Origin: an uncultured Croceitalea sp.
GTDB taxonomy: Bacteria > Bacteroidota > Bacteroidia > Flavobacteriales > Flavobacteriaceae
Reading direction: 5' to 3'
Assembly: GCA_937926215.1 (NCBI GenBank)
Contig: CALEYA010000018.1
Location: 1 to 53,925 of the forward strand
DNA: 53,925 nucleotides
Part shown: in pieces, positions 1 through 53,925 of the stretch
How positions within the stretch are numbered: position 1 is the first letter of the stretch
Layout of the letters: each line of letters opens with the position of its first letter
Notes under the pieces: model-generated
Databases searched by the model: none
Told to the model about the DNA's origin: nothing
The model's input: the letters and a program-made list of their open reading frames with translations, nothing else
Position numbers and translations under genes: made by a program

Positions 1-1
1 G

Positions 2-1483
2 AGCCTCATTTTTTTAGCGGTATTTACGGGACAAAGCCAGTCTTTTACGGCCAAAGTTATCGATGCCAAAACACAAAAACCTATTCCTTATGCCACAATC
101 CAATATGCGGAAAATAGTGGCGTCATTACCAATGAGGAAGGGCTTTTTAGTTTTTCTATAGATGCAGGTACCCAAACCTTGGACTCGCTTTACATCTCCA
201 GTATGGGGTATGAGCGAAAAGGCTATGTTTTTGAACAAGTAGCCCAAGACAGTATTTTGCTAATGACACCAAAAGCCATTGCCCTAAGTGGTGTCTATGT
301 TTTTGACAAAGAATTGGATGTGGAGGAAATCGTACAAAACATGGTGGACCGTTTGCCGCAGAACACGAACAAGGCACCCGTTAAGCAACGCTATTTTTTA
401 AGGCAGTCCGTTTTTGGTAGTGTACAGAAACTGGATATGGGTTTTGAAAAATCATCCATTGAAGAATTGGATAAAGAACTCATAGACAGCATTGCCGGGG
501 CCATTCCAAAATATTCAAGCCACTACACTGAGACTTTGGGGGATTTCTACAAGACCAAAGATGCCAACAAAGCCAACATCTTACGGGCCGCGGAGCTTTA
601 TGACAAAAAGGACATTGGTTCTTTTGAAGAATTGGGCAAACGTATGGAAACCATGTTCAAACAAAATGTAAAACCGGATTCTTACCTTAAGATCAAGTCG
701 GGGCTTTTTAGTCAAAAAATCCAAGTAGATTCCATTCTTTCGGATATCGAGGCAGAGGAGGCAAAAGCCGTTGAAAAGGAATTAGAGCGCGACAGTATCT
801 CTGGCCTTGTCGATAGTCAAAAATTCATCTTTGATGAACTATTGCAAGAAGTATTTTATGAAGAGGACAGTAAATTGAACGTGGTCCGTAAAAAAGGTAA
901 ATACAAGTTTAAATTGGTGGGATATGCCAATATTGAGGATGAAGGTGTCTATGTCGTCGACTTTAAACCCAAAAGAAGTGCTGCCTTCAAAGGGCGGATA
1001 TTTATCAATATTACGGATTTTGGGGTGATGCGAATCGATTTTGAAAACCTGAAAAACCTAAAGAATTTTAGGCTTTTGGGCATTTTCTATAGGGAGACCT
1101 TGTACAAAGGCTCCATGCATTTTACCAAACTTACCAATGGCAAGTACGACCTAAAATTTGCCGATTTCAATTTTGGAAGATGGTTTAGGTTTGATAGACC
1201 TTTGGACGTCATCGAAAAGAACAAACACGTAAAAGGGCGGCGAAAGCAGAACGAACTACGCTTAAATATCGATTTTAGAATGACCAATACCAATAAATGG
1301 GAATTGGTAATCTTTGATAGTGAAGTCATCGATCAGAACCAATTTGATGCGGTGGTGGAGGACAAAACCAAGAAATCCACCTATATGGCGCAATACAACC
1401 CAGAATTTTGGCAAGGTTATACTATTATGGAACCCAACCAAGCCATTAGGGAATTTACCGTTAGCGAGGAAGAATCAGAATAA
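2..1483 (+). CDS. Carboxypeptidase-like regulatory domain-containing protein, 5' truncated by window edge
   Basis: Frame is open from base 2 (SLIFLAVFTGQSQSFTAKVIDAKTQKPIPYATIQYAENSGVITNEEGLFSFSIDAG...), before the ORF-track start at 179. N-terminus matches the CarboxypepD_reg-like pattern; paralogous to the next CDS. Confidence 0.8.
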   Translation, partial: SLIFLAVFTGQSQSFTAKVIDAKTQKPIPYATIQYAENSGVITNEEGLFSFSIDAGTQTLDSLYISSMGYERKGYVFEQVAQDSILLMTPKAIALSGVYVFDKELDVEEIVQNMVDRLPQNTNKAPVKQRYFLRQSVFGSVQKLDMGFEKSSIEELDKELIDSIAGAIPKYSSHYTETLGDFYKTKDANKANILRAAELYDKKDIGSFEELGKRMETMFKQNVKPDSYLKIKSGLFSQKIQVDSILSDIEAEEAKAVEKELERDSISGLVDSQKFIFDELLQEVFYEEDSKLNVVRKKGKYKFKLVGYANIEDEGVYVVDFKPKRSAAFKGRIFINITDFGVMRIDFENLKNLKNFRLLGIFYRETLYKGSMHFTKLTNGKYDLKFADFNFGRWFRFDRPLDVIEKNKHVKGRRKQNELRLNIDFRMTNTNKWELVIFDSEVIDQNQFDAVVEDKTKKSTYMAQYNPEFWQGYTIMEPNQAIREFTVSEEESE

Positions 1484-1524
1484 ATAATCTTTTTCTTACA
1501 AGAATTGAAGAAAAAATGAGTTAT

Positions 1525-1551
1525 ATGGTAACGTAGTACCAACGTTACCAT
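1525..1551 (+). repeat. Perfect inverted repeat ATGGTAACGT-AGTACCA-ACGTTACCAT overlapping the start codon of the 1550 CDS
   Basis: 10-nt arms are exact reverse complements with a 7-nt loop; the last two bases of the 3' arm are the AT of the ATG at 1550-1552. Confidence 0.9.
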
Positions 1552-3034
1552 GAAGCAGTTTTTATGTCCCCTTCTATTTTTTTGTTTTCTACCACCCCTT
1601 TTTGGGCAACGGTATGCCTCCCAGGTAATTGATGCCACCACAAAAGCTCCAATTCCCTATGCCACCATACAGTATGGCCAAGAAATGGGTACCATAAGCA
1701 ATGAGGATGGTTATTTTAGTTTTGAGATCGATCGCTATACCAAACGATTGGACTCTGCCTATATCTCTTGTATGGGTTATGGAAAATCCGCATATGCATT
1801 CCACAAACTACAACAAGATAGTATCCTTATTGCCCCCCGATCAACCACATTGGCAGAGGTAGAACTTTACGGGGAAGGTTTGGACGCCGATGAAATTATT
1901 GCCCGCGTAAAAAAGATGGCCCCGGAAAACTATCAGCAATTGCCCGTAAAAAAGAAATTCTTCTTACGGCAGTCCACGCATGATGAAATAGACCGGGCGG
2001 AACTCAAGGTAGTTTCCTCTTCCATAGACCGCATCCACCAATACCTTTTGGACAGTATTACTAAGGCACTTCCTAAAAAATCAACCTACCACGCGGAAAC
2101 CCTGGGACATTTGTATAAAAATAAAGATAGTATTAAGCTTACCGTACTGCGCGCCGCGGAACTTTACGATAAGGCACACCAAGCTACTTTTGATGCCCTA
2201 TCGGACAAGCTGGAGAAAATTATTAAAGCCAACACTAAAGCGGACTCCTATTATAAAATAAAAACCGGGGTAGTCTCCACCAAATTCCGCTTTGATAACG
2301 CCAACAAAAATTCAAAAAAAGACCCTAATACTGCTGGACTAAAAGACCTTATACGCACCAATTTTCTGAGCAGGAGAAGAGAACGATTAAAACTGATAGA
2401 ATTTCAAGTTTTTGGTAAAAAGTCCCGTTTCGATGTCATCTCTAAATCTAAAAGATACGTTTTCACCCTTGTGGAGATTATTGATCAAGATGGTGAAAAC
2501 AGGCAATACGTCATTGACTTTTCACCTAAGAAAACAGCGGCCCTTAGTGGGCGTTTGTTTATCAACACCCATGACTTTGCCCTTACTAGGGTAACCTTCA
2601 CCAATGAAAAACCCTTAAAGCGATTAAAGCTTTTAGGGATAGACTACAACGAACCTCTTTACCAAGGCACCACGGTATATAGTAAAATGAAGAACGGCAA
2701 GTATGAACTATCCTTTTCCAAATTGGAACACCACCAATACCTAAAGGCGGAACGGCCTTTAAAAATTGTAGAGAAAAACAAGAATACAAAAGGACGCAGG
2801 CAACAAAACGAGGTAGTACTTGAGCTGTATTACACCGAAAAAAAGTCGCACACCTTTGAATGGGTAGCCTTGGAAAGCAAAGCGGGTAGCCAAAGTGCTT
2901 TTGAACTACTACCGGAAGACTTGGTGGGTGATTTAACCCACCTGAACAAATATGACCCCGCCTATTGGCAGGGCTATACTATTATAGAACCCAATAAAGC
3001 CTTACAAGCTTTTGAGGTAGCCCAATTGGACTAA
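1550..3034 (+). CDS. Carboxypeptidase-like regulatory domain-containing protein, tandem paralog
   Basis: 494 aa with signal peptide; VIDATTKAPIPYATIQYGQEMGTISNEDGYFSFEI; C-terminus (YDPAYWQGYTIIEPNKALQAFEV) closely parallels the upstream CDS (YNPEFWQGYTIMEPNQAIREFTV). Confidence 0.85.
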   Translation: MKQFLCPLLFFCFLPPLFGQRYASQVIDATTKAPIPYATIQYGQEMGTISNEDGYFSFEIDRYTKRLDSAYISCMGYGKSAYAFHKLQQDSILIAPRSTTLAEVELYGEGLDADEIIARVKKMAPENYQQLPVKKKFFLRQSTHDEIDRAELKVVSSSIDRIHQYLLDSITKALPKKSTYHAETLGHLYKNKDSIKLTVLRAAELYDKAHQATFDALSDKLEKIIKANTKADSYYKIKTGVVSTKFRFDNANKNSKKDPNTAGLKDLIRTNFLSRRRERLKLIEFQVFGKKSRFDVISKSKRYVFTLVEIIDQDGENRQYVIDFSPKKTAALSGRLFINTHDFALTRVTFTNEKPLKRLKLLGIDYNEPLYQGTTVYSKMKNGKYELSFSKLEHHQYLKAERPLKIVEKNKNTKGRRQQNEVVLELYYTEKKSHTFEWVALESKAGSQSAFELLPEDLVGDLTHLNKYDPAYWQGYTIIEPNKALQAFEVAQLD

Positions 3035-3960
3035 GCTTTCGGCAGGAATACTTCGGCCATCATACAACGGGCACTGCCGCCCCCACAGGTCTCTATAGTA
3101 TCCAACGGACTATGGATTATGCGACAATGGTTCTCTATTTGCTTTAATTGGTCAGGCCGCAAACTATGGTAGGCTGCGGAACTCATTACCATAAAACGTT
3201 CTTCATCCGCACCAACGACCTGTAACATATTCCCTGCAAAATGGTGCATTTGTTCCTCTGTAATGGCGATTATTTCTTTACCGTCCTCCTTTAAATGCTT
3301 CATTACACTCTTGCGCTCCTTGGTATCATCAATAGAAGCCAAACAAATAACGGCAAAGCTTTCTGCCATGGCCATCATTACATTGGTATGATAAATAGGA
3401 AGGCGTTTACCCGCTACCGTTTGATTGGCATGGAAAATAACAGGGAAACAATCAAAATCCTCACAAAAGGTGATGAAAAGCTCTTCATCTGCCCTTTCGG
3501 ACAATGCGCAATAGGCTTTTTGGTTTACGCGGTCTTTCAATATGCTGCCCGTACCTTCTAAGAAAAGGCCTTCTTCTTCGGCATCGGTATAGTCCAATAT
3601 ATGACTGATCGTAAAACCGTTTTCTTCCATAACGTCAAAAACGTCTTCCCGGCGTTCCCTTCTTCTGTTCTCTGCAAACATAGGATAGACGGCAATAACG
3701 CCACTACTGTGAAAGGAAATCCAGTTGTTGGGAAATATAGAATCTGGGGTTTCCGTTTCAGGACGGTCATCCATAACAATCACATTGACCCCATGTTGTC
3801 GTAGTACCACAACAAAGTTGTCAAATTCCTCTTGGGCCTGTTTATTGATATCTTTAGCCGATCCGGCTACTTCTTCCTGAAAATAATTGTTCACCGCGGT
3901 TTGCTCGTTCATTCTAAAAGCAACCGGTCTGATCATTAAAATGGTATTGGTAACTTGCAT
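3031..3960 (-). CDS. ctlX: Citrulline utilization hydrolase CtlX-like (amidinotransferase/GME superfamily)
   Basis: MQVTNTILMIRPVAFRMNEQT...DSIFPNNWISFH...GTGSILKD...CGGGSARCMMAEVFLP; start moved from 4092 to the internal Met matching the family N-terminus. Confidence 0.8.
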   Translation of the reverse strand: MQVTNTILMIRPVAFRMNEQTAVNNYFQEEVAGSAKDINKQAQEEFDNFVVVLRQHGVNVIVMDDRPETETPDSIFPNNWISFHSSGVIAVYPMFAENRRRERREDVFDVMEENGFTISHILDYTDAEEEGLFLEGTGSILKDRVNQKAYCALSERADEELFITFCEDFDCFPVIFHANQTVAGKRLPIYHTNVMMAMAESFAVICLASIDDTKERKSVMKHLKEDGKEIIAITEEQMHHFAGNMLQVVGADEERFMVMSSAAYHSLRPDQLKQIENHCRIIHSPLDTIETCGGGSARCMMAEVFLPKA

Positions 3961-4009
3961 TACTGGTAGGTATTTTTTTAAACGTAAGCTGTTTGTTAGT
4001 AAATAGTGT

Positions 4010-4927
4010 TTAATTAGTCCTAATGAGCGGTAGCGTACTACATCTAAGCAGTCCTTCTTGTTTGGCAATTTCCGCATAGGGAATCTCTTCAACCGTAAAA
4101 TCCTGTTCCCTTAGCCAGTTGTTCAGTCTGGTAAAATTTTTCTCCGACACCACCACTTTAGGGGATATGGAGAATACGTTACTGAACATCTGGTACATCT
4201 CGTCCGCCGTTATCTCAAAGATGTTCTCCTTTCCAAAGTACTGGACCAACCATTCATATTCCTCTTCTACAAGAAATCCATTTTTATGCAGTATGGCCTT
4301 GTCCGTTCCAATGGGTTGAAAACAACAGTCCAAATGCAGCGCGTTTTCCTTTGCATTGGTATTGGATTTTCGCAACTCAAACGACTTCACCTTCTTATCC
4401 GGAAACTGTTCCTTTAAAAATTCTACCGCTTCTTTATTAGTTCGGGCGGTGATAAAATCCGGATAGTCCGGAGCGGTATAGGTTCCTACAAAAATATACT
4501 CCCTCCACGGCATAATATCTCCTCCCTCAATATGTACTTCTTCTGGCGGATAGATGATGTGCTCTGGGTTTATTTGTGAAGTTACATGACCAATTGCCGT
4601 AAATTCCCTTTCCCTATCGGGCAGTATATTGGCGTGTACCAATTTGTCCCCGATGACAAAAGCGATATCCCTAGAAAAAATCTGATTGCAGTTTTCAATA
4701 ACCGAAGGTCTGTAAACCGTTACCCCGTGTTTCTTGAATACGGCTTCAAAAGCATTCATTTCCTGTACCATATCCGCTTCTTTGGGATAGGTACCCGCAA
4801 GGATATGTTCCAAGGATTTAGGATCATAAGCCTCTTCTGGTTTTGGGGTGGGCCCACAGCTTTCCGCTGTTCCCAACACGACGGCCCTCAGTTGGGCCGT
4901 TTCATCATTGATGTTTAAATGAAGCAT
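4010..4927 (-). CDS. Dimethylarginine dimethylaminohydrolase / arginine deiminase-related protein
   Basis: 305 aa; FSRDIAFVIGDKLV, HIEGGDIMPW, LHLDCCFQPI and C-terminal LLRCSTLPLIR with a putative catalytic Cys. Confidence 0.75.
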   Translation of the reverse strand: MLHLNINDETAQLRAVVLGTAESCGPTPKPEEAYDPKSLEHILAGTYPKEADMVQEMNAFEAVFKKHGVTVYRPSVIENCNQIFSRDIAFVIGDKLVHANILPDREREFTAIGHVTSQINPEHIIYPPEEVHIEGGDIMPWREYIFVGTYTAPDYPDFITARTNKEAVEFLKEQFPDKKVKSFELRKSNTNAKENALHLDCCFQPIGTDKAILHKNGFLVEEEYEWLVQYFGKENIFEITADEMYQMFSNVFSISPKVVVSEKNFTRLNNWLREQDFTVEEIPYAEIAKQEGLLRCSTLPLIRTN

Positions 4928-4959
4928 TTCTTTTTAATTAATCGTTACGGTTTAAAACC

Positions 4960-4990
4960 AAAAAAAGCCCTTTTAACTAGTAAAAGAGCT
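4960..4990 (-). terminator. Intrinsic terminator downstream of gltA
   Basis: Minus strand AGCTCTTTTA-ctagt-TAAAAGGGCT followed by TTTTTTT. Confidence 0.75.
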
Positions 4991-5015
4991 TTATTGTTTT
5001 TTTTATGGTAGCAAT

Positions 5016-6299
5016 CTACCTTTTGTCAACTTCGACAAAAGGGCGGAGATTTGCACCAACATATATTTGACGCGGACGACCAATAGGTTCCTTGCGCAAA
5101 CGCATTTCCCTCCATTGGGCAATCCAACCCGGCAATCTGCCCAAGGCAAACATTACGGTAAACATATCCGTGGGTATTCCTAAAGCACGATAAATAATCC
5201 CGGAATAAAAATCCACGTTGGGGTAAAGTTTCCGTTTTACAAAATAGTCGTCCTCCAAAGCTTCTTTTTCCAATCCTTTTGCAATTTCTAAAATAGGATC
5301 ACTAATTCCTAAATCATTCAAAACTTCATCCGCGGCTGTCTTTATGATTCTTGCTCTTGGATCAAAGTTTTTATAGACCCTATGTCCAAAGCCCATTAAT
5401 CGAAACGGGTCTTCTTTGTCTTTGGCCTTGGCCATATATTTTTTAGTATCGCCACCATCTGCTTCAATGGCTTCGAGCATTTCCAAAACAGCTTGGTTGG
5501 CGCCACCATGTAACGGCCCCCATAAAGCGGAAATACCTGCGGATAGCGAAGCAAAAAGCCCTGCGTGGCTGGAACCTACGATACGTACCGTAGAGGTAGA
5601 ACAATTCTGCTCATGGTCCGCATGCAAAATCAGCAATTTGTCCAAGGCATCTATGATGATTTTATTTCTTTTGTATTCTTGATTGGGTTTTTTGAACATC
5701 ATCTTATGAATGTTCTCCACATACCCCAAGGAATCGTCCCCGTAATCCAAAGGAAGTCCCATTTTCTTTCGCATGGCCCAAGCTACCAATACTGGAAACT
5801 TGGCCAAAATCCTTACGATGGAATGGTACATGGCTTCATCAGAAGAAACATCCACAGATCTGGGATTAAAAGCGACCAAGGCACTTGTTAAGGAAGACAG
5901 TACTCCCATAGGGTGGGCAGACTTTGGAAAACCGTCCAAAATCTTTTTCATCTCCTCATCTACATGGGATTCGTTTTTGATATCCATATGAAAAGCGGCC
6001 AACTGCTCTTTGTTGGGGAGCTCCCCAAAAATCAGCAAATAGGCAACTTCCAGAAAATCAGCTTTTTCCGCCAATTCTTCTATGGAGTATCCGCGGTAGC
6101 GCAAAATACCTTTTTCACCATCTAAAAACGTAATGGCACTTTCACAAGAACCGGTGTTTTTATAACCTGGGTCTATGGTTACGATACCACTAGTACCCCT
6201 TAAAGCTTTAATATCGATTGCCAACTCATCTTCCGTTCCCTTTATTACTGGGAATTCATATTTTTTTCCTTCAAATTCAAGTGTTGCTTTATCCGACAT
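5016..6299 (-). CDS. gltA: Citrate synthase
   Basis: 427 aa; GILRYRGYSIEELAEK, GPLHGGANQAVLEML, MGFGHRVYKNFDPRA, NVDFYSGIIYRALGIP. Confidence 0.97.
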   Translation of the reverse strand: MSDKATLEFEGKKYEFPVIKGTEDELAIDIKALRGTSGIVTIDPGYKNTGSCESAITFLDGEKGILRYRGYSIEELAEKADFLEVAYLLIFGELPNKEQLAAFHMDIKNESHVDEEMKKILDGFPKSAHPMGVLSSLTSALVAFNPRSVDVSSDEAMYHSIVRILAKFPVLVAWAMRKKMGLPLDYGDDSLGYVENIHKMMFKKPNQEYKRNKIIIDALDKLLILHADHEQNCSTSTVRIVGSSHAGLFASLSAGISALWGPLHGGANQAVLEMLEAIEADGGDTKKYMAKAKDKEDPFRLMGFGHRVYKNFDPRARIIKTAADEVLNDLGISDPILEIAKGLEKEALEDDYFVKRKLYPNVDFYSGIIYRALGIPTDMFTVMFALGRLPGWIAQWREMRLRKEPIGRPRQIYVGANLRPFVEVDKR

Positions 6300-6331
6300 T
6301 TATAAGATTTAATTTATTAATTATAGGGCGA

Positions 6332-6362
6332 TAAATTTACGAAAAAGGAAAGGTTTTAACAA
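6332..6362 (-). promoter_or_regulatory. Candidate Bacteroidota promoter for gltA (TTG-N20-TAAATTTA)
   Basis: One mismatch from the TTTG-N19-TAnnTTTG class; located about 33 nt upstream of the gltA ATG. Confidence 0.4.
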
Positions 6363-6417
6363 TATTGCCCATCCAATTTGGATTATTCTTAACAATAGTC
6401 GTCCCAAATGTGCAAGC

Positions 6418-7953
6418 TTACACCGTATAAAGGACACGGTAATATTCGTCCACGGATTTTTTCCATGTAAAACGGGCTTTTTTTGCCGCTGTTCGCATTT
6501 TTTCCCAAGCGGGTTTATCATTTAAAAACAGGTCTAGGGCCACGTCAAAAGCCGTCAACATGTTTTCAATTTTATCTTCATAGGTATCCCCGGCAAAACC
6601 AAATCCGGTCTTCATGTGTTTTACGGTATCTATCAACCCACCGGTATGGTGTACTAAGCAAGGATTACCGTTACGCATGGAAAGCATTTGGCTTATTCCA
6701 CAGGGTTCGAACAAACTGGGCATAAAATAAAGGTCAGACTCCAAATACATGGAATCTATTAGACTTTCTGATTGACCATTGGTGAAAATAAAATTATCGT
6801 ACTTGTAACTCATCTCCCTAAACAGTTCTTCATACTCTGGGGCACCTGTACCTAACAATATAAAAATACCACCCATTTTTCTGAGCTTCCCTAAAATTTC
6901 TTCGAACGCCTCTGGCGAACGCTTAAAGAAATAAAATTTCTGTTCCGTTAAGCGTGCCACACTCGATACGATAAACTTGGGCTTATTGCCCACGTACTTC
7001 ATTATCTTCTCCCCGGTGTGGGCAAGGAAGTCCGCTTTGTATTTTTTGGATTCTTCTTGTAACCATCGAAAAATAGCTTTTACGGTATTCCGATAGATAT
7101 AACCCTCAGGCTCGGAATTGATGTTCTTATAATTACAACCGTTTAAAATCCCGAACAGTCTTCCTTCTTTATTGGCCCGTTGCAGATCCAGCTCCAAACC
7201 TTCCCCGCCAATAAATTCTGGGGCAGAACTCGGTTTCATGACATCCTCTTTATAGGATGGCGAAACGGTATGGACGGCATCAGCAAACCGAATACCTACG
7301 GCCATAAGATTGATACAATCTTGATACCTATAGTCCATTAAGCGGTCCTCATCATACCTAATATTGGGAAACCAATTTCGTATAGAGGAATAATTATCTT
7401 GGAACGGCCTGATTCCTTGGATGGCCAGGTTATGTATGCTATAGACAAACCTAATATCCTTTAAAACTTCATACGTTACATCATACTCGCGTAAAAACAA
7501 CAGTAGACTGGAGTGCCAATCATGCAAATGCACGATATCCAATTTTTTAAAAGCCCCTATTTTTATGGCTTCTGCCACCGCAGTACAGAAAATAAAATAT
7601 TTTATGGCATCCGTAAAAAAGGGTTCCTCCGGATCATCATGATAGATATGGGCAATGCCGCCCGCCTCAATCTCTGGATGGTGTATGACGTAATGGTGAA
7701 TATTTTTAAAAGGTTTTTTTGGACTTACCTCAAAAAGCTCCGCGGTATACTGGATTCCGCGTAACTCAAAATTTAGCTCGCTGATCAAAGTACCTCCTTG
7801 GTGCAACCTCCCATACGAGGGCACTACAACATGAACGCTATCTCCCCGTTCCGCAATCTGCCTTGGAACGTCCCTAACAACATCGCCCATTCCACCTGCT
7901 TTACAATTGGCAATGGCATCATTTTCAGCAGCGGCAAAGAGAAAATTACTCAT
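6418..7953 (-). CDS. glgA: Glycogen synthase (GT5-like)
   Basis: 511 aa; N-terminal KAGGMGDVVRDVPRQI, VHLHDWHSSLLL, YSIHNLAIQG, PSLFEPCGISQMLSMRNGNPCLVHHTGGLIDTV. Confidence 0.88.
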   Translation of the reverse strand: MSNFLFAAAENDAIANCKAGGMGDVVRDVPRQIAERGDSVHVVVPSYGRLHQGGTLISELNFELRGIQYTAELFEVSPKKPFKNIHHYVIHHPEIEAGGIAHIYHDDPEEPFFTDAIKYFIFCTAVAEAIKIGAFKKLDIVHLHDWHSSLLLFLREYDVTYEVLKDIRFVYSIHNLAIQGIRPFQDNYSSIRNWFPNIRYDEDRLMDYRYQDCINLMAVGIRFADAVHTVSPSYKEDVMKPSSAPEFIGGEGLELDLQRANKEGRLFGILNGCNYKNINSEPEGYIYRNTVKAIFRWLQEESKKYKADFLAHTGEKIMKYVGNKPKFIVSSVARLTEQKFYFFKRSPEAFEEILGKLRKMGGIFILLGTGAPEYEELFREMSYKYDNFIFTNGQSESLIDSMYLESDLYFMPSLFEPCGISQMLSMRNGNPCLVHHTGGLIDTVKHMKTGFGFAGDTYEDKIENMLTAFDVALDLFLNDKPAWEKMRTAAKKARFTWKKSVDEYYRVLYTV

Positions 7954-8002
7954 AGGGGAATACGTATTTTTTTAAGTTTTTAATATACGTTATCTACCGC
8001 GC

Positions 8003-8032
8003 AAAAAAAAACCTTTCTTAATTAAGAAAGGT
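8003..8032 (-). terminator. Intrinsic terminator downstream of eno
   Basis: Minus strand ACCTTTCTTAATTAAGAAAGGT followed by a T-run. Confidence 0.8.
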
Positions 8033-8059
8033 CTTTGTAGTACTAAATAATCGTTATGC

Positions 8060-9416
<1,357 letters not shown>

Positions 9417-9468
9417 TGATTTACATCATAAAACCTTGAAAAATAACCAAAAGACAAACTATAACGAT

Positions 9469-10581
9469 TTAGTTGACGCTTGCCTTTATGGCTTCAAAAA
9501 ATTGGTCAAAAAGATAATCAGCATCGTGCGGTCCGGGACTTGCTTCTGGATGGTACTGCACGGAGAATACGTTCTTATACTTCATTTTGATACCAGCTAC
9601 CGTACCGTCGTTCAAATGGGTATGGGTTACTTCCAAATCCGGATGTGCTTCCGTCTCTTCCCTATTGACCGCAAAACCATGGTTTTGAGAGGTAATTTCA
9701 CCCTTGCCCGTCATGATGTTTAAAATGGGGTGATTGATACCCCTATGTCCATGGTGCATTTTATAGGTAGATATGCCGTTGGCCAATGCCAATACCTGAT
9801 GCCCCAAACATATCCCAAAAAGAGGTTTGCTCTCCTTTAAGATTTCTTGGGTGGTGCTAATGGCTTCTTTTAACGGTTCTGGATCACCGGGTCCATTGGA
9901 AATAAAATAGGCATCCGGATTCCAATCCGCCATTTCCTTTTTAGTGGCGTTGTAGGGAAACACTTTGATATACGCATCACGCTTGGCCAAGTTTCTCAAA
10001 ATGTTCCTTTTGATCCCTATATCCAGTGCCGCGATCTTATAAGTCGCGTCTTCTTCCCCATAGAAGTAGGGTTCTTTGGTAGATACCTTGGAGGCCAGTT
10101 CCAATCCTTTCATACTAGGTACCTTGGCCAACTCTTTCTTTAGGGCATCAACTTCATCGACCCTAGAGGAAATAACGGCGTTCATTGCACCATTATCCCT
10201 AATATAGCTTACCAAGGCACGGGTATCCACATCGGATATGGCGAACAAGTCATTTTTCTCCAAAAACTCCAACAAGCTGGAATCTGCACTGGGCCTAGAG
10301 TGGTTGTAGCTAAAATTCTTTACGATAAGACCGGATATTTTTATGGAATCCGACTCTACTTCATCTAAATTGGTGCCGTAATTTCCAATATGTGCATTGG
10401 TAGTCACCATTAACTGTCCGTAATACGAGGGATCGGTAAAAATCTCTTGATACCCGGTCATCCCTGTATTGAAACATACTTCCCCAAAGGCGGTTCCTTG
10501 CCTATCCCCTACGGATTTTCCGTAAAAAATGGTTCCATCCTCTAATACTAAAAGCGCTTTTTTTCTTGTTTGGTATTTCAT
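9469..10581 (-). CDS. carA: Carbamoyl-phosphate synthase small subunit
   Basis: MKYQTRKKALLVLEDGTIFYGKSVG...FGEVCFNTGMTGYQEI...GICLGHQVLALA...VQYHPEASPGPHD; start set at the internal Met (10581). Confidence 0.96.
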   Translation of the reverse strand: MKYQTRKKALLVLEDGTIFYGKSVGDRQGTAFGEVCFNTGMTGYQEIFTDPSYYGQLMVTTNAHIGNYGTNLDEVESDSIKISGLIVKNFSYNHSRPSADSSLLEFLEKNDLFAISDVDTRALVSYIRDNGAMNAVISSRVDEVDALKKELAKVPSMKGLELASKVSTKEPYFYGEEDATYKIAALDIGIKRNILRNLAKRDAYIKVFPYNATKKEMADWNPDAYFISNGPGDPEPLKEAISTTQEILKESKPLFGICLGHQVLALANGISTYKMHHGHRGINHPILNIMTGKGEITSQNHGFAVNREETEAHPDLEVTHTHLNDGTVAGIKMKYKNVFSVQYHPEASPGPHDADYLFDQFFEAIKASVN

Positions 10582-10611
10582 TCCCACGATTAAAATTTCA
10601 CAAAAAAACAT

Positions 10612-10642
10612 AAAAAAAGGATACGTTTTAGCGTATCCTTTA
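10612..10642 (-). terminator. Intrinsic terminator at the end of the ribosomal protein supercluster (after rplQ)
   Basis: Minus strand AAAGGATACG-ctaaaa-CGTATCCTTTTTTT. Confidence 0.8.
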
Positions 10643-10669
10643 TTCTATTATAAACTAGTAATTAACATC

Positions 10670-11167
10670 TTATTCTTCAGAATCATCAGTTGTTGTTTCA
10701 GCTACCGGTGCGGTCTCAGCAGGTTTGCTTTTGCCCCTTCTGCTTCTTCTGGTCGTTTTCTTCTTAGGCTTGTCCGCATTGTACACCTCATTGAAGTCTA
10801 CAAGTTCGATCAAGGCCATATCGGCGTTATCCCCAAGACGATTACCCAACTTTATGATTCTGGTATATCCCCCTGGTCTGTCCCCTATTTTTTCAGCTAC
10901 GGTCCCGAACAATTCCGTTACCGCTTCTTTACTTCTAAGGTTACTAAAAACAACACGACGGTTATGGGTTCCCTTTTCCGTTGTTTGGTTGTTCTCAACC
11001 TTGGCCTTTGTAATCAATGGTTCTACAAACCGCTTTAACGCTTTGGCTTTTGCCACTGTAGTATTGATTCTTTTATGTTCAATTAAGGAAGAAGCCATAT
11101 TGGCCAACATTGCTTTTCTATGCGCTGCCTTTCTACCTAAGTGATTGAATTTTTTTCCGTGTCTCAT
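10670..11167 (-). CDS. rplQ: 50S ribosomal protein L17, with extended C-terminal tail
   Basis: [34 protein letters not shown]... Confidence 0.98.
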
Positions 11168-11229
11168 CTTCTATTTTTATCATCTTGCTACCAAATCCCA
11201 GTAATTAGCGGGAGAGCAAAATATGATTA

Positions 11230-12222
11230 CTAATCTTTATCTAATTTATATTTTGCCAAATCCATACCAAATTGAAGTCCTTTGTTGATTACCAACTCTT
11301 CCAATTCAGTCAAGGATTTTTTACCGAAGTTTCTAAACTTCATTAAGTCGTTCTTATTGAAAGAAACCAAATCCCCTAAGGTATCGACTTCTGCTGCTTT
11401 CAAACAGTTCAACGCACGTACGGATAGATCCATATCCACCAATTTGGTCTTTAACAACTGGCGCATGTGCAAGGATTCCTCATCGTAGGTTTCCGTTTGG
11501 GCAATTTCGTCCGCTTCTAAGGTAATGCGCTCATCGGAGAACAACATAAAGTGGTGTATCAAAACCTTGGCTGCTTCCGTCAATGCATCTTTAGGATGTA
11601 TGGAACCATCGGTTACGATTTCAAAAACCAATTTTTCATAATCGGTCTTTTGCTCTACCCTAAAGTTCTCAATGCTGTACTTTACATTTTTTATAGGCGT
11701 ATACACGGAATCAACGGCAATGCTCCCAAGTGGTGCATTGGATTTTTTGTTTTCTTCCGCAGGTACATAACCACGACCTTTTTCAATAATAATTTCCATA
11801 TTGATGGCCACTTTGGAATCCATATTACAGATAACCAAATCTGGGTTCAATACTTGGTAACCAGAAATGAATTTCTGGAAGTCACCGGCCGTTAATTGGC
11901 TTTTACCACTTACGGAAATGGAAACCGTTTCTGTCTCAACATCTTCTATCTGTCTTTTGAACCTTACTTGTTTTAGGTTCAAAATCATTTCGGTAACGTC
12001 TTCTACAACACCGGGGATCACGGAAAACTCGTGCTCCACTCCGTCCATTCTTACCGAGGTTATTGCAAAACCTTCCAAGGAGGAAAGTAATACTCTACGC
12101 AATGCGTTCCCAACAGTTAATCCATAACCAGGTTCCAAGGGGCGAAATTCAAATTTCCCCTCGAAATCTGTTGAGTCAATCATTATAACTTTATCGGGCT
12201 TCTGAAAATTTAGTAATGCCAT
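11230..12222 (-). CDS. rpoA: DNA-directed RNA polymerase subunit alpha
   Basis: 330 aa; [30 protein letters not shown]; alpha-[42 protein letters not shown]. Confidence 0.98.
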
Positions 12223-12239
12223 GTGGATTAGTGTTGTTT

Positions 12240-12845
12240 TTATTTAGAATATAACTCGACGATCAATTGCTCTTTGATGTTCTCTGGAATCTGAAGTCTT
12301 TCTGGAACGGCTATAAAAGTACCTTCCTTCTTCTCACTGTTCCAAGTAATCCACTCATATACACTGCTATTGTTGTCCAATGAATCATTGATAGCTTGTA
12401 CCGATTTGGATTTTTCCCTAACACCAACAACGTCACCGGCTTTTAAGGAGTAAGATGGTATGTTGACCAACTCCCCATTGACCGTAATGTGTCTGTGCGA
12501 TACCAGTTGTCTTGCACCTCTCCTTGAAGGGGAAATGCCCATTCTGTAAACCACGTTGTCCAAACGGCATTCACAAAGTTGTAAAAGCACTTCACCGGTT
12601 ACACCATCTTTTCTTTTGGCATTAGCGAACAGGTTTCTAAACTGACGCTCCAAAATACCATAGGTGTACTTGGCTTTTTGCTTCTCCATTAACTGGATTG
12701 CATATTCTGATTTTTTACCACGGCGACGGTTGTTACCGTGCTGACCCGGAGGGTAATTCTTTTTTTCGAAGGCCTTGTCGTCCCCGAATATCGCTTCACC
12801 GAATTTACGGGCGATTTTTGATTTTGGTCCTGTATATCTTGCCAT
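12240..12845 (-). CDS. rpsD: 30S ribosomal protein S4
   Basis: [17 protein letters not shown]...[31 protein letters not shown]. Confidence 0.98.
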
Positions 12846-12947
12846 CTTCTTGTTTTAGGAAAGTGTGATTATGAATTAAGGCTTATCCTTCGATAATCTA
12901 TAGTACACCTTCAGTGAAAATCCGCCTAAGCGAACCGTTATGATTAA

Positions 12948-13340
12948 TTAAACTCTTCTTCTTTTAGGTGGTCTACAACCGTTGTGCGGCATTGGCGTTA
13001 CATCAATGATTTCCGTAACTTCAATCCCTGAGTTGTGTAAGGTCCTAATTGCGGACTCCCTACCATTACCTGGTCCTTTTACATAGACCTTTACTTTACG
13101 CAGTCCTGCTTCATGGGCAACCTTGGCACAATCCTCCGCCGCTACTTGGGCAGCATATGGCGTGTTCTTTTTAGAACCCCTGAACCCCTGCTTTCCCGCA
13201 GAAGACCAAGAGATAACATCACCCTTCTTATTGGTCAAAGAAATAATGATGTTGTTAAAAGATGCCGTAATATGTGCTTCCCCGTTGGAATCAACGACTA
13301 CTTTGCGCTTTTTTGTTGCTTTGCTATTTGCCTTTGCCAT
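12948..13340 (-). CDS. rpsK: 30S ribosomal protein S11
   Basis: ...[46 protein letters not shown]...[15 protein letters not shown]. Confidence 0.98.
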
Positions 13341-13437
13341 ATTCTTAGTTTGTAGTTGTTAGTGTATAGTTGTTAGAATCCTAAACATTGCTATTTCAAA
13401 CAGATTCATCTAACAGCAGACTACCAATGACTATTTA

Positions 13438-13812
13438 TTATTTAGTCGCCTTTTTCTTGTTGGCAACCGTTTTACGTTTTCCTTTTCTTGTCCTAGAGTT
13501 GTTCTTGGTACGTTGCCCCCTTAAAGGCAATCCAGATCTGTGGCGGATACCTCGGTAACAGCCTATGTCCATCAAACGTTTGATGTTCAACTGCGTTTCT
13601 GAACGAAGCTCACCTTCAATAGTGTATGAAGCTACGGCATCACGAATCTTACCTATTTCATCGTCATTCCACTCCGTGACCTTTTTATCCTCACTAACGC
13701 CGGATTTCTCTAAAATCTCTTTGGCACGGCTCTTACCTACTCCGAAGATATAAGTAAGTGCAATTACACCACGCTTTTGTTTTGGTATGTCTACCCCTGC
13801 AATTCTAGCCAT
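13438..13812 (-). CDS. rpsM: 30S ribosomal protein S13
   Basis: [34 protein letters not shown]...[29 protein letters not shown]. Confidence 0.98.
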
Positions 13813-13814
13813 AA

Positions 13815-13931
13815 CTACCCTTGTCTTTGTTTAAATCTAGGATTCTTTTTGTTGATTACGTATAATCTGCCTTTTCTGCGAACAATCTTGCAGTCAGCAC
13901 TTCTTTTCTTTATTGATGCTCTTACCTTCAT
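13815..13931 (-). CDS. rpmJ: 50S ribosomal protein L36 (38 aa, zinc-free type; absent from the ORF track)
   Basis: Manual translation: [38 protein letters not shown], between rpsM and infA as expected by synteny. Confidence 0.97.
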
Positions 13932-13932
13932 C

Positions 13933-14148
13933 TTAGTATCTATATGTAATTCTTGCTTTGGTCAAATCATAAGGGCTCATTTCAAGTTTAACCTTGTCCC
14001 CTGGAAGTAGCTTAATGTAGTGCATACGCATCTTTCCAGAGATATGAGCAGTCACCACGTGACCGTTCTCCAATTCAACACGAAACATTGCATTTGACAA
14101 TGCTTCGATTATTGATCCATCTTGTTCTATTGCTGGCTGCTTTGCCAT
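13933..14148 (-). CDS. infA: Translation initiation factor IF-1
   Basis: 71 aa; [71 protein letters not shown]. Confidence 0.98.
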
Positions 14149-14236
14149 ATTACTTAGTTATTTGTTGTTCGTTGTTGGTTTCCAGTGATACCCTATTGTC
14201 ATCATACTACTGACAACCATCAACAGCAAACTAATT

Positions 14237-15586
14237 TTATGCTACTTTCCTATTTTTCCCGGTTTTCATCAAACCGTCGTAATGCCTATTTAACAAATAC
14301 GAATTCACTTGTTGTACGGTATCAATGGCAACCCCTACCATAATCAATAAAGAGGTACCTCCGTAAAACAATGCCCATCCCGCTTGCACGTCCATCAACT
14401 TGACCACAACAGCTGGCAATACTGCCAACAATGCCAAGAAAACAGAACCTGGGAAGGTTATCAATGACATGATTTTATCCAAATAATCACCGGTTTCCTT
14501 ACCGGGTCTAATACCAGGAATAAACCCACCACTTCTTTTTAAATCGTCCGCCATTTTGTTCGTAGGAACAGTAATGGCCGTATAGAAATAGGTAAAAATG
14601 ATAATCAGGACAGCAAACAAAATATTATAAGCCAAGCCAAATATATCCGAAAAATTTACCTGCATCCATTGTCCAAAAGCCGTATCCTTCACAAAACCTG
14701 CACTACCTATAAGTCCGGGAACGAACATAATAGCCTGTGCAAAGATTATCGGCATTACACCAGAGGCGTTCAACTTTAACGGAATGTACTGACGCGAGCC
14801 CATTACGTTTTTCTCATATCCTCCAGAAGCCGTCCTTCTGGCATATTGTACCGGTATCTGACGGATAGCCATTACCAAAAGTACACTGGCCAAAATTACC
14901 AAGAACCAAATAATCAACTCGATTAAGATGAACATTAACCCACCGGTATTGTTGGTTGTTCTTGAAACAAATTCCTGAACAAAGGATTGTGGCATTGTAG
15001 CTATAATACCGATCATGATCAGTAAGGAAATACCGTTACCAATACCTTTATCGGTAATCTTCTCGCCCAGCCACATCGCAAAGACACAACCTGTAACCAA
15101 AATGATTACTGCCGGCACGATAAAATTCAAACCTTTACCTAAGATAAATGCACTATCTGGAACCCCTAAAGCACCTAAACCATACAAATATGCCGGTGCT
15201 TGAACGATACAAATGGCGATCGTCAACCAACGGGTAATCTGGTTTTTGGTTTTTCTTCCGCTCTCCCCTTCTTTATCCAATTTCTGCAAATACGGAATAG
15301 CGATACTCATTAACTGCACTACAATGGATGCAGAGATGTAAGGCATGATCCCCAAAGCAAAAACAGAAGCATTGGCAAATGCACCGCCGGTAAACGCGTT
15401 TAAAATTCCCAAAATACCATCTCCTGCATTTGCAGAAAGACTGGCCAATTGAGCTGTATCAATACCTGGAAGCACTACTTGCGCGCCAAAACGGTAGACA
15501 AGCAATAAGAGCAACGTCATTAAAATACGTTCCCTCAATTCTTGAATTTTCCAAATATTGGATATAGTCTCAATAAACTTCTTCAT
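14237..15586 (-). CDS. secY: Preprotein translocase subunit SecY
   Basis: 449 aa multi-TM; RFGAQVVLPGID, GIMPYISASIVVQL, GIGNGISLLIM. Confidence 0.98.
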   Translation of the reverse strand: MKKFIETISNIWKIQELRERILMTLLLLLVYRFGAQVVLPGIDTAQLASLSANAGDGILGILNAFTGGAFANASVFALGIMPYISASIVVQLMSIAIPYLQKLDKEGESGRKTKNQITRWLTIAICIVQAPAYLYGLGALGVPDSAFILGKGLNFIVPAVIILVTGCVFAMWLGEKITDKGIGNGISLLIMIGIIATMPQSFVQEFVSRTTNNTGGLMFILIELIIWFLVILASVLLVMAIRQIPVQYARRTASGGYEKNVMGSRQYIPLKLNASGVMPIIFAQAIMFVPGLIGSAGFVKDTAFGQWMQVNFSDIFGLAYNILFAVLIIIFTYFYTAITVPTNKMADDLKRSGGFIPGIRPGKETGDYLDKIMSLITFPGSVFLALLAVLPAVVVKLMDVQAGWALFYGGTSLLIMVGVAIDTVQQVNSYLLNRHYDGLMKTGKNRKVA

Positions 15587-15598
15587 AATATACCAGTA

Positions 15599-16051
15599 TT
15601 ATAAACTTATTGCTTCACCACCTGCTGCCTCAATAGCCGCTTTGGCAGAAGCACTAAATTTATGGGCCGAAACCTTTAGTTTGGCTTTTAATTCGCCGTC
15701 ACCTAAAATCTTTACCAATTCATTTTTTCTAACCAATCTGTTTTCCACCAAAACATCAAAAGAGATATCCCCTTTAATTTTTTTGCTGTCTACCAAGGTT
15801 TGCAATTTATCCAAATTGATCGCTTGGTATTCTTTACGATTGATATTTTTAAAACCAAATTTTGGAACACGTCTTTGCAAAGGCATTTGACCACCCTCAA
15901 ATCCGATTTTCTTGGAATAACCCGATCTTGACTTAGCTCCTTTATGTCCTCTTGCAGCAGTACCGCCTTTCCCTGAACCCTGTCCACGGCCAAGACGTTT
16001 ACCATCTCGGTTTACTGCTCCTTCTGCTGGTTTTAGATTACTTAAATCCAT
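15599..16051 (-). CDS. rplO: 50S ribosomal protein L15
   Basis: MDLSNLKPAEGAVNRDGKRLGRGQGSGKGGTAARGHKGAKSRSG. Confidence 0.98.
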   Translation of the reverse strand: MDLSNLKPAEGAVNRDGKRLGRGQGSGKGGTAARGHKGAKSRSGYSKKIGFEGGQMPLQRRVPKFGFKNINRKEYQAINLDKLQTLVDSKKIKGDISFDVLVENRLVRKNELVKILGDGELKAKLKVSAHKFSASAKAAIEAAGGEAISL

Positions 16052-16063
16052 CTTATTGTTGCT

Positions 16064-16246
16064 TTAAGCTTCCTCTGTGGAAACCAAGTGTTCTACTTTT
16101 TTTATCATCCCTAGGATATTTGGCGTTGCATCGTGTTCCACAACATGTCCAATTTTCCTTAGTCCCAAAGCCTCAAGAGTCCTTTTCTGGTTCTGAGGTC
16201 TCTTAATGGCACTCTTTAATTGTTTCACCTTAATCTTCGCCATCAC
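16064..16246 (-). CDS. rpmD: 50S ribosomal protein L30
   Basis: 60 aa; IKVKQLKSAIKRPQNQKRTLEALGLRKIGHVVEHDATPNILGMIKKVEHLV. Confidence 0.97.
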   Translation of the reverse strand: MMAKIKVKQLKSAIKRPQNQKRTLEALGLRKIGHVVEHDATPNILGMIKKVEHLVSTEEA

Positions 16247-16249
16247 TTA

Positions 16250-16774
16250 TTATCCTTTAAAAACTTTTTCTAAACTAACGCCTCTTTCTTTAGCTACCGT
16301 TCCTGCATCCCTCAATTGTAATAAAGCATCAAAAGTTGCTTTTACCACGTTATGCGGGTTAGAGGAACCTTGGGATTTTGAAAGTACATCATGCACCCCA
16401 ACCGCTTCAAGTACCGCACGTACGGCTCCACCTGCGATTACCCCTGTACCTTGTGATGCAGGCTTTATAAATACCCTAGCACCACCAAATTTTCCTTTTT
16501 GCTCATGGGGCAAAGTAGCTTTGGTCAAAGGAATCCTCACCAAATTTTTCTTAGCATCCTCAATAGCTTTGGCTATTGCCGTAGCTACCTCTTTGGATTT
16601 ACCAAGGCCATGGCCTACAACACCGTTCTCATCACCAACAACAACAATTGCGGAAAAACCAAAAGCCCTACCACCTTTTGTTACTTTGGTAACACGTTGT
16701 ACACCAACAAGTCTGTCCTTTAATTCTAAACCGCCCGGTTTAACTATTTCTACGTTTTTATAATTCTGGTACAT
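16250..16774 (-). CDS. rpsE: 30S ribosomal protein S5
   Basis: [44 protein letters not shown]. Confidence 0.98.
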
Positions 16775-16780
16775 ATTGAT

Positions 16781-17134
16781 TTAGAATTTTAGTCCTGCTT
16801 CTCTGGCACCTTCTGCCAATGATTTTACTCTACCATGATATAAGTTTCCACCCCTGTCAAAAGCAACGGTTTCTACCCCTGCATTTTTAGCTTTCTCTGC
16901 AATGGCTTTACCAACTGCATTGGCAACCTCGGTCTTGGTTCCCTTGGCATCAATATCTTTATCCCTAGAAGATGCGGCCGCCAATGTTTTTCCATTAACG
17001 TCATCTATCAATTGGGCATATATTTCTTTATTACTTCGGAATACAGACAAACGAGGTCTTGTTTCTGTTCCAGCAGAAATCTTTCTAATCCTCCTTCTGA
17101 TTCGTAATCTTCTATTGGTTTTGGACAATCCCAT
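16781..17134 (-). CDS. rplR: 50S ribosomal protein L18
   Basis: [31 protein letters not shown]...[26 protein letters not shown]. Confidence 0.98.
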
Positions 17135-17146
17135 AATTCCTTATTA

Positions 17147-17689
17147 TTAAGCTGATTTACCTGCTTTTCTTCTGATTTGCTCCCCAACGAACCTGATCCC
17201 TTTTCCTTTGTAAGGTTCCGGCTTGCGGAAAGCTCTGATTTTTGCCGCTACTTGGCCTACTAGTTGTTTATCGTGGGAAGTTAACTTCACGATAGGATTT
17301 TTACCTTTCTCAGAGATTGTTTCGATCTTCACCTCTGGCGCAACATCCATTACAATATTGTGAGAGAAACCTAAGGCCAAATCCAATTTTTGTCCTTGGT
17401 TGCTTGCCCTGTAACCAACACCTACTAACTCCAATTCTTTGGTCCATCCTTTGGAAACCCCTTCTACCATATTCAAAAACAAAGACCTATACAATCCATG
17501 TTTTGACTTGCTCTCTTTGGAATCCGATGGTCTTTTGACCATAATGTTTCCATCTTCCATAGCTACTTCTACCGCAGAAAATTCTTGTGTCAACTCTCCT
17601 AGCTTACCTTTAACGGTAACCACGCCTTCGTTGATTTCTACAGTAACTCCTTCTGGAACTGAAATTGGATTATTACCTATTCTAGACAT
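17147..17689 (-). CDS. rplF: 50S ribosomal protein L6
   Basis: MSRIGNNPISVPEGVTVEI...GVGYRASNQGQKLDLALGFSHNI...PEPYKGKGIRFVGEQIRRKAGKSA. Confidence 0.98.
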   Translation of the reverse strand: MSRIGNNPISVPEGVTVEINEGVVTVKGKLGELTQEFSAVEVAMEDGNIMVKRPSDSKESKSKHGLYRSLFLNMVEGVSKGWTKELELVGVGYRASNQGQKLDLALGFSHNIVMDVAPEVKIETISEKGKNPIVKLTSHDKQLVGQVAAKIRAFRKPEPYKGKGIRFVGEQIRRKAGKSA

Positions 17690-17709
17690 TTCCTAAACTT
17701 TACTCTTTA

Positions 17710-18108
17710 TTAATATACGTAGCACAATACTTCACCACCTACGTTCTCCAGCTTGGCCTGCTTGCTTGTCATTACCCCATGCGAGGTGGAGACAATGGCT
17801 ACACCTAAACCGTTCAATACCCTTGGTAAGTCTTCCATACCGGTGTATTTTCTAAGACCAGGCTTACTCACACGCTGTAATTTTTTAATTACCGGCGCCT
17901 TTGTAAACTTATCGTATTTCAAAGCTATCTTGATATTTCCCTGTACGGAGTCATCTTCAAATTTGTAGCTAAGGATGTATCCCTGGTCAAACAAAATTTT
18001 TGTCATCTCCTTTTTAAGGTTGGATGCCGGAATACTCACGACTCTATGACCAGCTCTACTGGCATTACGAATTCGCGTTAAATAATCTGATATTGGATCT
18101 GTAAGCAT
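17710..18108 (-). CDS. rpsH: 30S ribosomal protein S8
   Basis: MLTDPISDYLTRIRNASRAGHRVVSIPASNLKKEM...VSTSHGVMTSKQAKLENVGGEVLCYVY. Confidence 0.98.
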   Translation of the reverse strand: MLTDPISDYLTRIRNASRAGHRVVSIPASNLKKEMTKILFDQGYILSYKFEDDSVQGNIKIALKYDKFTKAPVIKKLQRVSKPGLRKYTGMEDLPRVLNGLGVAIVSTSHGVMTSKQAKLENVGGEVLCYVY

Positions 18109-18130
18109 TTCTACTACTCTTTAATTCTGT

Positions 18131-18400
18131 TTACCAACTTGCTTTTTTCACACCAGGTATCAATCCTTGGTTGGCCATTTCCCTAAACGTAACCCTAGAT
18201 AAACCAAACGTTCTCATATACCCTCTTGGTCTACCCGTTAACTTACAACGGTTGCGCATTCTTACCGGAGAAGCATTCTTAGGAAGCTTTTGTAAAGCCT
18301 CATAATCGCCTGCTTCTTTTAAAGCTTTGCGCTTCGCTGCATATTTTGCTACTGTTTTTGCCCTTTTTCTTTCACGGGCTTTCATTGATTCTTTAGCCAT
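18131..18400 (-). CDS. rpsN: 30S ribosomal protein S14 (zinc-free type)
   Basis: [28 protein letters not shown]...[40 protein letters not shown]; no CxxC pairs. Confidence 0.98.
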
Positions 18401-18402
18401 AC

Positions 18403-18951
18403 TTATTTTTTAAAGGGAATCCCTAATTGGGTTAACAATGATTTTGCTTCTTTATCTGTCTCGGCAGAAGTCACAAAAGTGATGTCCATACCGTTGATTC
18501 TGTTTATCCTATCGATATTGATTTCAGGAAAGATAATCTGCTCGGTAACCCCTAAGCTGTAATTTCCCCTACCGTCAAATCCTGTTGCTCGTACACCTTG
18601 GAAATCACGTACCCTTGGAAGTGCCATAGTAATCAAACGGTCCAAGAACTCATACATGCGCTCCCCACGTAGGGTTACTTTGGCCCCAATGGGCATCCCT
18701 TTTCGAAGTTTGAACGCAGCAACGTCTTTTTTGGACATTGTAGCTACCGCTTTTTGACCGGTAATATTGCTCAATTCTTCCACGGCGTGGTCGATTAATT
18801 TTTTGTCGGCTACCGCTGCACCAACACCTCTACTTACTACAATTTTCTGTAGTTTAGGCACCTGCATCACGTTTTTATAACCAAACTCTTCTGAAAGCGC
18901 TTTGATAACACGCTCCTTATACTCTTGCTTTAATCTTGGAATGTAACTCAT
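18403..18951 (-). CDS. rplE: 50S ribosomal protein L5
   Basis: [44 protein letters not shown]. Confidence 0.98.
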
Positions 18952-18953
18952 AA

Positions 18954-19265
18954 CTAGATTATTTCACCGGATTTTTTAGAAACCCTTACTTTTTTACCAT
19001 CTCTAACTTCATAACCAACCCTTGCTGCTTCCCCTTTGGAATCAACAAGTGCCAAATTTGAAATATGGATAGGCGCTTCTTTCTTTACTATACCACCTTG
19101 GGGATTGTTGGCACTTGGCTTTTCATGCTTGGAAACCAAATTAGTACCTTCTACGATGGCCTTATTCTTTTCCGCATCAACCCGGACTACCTTACCTTCA
19201 GAACCTTTATGGTCCCCTGCGGTAACCCTAACCGTGTCCCCTGTTTTTATTTTCAACTTTATCAT
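18954..19265 (-). CDS. rplX: 50S ribosomal protein L24
   Basis: [29 protein letters not shown]; start moved to the internal Met (ORF track starts at 19286). Confidence 0.95.
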
Positions 19266-19270
19266 CTCTG

Positions 19271-19301
19271 TCAAATTCAAGCTCAAGTTTCAAATTCAAA
19301 A
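19271..19301. repeat. Low-complexity hexamer array (TCAANN x5) in the rplN-rplX spacer
   Basis: Plus strand TCAAAT TCAAGC TCAAGT t TCAAAT TCAAAA. Confidence 0.6.
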
Positions 19302-19357
19302 AATCCCATCCGGTATTCTATAGAATCTTGATTCCTGTTTCTTTTATCTTATCTAAT

Positions 19358-19726
19358 TTAAAGTACCTCTGGTGCCAATGAAACAATTTTCATGAACTGT
19401 TTATCACGCAACTCCCTGGCTACAGGTCCAAAAACCCTTGTCCCTCTCATTTCACCTGTAGGATTAAGCAAAACACAGGCGTTATCATCAAAACGGATAT
19501 ACGATCCATCTGGTCTTCTCACCTCTTTTTTGGTTCTGACCACAACAGCTGTGGAAACTGAACCTTTCTTTACCCCACCATTTGGTGTAGCTTCTTTTAC
19601 GGTAACCACAATTTTGTCACCTACAGAAGCATATCTTCTTTTTGTTCCTCCAAGAACACGAATAGTAAGTACCTCTTTAGCACCTGTATTATCCGCAACC
19701 TTTAATCTAGATTCTTGCTGTAACAT
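19358..19726 (-). CDS. rplN: 50S ribosomal protein L14
   Basis: [46 protein letters not shown]. Confidence 0.98.
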
Positions 19727-19728
19727 AA

Positions 19729-19992
19729 TTATTTAGCTCTTTCAAGGATTTCTACCAACCTCCAACACTTGGTCTTACTCAATGGTCGGGTTTCCATAAT
19801 TTTTACGGTATCGCCTTCGTTGCAGTCATTCTTTTCATCATGAGCAACATACTTCTTGGTCTTCAAAACGAATTTACCGTACATAGGATGCTTAACACGT
19901 TTCACCTCCGCAACAACAATGGATTTTTCCATTTTGTTACTGGTTACTACGCCAATCCTTTCTTTTCTTAAATTTCTTGCTGTTTCTTCCAT
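19729..19992 (-). CDS. rpsQ: 30S ribosomal protein S17
   Basis: [67 protein letters not shown]. Confidence 0.98.
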
Positions 19993-20005
19993 AAGGCCGA
20001 ACCCG

Positions 20006-20197
20006 TTATTGTAATTCCCTTTTAGTTAACTCTGTTGCCAATCTCGCCACCGTTCTTCTGGTCTTTCTAATCTGCATAGGATTCTCTAGGGGTGTCACTG
20101 CGTGCGCCACTTTTAAATCTGCATGTTCCTTTTTGATTTCAGTCAATTTCTGCTGAAGCTCCTCAACCGATAGTTCTTTTATTTCTGCTTGTTTCAT
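20006..20197 (-). CDS. rpmC: 50S ribosomal protein L29
   Basis: [57 protein letters not shown]. Confidence 0.97.
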
Positions 20198-20211
20198 CTC
20201 TTATCAGTTTT

Positions 20212-20634
20212 TTAAGCTGCTTCGTAATCCCTGGCAACTATGAATTTTGTCTTTACTGGTAATTTTTGTGCTGCCAAGCGTAACGCTTCTTTAGCAATAT
20301 CATGTGGCACACCGGCAACCTCGAACATTATACGTCCTGGTTTTACAACTGCCACGAAATATTCCGGAGCACCCTTACCTTTACCCATCCTTACCTCTAG
20401 AGGTTTCTTTGTGATAGGCTTGTCCGGGAAAATTTTTATCCACAACTGTCCTTGCCTTTTCATATACCTAGTAGCAGCAATACGGGCAGCTTCTATCTGA
20501 CGGGAAGTAATAAAATGGGAGTCCAATGATTTGATACCAAACATTCCGTTGGAAAGCAGGTGACCTCTTTGTGAATTCCCTTTCATACGTCCCTTCTGGG
20601 CTTTACGAAATTTTGTTCTTTTCGGCTGTAACAT
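20212..20634 (-). CDS. rplP: 50S ribosomal protein L16
   Basis: [24 protein letters not shown]...[24 protein letters not shown]. Confidence 0.98.
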
Positions 20635-20655
20635 CTTACCTTTTCTTTACCTTAA

Positions 20656-21372
20656 TTATTTTCTACGACGTTGTTGTCTTTTTCCACCATCGTTCTTACC
20701 ACCTTTATTACCTGTGGAAAGACCTACTAAAGGAGACAATTCACGCTTACCATATACCTCACCTTTCATAATCCACACCTTGATCCCTAATCTTCCGTAG
20801 GTGGTGTGTGCTTCTACCAATGCATAATCGATATCCGCCCTGAAAGTCGATAATGGAATCCTACCGTCTTTATATGATTCTGAACGTGCCATTTCCGCAC
20901 CGTTCAAACGACCTGAAATCTGAATTTTAATCCCTTCTGCGTTCATACGCATCGCTGCTGCGACAGCCATTTTTATGGCCCTTCTGTAAGAGATTCTGCT
21001 TTCAATCTGGCGCGCTACACTGGCAGCAACCAAATGTGCATCTACTTCTGGTCTTTTTATTTCATGGATGTTGATCTGTACCTCTTTATTGGTAATCTTT
21101 TTCAACTCCTCTTTCAACTTATCAACTTCTTGGCCCCCTTTACCGATAATGATACCCGGTCTAGCCGTAGTTATCGTAATCGTAATCAATTTTAAGGTAC
21201 GCTCAATAATTACCCTAGAAACACTAGCTTTTGCCAAACGTGCATGGATGTACTTTCTGATCTTGTCATCCTCAGCCAATTTATCCCCATAATCGTTTCC
21301 GCCATACCAGTTAGATTCCCATCCCCTGATGATTCCTAAGCGATTTCCTATCGGATTGGTTTTCTGTCCCAT
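20656..21372 (-). CDS. rpsC: 30S ribosomal protein S3
   Basis: [25 protein letters not shown]...[11 protein letters not shown]-type KH motif; start at internal Met (ORF track 21405). Confidence 0.97.
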
Positions 21373-21373
21373 A

Positions 21374-21787
21374 TTATGCGTTAGCTTCTGTGTTAGTGTT
21401 AGCACCCAAAACCATGGTTACGTGGTTTGAGCGTTTTCTTATTCTATGCGCCCTTCCTTGGGGTGCAGGTCTCAATCTCTTTAACATTGTACCACCATCT
21501 ACACGAATTTCCTTTACGAACAGATTCGCGTCCTCGATACTGGCATCTTCATTTTTAGCTTCCCAATTGGCAATTGCCGATAACAACAATTTTTCCAGTT
21601 TTCTTGAAGCTTCCTTCTGGCTAAATCTTAAAATAGCCAAGGCCATTTCAACATTCTTACCTCTAACCAAGTCAGCGACCAACCTCATTTTTCGAGGTGA
21701 TGTAGGGCAGTTGTTCAAACTGGCAAAAGCCATTTCCCGTTTTTCTGCCTTGATTCTTTCAGCCATTTGTTTTTTTCGAACTCCCAT
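21374..21787 (-). CDS. rplV: 50S ribosomal protein L22
   Basis: [53 protein letters not shown]. Confidence 0.97.
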
Positions 21788-21790
21788 AGC

Positions 21791-22069
21791 TTACTTTTTT
21801 CCTTTGTTTTTAGCACCTGCATGCCCTCTAAACGAACGTGTTGGTGAAAATTCCCCTAATTTATGGCCCACCATATTCTCGGTGACATATACTGGTACAA
21901 ATTGTCTGCCGTTATGCACGGCTATTGTCTCCCCTACAAAATCCGGAGTAATCATTGATGCTCGTGACCATGTTTTGATTACGGTCTTTTTACCAGCATC
22001 CTTATTCTGTAGGACTTTCTTTTCTAAACTATGATGAACGTAAGGTCCTTTTTTTAATGAACGTGCCAT
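21791..22069 (-). CDS. rpsS: 30S ribosomal protein S19
   Basis: [83 protein letters not shown]. Confidence 0.98.
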
Positions 22070-22081
22070 GTGCTTTTTCTT

Positions 22082-22906
22082 TTATTTCTTTCTACGTTCT
22101 ATGATATATCTATTGCTATCCTTGGTTTTGGAACGCGTTCTAAATCCTTTGGCAGGAATACCGTTCTTAGACCTTGGGTGTCCACCGGAAGCGCGACCTT
22201 CACCACCACCCATTGGGTGATCTACTGGGTTCATCACTACTGGTCTTGTTCTTGGTCTTCTACCCAACCATCTGCTTCTACCGGCTTTACCTGAGACCAA
22301 CAATTGGTGGTCAGAGTTGGAAACCGCTCCTATTGTTGCCAAACAATTGGCCAATATAAGTCTAGTCTCACCAGAAGGAAGCTTTACGGTTACGAACTTT
22401 CCGTCTTTTGCCATAAGTTGTGCAAAAGTACCTGCACTCCTTGCCATAACGGCTCCTTGTCCGGGACGAAGTTCGATACAGGAAATTATGGTTCCCAGTG
22501 GAATATTCTTAAGCATAAGCGCATTCCCAATTTCTGGGGCAGCGTTGTCGCCGGATTCCAATTTTTGACCTACTTGAAGACCATTCTGGGCCACTACATA
22601 GCGTTTTTCACCATCCTTATATTCCAAAAGCGCGATGAAAGCAGTTCTGTTAGGATCGTATTGTATGGATTTAACTTCAGCTGCAACACCTTGTTTATCC
22701 CTTTTAAAATCGATAACACGATACCTTCTTTTATGACCACCACCTCTATGGCTTACGGTCATCTTTCCTTGACTGTTTCTACCTCCCGACTTTTTTAACG
22801 GAGCAAGCAAGCTTTTCTCCGGCTTATCAGTAGTAATGGCGTCAAATCCGTTTACTACTCTAAAACGCTGTCCGGGAGTGATTGGTTTTAATTTTCTAAC
22901 TGACAT
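22082..22906 (-). CDS. rplB: 50S ribosomal protein L2
   Basis: [34 protein letters not shown]...[30 protein letters not shown]. Confidence 0.98.
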
Positions 22907-22915
22907 TACTAGTCT

Positions 22916-23206
22916 TTATAGATTACTGTAAAAATCAATGATATCTCCTTCTGCAACATCGACTATTGCCTTTTTACGGGCATTCGTCTTACCATGTTGT
23001 ATTCCTGTTTTGGTGTACCTTGTCTTTCGCTCTGGACCATAATTCATAGTCCTCACTTTTTCAACGGTAACACCATAAGCAGTTTCTACGGCTTCTTTGA
23101 TCTGTAATTTGTTGGCCTTTGGGTCAACATAGAAACCATAACGATTGAAAAGCTCGCTATCCGCGGTCATCTTTTCTGTTATTATAGGCTTTATCAACAC
23201 ACTCAT
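22916..23206 (-). CDS. rplW: 50S ribosomal protein L23
   Basis: MSVLIKPIITEKMTADSELFNRYGFYVDPKANKLQIKEAVETAYGVTVEKVRTMN. Confidence 0.97.
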   Translation of the reverse strand: MSVLIKPIITEKMTADSELFNRYGFYVDPKANKLQIKEAVETAYGVTVEKVRTMNYGPERKTRYTKTGIQHGKTNARKKAIVDVAEGDIIDFYSNL

Positions 23207-23213
23207 GTCCTAT

Positions 23214-23843
23214 TTATTTAGCTAGATTAGCTTGTATACCTTCTATCGCGCTTTCCGTTAAGACAAGACTCTTGGCATTAAGTATTTTATAAGTACTTAA
23301 TTCTGAGTTTCTTAGAACTTCAGAGCCTTTAAAATTTCGCGACGACAAATATACATTATTATCGTTGTCACCCAAGATGATCAACGACTTTTTGTTTTCT
23401 ATACCCAAAGCACTTAAAACTCCGATAAAATCCTTTGTTTTTGGAGCCTCAAAACCAAAATCCTCAACAACGACCAACGCCTTGTCCAAAGACTTTTGAC
23501 TTAACGCCGATTTACGTGCCAAACGTTTCACGTTCTTATTCAGTTTTTGGGTGTAGTCCTTTGGCCTAGGGCCAAAAATTCTACCACCACCTCTAAAAAC
23601 AGGGGATTTAATACTACCGGCCCTTGCGGTACCCGTACCTTTCTGCTTCTTTATCTTTCTAGTACTACCTGCAATCTCAGCTCTTTCCTTTGCTTTGTGC
23701 GTACCTTGTCTCTGATGTGCCAAATACTGCTTAACATCCAAGTAAATGGCGTGCTCATTTGGCTCTATACCGAATACGTCTTTGGAAAGCTCTACCTTCC
23801 TACCCGTATCTTTTCCTTTAATATCTAAAACTGCTACCTTCAT
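23214..23843 (-). CDS. rplD: 50S ribosomal protein L4
   Basis: [52 protein letters not shown]. Confidence 0.98.
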
Positions 23844-23847
23844 TCCC

Positions 23848-24465
23848 TTACTTTTCTACGGTTACGTAAGCATTTTTATGACCAGGTACCGCTCCTTTGA
23901 CAACAATTAAGTTTTTCTCTGGAACAACCTTAAGAACCCTTAGGTTTTGTACGGTTACACGATCTCCACCCATTCTACCGGCCATTTTCATTCCTTTGAA
24001 AACCCTAGCTGGGTACGAAGCCGCACCAATGGAACCTGGAGCCCTTAACCTATTGTGCTGTCCGTGTGTAGCTTGTCCAACACCGGCAAAACCATGTCTT
24101 TTAACAACACCCTGGAAGCCTTTACCTTTGGATGTACCAATAACATCAACAAACTCACCTTCTCTAAAAAGGTCAACACCAACGGTATCACCTAATTTAA
24201 ATTCACCTTCAAAATCACGGAACTCAACGACCTTTTTCTTGGGAGAAGCGCCTGCTTTTTTAACATGGCCCATTTCGGCCTTGTTTGCACGCTTTTCTGC
24301 CTTGTCATCGAAACCTAATTGAAGGGCACTATACCCGTCTACCTCTTCGGTTCTGACTTGGGTAACGACACATGGTCCAGCTTGAATGACGGTACATGGA
24401 ATATTCTTCCCGTTTTCGTCAAAGATGCTGGTCATGCCGATTTTCTTTCCTATTAACCCAGACAT
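23848..24465 (-). CDS. rplC: 50S ribosomal protein L3
   Basis: [39 protein letters not shown]...[44 protein letters not shown]. Confidence 0.98.
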
Positions 24466-24514
24466 TTCGTTATTATTAATTGTTTTAATCCTCTGTTTGC
24501 CAATTTAATGGCAT

Positions 24515-24544
24515 TAAAAAAGGGTCAAGAAAATCCTCTGACCC
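24515..24544 (-). terminator. Terminator/attenuator-like hairpin between rpsJ and rplC
   Basis: Minus strand GGGTCA-(11 nt)-TGACCC followed by TTTTTT. Confidence 0.6.
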
Positions 24545-24570
24545 AGATTTTTTTCTTTCACCGTTTTTCC

Positions 24571-24619
24571 CTCGCACGCAGCTCAGGACATGTATCCCTT
24601 GATTCTAAGGGCGTGCAAA
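24571..24619 (-). ncRNA. Candidate structured leader RNA between rpsJ and rplC
   Basis: Minus strand TTTGCACGC (24619-24611) pairs over 9 bp (2 G-U) with GCGTGCGAG (24579-24571); internal CCTT-agaatc-AAGG hairpin. Begins 1 nt after the rpsJ stop. Confidence 0.45.
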
Positions 24620-24620
24620 T

Positions 24621-24926
24621 TTACACTTTTATTTCGACTTCCACACCACTTGGCAACTCTAATTTCATTAAAGCGTCAATTGTTTTGGAAGAAGAGCTGT
24701 AAATATCCAACAACCTCTTGTAAGAACTTAGTTGGAACTGCTCTCTTGATTTCTTGTTCACGTGAGGTGAACGCAACACTGTAAATATCTTCTTGTGCGT
24801 TGGCAAAGGAATTGGACCCGTTACCACAGCACCCGTTGTCTTTACGGTCTTTACGATTTTTTCAGCAGATTTATCCACCAAATTATGATCGTAGGACTTC
24901 AATTTTATTCTGATTTTTTGACTCAT
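24621..24926 (-). CDS. rpsJ: 30S ribosomal protein S10
   Basis: [64 protein letters not shown]. Confidence 0.98.
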
Positions 24927-24937
24927 TGTTCTACAAT

Positions 24938-27064
24938 TTAAGCTGGTGCACCCACAGCTGCTTTAATAACTTCTTCTGAAATATTGCTTGGTGTTTCTGC
25001 ATAATGCGAGAATTCCATAGTTGATGTTGCCCTACCTGATGACAATGTCCTTAACGAGGTTACATACCCGAACATTTCAGATAACGGAACCGTAGCCTTG
25101 ATAACCTTGGCACCGGCCCTGTCAGACATATCACTTACTTGACCACGTCTTCTGTTCAAATCACCTACAATATCACCCATGTTTTCTTCAGGTGTCAATA
25201 CCTCCAACTTCATTATAGGCTCCATAATCACGGCTTTAGCAGCTTTGGCAGCGGCTTTATACCCCATTTTGGCAGCCAACTCAAACGAAAGTTGATCAGA
25301 ATCCACATCATGGTAAGAACCATCTCTAAGCACCACTTTCATGGCATCCATTTCATAACCTGCAAGAGGACCGTTTTTCATGGCCATTTTGAATCCTTTC
25401 TCGACCGATGGGATAAATTCCTTTGGAACGTTACCACCCTTGATTACGGAAACAAATTCTAGACCCGTCTTACCTTCTTCCGCAGGCTCCAACGTAAATA
25501 CGATATCGGCAAATTTACCACGACCACCGGACTGCTTCTTATACACTTCCCTGTGATCCGCTTTTTGCGTAATAGCCTCTTTGTATTCTACCTGAGGCTG
25601 TCCTTGATTTACGTCTACTTTAAATTCGCGACGCAATCTGTCTACAATAATATCCAAGTGAAGCTCACCCATACCGGATATAATGGTCTGGCCGGAAGCT
25701 TCATCTGTTTTTACCTGGAACGTTGGATCTTCCTCGGCAAGTTTACCTAACGCCATACCCAACTTATCAACATCTGCCTTGGTTTTAGGCTCAACCGCAA
25801 TACCGATTACCGGATCAGGGAAGTCCATACTTTCCAAAACAATAGGATGCTTTTCATCGGACATGGTATCCCCAGTCTTGATGTCTTTAAAACCTACTGC
25901 TGCGCCAATATCACCTGCCTCGATAAAATCGATGGCATTTTGTTTATTGGAATGCATCTGGTAGATACGCGAGATACGTTCTTTTTTACCGGAACGGTTA
26001 TTCAATATATAGGAACCGGCATCCAAACGCCCTGAATAGGTTCTAAAGAAAGCCAAACGACCTACAAATGGGTCCGTAGCAATTTTAAATGCCAAAGCAG
26101 CAAAAGGTTCTTTTACATCTGGTTTTCTCGTAATTTCCTCTCCATTATCTGGATTGGTACCTACAATATCATCCTTATCCATTGGGGAAGGCAAATACCT
26201 ACATACGGCATCCAATAAGAACTGAACCCCTTTATTCTTAAAGGAAGAACCGCAAATCATTGGGATAATCGCCCTATCCATAACCGCCGCACGTAGTGCC
26301 GCGTGTACTTCTTCTTCTGTAATGGAATCTTCATCCTCGAAGAATTTCTCCATCAAGTTTTCATCGTATTCCGCAACCGCTTCAATCAAGGCCCCTCTGT
26401 ATTCTTTGACTTCCGCCTCCATTTCAGCAGGAATATCAACTACATCAAAAGTTGACCCAAAGCCTTCTTCATGCCATACGATGGCCCTGTTTTTGGCCAA
26501 ATCAACAATACCTCTAAAGTCCGCTTCATCACCAATTGGAAGTACAATTGGAACAGCATTGGAACCCAACATATCCTTAACTTGCTTACAGACCATAAGG
26601 AAGTTAGAACCTTGCCTATCCATTTTGTTCACAAACCCAATACGTGGTACTTTATAGTTATCCGCTAGTCTCCAGTTAGTTTCGGACTGTGGCTCCACAC
26701 CATCTACCGCACTAAATAAGAACACCAATCCATCCAATACACGTAAAGAACGGTTTACCTCTACGGTAAAATCCACGTGACCGGGGGTATCGATAATATT
26801 AAAATGGTAGCCTTTAGCATCTGCAGTGGGCTTTCCATTTTCCGTAGGAAACTCCCATGTACAAGTAGTTGCCGCAGAAGTAATCGTAATACCACGCTCC
26901 TGCTCTTGTTCCATCCAGTCCATGGTAGCCGCACCATCGTGCACCTCACCTATCTTATGACTGACACCTGTATAGAACAATATACGCTCCGTAGTAGTGG
27001 TTTTTCCAGCATCAATATGCGCTGCAATACCTATATTTCTTGTATATTTTAAATCTCTTGCCAT
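24938..27064 (-). CDS. fusA: Elongation factor G
   Basis: 708 aa; [56 protein letters not shown]. Confidence 0.98.
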
Positions 27065-27072
27065 TTCGCTTT

Positions 27073-27549
27073 TTAGAATCTAAAGTGGGAAAATGCTTTA
27101 TTTGCTTCGGCCATCTTGTGTGTATCCACACGCTTCTTGACCGCAGCGCCTTCTTCCTTTGCAGCCGCTAAAACCTCTGCCGCCAACTTTTGCGCCATGG
27201 ATTTCTCATTACGTTTGCGCGCATACAGGATCAACCACTTCATAGCGGTTGAAATTTTTCTGTCCGGACGAATCTGCATTGGGATTTGAAACGTAGCTCC
27301 GCCAACCCTTCTACTTCTAACCTCTACATGCGGCATTACATTGGATAATGCATCTTTCCAAAGGTCAAGGGCTGTCTTTTCTTCGTTCGTATTTTTTTCT
27401 TCTACGATATCTATGGCATCGTAAAACACTTTAAAGGCAACGGATTTCTTTCCGTCCCACATCATCATATTAACAAAACGTGTCACCAATTGGTCCCCAA
27501 ATCTTGGATCTGGAAGTAATGGTCTTTTCTTTGCCTGTCTTTTTCTCAT
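27073..27549 (-). CDS. rpsG: 30S ribosomal protein S7
   Basis: [49 protein letters not shown]. Confidence 0.98.
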
Positions 27550-27574
27550 CGTTTCTTTCTAAAAGTTCTTTAAA

Positions 27575-27949
27575 TTAACTTTTTGGTCTTTTAGCACCGT
27601 ATTTAGATCTACGTTGGGTACGTCCTGCGACACCTGCAGTGTCCAAAGCTCCCCTAACAATGTGATATCTAACTCCTGGCAAATCTTTAACCCTTCCGCC
27701 TCTAACCAATACTATCGAGTGCTCTTGGAGGTTATGTCCTTCTCCGGGTATGTATGCGTTCACTTCCTTACCGTTGGTCAACCTTACCCTTGCAACTTTA
27801 CGCATTGCAGAGTTTGGTTTTTTTGGTGTGGTAGTGTAAACACGCGTACAAACACCCCGTCTTTGGGGACAAGAATCCAAAGCAGCCGATTTACTCTTCT
27901 TGGTAATTGTGGCCCTTCCTTTTCTTACTAATTGTGAAATTGTTGGCAT
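27575..27949 (-). CDS. rpsL: 30S ribosomal protein S12
   Basis: [100 protein letters not shown]. Confidence 0.98.
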
Positions 27950-27974
27950 TACATCTTTATTATTAAAATAGAAA

Positions 27975-27989
27975 CCCCATTTTTTGGGG
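27975..27989 (-). promoter_or_regulatory. Hairpin CCCC-AAAAAAT-GGGG in the rpsL leader, at the predicted mRNA 5' end
   Basis: Plus strand CCCCATTTTTTGGGG, a few nt downstream of the predicted -7 element. Confidence 0.6.
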
Positions 27990-27992
27990 CTG

Positions 27993-28023
27993 CAAATGTA
28001 GGGATAATTCCTTAGTATTCAAA
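27993..28023 (-). promoter_or_regulatory. Promoter of the str-S10 cluster: TTTG-N19-TACATTTG
   Basis: Exact match to the Bacteroidota TTTG-N19-TAnnTTTG consensus on the minus strand, upstream of rpsL. Confidence 0.75.
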
Positions 28024-28175
28024 TGGCCCACGATTTATTTTTATAGGGAACAAATGCCATGAAATATGAATGACCCAAAATAGTCAAGAAATTTCCTAGA
28101 CCTATGAAGGAAAAATAAGCTAAAATTCAGTTAAAAAAAACCTCAGTCGATAAAATCCAACAAGCCAAGCCAGTC

Positions 28176-28192
28176 CTAGCAGAAATTGCTAG
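28176..28192. repeat. Inverted repeat CTAGCA-gaaat-TGCTAG between rpsL and susC
   Basis: 6-nt perfect arms, 5-nt loop in the divergent intergenic region. Confidence 0.5.
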
Positions 28193-28324
28193 ATTATCAA
28201 TTCATGATGACAAGAATTACCACAACCACAATATTACCGGCCTATTTTGATATTAAATAAATTTTATACCATAATGTGAAGTTTTTGTGAAAATTCCTTG
28301 GATTATTAACATAGAATTAGGAGT

Positions 28325-28340
28325 TTAGCTGCTTAGCTAA
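28325..28340 (+). repeat. Inverted repeat TTAGCT-gctt-AGCTAA just upstream of the SusC-like CDS
   Basis: 6-nt perfect arms, 16 nt before the ATG. Confidence 0.55.
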
Positions 28341-28356
28341 TTCAAATTACTTAAAA

Positions 28357-31300
28357 ATGAGAACAAGACTTAATGGAATCTTAACGCTTTTTATGGCGTT
28401 TCTCGTGCATTTTGCATTTGCACAGGACAAAACGATTTCAGGTACGGTTACAGACCCAGATGGTCTGCCGTTGCCTGGGGTTAATATTGTCGTTGAAGGT
28501 ACCTCTAATGGTACCCAAACGGATTTTGATGGATTGTACTCCATCACCGCTAGTCCGGGTCAAACCCTACTATTCAGTTACATTGGACAGAAAGATGTTC
28601 GACGGACTGTTGGGGCGGAGGCAGTGATCAATGTACAAATGCAAGAGGATGCGCAAGCTCTTGATGAAGTGGTTGTAACCGCCTTAGGTATTAAAAGGGA
28701 AAAGAAAGCGTTAGGTTACGCAGTATCAGAGGTTGGCCAAGAATCTTTGGAAAGTAGGTCAACAGGAGATGTTGGTAGAGTCCTAAATGGTAAAGTAGCT
28801 GGATTACAGATTACCAACCAAAGTGGTTTGGCGGGTTCGGGCACGAACGTGGTAATTCGTGGTTTGAGTTCCTTTAGCGGAAGTAACCAAGCACTTTTTA
28901 TTGTAGATGGCGTGCCATTCAATGCAGGCACAAATGCAGTATCTTCATCGACGAACAATAACGATAACAGGAACAGTTTTCTAGAAGGGAATTCCGGATC
29001 CAGTAGATTTTTAGATTTGGATCCGAACTCCATTGAAAGTGTTAACGTACTTAAAGGTTTAGCAGCAGCCAACTTATACGGTTCTTTAGGCCGTAATGGA
29101 GTTATTTTAATTACTACCAAGGGAGGTAGTAGTGCCGGAAAAGGTCCTAAGAAAACCGAAATTACGGTTAACAGTTCTTTCTTTTTTGATGAAATTTCCA
29201 ATTTACCGGAGTACCAAAACGAATTTGGTAACGGGGGTGACCAGTTGTTTCAACCGTTCTTCAGTAATTATGGTTCAAGCTTTAGAAGGGACAACGTGGC
29301 CAGTTTTGAAAACGATCCAGGTGTGCGAAATAGTGACCAAACCATTCCGCACCCTTTTTCCCAGTTCGATAGTCAGGCTTTAAGGGATGCTTTTCCAGAA
29401 TTTCAGAATGCCCGCTTAGCGTATATACCTTATAATAATGTAGAAGGGTTCTTTAGAAGAGGGGGTACCGCATCGACAAATGTAAACTTTAGAAAATCCT
29501 CGGAGGATGGTAAAACTTCTTTCAACCTAAACTATGGTAATTTGCAACAGACCGGTTTTACGCCAGGTAACGGGGTAACCAGAAATACGTTTGGCGTAGG
29601 AGGTAGAGCGGAACTTAGCAATAAATTTACGGTAAATGGTACCATTAACTTTGCACGCACCAACTTTAGGTCGCCCCCTGTAGCGGCTGCTTTAGGTGGT
29701 ACTGCTTCCGGCACACAGAGTTCGTCCTTATTTTCAAATTTATTTTTTACTCCTCGTAGTGTGGATTTGTTAGGGCAACCCTTCCAAAACCCGTTAACAG
29801 GTGGAAGCGTATTTTATAGAACGGGCAATGATATTCAAAATCCACTATGGACAGCGAACAATGCGGGAGTATCCCAAAGAACCAACCGTATTTTTGGTCA
29901 GGCTCAGGTTTCTTATGCCATAAATGATAACTTAAACCTATCCTATAGGGCTGGTTTGGATTTCTCTACGGAGTTCAACACCAACTTCCAAAACCGTGGC
30001 GGTATTGATGGTGGGGCCCGTCTGCAAACAGGTATATTGCAAACATTCACCAATGACAATACTATCTTCGACCACAACTTAGTGTTGACCGGTCAATATG
30101 AACTGAGCAGTCAGATTGGTTTCAATTTTACTGCTGGTGGTACCACCAGACGTGAATTGTTTGAAAGAAATGGGGCAAATAGTGATGGCCAGCAAGAATT
30201 TGGGGTGTTAAGACATTTTAACTTTGCAAATACCTTACCCATTCAGTTAACTACAGAGCGAAATATTGCTGGATTGTATGGCCAAGCTGAAGTCGATTAT
30301 GACGACTGGATATTTTTAACACTAGCAGGTCGTAACGATTGGGTATCAAACTTTGACATCGCTAATAGAAGTATCTTTTACCCCAGTGCCAGTGTCTCTT
30401 TCTTGCCTACCCAAATTATCGATGGCTTAAAGGGTAACGTTTTGAACTATCTTAAAGTTAGAGGTGGTATTGGAACCTCTGCCAACTTTGAAACTCAATC
30501 TGCTTTCCCCGTGGCAACCATTGTTAATCAAAATGTGCAGGATTTTCAGGATGACTCCGGAAATAACCTGGTAAGTCAACAACTCGGGGGCACACTTGGT
30601 AATCCAAATCTTCAACCTGAGACCTTAAGGGAAATCGAAGTTGGGATCGAATCCAGATGGTGGGACAACCGCATCAATTTGGATGTATCCCTATTTAGTA
30701 GGGTAACCAACGATTTGATCATACAACAGCCTCTAGACCCTGCAACAGGTTTCTTACAAACCAACACCAATATTGGTGAGGTTACCAATGATGGTATCGA
30801 AGTTGCTTTGGGCGTGGACATCTTCAGAGCCAAAGACTCTGGAGGGTTTAGCTGGAATTCTTCTGTGAATTTCACTGCACTTGACCCTGTGGTCACGGAT
30901 TTGGGACAAGAGACCGAACAAATTATATATTCCGGTTTTAGTAATTTAGGAAATGCCGCCATTGAAGGAGAGCCTTTGGGTGTGTTATTTGGAACACGTA
31001 TAGAGCGGGATGATAGTGGCAATTTAATTGTCGATTCCAGGGGAGACTACCAGTCGGCAACTGAGGACGGTATCATTGGAGATCCCAATCCCGACTTTAC
31101 CGCCAACTTCATAAATACCATCTCCTACAAAAACTTTACGTTAAACTGGCAAATAAATTACCAACAGGGGGGTGATATCTCTTCATCAACTATTGGCTCG
31201 CTATTGGCAAGGGGTGTTACCGAGGATACTGTAGATCGATTAGGGTCTTTTATCCTACCGGGGGTTAACGTAACCAGAGACGGTGACGGAAACATAACAT

Positions 31301-31650
31301 CCAGTACACCAAATACTACCCAGATAAGTGGATTTGATCTTTACTTCAGAAACCTCTCTGGATTCTTCGGAAAGCGTGAAGCTGCAGTTTATGATGCCAC
31401 ACACATTCGTTTACAGGAAGCTTCCTTGGCCTATTCGTTGCCACAGAAATTCTTGGACAGAACACCTTTTGGAAATTTGACATTTACAGTTTCTGGACGT
31501 AACTTGTTTGTAGAGGCGTTTAATACTCCAGATGGTATTAATTTTGATCCTAATGTTAACGGATTGGGTGTAGGTAACGGATCTGGATTTGACTTTTTGG
31601 CAGGACCTGCCTCTAGAAGCTACGGATTTGGGGTTAAGGCAACGTTTTAA
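28357..31650 (+). CDS. SusC/RagA-family TonB-dependent outer membrane receptor
   Basis: 1097 aa; signal peptide, ISGTVTDPDGLPLPGVNIVVEGT, LDEVVVTALGIKREKKALGYAV, plug and barrel, ends FGVKATF. Confidence 0.95.
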   Translation: MRTRLNGILTLFMAFLVHFAFAQDKTISGTVTDPDGLPLPGVNIVVEGTSNGTQTDFDGLYSITASPGQTLLFSYIGQKDVRRTVGAEAVINVQMQEDAQALDEVVVTALGIKREKKALGYAVSEVGQESLESRSTGDVGRVLNGKVAGLQITNQSGLAGSGTNVVIRGLSSFSGSNQALFIVDGVPFNAGTNAVSSSTNNNDNRNSFLEGNSGSSRFLDLDPNSIESVNVLKGLAAANLYGSLGRNGVILITTKGGSSAGKGPKKTEITVNSSFFFDEISNLPEYQNEFGNGGDQLFQPFFSNYGSSFRRDNVASFENDPGVRNSDQTIPHPFSQFDSQALRDAFPEFQNARLAYIPYNNVEGFFRRGGTASTNVNFRKSSEDGKTSFNLNYGNLQQTGFTPGNGVTRNTFGVGGRAELSNKFTVNGTINFARTNFRSPPVAAALGGTASGTQSSSLFSNLFFTPRSVDLLGQPFQNPLTGGSVFYRTGNDIQNPLWTANNAGVSQRTNRIFGQAQVSYAINDNLNLSYRAGLDFSTEFNTNFQNRGGIDGGARLQTGILQTFTNDNTIFDHNLVLTGQYELSSQIGFNFTAGGTTRRELFERNGANSDGQQEFGVLRHFNFANTLPIQLTTERNIAGLYGQAEVDYDDWIFLTLAGRNDWVSNFDIANRSIFYPSASVSFLPTQIIDGLKGNVLNYLKVRGGIGTSANFETQSAFPVATIVNQNVQDFQDDSGNNLVSQQLGGTLGNPNLQPETLREIEVGIESRWWDNRINLDVSLFSRVTNDLIIQQPLDPATGFLQTNTNIGEVTNDGIEVALGVDIFRAKDSGGFSWNSSVNFTALDPVVTDLGQETEQIIYSGFSNLGNAAIEGEPLGVLFGTRIERDDSGNLIVDSRGDYQSATEDGIIGDPNPDFTANFINTISYKNFTLNWQINYQQGGDISSSTIGSLLARGVTEDTVDRLGSFILPGVNVTRDGDGNITSSTPNTTQISGFDLYFRNLSGFFGKREAAVYDATHIRLQEASLAYSLPQKFLDRTPFGNLTFTVSGRNLFVEAFNTPDGINFDPNVNGLGVGNGSGFDFLAGPASRSYGFGVKATF

Positions 31651-31674
31651 AGAACATATCTAAAATTGAAAGAA

Positions 31675-33363
31675 ATGAAAAGAATAATTTATTTAATAGT
31701 TGGGTTCGCACTGATTATACAAACGCAGTCCTGTGAATCAACGGAATTGGATATTACAGAAAACCCCAATGCCCTAAGCGCCCCTAATGTAGACGGCCTG
31801 TTTATTACCATCCAGGAAAACTTTGTCAGACATATAGCTGGCGGGGGTACCGGGGAAGACTTTTTTGCTGGTGCTGGTGGCGGTCTTGATCAAGATGGAA
31901 TGGACCTTACCAGAATTGGAAACTTTTTTGGACAATTGTATAATAATCAGCTTCTAGCAGCTGCACAAGATGAAGAATGGGACAATGCCTACAGAGGAGT
32001 TCTACAGCAGATTGAGGCTTTGATACCTCTGGCCGAAGAAGAAGGGCTTTCCAGACATGTGGCCATATGTAGGTTTATTCAGGCATATGTTTATACTTCC
32101 ATGGTTGATTTTTTCGGTGATATTCCGTTCAATGATGCTTTACAGGCGTCAGAAGGTATTTTTGCGCCAACCTTAACTCCGGGAGCCGATGTTTATGCAG
32201 CAGCTTTTGGGTTTTTGGATCAAGCGGACGCCAACTTTACCAACGCTACGACTCGGGATCCATTTATTGACTTGTTTTATGACAATGATTTTGATCGCTG
32301 GCAATTGGCAACCAACACTCTTCGTTTAAAATTGTTGGCACAGACCCGTTTGGTGGATGCCTCTGCGGAAGGACAGTTCAATGCGATTATCAATAGTGGC
32401 AACTACATCCAGGATACGGCCGATGATATGCAATTCCAGTGGGGTACAGGAACTGCTAATCCAGAAACCAGGAATCCGCGATATGTGGACGGGTATTCCG
32501 TAACAGGAGCCAATGATTATATTGCCAATTGGTATATGGAACGGATGATGCTGTCCAATGATCCTAGAATTCGTTACATCATTTATCGACAGACCAATGG
32601 GGTACCTAGTGCAGATCTTCCCGGCTTGCCTCCAGATGCTGGGCAATTGGGTTGTTCTGTGATTACCAATCCTCCTCCACATTATCTTGCTGGTGGATTT
32701 ACATTTTGTGCTTTGGACAACGGATATTGGGGACGTGATCATGGAAGTGAAGAGGGGATTCCCGCGGATAACTTTCTACGATCAACCTGGGGCGTTTATC
32801 CCTTTGGAGGACGTTTTGATGATTCTCGTTTCACAGGCGGCGGCCTGACAACAGGGGCTCAAGGAGCAGGTATAACTCCGATCCTAACTGCTGGTTTGGT
32901 CCAGTTTTTACAAGCTGAAATGGCTATGGCAGCTGGAAATGAAACAGGCGCAGGAATGCTTTTACAACAAGCTATAGCTACCCATATAGATAAAGTTATG
33001 AACTCTGGAATTGAAGACCCTGATGCCGATATGTCTTTGGCACCCACTGCGGACAACGTATCTGATTTCTTAGCAGCTGTAGATATGGATTTCCAAAATG
33101 CGAATACTATGGGTAGGTGGAATGTATTGGGAGAACAATTTATTTTGGCTAGTGTAGGTTTGGGTATTGATTCCTATAATTTTTATAGAAGATCGAATTT
33201 CCCTACCACCTTACAGCCCAATATAAATCAAAATCCGGGTACGTTCATGAATTCATTATTTTACCCTGCAAACTCGGTGAATACGAATAGCAATATTTCC
33301 CAAAAATCAAACAATGGTGAATTTGTCTTTTGGGACACCAATGGTACCCCACCTGCTAACTAA
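31675..33363 (+). CDS. SusD/RagB-like outer membrane lipoprotein
   Basis: Lipoprotein signal IIQTQSC; immediately follows susC; SusD-like_2-type composition. Confidence 0.85.
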   Translation: MKRIIYLIVGFALIIQTQSCESTELDITENPNALSAPNVDGLFITIQENFVRHIAGGGTGEDFFAGAGGGLDQDGMDLTRIGNFFGQLYNNQLLAAAQDEEWDNAYRGVLQQIEALIPLAEEEGLSRHVAICRFIQAYVYTSMVDFFGDIPFNDALQASEGIFAPTLTPGADVYAAAFGFLDQADANFTNATTRDPFIDLFYDNDFDRWQLATNTLRLKLLAQTRLVDASAEGQFNAIINSGNYIQDTADDMQFQWGTGTANPETRNPRYVDGYSVTGANDYIANWYMERMMLSNDPRIRYIIYRQTNGVPSADLPGLPPDAGQLGCSVITNPPPHYLAGGFTFCALDNGYWGRDHGSEEGIPADNFLRSTWGVYPFGGRFDDSRFTGGGLTTGAQGAGITPILTAGLVQFLQAEMAMAAGNETGAGMLLQQAIATHIDKVMNSGIEDPDADMSLAPTADNVSDFLAAVDMDFQNANTMGRWNVLGEQFILASVGLGIDSYNFYRRSNFPTTLQPNINQNPGTFMNSLFYPANSVNTNSNISQKSNNGEFVFWDTNGTPPAN

Positions 33364-33376
33364 AAAATAACATAAA

Positions 33377-34285
33377 ATGAAATATTTTAAATTAATTTTA
33401 ATTTCTACGCTAGGATTCGTGTTTACGACTTCTTGCGAACCAGATGGAAATGTATTTATAGATGCAACTGATACCTTAGAATCCGGTATAGTTGTAAGAA
33501 CATTGTCCCTTACGGGAACTGCTTTTGATTTTTTCGATGTCCCAGCGGGCGAACTTGATGTAGACTTTGAAATCCAAGCACCAGAAGGTGATGAAGTCGC
33601 CGAGGTACGGATCTTTGGAGATTTCCAAGACAATACTTTTTTCGATTCAGAATTCAATACCAATGGAACCACCGCGGTTGATGAGACCTTGTTGCAAACG
33701 ATTGCGGCTTCCGAACTGACGGTAGGTCGTTTTGGATTCCCAACGGGAAATTTCTCCTTTACTTACCAAGAATTATTGGATGCCTTGAATCTTCAAAATA
33801 ACTTGGACACCGTTTTCAATTCTGACCAATTTGTTGTTCGTATTGAGGTCGAATTAACGGACGGAAGGGTATTTTCCAATGATGGGACCAATTCACCTTC
33901 TTTGGAAGATGGATTTTTTCTTTCTCCTTTTCGTTATTTTTCAACCATCGTTTGCCCTATTGTGGTAACCGGTGATATCACCATTGAGTTTGAGGACACC
34001 TTTGGAGATGGTTGGAACGGTGCTGCAATTGTTGTGGTCAGTGATGGTGAAGAATCTTCCTTTACATTAGATAATGGAGGATCAGGTTCCGTAACTTTCT
34101 CCATTCCCGACGCCGTTGCAACACAGAGCTTCTCATTTTCTGGCGGAAGTTTTGACGAGGAAGTGGGTTATGTTATAACTCGGGTTTCCGATGGCAGGGA
34201 ATTGGCTTCTTTCAGTCCATCTTCTGATGGTCCCCCGGACGGCCCTATAACTTTAGATACCGGTACAAATCCTTGTGTCCGTTAA
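33377..34285 (+). CDS. Lipoprotein of unknown function, third gene of the SusCD locus; C-terminal DTFGDGWNGA-type domain
   Basis: 302 aa; lipobox FTTSC; EFEDTFGDGWNGAAIVVVSDGEESSFTLDNGG. Confidence 0.7.
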   Translation: MKYFKLILISTLGFVFTTSCEPDGNVFIDATDTLESGIVVRTLSLTGTAFDFFDVPAGELDVDFEIQAPEGDEVAEVRIFGDFQDNTFFDSEFNTNGTTAVDETLLQTIAASELTVGRFGFPTGNFSFTYQELLDALNLQNNLDTVFNSDQFVVRIEVELTDGRVFSNDGTNSPSLEDGFFLSPFRYFSTIVCPIVVTGDITIEFEDTFGDGWNGAAIVVVSDGEESSFTLDNGGSGSVTFSIPDAVATQSFSFSGGSFDEEVGYVITRVSDGRELASFSPSSDGPPDGPITLDTGTNPCVR

Positions 34286-34304
34286 TAGCAAATTGATTAA
34301 CCTT

Positions 34305-34339
34305 AAAAAAGAGGCTGCCTTAAAAGGCAGCCTCTTTTT
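34305..34339 (+). terminator. Intrinsic terminator of the SusCD locus
   Basis: GAGGCTGCCT-taaa-AGGCAGCCTC followed by TTTTT. Confidence 0.9.
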
Positions 34340-34447
34340 AGTTTAAAATCTATAAGTAGCCTTTCTCTGGAAATAATATTAGTTATTTAATTTCCCCCTT
34401 CTTAAAGGATGGTAATTATGAAAGTGATATAGCGACTATTTATGGTA

Positions 34448-34477
34448 TTGCATTTCAAGAATTAGAACCTACCTTTG
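34448..34477 (+). promoter_or_regulatory. Promoter for rlmB: TTG-N19-TACCTTTG
   Basis: -7 element fits TAnnTTTG exactly; spacer 19; ends 8 nt before the ATG. Confidence 0.65.
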
Positions 34478-34485
34478 CTGCCATT

Positions 34486-35223
34486 ATGAAAGACAACCAA
34501 CTCATCTACGGGATACGAGCTGTTATTGAAGCAATAGAATCTAAAAAAAGTATTAACAAGCTCTTTCTTCAAAAAGGGCTCAAAGGGGATCTCTATAAAA
34601 GCCTGGAAACCCTTGTGAGAAAAGAGGGCATTCCGGTTTCTTATGTACCCCATGAAAAATTAGGTCGCCTTACCCCAAATAACCACCAAGGGGCAGTTGC
34701 CCAAATTTCCCCCGTGGTATTTCAAAATTTTGAACTACTAATGGAGGCTATTTTAAATAAAAAAGAAGCGCCATTAGTATTGCTTTTGGATCAAGTAACC
34801 GATGTTCGCAATTTTGGAGCTATCATCAGAACGGCCTCTTGCGCAGGGGTAGATGCCATAATCGTGCCGTCCGCCGGATCCGCCCCAATTACCAATGATA
34901 CCATAAAAACATCCGCAGGTGCAGCGTTTACGGTCCCTATAGCTAAAGTAAACCACTTAAAAGACGTCGTTTTCTATTTGCAGGCAAGCAATGTGCAAGT
35001 AGTTGGTGCTACGGAAAAAGCGAAGGACACTATTTACCCTATTGATTTTACGGTACCAACGGCAATTGTCATGGGCTCAGAAGAAAAGGGAATATCCCCT
35101 TCCTTACTTAAATTATTGGACAAAACGGCCAAGCTCCCTATTATGGGCGATATAGCTTCGTTGAACGTGTCGGTGGCCTGTGGTGTATTCCTATACGAAG
35201 CTATTAGGCAACGTATGGGCTAA
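34486..35223 (+). CDS. rlmB: 23S rRNA (guanosine-2'-O)-methyltransferase RlmB / TrmH-family SpoU methylase
   Basis: 245 aa; LIYGIRAVIEAIES, LLLDQVTDVRNFGAIIRTASCAGVDAI, MGSEEKGISPSLL, LNVSVACGVFLYEA. Confidence 0.92.
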   Translation: MKDNQLIYGIRAVIEAIESKKSINKLFLQKGLKGDLYKSLETLVRKEGIPVSYVPHEKLGRLTPNNHQGAVAQISPVVFQNFELLMEAILNKKEAPLVLLLDQVTDVRNFGAIIRTASCAGVDAIIVPSAGSAPITNDTIKTSAGAAFTVPIAKVNHLKDVVFYLQASNVQVVGATEKAKDTIYPIDFTVPTAIVMGSEEKGISPSLLKLLDKTAKLPIMGDIASLNVSVACGVFLYEAIRQRMG

Positions 35224-35957
35224 TTCCCAGTCTCTGGTGGGTCTTTTTTATACTGGTAATTAATTTTTATTTGGGGTTCTTCCTCTTTTGGTAATTCGAT
35301 AAAATTCCCATGTTCATCAAAGTGTTTTAAAAAGTCATCTTCCTCTTCATTATAATCCTCCGCTTCCCATGCGTATTTTTTAGGTTTGGGAATTGGGGTT
35401 TTCACTATTTTGGCCAAAATAAGCCCTGTTATAAAGCCGGACAAATGACCCTCCCAGGAGATATTTTCCTCCACCGGAAAAATATACCATAACAGACCGC
35501 CATAAATAAATACGGTAGCCAAAGAAAGGGCAATCAATCTATAGTACTTTGTAAAAACCCCTTTAAAAAAAATAAAACTGGCCAGCACATAGATTATTCC
35601 GCTGGCACCGATATGATACGAATCCCGTCCTATTGCCCAGGTCAATAAACCGGAAAACAACAGCCCATATAGCAGCACTTTTACGGCGTTTCCCTTGTAA
35701 AAGTACGCCAGTGCAAGCGTGAGAATGGCCAAGGGTAAGGTATTGTTATACAAATGTGACAAGGACCCGTGGATAAAAGGGCTAAAAACCACACCTCTAA
35801 GTCCTACAAGTGTTCGGGGTTTAATACCAAAACTGTTATAACTCACTCCCAACTCCAACTCCAACCAGAAAACGGTCCAAATTAATAGGACCATAAATAG
35901 CGGTGCCAGAAGCATATTTAAGGAGAATTGAAAATAATTGTTTTCTTTCATTAGCAA
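35220..35957 (-). CDS. Rhomboid family intramembrane serine protease
   Basis: Multi-TM; FSPFIHGSLSHLYNNTLPL, HIGASGIIYVLASFIF, WEGHLSGFITGLI. Confidence 0.9.
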   Translation of the reverse strand: MLMKENNYFQFSLNMLLAPLFMVLLIWTVFWLELELGVSYNSFGIKPRTLVGLRGVVFSPFIHGSLSHLYNNTLPLAILTLALAYFYKGNAVKVLLYGLLFSGLLTWAIGRDSYHIGASGIIYVLASFIFFKGVFTKYYRLIALSLATVFIYGGLLWYIFPVEENISWEGHLSGFITGLILAKIVKTPIPKPKKYAWEAEDYNEEEDDFLKHFDEHGNFIELPKEEEPQIKINYQYKKDPPETGN

Positions 35958-36000
35958 TTCCTATCGCAATTAGTTTACCATAAATCATAAAACGGTTAAA

Positions 36001-36029
36001 TTGTCATCTTCATATTTGTTTTACTTTTA
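36001..36029 (+). promoter_or_regulatory. Candidate promoter for rarA: TTG-N18-TACTTTTA, ending 4 nt before the ATG
   Basis: Near-consensus Bacteroidota promoter abutting the start codon. Confidence 0.5.
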
Positions 36030-36033
36030 TACG

Positions 36034-37311
36034 ATGAACCAACCGTTAGCAGAACGCATACGACCTAAAACCTTGGAAGCATATATAAGCCAAAGTCATT
36101 TGGTTGGCAAAAGCGGTTCCCTTACCCATCAAATCAAAACCGGAATCATCCCTTCCTTAATTCTGTGGGGGCCACCGGGTACGGGTAAGACCACACTGGC
36201 CAATATCATAGCTACACAGAGTGAAAGGCCTTTTCATACCTTGAGCGCCATTAGTAGTGGTGTTAAAGACGTTAGGGATGTGATTGCCAAAGCGAAACAA
36301 AGTGGTGGACTGTTTACGGCAAAAAATCCCATTCTTTTTATTGATGAGATACATCGATTTAGCAAATCACAACAGGATTCCTTATTGGGTGCAGTTGAAA
36401 AAGGCTGGGTCACCCTTATTGGGGCAACTACGGAAAACCCTAGTTTTGAAGTAATTCCCGCATTGTTGTCCCGCTGTCAAGTATATATATTGAATCCCTT
36501 TTCAAAAGACGATTTGATTGCCTTGTTACACCGTGCGATAGCCACCGATGACATCTTGAAAAGTAAAAAAATAAAATTAAAGGAGACTGAGGCCTTGTTG
36601 CGTTTATCCGGAGGGGACGGCAGGAAATTGCTAAATATTTTTGAGTTGCTTATTAACAGTGAGAATACGACCACGGTTACCATCACTGATGAATTGGTCC
36701 TCAAAAAAGTCCAACAAAATACGGTCTTATACGATAAGACCGGTGAGCAACATTATGATATCATCTCCGCATTTATAAAATCCATACGCGGTAGCGATCC
36801 CAATGGTGCCGTTTACTGGCTGGCTAGAATGATCGAAGGAGGCGAAGATGTTAAATTCATTGCTAGAAGATTGCTCATTGCGGCTTCGGAGGACATTGGC
36901 AATGCCAATCCTACCGCCTTGGTCTTGGCAAACGCCACTTTCCAAGCGGTAACCACAATTGGGTATCCAGAAGCCCGCATTTTGCTTAGCCAATGCGCTA
37001 CGTACTTGGCCAGCTCCCAAAAAAGTAACGCCAGCTACGCCGCAATCAAAATTGCGCAACAAAAGGTGAAAGAAACTGGCGACCTGTCCGTGCCTTTGCA
37101 TTTGCGAAATGCCCCAACAAAACTAATGAAAGACTTGGGCTACGGGGACGGTTATGCCTATGCACACGATTATAACAACAGTTTTACGGACCAAGAATTT
37201 TTACCGGAATCCATCTCCGGGACTACCTTTTACCAACCCGGGAACAATACAAGGGAAAATCAGCTGAAAGATTTTCTTAAAAAAAGATGGAAAGACAAAT
37301 ACAACTACTAA
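36034..37311 (+). CDS. rarA: Replication-associated recombination protein A (AAA+ ATPase)
   Basis: MNQPLAERIRPKTLEAYISQSHLVG, LWGPPGTGKTTLANIIA, FIDEIHRFSKSQQD; the ORF-track start (TTG 36001) is upstream of the conserved N-terminus. Confidence 0.93.
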   Translation: MNQPLAERIRPKTLEAYISQSHLVGKSGSLTHQIKTGIIPSLILWGPPGTGKTTLANIIATQSERPFHTLSAISSGVKDVRDVIAKAKQSGGLFTAKNPILFIDEIHRFSKSQQDSLLGAVEKGWVTLIGATTENPSFEVIPALLSRCQVYILNPFSKDDLIALLHRAIATDDILKSKKIKLKETEALLRLSGGDGRKLLNIFELLINSENTTTVTITDELVLKKVQQNTVLYDKTGEQHYDIISAFIKSIRGSDPNGAVYWLARMIEGGEDVKFIARRLLIAASEDIGNANPTALVLANATFQAVTTIGYPEARILLSQCATYLASSQKSNASYAAIKIAQQKVKETGDLSVPLHLRNAPTKLMKDLGYGDGYAYAHDYNNSFTDQEFLPESISGTTFYQPGNNTRENQLKDFLKKRWKDKYNY

Positions 37312-38192
37312 AACTTAATGTTGAGGGCCTCGCTTACCTTACCATTGGGACCTTTATATTCCAAATACCATTGGCCGTCCTTTTTTAAAACCACCCCGTT
37401 GACACCCTCTTGGTTGACCAAGAAAACGTCCTCCAAAGAAGTAGCCTCCAAAATATAGCGTACCGCTGGTGTAGTATCCACCAATTGGTATCCATTGGCA
37501 ATGGGCTGCGCATAAAGGACGTCATCGGCAGCAAGGTTTGTATTTTTTAGGACACTTGGAGTAGTAGTTTTGGAACTGTTGTTTTGTTCTGCCAACTCTT
37601 TCTTAGGTGCTACCTTTTCAGAAACAGTTTCTACCATTTCTTCTTTGACCACATTTCCCTGCTCCATAACTTTCTCCGTTGTTGCATCTTTGGTGGCAAT
37701 GAGCTCCTTCTCCGAAATTTTCTGCATAGGGGTCTCTACAGGTGCTTGCATATCTTGCTTCGCCTTTTCTTTGTACTCATGTTTTTTTCCTGTCAAGGAA
37801 GAAGCGGCTTGTTCTATTACGGCAGAATACGCCCCTTTGAACTCCTTGATTTTTGTTCTGCCTTCTTTTGTGGTAAATACCACGGTCCCATCGCATTTTT
37901 TGAACTCCAAAAAAGCTTTGGTAGTAAATAAGGAAGATTTATCTATAAAATCCACATATAGCCCCAAGCACCGGTTTTTAGTGACATCCTCCGGTAAGGC
38001 ATTATCATATACCACATTAAATCCATTTTTGGCAATATGATATTTTATCAACGTACTGGTCTGATGCTCGTTCTGATTTTTAAAGGCCGAAAACTTTATG
38101 GGCACTATGATGTATTTGTAATCGTTGAATTGGGCATTTACACCACCTACAATACCTAGTAAAAAAACGGATAAGAAGACTAATTTTTTCAT
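37308..38192 (-). CDS. Hypothetical secreted protein
   Basis: 294 aa with signal peptide (MKKLVFLSVFLLGIVGGVNA); no family recognised with confidence. Confidence 0.75.
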   Translation of the reverse strand: MKKLVFLSVFLLGIVGGVNAQFNDYKYIIVPIKFSAFKNQNEHQTSTLIKYHIAKNGFNVVYDNALPEDVTKNRCLGLYVDFIDKSSLFTTKAFLEFKKCDGTVVFTTKEGRTKIKEFKGAYSAVIEQAASSLTGKKHEYKEKAKQDMQAPVETPMQKISEKELIATKDATTEKVMEQGNVVKEEMVETVSEKVAPKKELAEQNNSSKTTTPSVLKNTNLAADDVLYAQPIANGYQLVDTTPAVRYILEATSLEDVFLVNQEGVNGVVLKKDGQWYLEYKGPNGKVSEALNIKF

Positions 38193-38204
38193 GAAATACA
38201 GAAA

Positions 38205-39644
38205 TCAATTTCTGTTCCAAGATAGGATATTAAATCCAAACTGTAAAGATGCGTAGTTACTGTCCGGAATGTTTTGATATCCCAGTAAGTTATCCGCCAA
38301 GATGTAAAAGTTGACCGGACCGGCTTGTAGGTTTATCCCCAGACCCAAATTTGTAAGGGTAAACTTATCTGCGGTATAGGTTGCCTTTACTGCTAGTACT
38401 TTTCCTAACCTTCTTTGGTAAAAGGCTGTCAAGGCGGTTTGTGGCCCTCTAGGCCTATTGATCATAAAAAATTGTGCGCCCACGGCATTTACATAATCAA
38501 AAGTGGTATCCCTTTCAAGGACCTCCGTACCACAATCACAGTCTTTGCTTTTATCCTTGGTTTCCCCAAAATTATACCTCAGGGAACTATACAGCTTTAC
38601 TGGTCTAAGGGATATGTATGCATCTTGATTGGTCTCAAAAGGAAGCTGTTGCTCCAAGTCATCAATAAGTTCCTGCCATATTTCAGTTGTAAGATCGCCC
38701 AAATCTTCAGGTAGGATAATCTCAATACCCTCATTGGTAGCAGCTCCTCTTAGGGTGTAATTTTCAATATCCTTACTGTGGGAAATAAAGCCAATATCTA
38801 AAAGGCTAGCGGTTAAAAAGGTGCTTTTTCCTAATTTATGGGTGAAACCAATATCAAAACCCACTCCTAGGTTTCCTCCCAAAAGGGAACGGTTTACCAA
38901 TAATCTGGCTAAGTCCGCAGGTTCGCCATCGGCACTATCAAAAATACCTTCAATTCCAGAGGTTTGAAGTGACACATCAGCTATAACGCTATTTCTAAGA
39001 ATATTATTCTCCCCAAGTGTGGTCACAAAATAACCGTCGTTTCCCCTAGATTTAAATTCAAAGACACTGGAATATAATTTAGCCCTTGCACCCACGGTCC
39101 ATTTATCGTTCAATTTCCGATTCATCCCAAGATGAAAAACATTGACCAGTTCCCCTTGAGTGGTAATATGGTTTAAACTAAACCTCCGCCCTATATTGTT
39201 GGCATTCCCTTCAAAAGCCAAAATGGCCAGGTCCTTAGGCCAATATTGGGCTACATAACCTTCTCCGTAAATACCAAAGGAATAATAATCGCTTGGGCGG
39301 TTCGCATTCCTAAACCCGCCATATAAAAGTTCCACCTGTCCGCTTGCCCCAAATTCATCATTCTGCGAGAGGCCGTTGACCACCCTATCCCTAACTTTTG
39401 TCGTAAAATCAAGACCGTCATTGGCAAAAATATCATTTACCGTAACACCACTCGTAGCCGCCTGTAGGGCAGTATTGGAAAGTAACGGAAGGCCTGCGTG
39501 CCATTTGTACGGCGTCCTACTGCCAGGGTTTAGCAATAAGGCTTGCGGGGCCTCGTAAAAATCATACTGCAACTGCCTATTTTGCGCATAGGTAAGTACC
39601 ATTCCCAATAGAACGGTATAGCTAAAAACCGTGAATTTACTCAT
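38205..39644 (-). CDS. DUF5723-like outer membrane protein
   Basis: 479 aa; LQYDFYEAPQALLLNPGSRTPYKWHAGLPLLSN, NDKWTVGARAKLYSSVF, terminal beta-barrel-like strands. Confidence 0.75.
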   Translation of the reverse strand: MSKFTVFSYTVLLGMVLTYAQNRQLQYDFYEAPQALLLNPGSRTPYKWHAGLPLLSNTALQAATSGVTVNDIFANDGLDFTTKVRDRVVNGLSQNDEFGASGQVELLYGGFRNANRPSDYYSFGIYGEGYVAQYWPKDLAILAFEGNANNIGRRFSLNHITTQGELVNVFHLGMNRKLNDKWTVGARAKLYSSVFEFKSRGNDGYFVTTLGENNILRNSVIADVSLQTSGIEGIFDSADGEPADLARLLVNRSLLGGNLGVGFDIGFTHKLGKSTFLTASLLDIGFISHSKDIENYTLRGAATNEGIEIILPEDLGDLTTEIWQELIDDLEQQLPFETNQDAYISLRPVKLYSSLRYNFGETKDKSKDCDCGTEVLERDTTFDYVNAVGAQFFMINRPRGPQTALTAFYQRRLGKVLAVKATYTADKFTLTNLGLGINLQAGPVNFYILADNLLGYQNIPDSNYASLQFGFNILSWNRN

Positions 39645-40189
39645 TGTAGTTTTAGCCTGAATTCTGCGCTTGTTCTAAGGATTACTTTAGGTTCCGGCAT
39701 GGTAGATATGCTGGTATTATCGGTCATATTGTTCCCGGTGACCCTAATGTCGGTGGTATTTCTTAATATATCCAGACTCTGGCCGCCAACCCCATAATTT
39801 ACTTCTACTTCTAAGGGAAAAGTCTGTTCCGGTTGTAAAATAAAGGTCTCACTATCCAATACATTCCCATCAGCATCCAGAAATTCAACCATAATTTCCA
39901 GTTCCTTGCTAGTGGTGTTTTCCAATTGATAGGTGATCTTACCATCCAATAGATTGTCGGCCACAAAGGGTTCGTTAAAAGCTTCAAAAGTGAAATTTTG
40001 ATCATAAAACTGTCCTGCGGGCATCGCGTTTATGGTATTTTCGTCGGATTCAAAGTAAAAAATACTGGTCGCCACCAAAGGCTCAACGCTTAAGTCGTCA
40101 ATTTGGTCAAAGTTTTGTTCATCCGCACATGCAGACAACAGTGCTAACAGTAGCACACTTGCTATATAAAGGAAGGGTTGCTTTTTCAT
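39641..40189 (-). CDS. Hypothetical lipoprotein
   Basis: MKKQPFLYIASVLLLALLSACADEQ lipobox; 4-nt overlap with the DUF5723-like gene. Confidence 0.75.
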   Translation of the reverse strand: MKKQPFLYIASVLLLALLSACADEQNFDQIDDLSVEPLVATSIFYFESDENTINAMPAGQFYDQNFTFEAFNEPFVADNLLDGKITYQLENTTSKELEIMVEFLDADGNVLDSETFILQPEQTFPLEVEVNYGVGGQSLDILRNTTDIRVTGNNMTDNTSISTMPEPKVILRTSAEFRLKLQ

Positions 40190-40251
40190 TCTATGGATTG
40201 TTCCTTTGGGATAAAACAATTAAAAATTGTCCTACCCTACTTTATATAACT

Positions 40252-40941
40252 CTATAAAAAGTTTTTTATTTCGTCCAGGGCCTGTATTGTAGGGCAAACA
40301 TCATGCTTTGGGTCGTTGTGGGAATTAAAGTGCAATGTATGCAAACCCGCATTTTGCGCGCCCAAAATATCGGCTTCCAAGCTGTCACCTACCATTAATG
40401 CACTTTTTGGTGCTACTTGGGCCAAGTCTAAGGCCAAATCAAAAATTTTGGGGTGTGGTTTCTTTACACCGGCCATCTCGGAATTTACGATAACTTCAAA
40501 AAAATGATGGATATTGGAACCTTTCATTTTCTTTTCTTGGATTTCCTCAAACCCATTGGTAATTATATGCAAGCGATACTTTGGCTTTAAATACCCCAAA
40601 ATTTCCAAAGTGCCCGGAAAAAGATGGTCAAAGTTGGAAAGGTTGTCAATGTACGCATCGGCAAGTTGGTGTATGGAAGCATCGGTAATTGGGGTCCCAA
40701 CGTTATCAAATGCTTTTCTTAACCGCTGATAACGCAATTCTTCCTTAGTAACTTTTGCCTCACGATACAGTTTCCAATATTCCAGATTAATAGGGATATA
40801 GACTGCCAGAAAGCTATCCAAGGAAACCCGTATGTCGTGCGTTAAGAAGATGTGTTCAAAGGTCAATGCCGAATTCTTTTCAAAATCCCACAACGTATGG
40901 TCCAAATCAAAAAAGATATCGGTCACAAAATCTTTAAACAT
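40252..40941 (-). CDS. HAD-family YjjG-like noncanonical pyrimidine nucleotidase
   Basis: DIFFDLDHTLWDFEKNS, ITNGFEEIQEKKM, VKKPHPKIFDLAL, MVGDSLEADILGAQNAG. Confidence 0.9.
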   Translation of the reverse strand: MFKDFVTDIFFDLDHTLWDFEKNSALTFEHIFLTHDIRVSLDSFLAVYIPINLEYWKLYREAKVTKEELRYQRLRKAFDNVGTPITDASIHQLADAYIDNLSNFDHLFPGTLEILGYLKPKYRLHIITNGFEEIQEKKMKGSNIHHFFEVIVNSEMAGVKKPHPKIFDLALDLAQVAPKSALMVGDSLEADILGAQNAGLHTLHFNSHNDPKHDVCPTIQALDEIKNFL

Positions 40942-42229
40942 AATAGCGTTTTAACAAAGCTTCATATAGGCCCAACCAATTGATTTTATGCTCTTCCCCA
41001 AAAAGTTCATTGGAAAAAATGATATTGAAATTCCCGTTTACGGCTTGAACGTTTCTGTAGAGTTTGTCCAATTTTTCAAATACTTTTTGGGGTTCCTTCA
41101 AATCCCGTAAGGCGTAATCACAAACCGCAAAAGGGTGTACTTTAATGGGCTGTTGCAACTCTAAATTGATATCATAAAAATAAAAGGGGGTACAGGTACC
41201 TGCCCTAAAGCCTAAATTATGGGTATATCCCATAGTGTAATCATCCGTAAATTCTGCATCCACCAAATTTCGATAGGTTTGTGGAATGGCGACCCTATTA
41301 TACCGTAAACGGGCGTATTTTACAGGTCTATTGATCAAAGCGGAAAGGTCCTTTTTCTCTTTTTTAAGCACTTCCAAATCTTTGGAAGACGCCATAGAGG
41401 CACTCAAGGAAACGATACTGTAATCCGCAACGGACTTTATCAAATACCTGAACTTGTTCCTGTGAATGGACACGTTTTTATCATGCTCGGAATAGGCCGC
41501 AAATTGAAAAAAGAACATGGCCTTTAACCTCAATCTTTGATTGATTCCGGTAAGCCTTTCAAAGTTGTTATACGGGTCTTTCCGCGGATTGAACCATACG
41601 GCAACCCTTTTGACCATACGCCTTAATTTAAACCTGCTTAAATCCAAAAAAAAGCCGGCCACACTTCTTGAGAACCCCTTTAGCGCATAACAGTGCGATG
41701 TAGTGACATTGATTATGGGGGTAAACGTATAAGTTTTGCGCTTGGTGCCAATATCCGTAAACCGTTCTTGCAATAATTTTAGTAGTTTTTGTGCCCAAAT
41801 ATCCACTACCGGAAGTTCTAAAAATCCAGCCGTATGGGCGATACTGGTTTTTGGAGGGAACCTCCCCAAATCATCTTTTACGTGGGGCAGGTATTCCTCA
41901 TACCTACTCAACAAATAAAAACTTGCCGAGAAAATATCAAAAGGAACGTTACTGCGTTCCCCAGTTTCAAAAAAGCAAGGGGTGCCTTCCCAATCCCGTA
42001 TTTTAATGGAGATATCATTAATTCCCTGCTCAAAAAGAAGGTCATTGGACCTTATAAAAAATTCGTTCTGTAAAGGTTGTTTGGTATAGGTGATTTTTGG
42101 CCCGGAATGTTTTATAAAATCCTCGACCTTGGTCGTGAAGGTCACATCAATACCCAAAATATGTGTGAAGATGTGTTTCATCACATAAGCAAAACGTTTG
42201 GTAATCTTATGGGTGTAAATCAGTAACAT
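40934..42229 (-). CDS. Polysaccharide deacetylase family protein
   Basis: 431 aa; FDIFSASFYLLSRYEEYLPHVKDDLGRF, YTFTPIINVTTSHCYALKG, MGYTHNLGFRAGTCTPFYFYDI. Confidence 0.75.
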   Translation of the reverse strand: MLLIYTHKITKRFAYVMKHIFTHILGIDVTFTTKVEDFIKHSGPKITYTKQPLQNEFFIRSNDLLFEQGINDISIKIRDWEGTPCFFETGERSNVPFDIFSASFYLLSRYEEYLPHVKDDLGRFPPKTSIAHTAGFLELPVVDIWAQKLLKLLQERFTDIGTKRKTYTFTPIINVTTSHCYALKGFSRSVAGFFLDLSRFKLRRMVKRVAVWFNPRKDPYNNFERLTGINQRLRLKAMFFFQFAAYSEHDKNVSIHRNKFRYLIKSVADYSIVSLSASMASSKDLEVLKKEKKDLSALINRPVKYARLRYNRVAIPQTYRNLVDAEFTDDYTMGYTHNLGFRAGTCTPFYFYDINLELQQPIKVHPFAVCDYALRDLKEPQKVFEKLDKLYRNVQAVNGNFNIIFSNELFGEEHKINWLGLYEALLKRYYV

Positions 42230-42928
42230 TTAAAGCAATTGTTCATCTGCAAAGCTAAAATACGCCTTTTCGGTAATGATGAGATGGTCCAGCACCTTTA
42301 TGTCCAGTGCCTCCGCGGCCCGTTTCAATTTCAAGGTGATTTCTTTGTCCGCAGTACTCGGTTTTAAGGTACCTGAAGGATGGTTGTGCGCCAAGACCAA
42401 ACCTATTGCCCCTAGTTCCAACGCTTGTTTCATTACCAGTCGAACGTCCACCAAAGTCCCGGTAATCCCTCCTTTACTCAACTGTTCCTTATGTAGTATT
42501 TTATTGGAATTGTTGAGATAGACAATCCAAAATTCTTCATGCGGAAGTTCTCCCAATAGGGGTTGTAAAACATGGAAAACATCTTGACTACCTCTAATTT
42601 TTTCTACCTTATTGCGCGCTTCCCCCCTTCTTCGCCTTCCAATTTCCAATGCGGCCGCAATGGTAATGGCCTTTGCCTCCCCAATGCCCTTAAATTGCAT
42701 TAATTGCTTCAGGCTAAGCTTACCTAAATCTGCCAAGTTGTTATTGGCAGCGGCCAATATACGTTTGGATAGTTCCACGGCACTCTCCTCCTTATTGCCC
42801 GAGCCAATTAAAATAGCGATAAGCTCCGCATCGGACAAGGCCGATCGTCCTTTCTGCGCCAATTTCTCCCGTGGTTTGTCATCATCTGCCCAATCCTTAA
42901 TGGAAAAAGAATGTTGCTTTTGCTGCAT
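42230..42928 (-). CDS. radC: RadC / JAB-domain DNA repair protein
   Basis: KDWADDDKPREKLAQKGRSALSDAELIAILIGSG, LVLAHNHPSGTLKPSTADKEIT. Confidence 0.95.
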   Translation of the reverse strand: MQQKQHSFSIKDWADDDKPREKLAQKGRSALSDAELIAILIGSGNKEESAVELSKRILAAANNNLADLGKLSLKQLMQFKGIGEAKAITIAAALEIGRRRRGEARNKVEKIRGSQDVFHVLQPLLGELPHEEFWIVYLNNSNKILHKEQLSKGGITGTLVDVRLVMKQALELGAIGLVLAHNHPSGTLKPSTADKEITLKLKRAAEALDIKVLDHLIITEKAYFSFADEQLL

Positions 42929-43036
42929 GCGCTAAAGATAATTCCATTTTTGTCTTGTTGGGTAAAGTGCCCTTCAATTTTTAACATGGCGACTTCATCT
43001 AGTCTTTGTATCTTAATTGCCACTAAAATCAATCAA

Positions 43037-43480
43037 ATGAAATCACTCCTTACAGAAGAAGGGCATCAAGAAATCAAAGAACGCATCGGAAAGTTGACGG
43101 AGCAGTCCACCAGGCAATGGGGAAAAATGGAAATAGGCCAAATGCTTTGGCACTGTCAATATCCCTTACAGTTGGCCATAGAGAACCGGGAAAACGATTC
43201 CAAAGGAAACTGGTTCATTAAAACCTTCTTTAAAAAATCGTTGTATAATGACAAACCGTTTCGGAAAAACTTACCGACGGCACCTCAACTAAAAACAAAG
43301 GAAAATAAGGATTTTAATAGCGAATTGAAAGTCATCAATACCTTGGTGGATGATTTTTACGCAGCAAGGGATAGGGAAACGTGGTACCCGCATCCAACAT
43401 TTGGCACGTTGACCAAAGCGCAGTGGGGACAAATGGAATACAAGCACTTGGACCATCATTTAAGACAGTTTGGAGTGTAG
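43037..43480 (+). CDS. DUF1569-like protein
   Basis: WGKMEIGQMLWHCQYPLQLA...HPTFGTLTKAQWGQMEYKHLDHHLRQFGV; start at internal Met (ORF track 42911). Confidence 0.8.
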   Translation: MKSLLTEEGHQEIKERIGKLTEQSTRQWGKMEIGQMLWHCQYPLQLAIENRENDSKGNWFIKTFFKKSLYNDKPFRKNLPTAPQLKTKENKDFNSELKVINTLVDDFYAARDRETWYPHPTFGTLTKAQWGQMEYKHLDHHLRQFGV

Positions 43481-43494
43481 TCTTTTGCTGCTGG

Positions 43495-45732
43495 CTAGAC
43501 CTTTATGGTAGACAGGAAATTGTTTTTGATAATCTCTAAAAAGTATTCCGGTTCATAAGGTTTTATGATAACATCGGTAAAGCCTATTTCGCGAACATCT
43601 TCTTTCATTTGCGATGGGTCGTTTGCCGTTAAAGCGATAATCGGCACGTCTACATCAAACTTTCTAATGGCCGCGGTGGCTTCAAAACCATCCATAACGG
43701 GCATGTTCACATCCATTAAAATTAAATCGAAAACCTCGTTCCTTGCAATCTCAACGGCTTCCATTCCGTTTGAAGCGGTAGAACACTCATAACTGTTGCG
43801 CTCCAAAATTTTCTGGGTTACCACGCGGTTGATTTTGTTATCATCAACGATAAGGATATGGCTCCCCTCAATATGCTTGTCTATTTTTTGGGTTTTTTTG
43901 ACGATTTCAAACTCTTGCTCCTGTGCAATTGGATAATCGATGGTAAATTGGAATTCAGACCCTACGTTCTCTTCACTCTTAAGTGAAATGGTTGTATTGT
44001 GCATATCCAAGAGTCGCTTTACAATGGCCAATCCAAGTCCGGTCCCTTCAAAAACCGTGGTTTTACGGTCTTGGGTAAACTCATCAAAAATAATGGCCTG
44101 TTTTTGCTCAGAGATACCTAACCCATCATCTGCTACCAAGAAATGGACACTTACCTTGTTATCACCTGCGTTCTGGGCTGTCAATGCCACGGTAATGGTA
44201 CCTTCCTCCGTAAACTTGCAAGCATTGCTCACCAAGTTGATCAGAATCTGTGAGAGTTTTACAAAATCTCCCCGTAAATACTGGGGAACATCTTGGGCTA
44301 TGCAGATATCAAAAGTATTGTTGTTCTTCTTGCGCATAAACTCCAAGGAATTCACAATGTTCTCTATAAGGATCCTTGGTCTGAAGACCTTTTCTTCCAG
44401 CTTTTGTTCCTTGAATTCCTCCAGTCTGTTTAAAAACAAGAGATCATTGACCATAGCCAATAGGTAATCTGCCGAAAATTTAAGTGAGGTAATATCTTCC
44501 CGGTGTTTTACTAAGGCCTCATCTTGTTGCAAGATGGAAGAGATACCGATAATTCCGTATAAAGGGGTCCTAAGCTCATGGGTAATTGCCGATAAAAAGT
44601 TGGTCTTGACTTTAGACAGTTCCTCTGCTTTTTTCTTTGCCTTATGAAACTGAACGTTTTTTTCCTTTAAGCTAACGACCAAAGCCTTCCGTTTTTTGGA
44701 AGACATCATGATAATGGACAAGAAAATACTGAGGATTATCGAAGCCCCAATACCCAAATAAAGGCCTATTTTATTCCTATAAGCCATTTGTTTGTTAAGC
44801 TCATTTTCCAGTTCCCGGGCCTTGAGCTCTTGTTTATATTGTTCTACGTTCATTTTTGCAATGGCCCCTTGGATAGCGGCAGCCTTTTCAATCGCTATCT
44901 TTTCATCTTGGTATTTATCCAGTTTTTTTCGTATTTCATGGGCGGTCCCAAAATCTTTTTTCTTTGCCAAAATGGCGATATAGGTTTTGTATCCACTGAT
45001 AGTGTTATCCACATAATTCATTTTCTCGGAAAGCGCAATGCTTTCCTCAATATGGTTCGTGGCTTTGCGCAAATCACCTTTTAAATTATAGTATTTCCCC
45101 AAGGATAGCTGATAAGAAGCCAAAAACATAGGGATTTTTATGGAGCCCACTATGGCGGTCATGTTGTCCAAATAGATTTCTCCATTGACCACATCACCTT
45201 GGTCCAAATAAATCTCGGACAGATTGTGATATAGGATAAACAATTGATTTTGGTTGGCGTTGTCCCCCGAGTTACTTTTTAGATACCCAATAGCTTTTTT
45301 GTAATACTCCATGGCCTTTACTTTATCGCCAAATTCGTAATACAGGTTACCCATATCGGATATGGTCTTGCCTATGGCTACGGAATCCTTCATAAACCTC
45401 GCCTTTTTTATCGAAGTTTCCATCATATCCTTGGCCCTTGCAGTATCGCGCATTTTGATAAAAGCGCTACCTATGAACCTTGAGAATTTAAGATTGGTCG
45501 CTACATCGTCAATACTGTTGGCCAGTTCAATAGCGGCATTACCGTATTCCAATACCTTGATAAAATCATTACCGTAAAAGTCTCGATAGATTCTGGTTTC
45601 CAAGGTGTCTAAAACCTCTATTACCTGATTTTTAGTGGGATTCTCCGGGAGTTTTGGAATATCTGGGATGCTTCCGGCACACAGAAAATGTATGCTAAAA
45701 AGGCATAGAAGTAGGTTTATTTTGGTTTGCAT
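43495..45732 (-). CDS. Hybrid sensor histidine kinase with N-terminal TPRs and C-terminal receiver domain
   Basis: 745 aa; TPR-like N-terminus, TM, FLSAITHELRTPLYGIIG (H-box), GTGLGLAIVKRLLD, ILIVDDNKINRVVTQKIL...LILMDVNMPVMDGFEAT. Confidence 0.93.
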   Translation of the reverse strand: MQTKINLLLCLFSIHFLCAGSIPDIPKLPENPTKNQVIEVLDTLETRIYRDFYGNDFIKVLEYGNAAIELANSIDDVATNLKFSRFIGSAFIKMRDTARAKDMMETSIKKARFMKDSVAIGKTISDMGNLYYEFGDKVKAMEYYKKAIGYLKSNSGDNANQNQLFILYHNLSEIYLDQGDVVNGEIYLDNMTAIVGSIKIPMFLASYQLSLGKYYNLKGDLRKATNHIEESIALSEKMNYVDNTISGYKTYIAILAKKKDFGTAHEIRKKLDKYQDEKIAIEKAAAIQGAIAKMNVEQYKQELKARELENELNKQMAYRNKIGLYLGIGASIILSIFLSIIMMSSKKRKALVVSLKEKNVQFHKAKKKAEELSKVKTNFLSAITHELRTPLYGIIGISSILQQDEALVKHREDITSLKFSADYLLAMVNDLLFLNRLEEFKEQKLEEKVFRPRILIENIVNSLEFMRKKNNNTFDICIAQDVPQYLRGDFVKLSQILINLVSNACKFTEEGTITVALTAQNAGDNKVSVHFLVADDGLGISEQKQAIIFDEFTQDRKTTVFEGTGLGLAIVKRLLDMHNTTISLKSEENVGSEFQFTIDYPIAQEQEFEIVKKTQKIDKHIEGSHILIVDDNKINRVVTQKILERNSYECSTASNGMEAVEIARNEVFDLILMDVNMPVMDGFEATAAIRKFDVDVPIIALTANDPSQMKEDVREIGFTDVIIKPYEPEYFLEIIKNNFLSTIKV

Positions 45733-45825
45733 GATACCTAATTTGGGATTTGGTAACTTCTATTTAACGCAAGAACCGCAATTCTAGTATATAATTTTTG
45801 TAGTTTATTTCTTACTTATTTAAGA

Positions 45826-47181
45826 TCAATTAAAAAGCCCAGTAAGACTATCAAATTCCAAGCCCCCATAATTACCGGAACTCATGAGCAAGAGTGAACT
45901 TTGTGCAAAATCTTGGGCAAACAAATAATCTTTGAACGCTTTAGGGTCCGTAAAAACCTGTAAGCCCTCTTTATTAAAGGCTTGTAAAATCTGTTCTTTG
46001 GTCACCGCTGCCAACTTTTTTATAGCTACCGCTTCGGGCGAAAAAAATACCACGGCCTCATCGGCATGGTCCAAAGCCCCATGGTATTCCTTTAAAAACT
46101 CCGCATTTAAACTACTATAGGTGTGCAACTCCAAACAAGCGACCAGCCTGCGGTTGGGGTATTGCTCTTTTACGGCCCTTGTCGTTGCCTTTACCTTGCT
46201 AGGCGAATGTGCAAAATCCTTAAACGCTACGCTATCTCCATTTTCCGCAATTTTTTCCATCCTTTTGGAAGCCCCGGCAAAGGAAGCAATCGCTTCGTAA
46301 AAATCCGCTTCGTCCACACCCATTTGCTGGCAAATCCATTTGGCCCCGGCCAAGTTGTTCAAATTATGGGGACCAAAAATAGCAATGGGCATAGCTCCTT
46401 CCGGGGTTTCTAAATAGGTCGTACCATCTTCCACGGTATAGTCTGGTGTTTGGTACGGGAATTTGCGAATGGTATTTTCCGATGCTTCCACCAAACCTTG
46501 CACCGCCTTATCTTCAATATTGTACGTTATACTTCCACCTTTTACAATGCCGTCTACAAATATCCTAAACTGCTCTTCATAGTTTTCATAAGTAGGAAAT
46601 ACGTTGATATGGTCCCACGCAATTCCACTTAAAAGGGCAATATTAGGCTGGTACAAATGAAATTTTGGCCTTCTGTCTATGGGGGAAGACAAATACTCAT
46701 CGCCCTCCAACACCATAAAATCATTCTCCTCCGTCAAATGCACCATACGGTCAAAACCTTCCAATTGCGCACCCACCATATAATCTACCGCAATACCCAT
46801 ATAGTGCAAAACATGGAGTATCATGGAGGTAATGGTGGTCTTTCCGTGGCTTCCACCAATGACTACCCGCGTCTTGTGTTTGGACTGTTCAAATAGAAAT
46901 TCTGGATAAGAATAAATCTTTAGCCCAAGTTCTTGGGCTTTCAACAATTCTGGATTATCCGGTTTGGCATGCATCCCCAGGATAACGGCATCCAAAGCTT
47001 TACTTATCTTATCTGGAAACCAGCCAAACGTATTGGGTAGTAGCCCTTTACTTTCCAATCTGCTTTTAGAAGGTTCGTAAATGACGTCATCACTCCCACT
47101 TATGGTATACCCTTTATGATCTAAGGCAAGTGCCAAATTGTGCATAGCCGCACCACCAATGGCAATAAAATGTACCCGCAT
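45826..47181 (-). CDS. mpl: UDP-N-acetylmuramate:L-alanyl-gamma-D-glutamyl-meso-diaminopimelate ligase-like (Mur ligase)
   Basis: MRVHFIAIGGAAMHNLALALDHKGYTISGSDD, GGSHGKTTITSMILHVL, FGPHNLNNLAGA; start at internal Met (ORF track 47223). Confidence 0.9.
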   Translation of the reverse strand: MRVHFIAIGGAAMHNLALALDHKGYTISGSDDVIYEPSKSRLESKGLLPNTFGWFPDKISKALDAVILGMHAKPDNPELLKAQELGLKIYSYPEFLFEQSKHKTRVVIGGSHGKTTITSMILHVLHYMGIAVDYMVGAQLEGFDRMVHLTEENDFMVLEGDEYLSSPIDRRPKFHLYQPNIALLSGIAWDHINVFPTYENYEEQFRIFVDGIVKGGSITYNIEDKAVQGLVEASENTIRKFPYQTPDYTVEDGTTYLETPEGAMPIAIFGPHNLNNLAGAKWICQQMGVDEADFYEAIASFAGASKRMEKIAENGDSVAFKDFAHSPSKVKATTRAVKEQYPNRRLVACLELHTYSSLNAEFLKEYHGALDHADEAVVFFSPEAVAIKKLAAVTKEQILQAFNKEGLQVFTDPKAFKDYLFAQDFAQSSLLLMSSGNYGGLEFDSLTGLFN

Positions 47182-47235
47182 TTTCTTTATTTGGGATAAA
47201 AATAGGAGGATTGACCGAGGCAAAAAAATAATCCG

Positions 47236-48117
47236 TCACAAGGCGTATATTTTGGTCTTCTCTTTGGATACCAATACGGCATCCCCTTGGGCAGAAGCGG
47301 CCTTTTTTATCCAAAAACTGGCTTCTTTCTTATCTTTTTTAAGTCGATATAGTTTTGCCAAGTGGTAATACGCATGGGAAACCGGGACCCCATCCCGAAC
47401 GGAATAGCGGTCTATATAATTTAGCAAGGCATCGATACCCACGGTCTCGTCGCGCTCAAACTCCGCACACACCTTTCCGATGAGAAAATTCAATTGGTTG
47501 CGCTCCCTGTTCTTTGTAGTATCCAGATAATCAAAAACCTTTAGATATGCCTTTTTTGCCAGCTCTTTTTCCCCTTCCAATTCATGGAGATAGGCCTTGG
47601 CAAAATAGCCTTCCAATGGGGAAATGGCCACAAGTTCCTCTGCGAACGGTTTACATTTTTTGATACCCCCACCTAAAAAACCGGGTATGGCCAGATAGTA
47701 TTCAATAAGTCCCCAACGCGCATCGATATGGTTTTTGTCCAATCTAGCGGCTTCAGAAAATCCCTTTTTGATTCCCCCAATAAGGGTCAACGCCTTAAAG
47801 CGGCTTACGTCTTGGGCCTTTCTACCAAGGGCACCGCCATGCTTAAAGTTATATTGGGCATTTTGCGGAAATTTTTGTGCCAAATCTTTATAAATGGAAA
47901 TCGCATCGTCCCATTTGCCTTGATAGGCGTAGGTATCGCCCAGCAGTTCCTTTACATCGACGGACTTGTCCACCTTGACCGTATTTAAAAGTAGTGCTTC
48001 CGCTTCCGAATATTTTTTAAGGGAAAGCAATTCGTTGGCACTTTCCAATACCCTTTCTTGGCCAAAAACGCCTCCAAGGGTCAACAATAGCATTAGGATA
48101 GGTAGTCGTGTTATCAT
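47236..48117 (-). CDS. Tetratricopeptide repeat protein
   Basis: 293 aa, signal peptide, TPR-like ELLGDTYAYQGKWDDAISIYKDLAQKFPQNAQYNF. Confidence 0.8.
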   Translation of the reverse strand: MITRLPILMLLLTLGGVFGQERVLESANELLSLKKYSEAEALLLNTVKVDKSVDVKELLGDTYAYQGKWDDAISIYKDLAQKFPQNAQYNFKHGGALGRKAQDVSRFKALTLIGGIKKGFSEAARLDKNHIDARWGLIEYYLAIPGFLGGGIKKCKPFAEELVAISPLEGYFAKAYLHELEGEKELAKKAYLKVFDYLDTTKNRERNQLNFLIGKVCAEFERDETVGIDALLNYIDRYSVRDGVPVSHAYYHLAKLYRLKKDKKEASFWIKKAASAQGDAVLVSKEKTKIYAL

Positions 48118-48310
48118 TTTAGGGAACTTTAATTTAAATGTCGGGGCAAGCCGGCAATACTTAAGTTAAAAGCTGTTAAGTTTTTTGCTACTGTCCCAAA
48201 ATCCTCTTTTTCAGTCGTGCTAAAACGCAAAATCCAGTAATGTTTTCAATCGGCCTTGCCTCATCAAAAAGAGCCATCGGAATTCCTCCTATTTTTACTA
48301 CCTTCCTATC

Positions 48311-49141
48311 GTGGAAGAAAATATCGCCATATTCGAAACAGCTTTTGTCACGGCAGATTTTAGGGCCATGGATACCCTATTAAGCAAGGATGTCCATGCC
48401 CATCTTTGGCCCACCCCGCGTACCAAGGAATACCGCAAGGATTATGTGACCCAGGTTTCTGCCCATGAACCGTTTGCCCATTGCCTTAGAAACCGCTTTT
48501 TTCTGGACTACATAGCGCGCCTTACCACCGATCAAGGTCTAGACATGCTCATCAATTTTGGTTGCGGGTTTAGCATGTACCCGTTCTTACTTCCCAAAAC
48601 GTTGGAGCATATAGAAATAGACATGCCCAATGCTATCGCTTTTAAAAAAGAAAGGATTGCGCATTGGCAAAAAACAGGAGTGCTTCCACAACGAAAAATA
48701 ACCTTTCTTGAAGCCGATTTCAATACCGACTATGCAGCCGAGTTGAAAGCTAAAATTCTGGGCATCAAAGGAACCAAGCGTTGTTTTATACTTTTAGAAG
48801 GGGTGCTGTTCTTTATTGACCGAACGGATACCGATGTGCTTTTTGAATTATTTGGACAACTACAGCAAGAAGGGGATTATTTAGGTAGTGTTTCCTTTCC
48901 AAAAGAGGTCGAAAAGTCCCCAGCCTTTAAAAAGTTAGCTGCCTTTGCACTGCAACGTTTGGATGCCAATGCCAAGTTTGAATACCAAACCGTGGAGGAC
49001 TATTTTTACTCCACCCTTGATGGCTATCGCCTAATGGAACATGAACATACAATATCCTTGGCCGCCTTATACGTCCCGGAACATTCCCTTAAAGAAGCGG
49101 AGGTACTGAACGAGCATATGTATATTTTAAAAAAAGAATAA
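48311..49141 (+). CDS. Class I SAM-dependent methyltransferase, LCM (leucine carboxyl methyltransferase)-like; GTG start
   Basis: LINFGCGFSMYPFLLPKTLEHIEIDMPNAIAFKKERI, ILLEGVLFFID. Confidence 0.75.
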   Translation: MEENIAIFETAFVTADFRAMDTLLSKDVHAHLWPTPRTKEYRKDYVTQVSAHEPFAHCLRNRFFLDYIARLTTDQGLDMLINFGCGFSMYPFLLPKTLEHIEIDMPNAIAFKKERIAHWQKTGVLPQRKITFLEADFNTDYAAELKAKILGIKGTKRCFILLEGVLFFIDRTDTDVLFELFGQLQQEGDYLGSVSFPKEVEKSPAFKKLAAFALQRLDANAKFEYQTVEDYFYSTLDGYRLMEHEHTISLAALYVPEHSLKEAEVLNEHMYILKKE

Positions 49142-49458
49142 TGGAATACAATTTAAGTACGATCACATCAAAAGAAATCATGCCGGGCTACCATGGCAAG
49201 CTAGTCCATTCCAATTCCATGAGTTGGGTATTTTGGACGGTAGAAGAAGGTGCTGTAGTCCCCGAACACCATCACATCCATGAACAGATTATGCACGTAG
49301 TCGAGGGTCGCTTTCAATTTACTTTGGACGGGAATACCAAGACTTACGGCCCTGGGGACATCGTGGTCATTGGTTCCAACGTACCCCACGGAGGAAAGGC
49401 GTTAACCCCCTGTAAACTCATGGATATCTTTAGTCCTGCACGGGAAGAATACAAATAA
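49141..49458 (+). CDS. Cupin domain-containing protein
   Basis: VPEHHHIHEQIMHVVEGRFQFTLDGNTKTYGPGDIVVIGSNVPHGG; start overlaps the methyltransferase stop (TAATG). Confidence 0.9.
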   Translation: MEYNLSTITSKEIMPGYHGKLVHSNSMSWVFWTVEEGAVVPEHHHIHEQIMHVVEGRFQFTLDGNTKTYGPGDIVVIGSNVPHGGKALTPCKLMDIFSPAREEYK

Positions 49459-49579
49459 TGGCCCTTTTGCCGTAATGGCATGTTTTTGGCAAGTAGACTA
49501 GTCCAGAAAGGGGTTTTACTCATTTTTGATTGGATTGACCTCAACTTAGCCGGACCTTCGTCTTATAAAATAGCGCAGC

Positions 49580-52500
49580 ATGAAACAGTATTTACCCATT
49601 CTCCTTATGGTTTTCTTTTCGCAATTTAGCAGCAGTCAACAACAAGCGGATTCCTATGAAACGCTTTGGGCAAAGGTTTTCAAATTGGAAACGGAGGCAT
49701 TGACCAAATCCGCTTTGGAGCTGGTTTCCCAAATACAGGAAAAAGCAAAAAAGGAAGGGAATGAAGTACAGCAGGTAAAAACCTTGCTATTTACCGCTAA
49801 GTACACCCTAATTCTAGAGGAGGATGCCAAGTTAAAGGTAATCAACGACTTAAAAGAAGCTATCGCCAACTCAGAAACGCCGGTATCCAATGTAATGGAA
49901 AGTTATCTGGCCAATCTGTACTGGCAGTATTTTAAACAGAACCGCTATCTTTTTTACAATAGGACGGAAACGGAGGAAAAAGTAGATGACACGGATTTCA
50001 GGACTTGGGACCTTACCACCTTATTTAAGGAAGTAGGCCTTCACTTTGACAATTCCTTACAGCATCCTGAGGTACTCCAGAATACCAAAATAGGGGATTT
50101 TGAAGGTATTTTGGAGTATTATGCTTCTTCTGATAGCTACAGACCCACGCTTTTTGATCTTTTGGGCCATACCGCTTTGGAGTTTTATAAATCGTCTGAA
50201 AGTAGCATCAACAAACCCTTGGATACCTACAAGATAACGGACAGCGAACTGTTTTGTGACGCCGCCACCTTTGCCGGTTTGGCTTTACCGGAACCCCAAG
50301 CGGTTTCGCTACAGCTCAAGGCCTTAAAAGTATATCAAGCACTTACCCAATTCCATTTGACGGATGACCGGCCGGAGGCTTTGGTGGCCTTGGATTTGGA
50401 ACGCCTGCAATTCCTATATGCCAATGCCCTGGTTGATGGAAAGGATACGAAATACCTGGAAACCCTAAAAAATGCAGCTGAACGGTACAAAGATCAGGAG
50501 GTCTCTGCATTGTATTCCTATGAAGTGGCAAGGGTCTATCAGCAACAAGGAAACCGCTATTCACCACAAAAGGAGGGCACCCACAGATGGAGGCTCAAAG
50601 AGGCCTTGGAACTGTGTGATGCGGTTATCGCCAACTACCCCAAAAGCAAGGGTGCCGAAAAATGCATCGTCCTCCGCGGGGAACTCCTCCATACACAACT
50701 GGAACTTACTACGGAACGCTACCTCCCCAACGCTACAGAAGCGAAGCTCTTGGTCAACTATAAAAACCAGAATGACTTGGCCCTTACGGCCTATACCGTT
50801 TCCCAACGCCAACTAAAAAAACTCCGCGAACTGTATGAACGGGAGAAACAACTGGCCTTTATCAAAAAATTGAAACCTGCAAAACAGTGGCAAGCCCATT
50901 TGATCAATGAGGGCGACTACCAGCCCCACAGCATTGAAGTCGCCTTGCCTTCACTACCCCACGGACAATATTTGATCTTTGCTACCCCCAATACGGCAGA
51001 AACGGAAGCGGAAAAGAGTTTTGCTTACAGTGCCGTAAACGTTACCAACCTGAGCTTAAACCAGCGTAGTACCGAGACGGAAATGCTATTTCAAGTGGTG
51101 GATAGAAGGGATGGAACGCCCAAAAAAGATGCGAAACTCACCTTAAGTTACCGCAAAAATTACCGGGGCAATGTGCAATTACGCACTATACTTACCAATG
51201 CCATGGGTTTTGCCAGTTTTCCGTTAAGCACTGCCAATTTTAGGGTGGATGATATTAAAGTGGCGCATGCCGATGAAACCGCTTTTTTTGGAAATACATA
51301 CATCAACTCCAAAACACGGAAAAAGAAAGAAAAGGTCACTTATGAAACCTTTTTCTTTTTGGACCGAAGCATTTACAGACCCGGCCAACCTGTATTTTTT
51401 AAAGGAATAACGATAGAAAGGGACGGCAAGGTGACACAACCCGTTACAGAAGAACTGGTCACCGCGGTACTGCATGACGCCAATGATCAAAAAGTAGCGG
51501 AACTGGATTTGGAAACCAATGCTTACGGTTCATTTTCGGGGGAATTTGTACTGCCCAATGGCGGACTCAACGGACAGTATCGGTTGGAGGTCTATGGAGC
51601 ATCTAGCTTAATTGACGCTTCGCATTACTTTTCCGTGGAGGAATACAAACGCCCAAAATTTGAAACCTCCTTTCAAGCCGTGACCGAAAGCTACCAATTG
51701 AACGATAGCATTACGGTTACCGGAAAAGCGGATTCTTATGCCGGTAGTCCCATATCCGACGCCAAGGTGGCCTATCGCGTGCAGCGAAACGTGAACTATC
51801 CAGGTTGGTTTTATTGGCGAAGGTCCTATGTGTATTCCGAACCCCAAGAAATAGCCTTTGGGGAAACGGTGACCAAAGCAGATGGCACCTATGCTATCGA
51901 TTTTAAAGCCATTCCGGATTTGTCCGCTAACAAGAAGGACCTTCCTGTTTTTTCCTATACGGTCACTGCCGATGTTACGGATATCAATGGGGAAACCCGG
52001 AGCGCAAGCACTATTGTCCAAGTAGGATACCATGCGCTTACCGCAACCATTGGTATAGCAGCGCGATTGGAGCAAAGCCAGAAAGAACATGAATTAACCA
52101 TAAACACCCAAAACCTTAACGGGCAACCCATAGCCACCAAGGGAACCGTAAAAATGTACAAATTACTAGGGCCTGATGCCGTCCTAAGGCCTCGCCCATG
52201 GATTGCGCCCGACTATCAGACATGGACCAAGGAAGCCTTTAGAAAACGATTCCCCCATGAAGCATATGGCGATGAACAGGACCTTAATACCTGGAAAAAG
52301 GGAGCACAGGTTTGGACTGCCGCATTTGATACGGAAAAGGAAACGAAAGTCCTGTTGAAAAATATCAAAAAATGGACCCCGGGCCAATACATCATTGAAC
52401 TGGAAACCCAAGATAAGTTTGGACAGTTGGTGACCACTAAAACTAAAACCACCCTTTTTAAGGAAAAAGAAAAGACCTTGGCGGACAACCAATTGTTCGA

Positions 52501-53925
52501 TGTTCTTCTAGATCGACCGACCTATGCCCCGGGCGATACCGCGGAACTATCATTTTACACCAATGCAGAAAACCTAAAGGTTAGCTATTGGGTAGAAAAG
52601 CAAAACACCATTGTAAAACGCGGTGTCCTACACCTTAAAAAAGGCTGTGAGTCCCTACAAGTGCCCGTTTTGGAAGAGGATTTAGGCGGATTCTCCGTCA
52701 ATTACAGCTACTCGGTCTATAATTCCTTTCAGGCAGGGAGTGTAGCCGTTTCCGTGCCCTACCCTAATACCGATTTGGAAGTTACCACCAACACCTTTCG
52801 GGACAAAATAGCTCCGGGTACGGACGAAACTTGGAGTTTTAACATTAAAGGTCCCAAAGGCGAAAAGGTAACCGCAGAAATCTTGGCCAGCATGTATGAT
52901 GCCTCTTTGGACCAGTTTAAGGGACATAGTTGGTATTTTAATCCCATACGAAGACCTTACCATTACAGCATTTCACAAGCGAATGCCAACCTGAGTTTTG
53001 GCAACCAAAATTTTAGTAGTTATCACCCAAATTCCGGTTTTGGTGCCATAGCAAATCCATCTTACAGCAAGCTGGATTGGTTTGGGCTAAGTTTTGGGAA
53101 TTCGCGCTGGGCGCAACAACAGTATATTAGAAAAAGTCGCGCAAGGCTGTCGAACAGTTCATACCATTTAAGTTCAGTACCAAAAGGAACCATAGAAGGT
53201 ACGGTATTTGATGATTTTGGCCTACCATTGCCCGGAGTAACTGTTATAGTAAAAGGTACCACTAGAGGCACACAAACCGATTTTAATGGAAGATTTCAGA
53301 TTAAAGCAAAAGCAGGCGAGGAATTGGTTTTATCATATATTGGATACGATTCAAATACCTTAAAAGTAAATGCCCATAATCACTTTGATATCCATTTGAG
53401 GGAAGATTCCAGCAAATTGGAAGAAGTAGTTGTTACAGCATTGGGTGTCAAAAGAGAAAAGCGTGCTCTTGGTTATGCGGTAAGTTCTATTAGCGAAGAT
53501 TCACTAGAAGCAGAAGCGGACGTGGCAACAACTCTGGAGGGGCGTGCCGCTGGGGTACAGATAGCGAAAAATGCACCAGCACCCCCACAAGAAGGGCAGA
53601 AAGAGGAGCTCAAGGAAACCAATTTTGATCAAGTGCAGCTTCGGAAAAATCTACAAGAAACCGCCTTTTTCTTTCCGCACCTTAGCACGGACAAAGAAGG
53701 CAACGTAAGCTTTAGTTTTACCACACCGGAAGCACTCACCCAATGGAAATTACAGCTCTTGGCGCATACCAAGGATCTAAAGCAAGGTACTGCCGAATTG
53801 ACCACCGTAACCCAAAAAGAACTCATGGTCCTTCCCAATCCCCCGCGTTTTTTAAGGGAAGGGGACAGCATAACCCTAAGCACCAAAATTGCGAACCTAT
53901 CCGCCAAGGATTTGCAAGGTTCGGG
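49580..53925 (+). CDS. Alpha-2-macroglobulin family protein with embedded SusC-N-terminus-like segment; 3' truncated by window edge
   Basis: Manual translation is open from ATG 49580 to the window end (over 1440 codons). MG-type motifs FFFLDRSIYRPGQPVFFKG, YRLEVYGASSLIDASHYFSVEEYKRPKFE, RKNLQETAFFFPHLSTDKEGNVSFSFTTPEALTQWKLQLLAHT. Not in the ORF track because no stop occurs in the window. Confidence 0.92.
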   Translation, partial: MKQYLPILLMVFFSQFSSSQQQADSYETLWAKVFKLETEALTKSALELVSQIQEKAKKEGNEVQQVKTLLFTAKYTLILEEDAKLKVINDLKEAIANSETPVSNVMESYLANLYWQYFKQNRYLFYNRTETEEKVDDTDFRTWDLTTLFKEVGLHFDNSLQHPEVLQNTKIGDFEGILEYYASSDSYRPTLFDLLGHTALEFYKSSESSINKPLDTYKITDSELFCDAATFAGLALPEPQAVSLQLKALKVYQALTQFHLTDDRPEALVALDLERLQFLYANALVDGKDTKYLETLKNAAERYKDQEVSALYSYEVARVYQQQGNRYSPQKEGTHRWRLKEALELCDAVIANYPKSKGAEKCIVLRGELLHTQLELTTERYLPNATEAKLLVNYKNQNDLALTAYTVSQRQLKKLRELYEREKQLAFIKKLKPAKQWQAHLINEGDYQPHSIEVALPSLPHGQYLIFATPNTAETEAEKSFAYSAVNVTNLSLNQRSTETEMLFQVVDRRDGTPKKDAKLTLSYRKNYRGNVQLRTILTNAMGFASFPLSTANFRVDDIKVAHADETAFFGNTYINSKTRKKKEKVTYETFFFLDRSIYRPGQPVFFKGITIERDGKVTQPVTEELVTAVLHDANDQKVAELDLETNAYGSFSGEFVLPNGGLNGQYRLEVYGASSLIDASHYFSVEEYKRPKFETSFQAVTESYQLNDSITVTGKADSYAGSPISDAKVAYRVQRNVNYPGWFYWRRSYVYSEPQEIAFGETVTKADGTYAIDFKAIPDLSANKKDLPVFSYTVTADVTDINGETRSASTIVQVGYHALTATIGIAARLEQSQKEHELTINTQNLNGQPIATKGTVKMYKLLGPDAVLRPRPWIAPDYQTWTKEAFRKRFPHEAYGDEQDLNTWKKGAQVWTAAFDTEKETKVLLKNIKKWTPGQYIIELETQDKFGQLVTTKTKTTLFKEKEKTLADNQLFDVLLDRPTYAPGDTAELSFYTNAENLKVSYWVEKQNTIVKRGVLHLKKGCESLQVPVLEEDLGGFSVNYSYSVYNSFQAGSVAVSVPYPNTDLEVTTNTFRDKIAPGTDETWSFNIKGPKGEKVTAEILASMYDASLDQFKGHSWYFNPIRRPYHYSISQANANLSFGNQNFSSYHPNSGFGAIANPSYSKLDWFGLSFGNSRWAQQQYIRKSRARLSNSSYHLSSVPKGTIEGTVFDDFGLPLPGVTVIVKGTTRGTQTDFNGRFQIKAKAGEELVLSYIGYDSNTLKVNAHNHFDIHLREDSSKLEEVVVTALGVKREKRALGYAVSSISEDSLEAEADVATTLEGRAAGVQIAKNAPAPPQEGQKEELKETNFDQVQLRKNLQETAFFFPHLSTDKEGNVSFSFTTPEALTQWKLQLLAHTKDLKQGTAELTTVTQKELMVLPNPPRFLREGDSITLSTKIANLSAKDLQGS
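53180..53581 (+). other. SusC-N-terminus-like segment (CarboxypepD_reg-like domain + EEVVVTALG string + first part of plug) inside the alpha-2-macroglobulin CDS
   Basis: KGTIEGTVFDDFGLPLPGVTVIVKGTTRGTQTDFNGRFQI...LEEVVVTALGVKREKRALGYAVSSISEDSLEAEADVATTLEGRAAGVQIAKNAPAP aligns along its length with the N-terminus of the SusC-like protein at 28357. Confidence 0.85.

Follow-up and report, generated by a model that had tools for sequence, protein, structure and literature searches.

Why does an alpha-2-macroglobulin (A2M) gene carry, within its own reading frame, the front end of a SusC receptor? The question is raised by the window, as we call the whole 53,925-nucleotide stretch analysed here, which is one entire contig (CALEYA010000018.1) of an uncultured Croceitalea sp. 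A reading made from the letters alone had noticed about 130 residues resembling the SusC N-terminus inside the A2M, and had suggested that they were copied from a susC-type gene or that, through them, TonB or an outer-membrane partner might tether or gate the trap. The A2M frame is still open at the contig end, and a search of the assembly did not find the 3' part of the gene; orthologs in relatives are longer, most of them 2013-2222 aa. The protein has a signal-peptide-like N-terminus; among the N-termini listed for the window A2M and its orthologs, none shows a lipobox cysteine. Pfam finds MG2, A2M_BRD, CarbopepD_reg_2 and A2M in this sequence, which preserves the domain order of the A2M family. 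The thioester CxEQ stretch would lie past the contig end; the ortholog from genome G007 has CNEQ, most other orthologs have C-x-EQ, one has N in place of the C, and in a few no such string was found. The features on which the argument turns are the following.

28357-31650, plus strand: SusC of the same contig, about 50% identical to the insert
49580-53923, plus strand: alpha-2-macroglobulin family protein, reading frame of 1448 aa, stop-free to the contig end
51347-51637, plus strand: MG2 domain, residues 590-686 (PF01835, E 1.4e-18)
52502-52849, plus strand: A2M_BRD domain, residues 975-1090 (PF07703, E 1.3e-7)
52931-53647, plus strand: bait linker between the MG8-like and MG7-like domains, corresponding approximately to E. 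coli YfhM 916-975
53192-53434, plus strand: SusC N-terminal extension (NTE, CarbopepD_reg_2), residues 1205-1285 (PF13715, E 1.1e-19), with a predicted fold
53417-53446, plus strand: Ton box LEEVVVTALG, residues 1280-1289, predicted disordered
53447-53584, plus strand: truncated start of the SusC plug (VKREKRALGYAVSS...GRAAGVQI), predicted disordered
53660-53917, plus strand: A2M domain (PF00207 by Pfam), MG7-like, immediately 3' of the bait

The likeness to SusC is borne out by profile searches. A2M residues 1204-1335 (nucleotides 53189-53584; query 53165-53596) match positions 2-134 of the 981-position SusC/RagA model TIGR04056 of NCBIfam with E 7.4e-43, and in a PDB search the insert matches solved SusC chains with E 6e-17 and weaker. 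The extent given in the sequence-only reading, namely NTE, TonB-box region and plug start without a barrel, agrees with the Pfam and NCBIfam positions. The NTE is followed by the Ton box as in SusC, while the plug is incomplete, since Pfam Plug is not found and the SusC match stops at model position 134; neither Pfam nor NCBIfam detects any outer-membrane barrel family in the window A2M protein, which thus lacks the 22-strand barrel, or any receptor sequence between about 53584 and the string RKNLQETAFF at 53642. The Ton box is homologous to DEVVVTG of BT1763, whose solved NTE shows a folded domain beside a disordered Ton box (PMC7782687). The reported richness of the insert in A/T-ending codons proves real in a GC3 scan: most of the insert has values of 0.20-0.32, most of the A2M gene 0.48-0.52, and the SusC of the window 0.34-0.38.

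Where in the A2M does this module sit? When a profile of 17 orthologs is aligned to E. coli YfhM (E 2.5e-9), the stretch from the MG8-like domain to RKNLQETAFF lies opposite approximately residues 916-975 of YfhM. The disordered bait of the latter protein is Arg923-Leu942 (PMC4498604). Because the linker spans this published bait, the receptor-derived module occupies the bait region of the A2M, the role of the region as a cleavage trap being assigned from the alignment. This location had been overlooked in the sequence-only reading, and it changes the likely job of the module. An AlphaFold2 model built on 41 aligned sequences predicts a confident NTE (pLDDT 91-96 over most of its length) flanked by disordered stretches; both the Ton box and the piece of plug fall in the disordered part. 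In Foldseek comparisons the NTE matches the crystal structure of the SusCdex NTE (9hfj; TM 0.88 by target, rmsd 0.8), and the A2M scaffold matches C3, A2M and ECAM. The NTE is again folded in a second model, one with a full plug (L048), where pLDDT rises to about 80 in parts of the plug.

Orthologs collected from 59 relatives, from 80 named loci, mostly of Flavobacteriaceae, and from 398 genomes of the phylum demonstrate that the architecture is widespread. The SusC N-terminal profile matches 78 of 181 distinct bait linkers (E < 0.01) and none of 905 shuffles; 66 of the matching linkers are found among the 116 of the window's family, the other 12 in seven other families. Of the 137 linkers scanned, TIGR04056 matches 54, an NTE-type sandwich occurs in 38-39 and Plug in 24, and the Pfam domains found in more than a few baits are all of these two types. 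An extended Ton box pattern is present in 39 of the 181 linkers, in no shuffle, and nowhere in the 246,285 residues that make up the rest of the same frames, which together rule out a chance motif. The module described from the window is present, but it is not one fixed module: some baits of relatives contain NTE, Ton box and complete plug, others no more than short remnants, and others nothing of the kind. In over half of the bait regions no receptor piece can be recognised, which means that A2Ms in general can function without the module. A search of an open-access full-text library found no paper on this architecture. In one bait linker (L175) a thrombospondin-3-like repeat was observed (PF02412, E 3.3e-4), and the ends of two further baits of its family (L147, L158) bear similar D-x-DGV-x-D strings.

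The controls were E. coli YfhM, in which none of the receptor motifs is found, and the paralogous A2M only. This second A2M of the window's genome (1856 aa) and of relatives, taken from 20 loci in 19 genomes, contains no SusC piece detectable by profile (E <= 1). Those baits of the paralogs (L271-L288, mostly frames of 1830-1883 aa) that could be extracted by pattern are short and look strongly conserved, whereas the bait is variable in the class to which the window A2M belongs. The absence of the module from the second A2M and from many orthologs defeats the objection that the segment is merely a carboxypeptidase-like sandwich generic to all A2Ms, which the SusC match rules out as well.

From which genes could the module have come? 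The window insert is 50-56% identical to the SusCs of one group and 44% identical to the insert borne by the G007 ortholog, the two A2Ms being 81% identical over the whole protein. The sequence-only suggestion of a copy from a susC-type gene gains support from this higher identity to SusC than to the ortholog's insert, from the profile matches and from the susC-like GC3. The SusC of the same contig is the best-scoring among the own-genome susC matches listed, and in many relatives a matching SusC and the A2M lie no more than about 35 kb apart. In A2Ms of other families the donors appear to be different. Over 163 aa, the bait of the G363 A2M shares 62-64% identity with receptor reading frames (980-990 aa) found in G363 itself and in a sister genome. 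The G074 bait shares 59% identity with a SusC of G074 itself, and the G189 bait 54% with a relative's Oar-like receptor; NTE and Plug were found by Pfam in the three receptors examined (L256, L262, L265). Since these modules are 54-64% identical to receptors of other classes from their own or a related genome, capture has happened more than once. The comparisons support derivation of the window insert from a SusC-type gene, and of inserts elsewhere from other TonB-dependent receptors. Among the SusC-type inserts, a tree of 39 inserts and 30 SusCs intermixes the two kinds with 10 changes. The AU test does not reject a single clade of these inserts (p 0.37), nor the grouping of the window and G007 inserts, so many origins within this type are not established and separate origin rests on the other receptor classes. 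Family searches with three linkers (L161, L182, L225) returned no receptor family and PDB searches with two (L161, L224) returned none; the kinship of L161 and L182 to receptors came from genome searches.

What could the front end of a receptor do in the bait of a protease trap? Given the architecture, bait location, receptor origin and repeated capture, we put the probability that the bait of this A2M is a docking site for TonB at roughly 45%. The bait of this Bacteroidota A2M class has repeatedly taken up a receptor front end, consisting of the NTE, the Ton box and part or all of the plug, and the trap would thereby have become a TonB client, with the C-terminal domain of TonB pairing with the Ton box in the disordered bait and the folded NTE next to it serving as a grip or specificity element. 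Docking would hold the trap at the TonB and receptor sites of the envelope, with its bait where TonB works, and a protease cutting the bait would both spring the trap and release it from TonB. This reading is favoured by the Ton box being the most retained receptor piece and by its predicted disorder beside a folded NTE, the arrangement of the solved BT1763 NTE. In 140 linkers devoid of an NTE, the part of the SusC profile covered most often is the Ton box, in 37-38 linkers, compared with about 5 at the NTE and 9 in the late plug, and at most 1 in one shuffled set; the Ton box is likewise covered in about 40 of the 41 NTE-bearing linkers. Such retention could also arise if loss of the whole NTE and truncation of the plug are easy deletions. 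The module-free baits, the AU result and a lineage (L074) that has the NTE but a degraded Ton box count against TonB docking, as does the gene neighbourhood. Genes around 18 orthologs were grouped, giving neighbours common to up to 14 loci (by eye from sequence, an Mpl-like ligase, a TPR protein, Obg, adenylate kinase, RadC and a cupin), and in the sequences that were read from these conserved neighbours neither TonB nor ExbBD was recognised. Elsewhere in the window, at 2-3034, two similar tandem reading frames (493 aa, 5'-open, and 494 aa) each open with a CarboxypepD-like string, and NCBIfam gives no family for them. A bolder reading, to which we give a somewhat lower probability, is that many Bacteroidota run a TonB-coupled trap, built more than once from different receptor classes, in which TonB holds, and may pull, the bait through the captured Ton box, linking envelope energy to trapping.

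Another reading, which we consider less probable than docking, leaves TonB uninvolved: the bait would be a decoy that mimics a flexible, protease-sensitive periplasmic segment of abundant receptors and so lures the proteases that attack them. The insert does sit in the very segment whose cleavage springs A2Ms, and what has been captured of SusC is always the N-terminus that faces the periplasm and in no case the barrel. Some recurrent pieces in baits (GKVAGV, IRGxxS and the plug end) come without a Ton box, and in 11 permuted linkers the plug string GKVAGV precedes the Ton box, opposite to the order in SusC; both observations are easier to reconcile with a cleavable mimic than with a binding domain. 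The abundance of the putative model is a further point. At 28357-34285 the window holds the SusC, a SusD-like reading frame and a small lipoprotein-like reading frame, beside fusA and ribosomal genes, and this SusCDE-like set, to which the closest own-genome susC among the matches listed belongs, is syntenic with the A2M. In F. johnsoniae, a SusCDE complex ranks as one of the two most abundant components of the outer membrane (PMC12611786), and the window's set may correspond to it (Fjoh_0403-0405). A candidate identity of the neighbouring SusC as the BAM subunit BamG was rejected, BamG being a FadL-type protein. A folded NTE kept by purifying selection, however, is more than a cleavable peptide requires. 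In three pairs of relatives (L058/L060, L155/L160, L093/L119) dN/dS is 0.05-0.13 over the 85 residues preceding the Ton box, and the NTE is under purifying selection in these pairs; in other pairs, including the window and G007, values go up to 0.75. Retention that peaks at the Ton box, rather than spreading evenly, also speaks against a mere decoy.

Could the inserts have no function at all? If the bait were the sole place that accepts insertions, recombination with the very common susC N-termini might keep replacing a tolerated filler, a proposition that we regard as unlikely. Its strength lies in the dynamics of the bait, the protein sequence of which evolves faster than the flanks: between the window and G007 A2Ms identity is 0.29-0.60 in the insert and 0.84-0.94 over most of the gene. 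On the A2M tree, some branches of which are uncertain, the state of the NTE changes at least 25 times and that of the plug 14 times, and the Ton box tail of the window is closer to the SusC of the same contig than to the tail of the ortholog. The contents of the baits count against filler. The barrel, which forms the larger part of susC, is found in 0 of 181 linkers (window SusC query, E <= 0.01) compared with 61 for its N-terminus, and the recurrent Pfam domains are confined to sandwich and plug. The second A2M of these genomes has none of them although the same donors are available to it, different receptor classes were captured in different A2Ms, and the low dN/dS of the NTE in three pairs is unexpected of a functionless sequence. 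In one of those pairs, the Tenacibaculum linkers L058 and L060, dS is 0.22 in the linker against 0.67 in the flanking domains (224 flank codons compared), as if the bait had been exchanged between two Tenacibaculum lineages later than its surroundings. Finally, a misassembly or a chimera in which an A2M and a fragment of susC were joined, to which the composition shift at the insert and the interruption of the gene by the contig end might point, and which the sequence-only reading had named as a possible fault at 53180/53581, is refuted because many independent assemblies, some of them from isolates, show this architecture at the corresponding position, with 80 named loci read there and many carrying the same or related pieces, and because the G007 ortholog has its own insert.

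How does this class compare with known systems? E. coli YfhM/ECAM and Salmonella SaA2M share with it the MG2, A2M_BRD and A2M domains, the C-x-E-Q of most orthologs and a bait placed by alignment between MG8-like and MG7-like domains; the class differs from them in the receptor NTE, Ton box or plug held by its bait, in showing no lipobox cysteine at the N-termini listed, and in that no adjacent pbpC was recognised among the neighbour sequences read. With SusC/RagA the insert has in common the N-terminal 134 model positions, the NTE fold and the Ton box string, but it is without a barrel, its plug is truncated in the window, and it is embedded in another protein. Complement C3, C4 and C5 carry the anaphylatoxin domain between MG6 and MG7, and likewise have a folded extra domain where A2Ms carry the bait, although the anaphylatoxin is an unrelated domain and a released signal. 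One further protein of G074 (L263; reading frame 1-2442, minus strand) is of the vWA/YfbK type with CarbopepD_reg_2 and Plug and no barrel family found, and the bait of the G074 A2M matches it at 60%. It likewise sets NTE, Ton box and plug on a non-receptor body, which here is vWA/YfbK rather than A2M. Inner-membrane-tethered vWA proteins have been proposed as force transducers (PMC12204202).

Little is known of the threats that bacterial A2Ms counter or of how their bait is chosen. Should the bait of this class be a TonB client, TonB would gain a client that is no transporter of the outer membrane, and trapping would be coupled to the site where large molecules enter the cell. If it is instead a decoy, the bait would name the substrate that the trap protects. 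On either reading the Ton box offers a single short site that can be altered, and since the module also occurs on a vWA/YfbK protein, there may be a larger group of proteins that bear receptor modules without the barrel.
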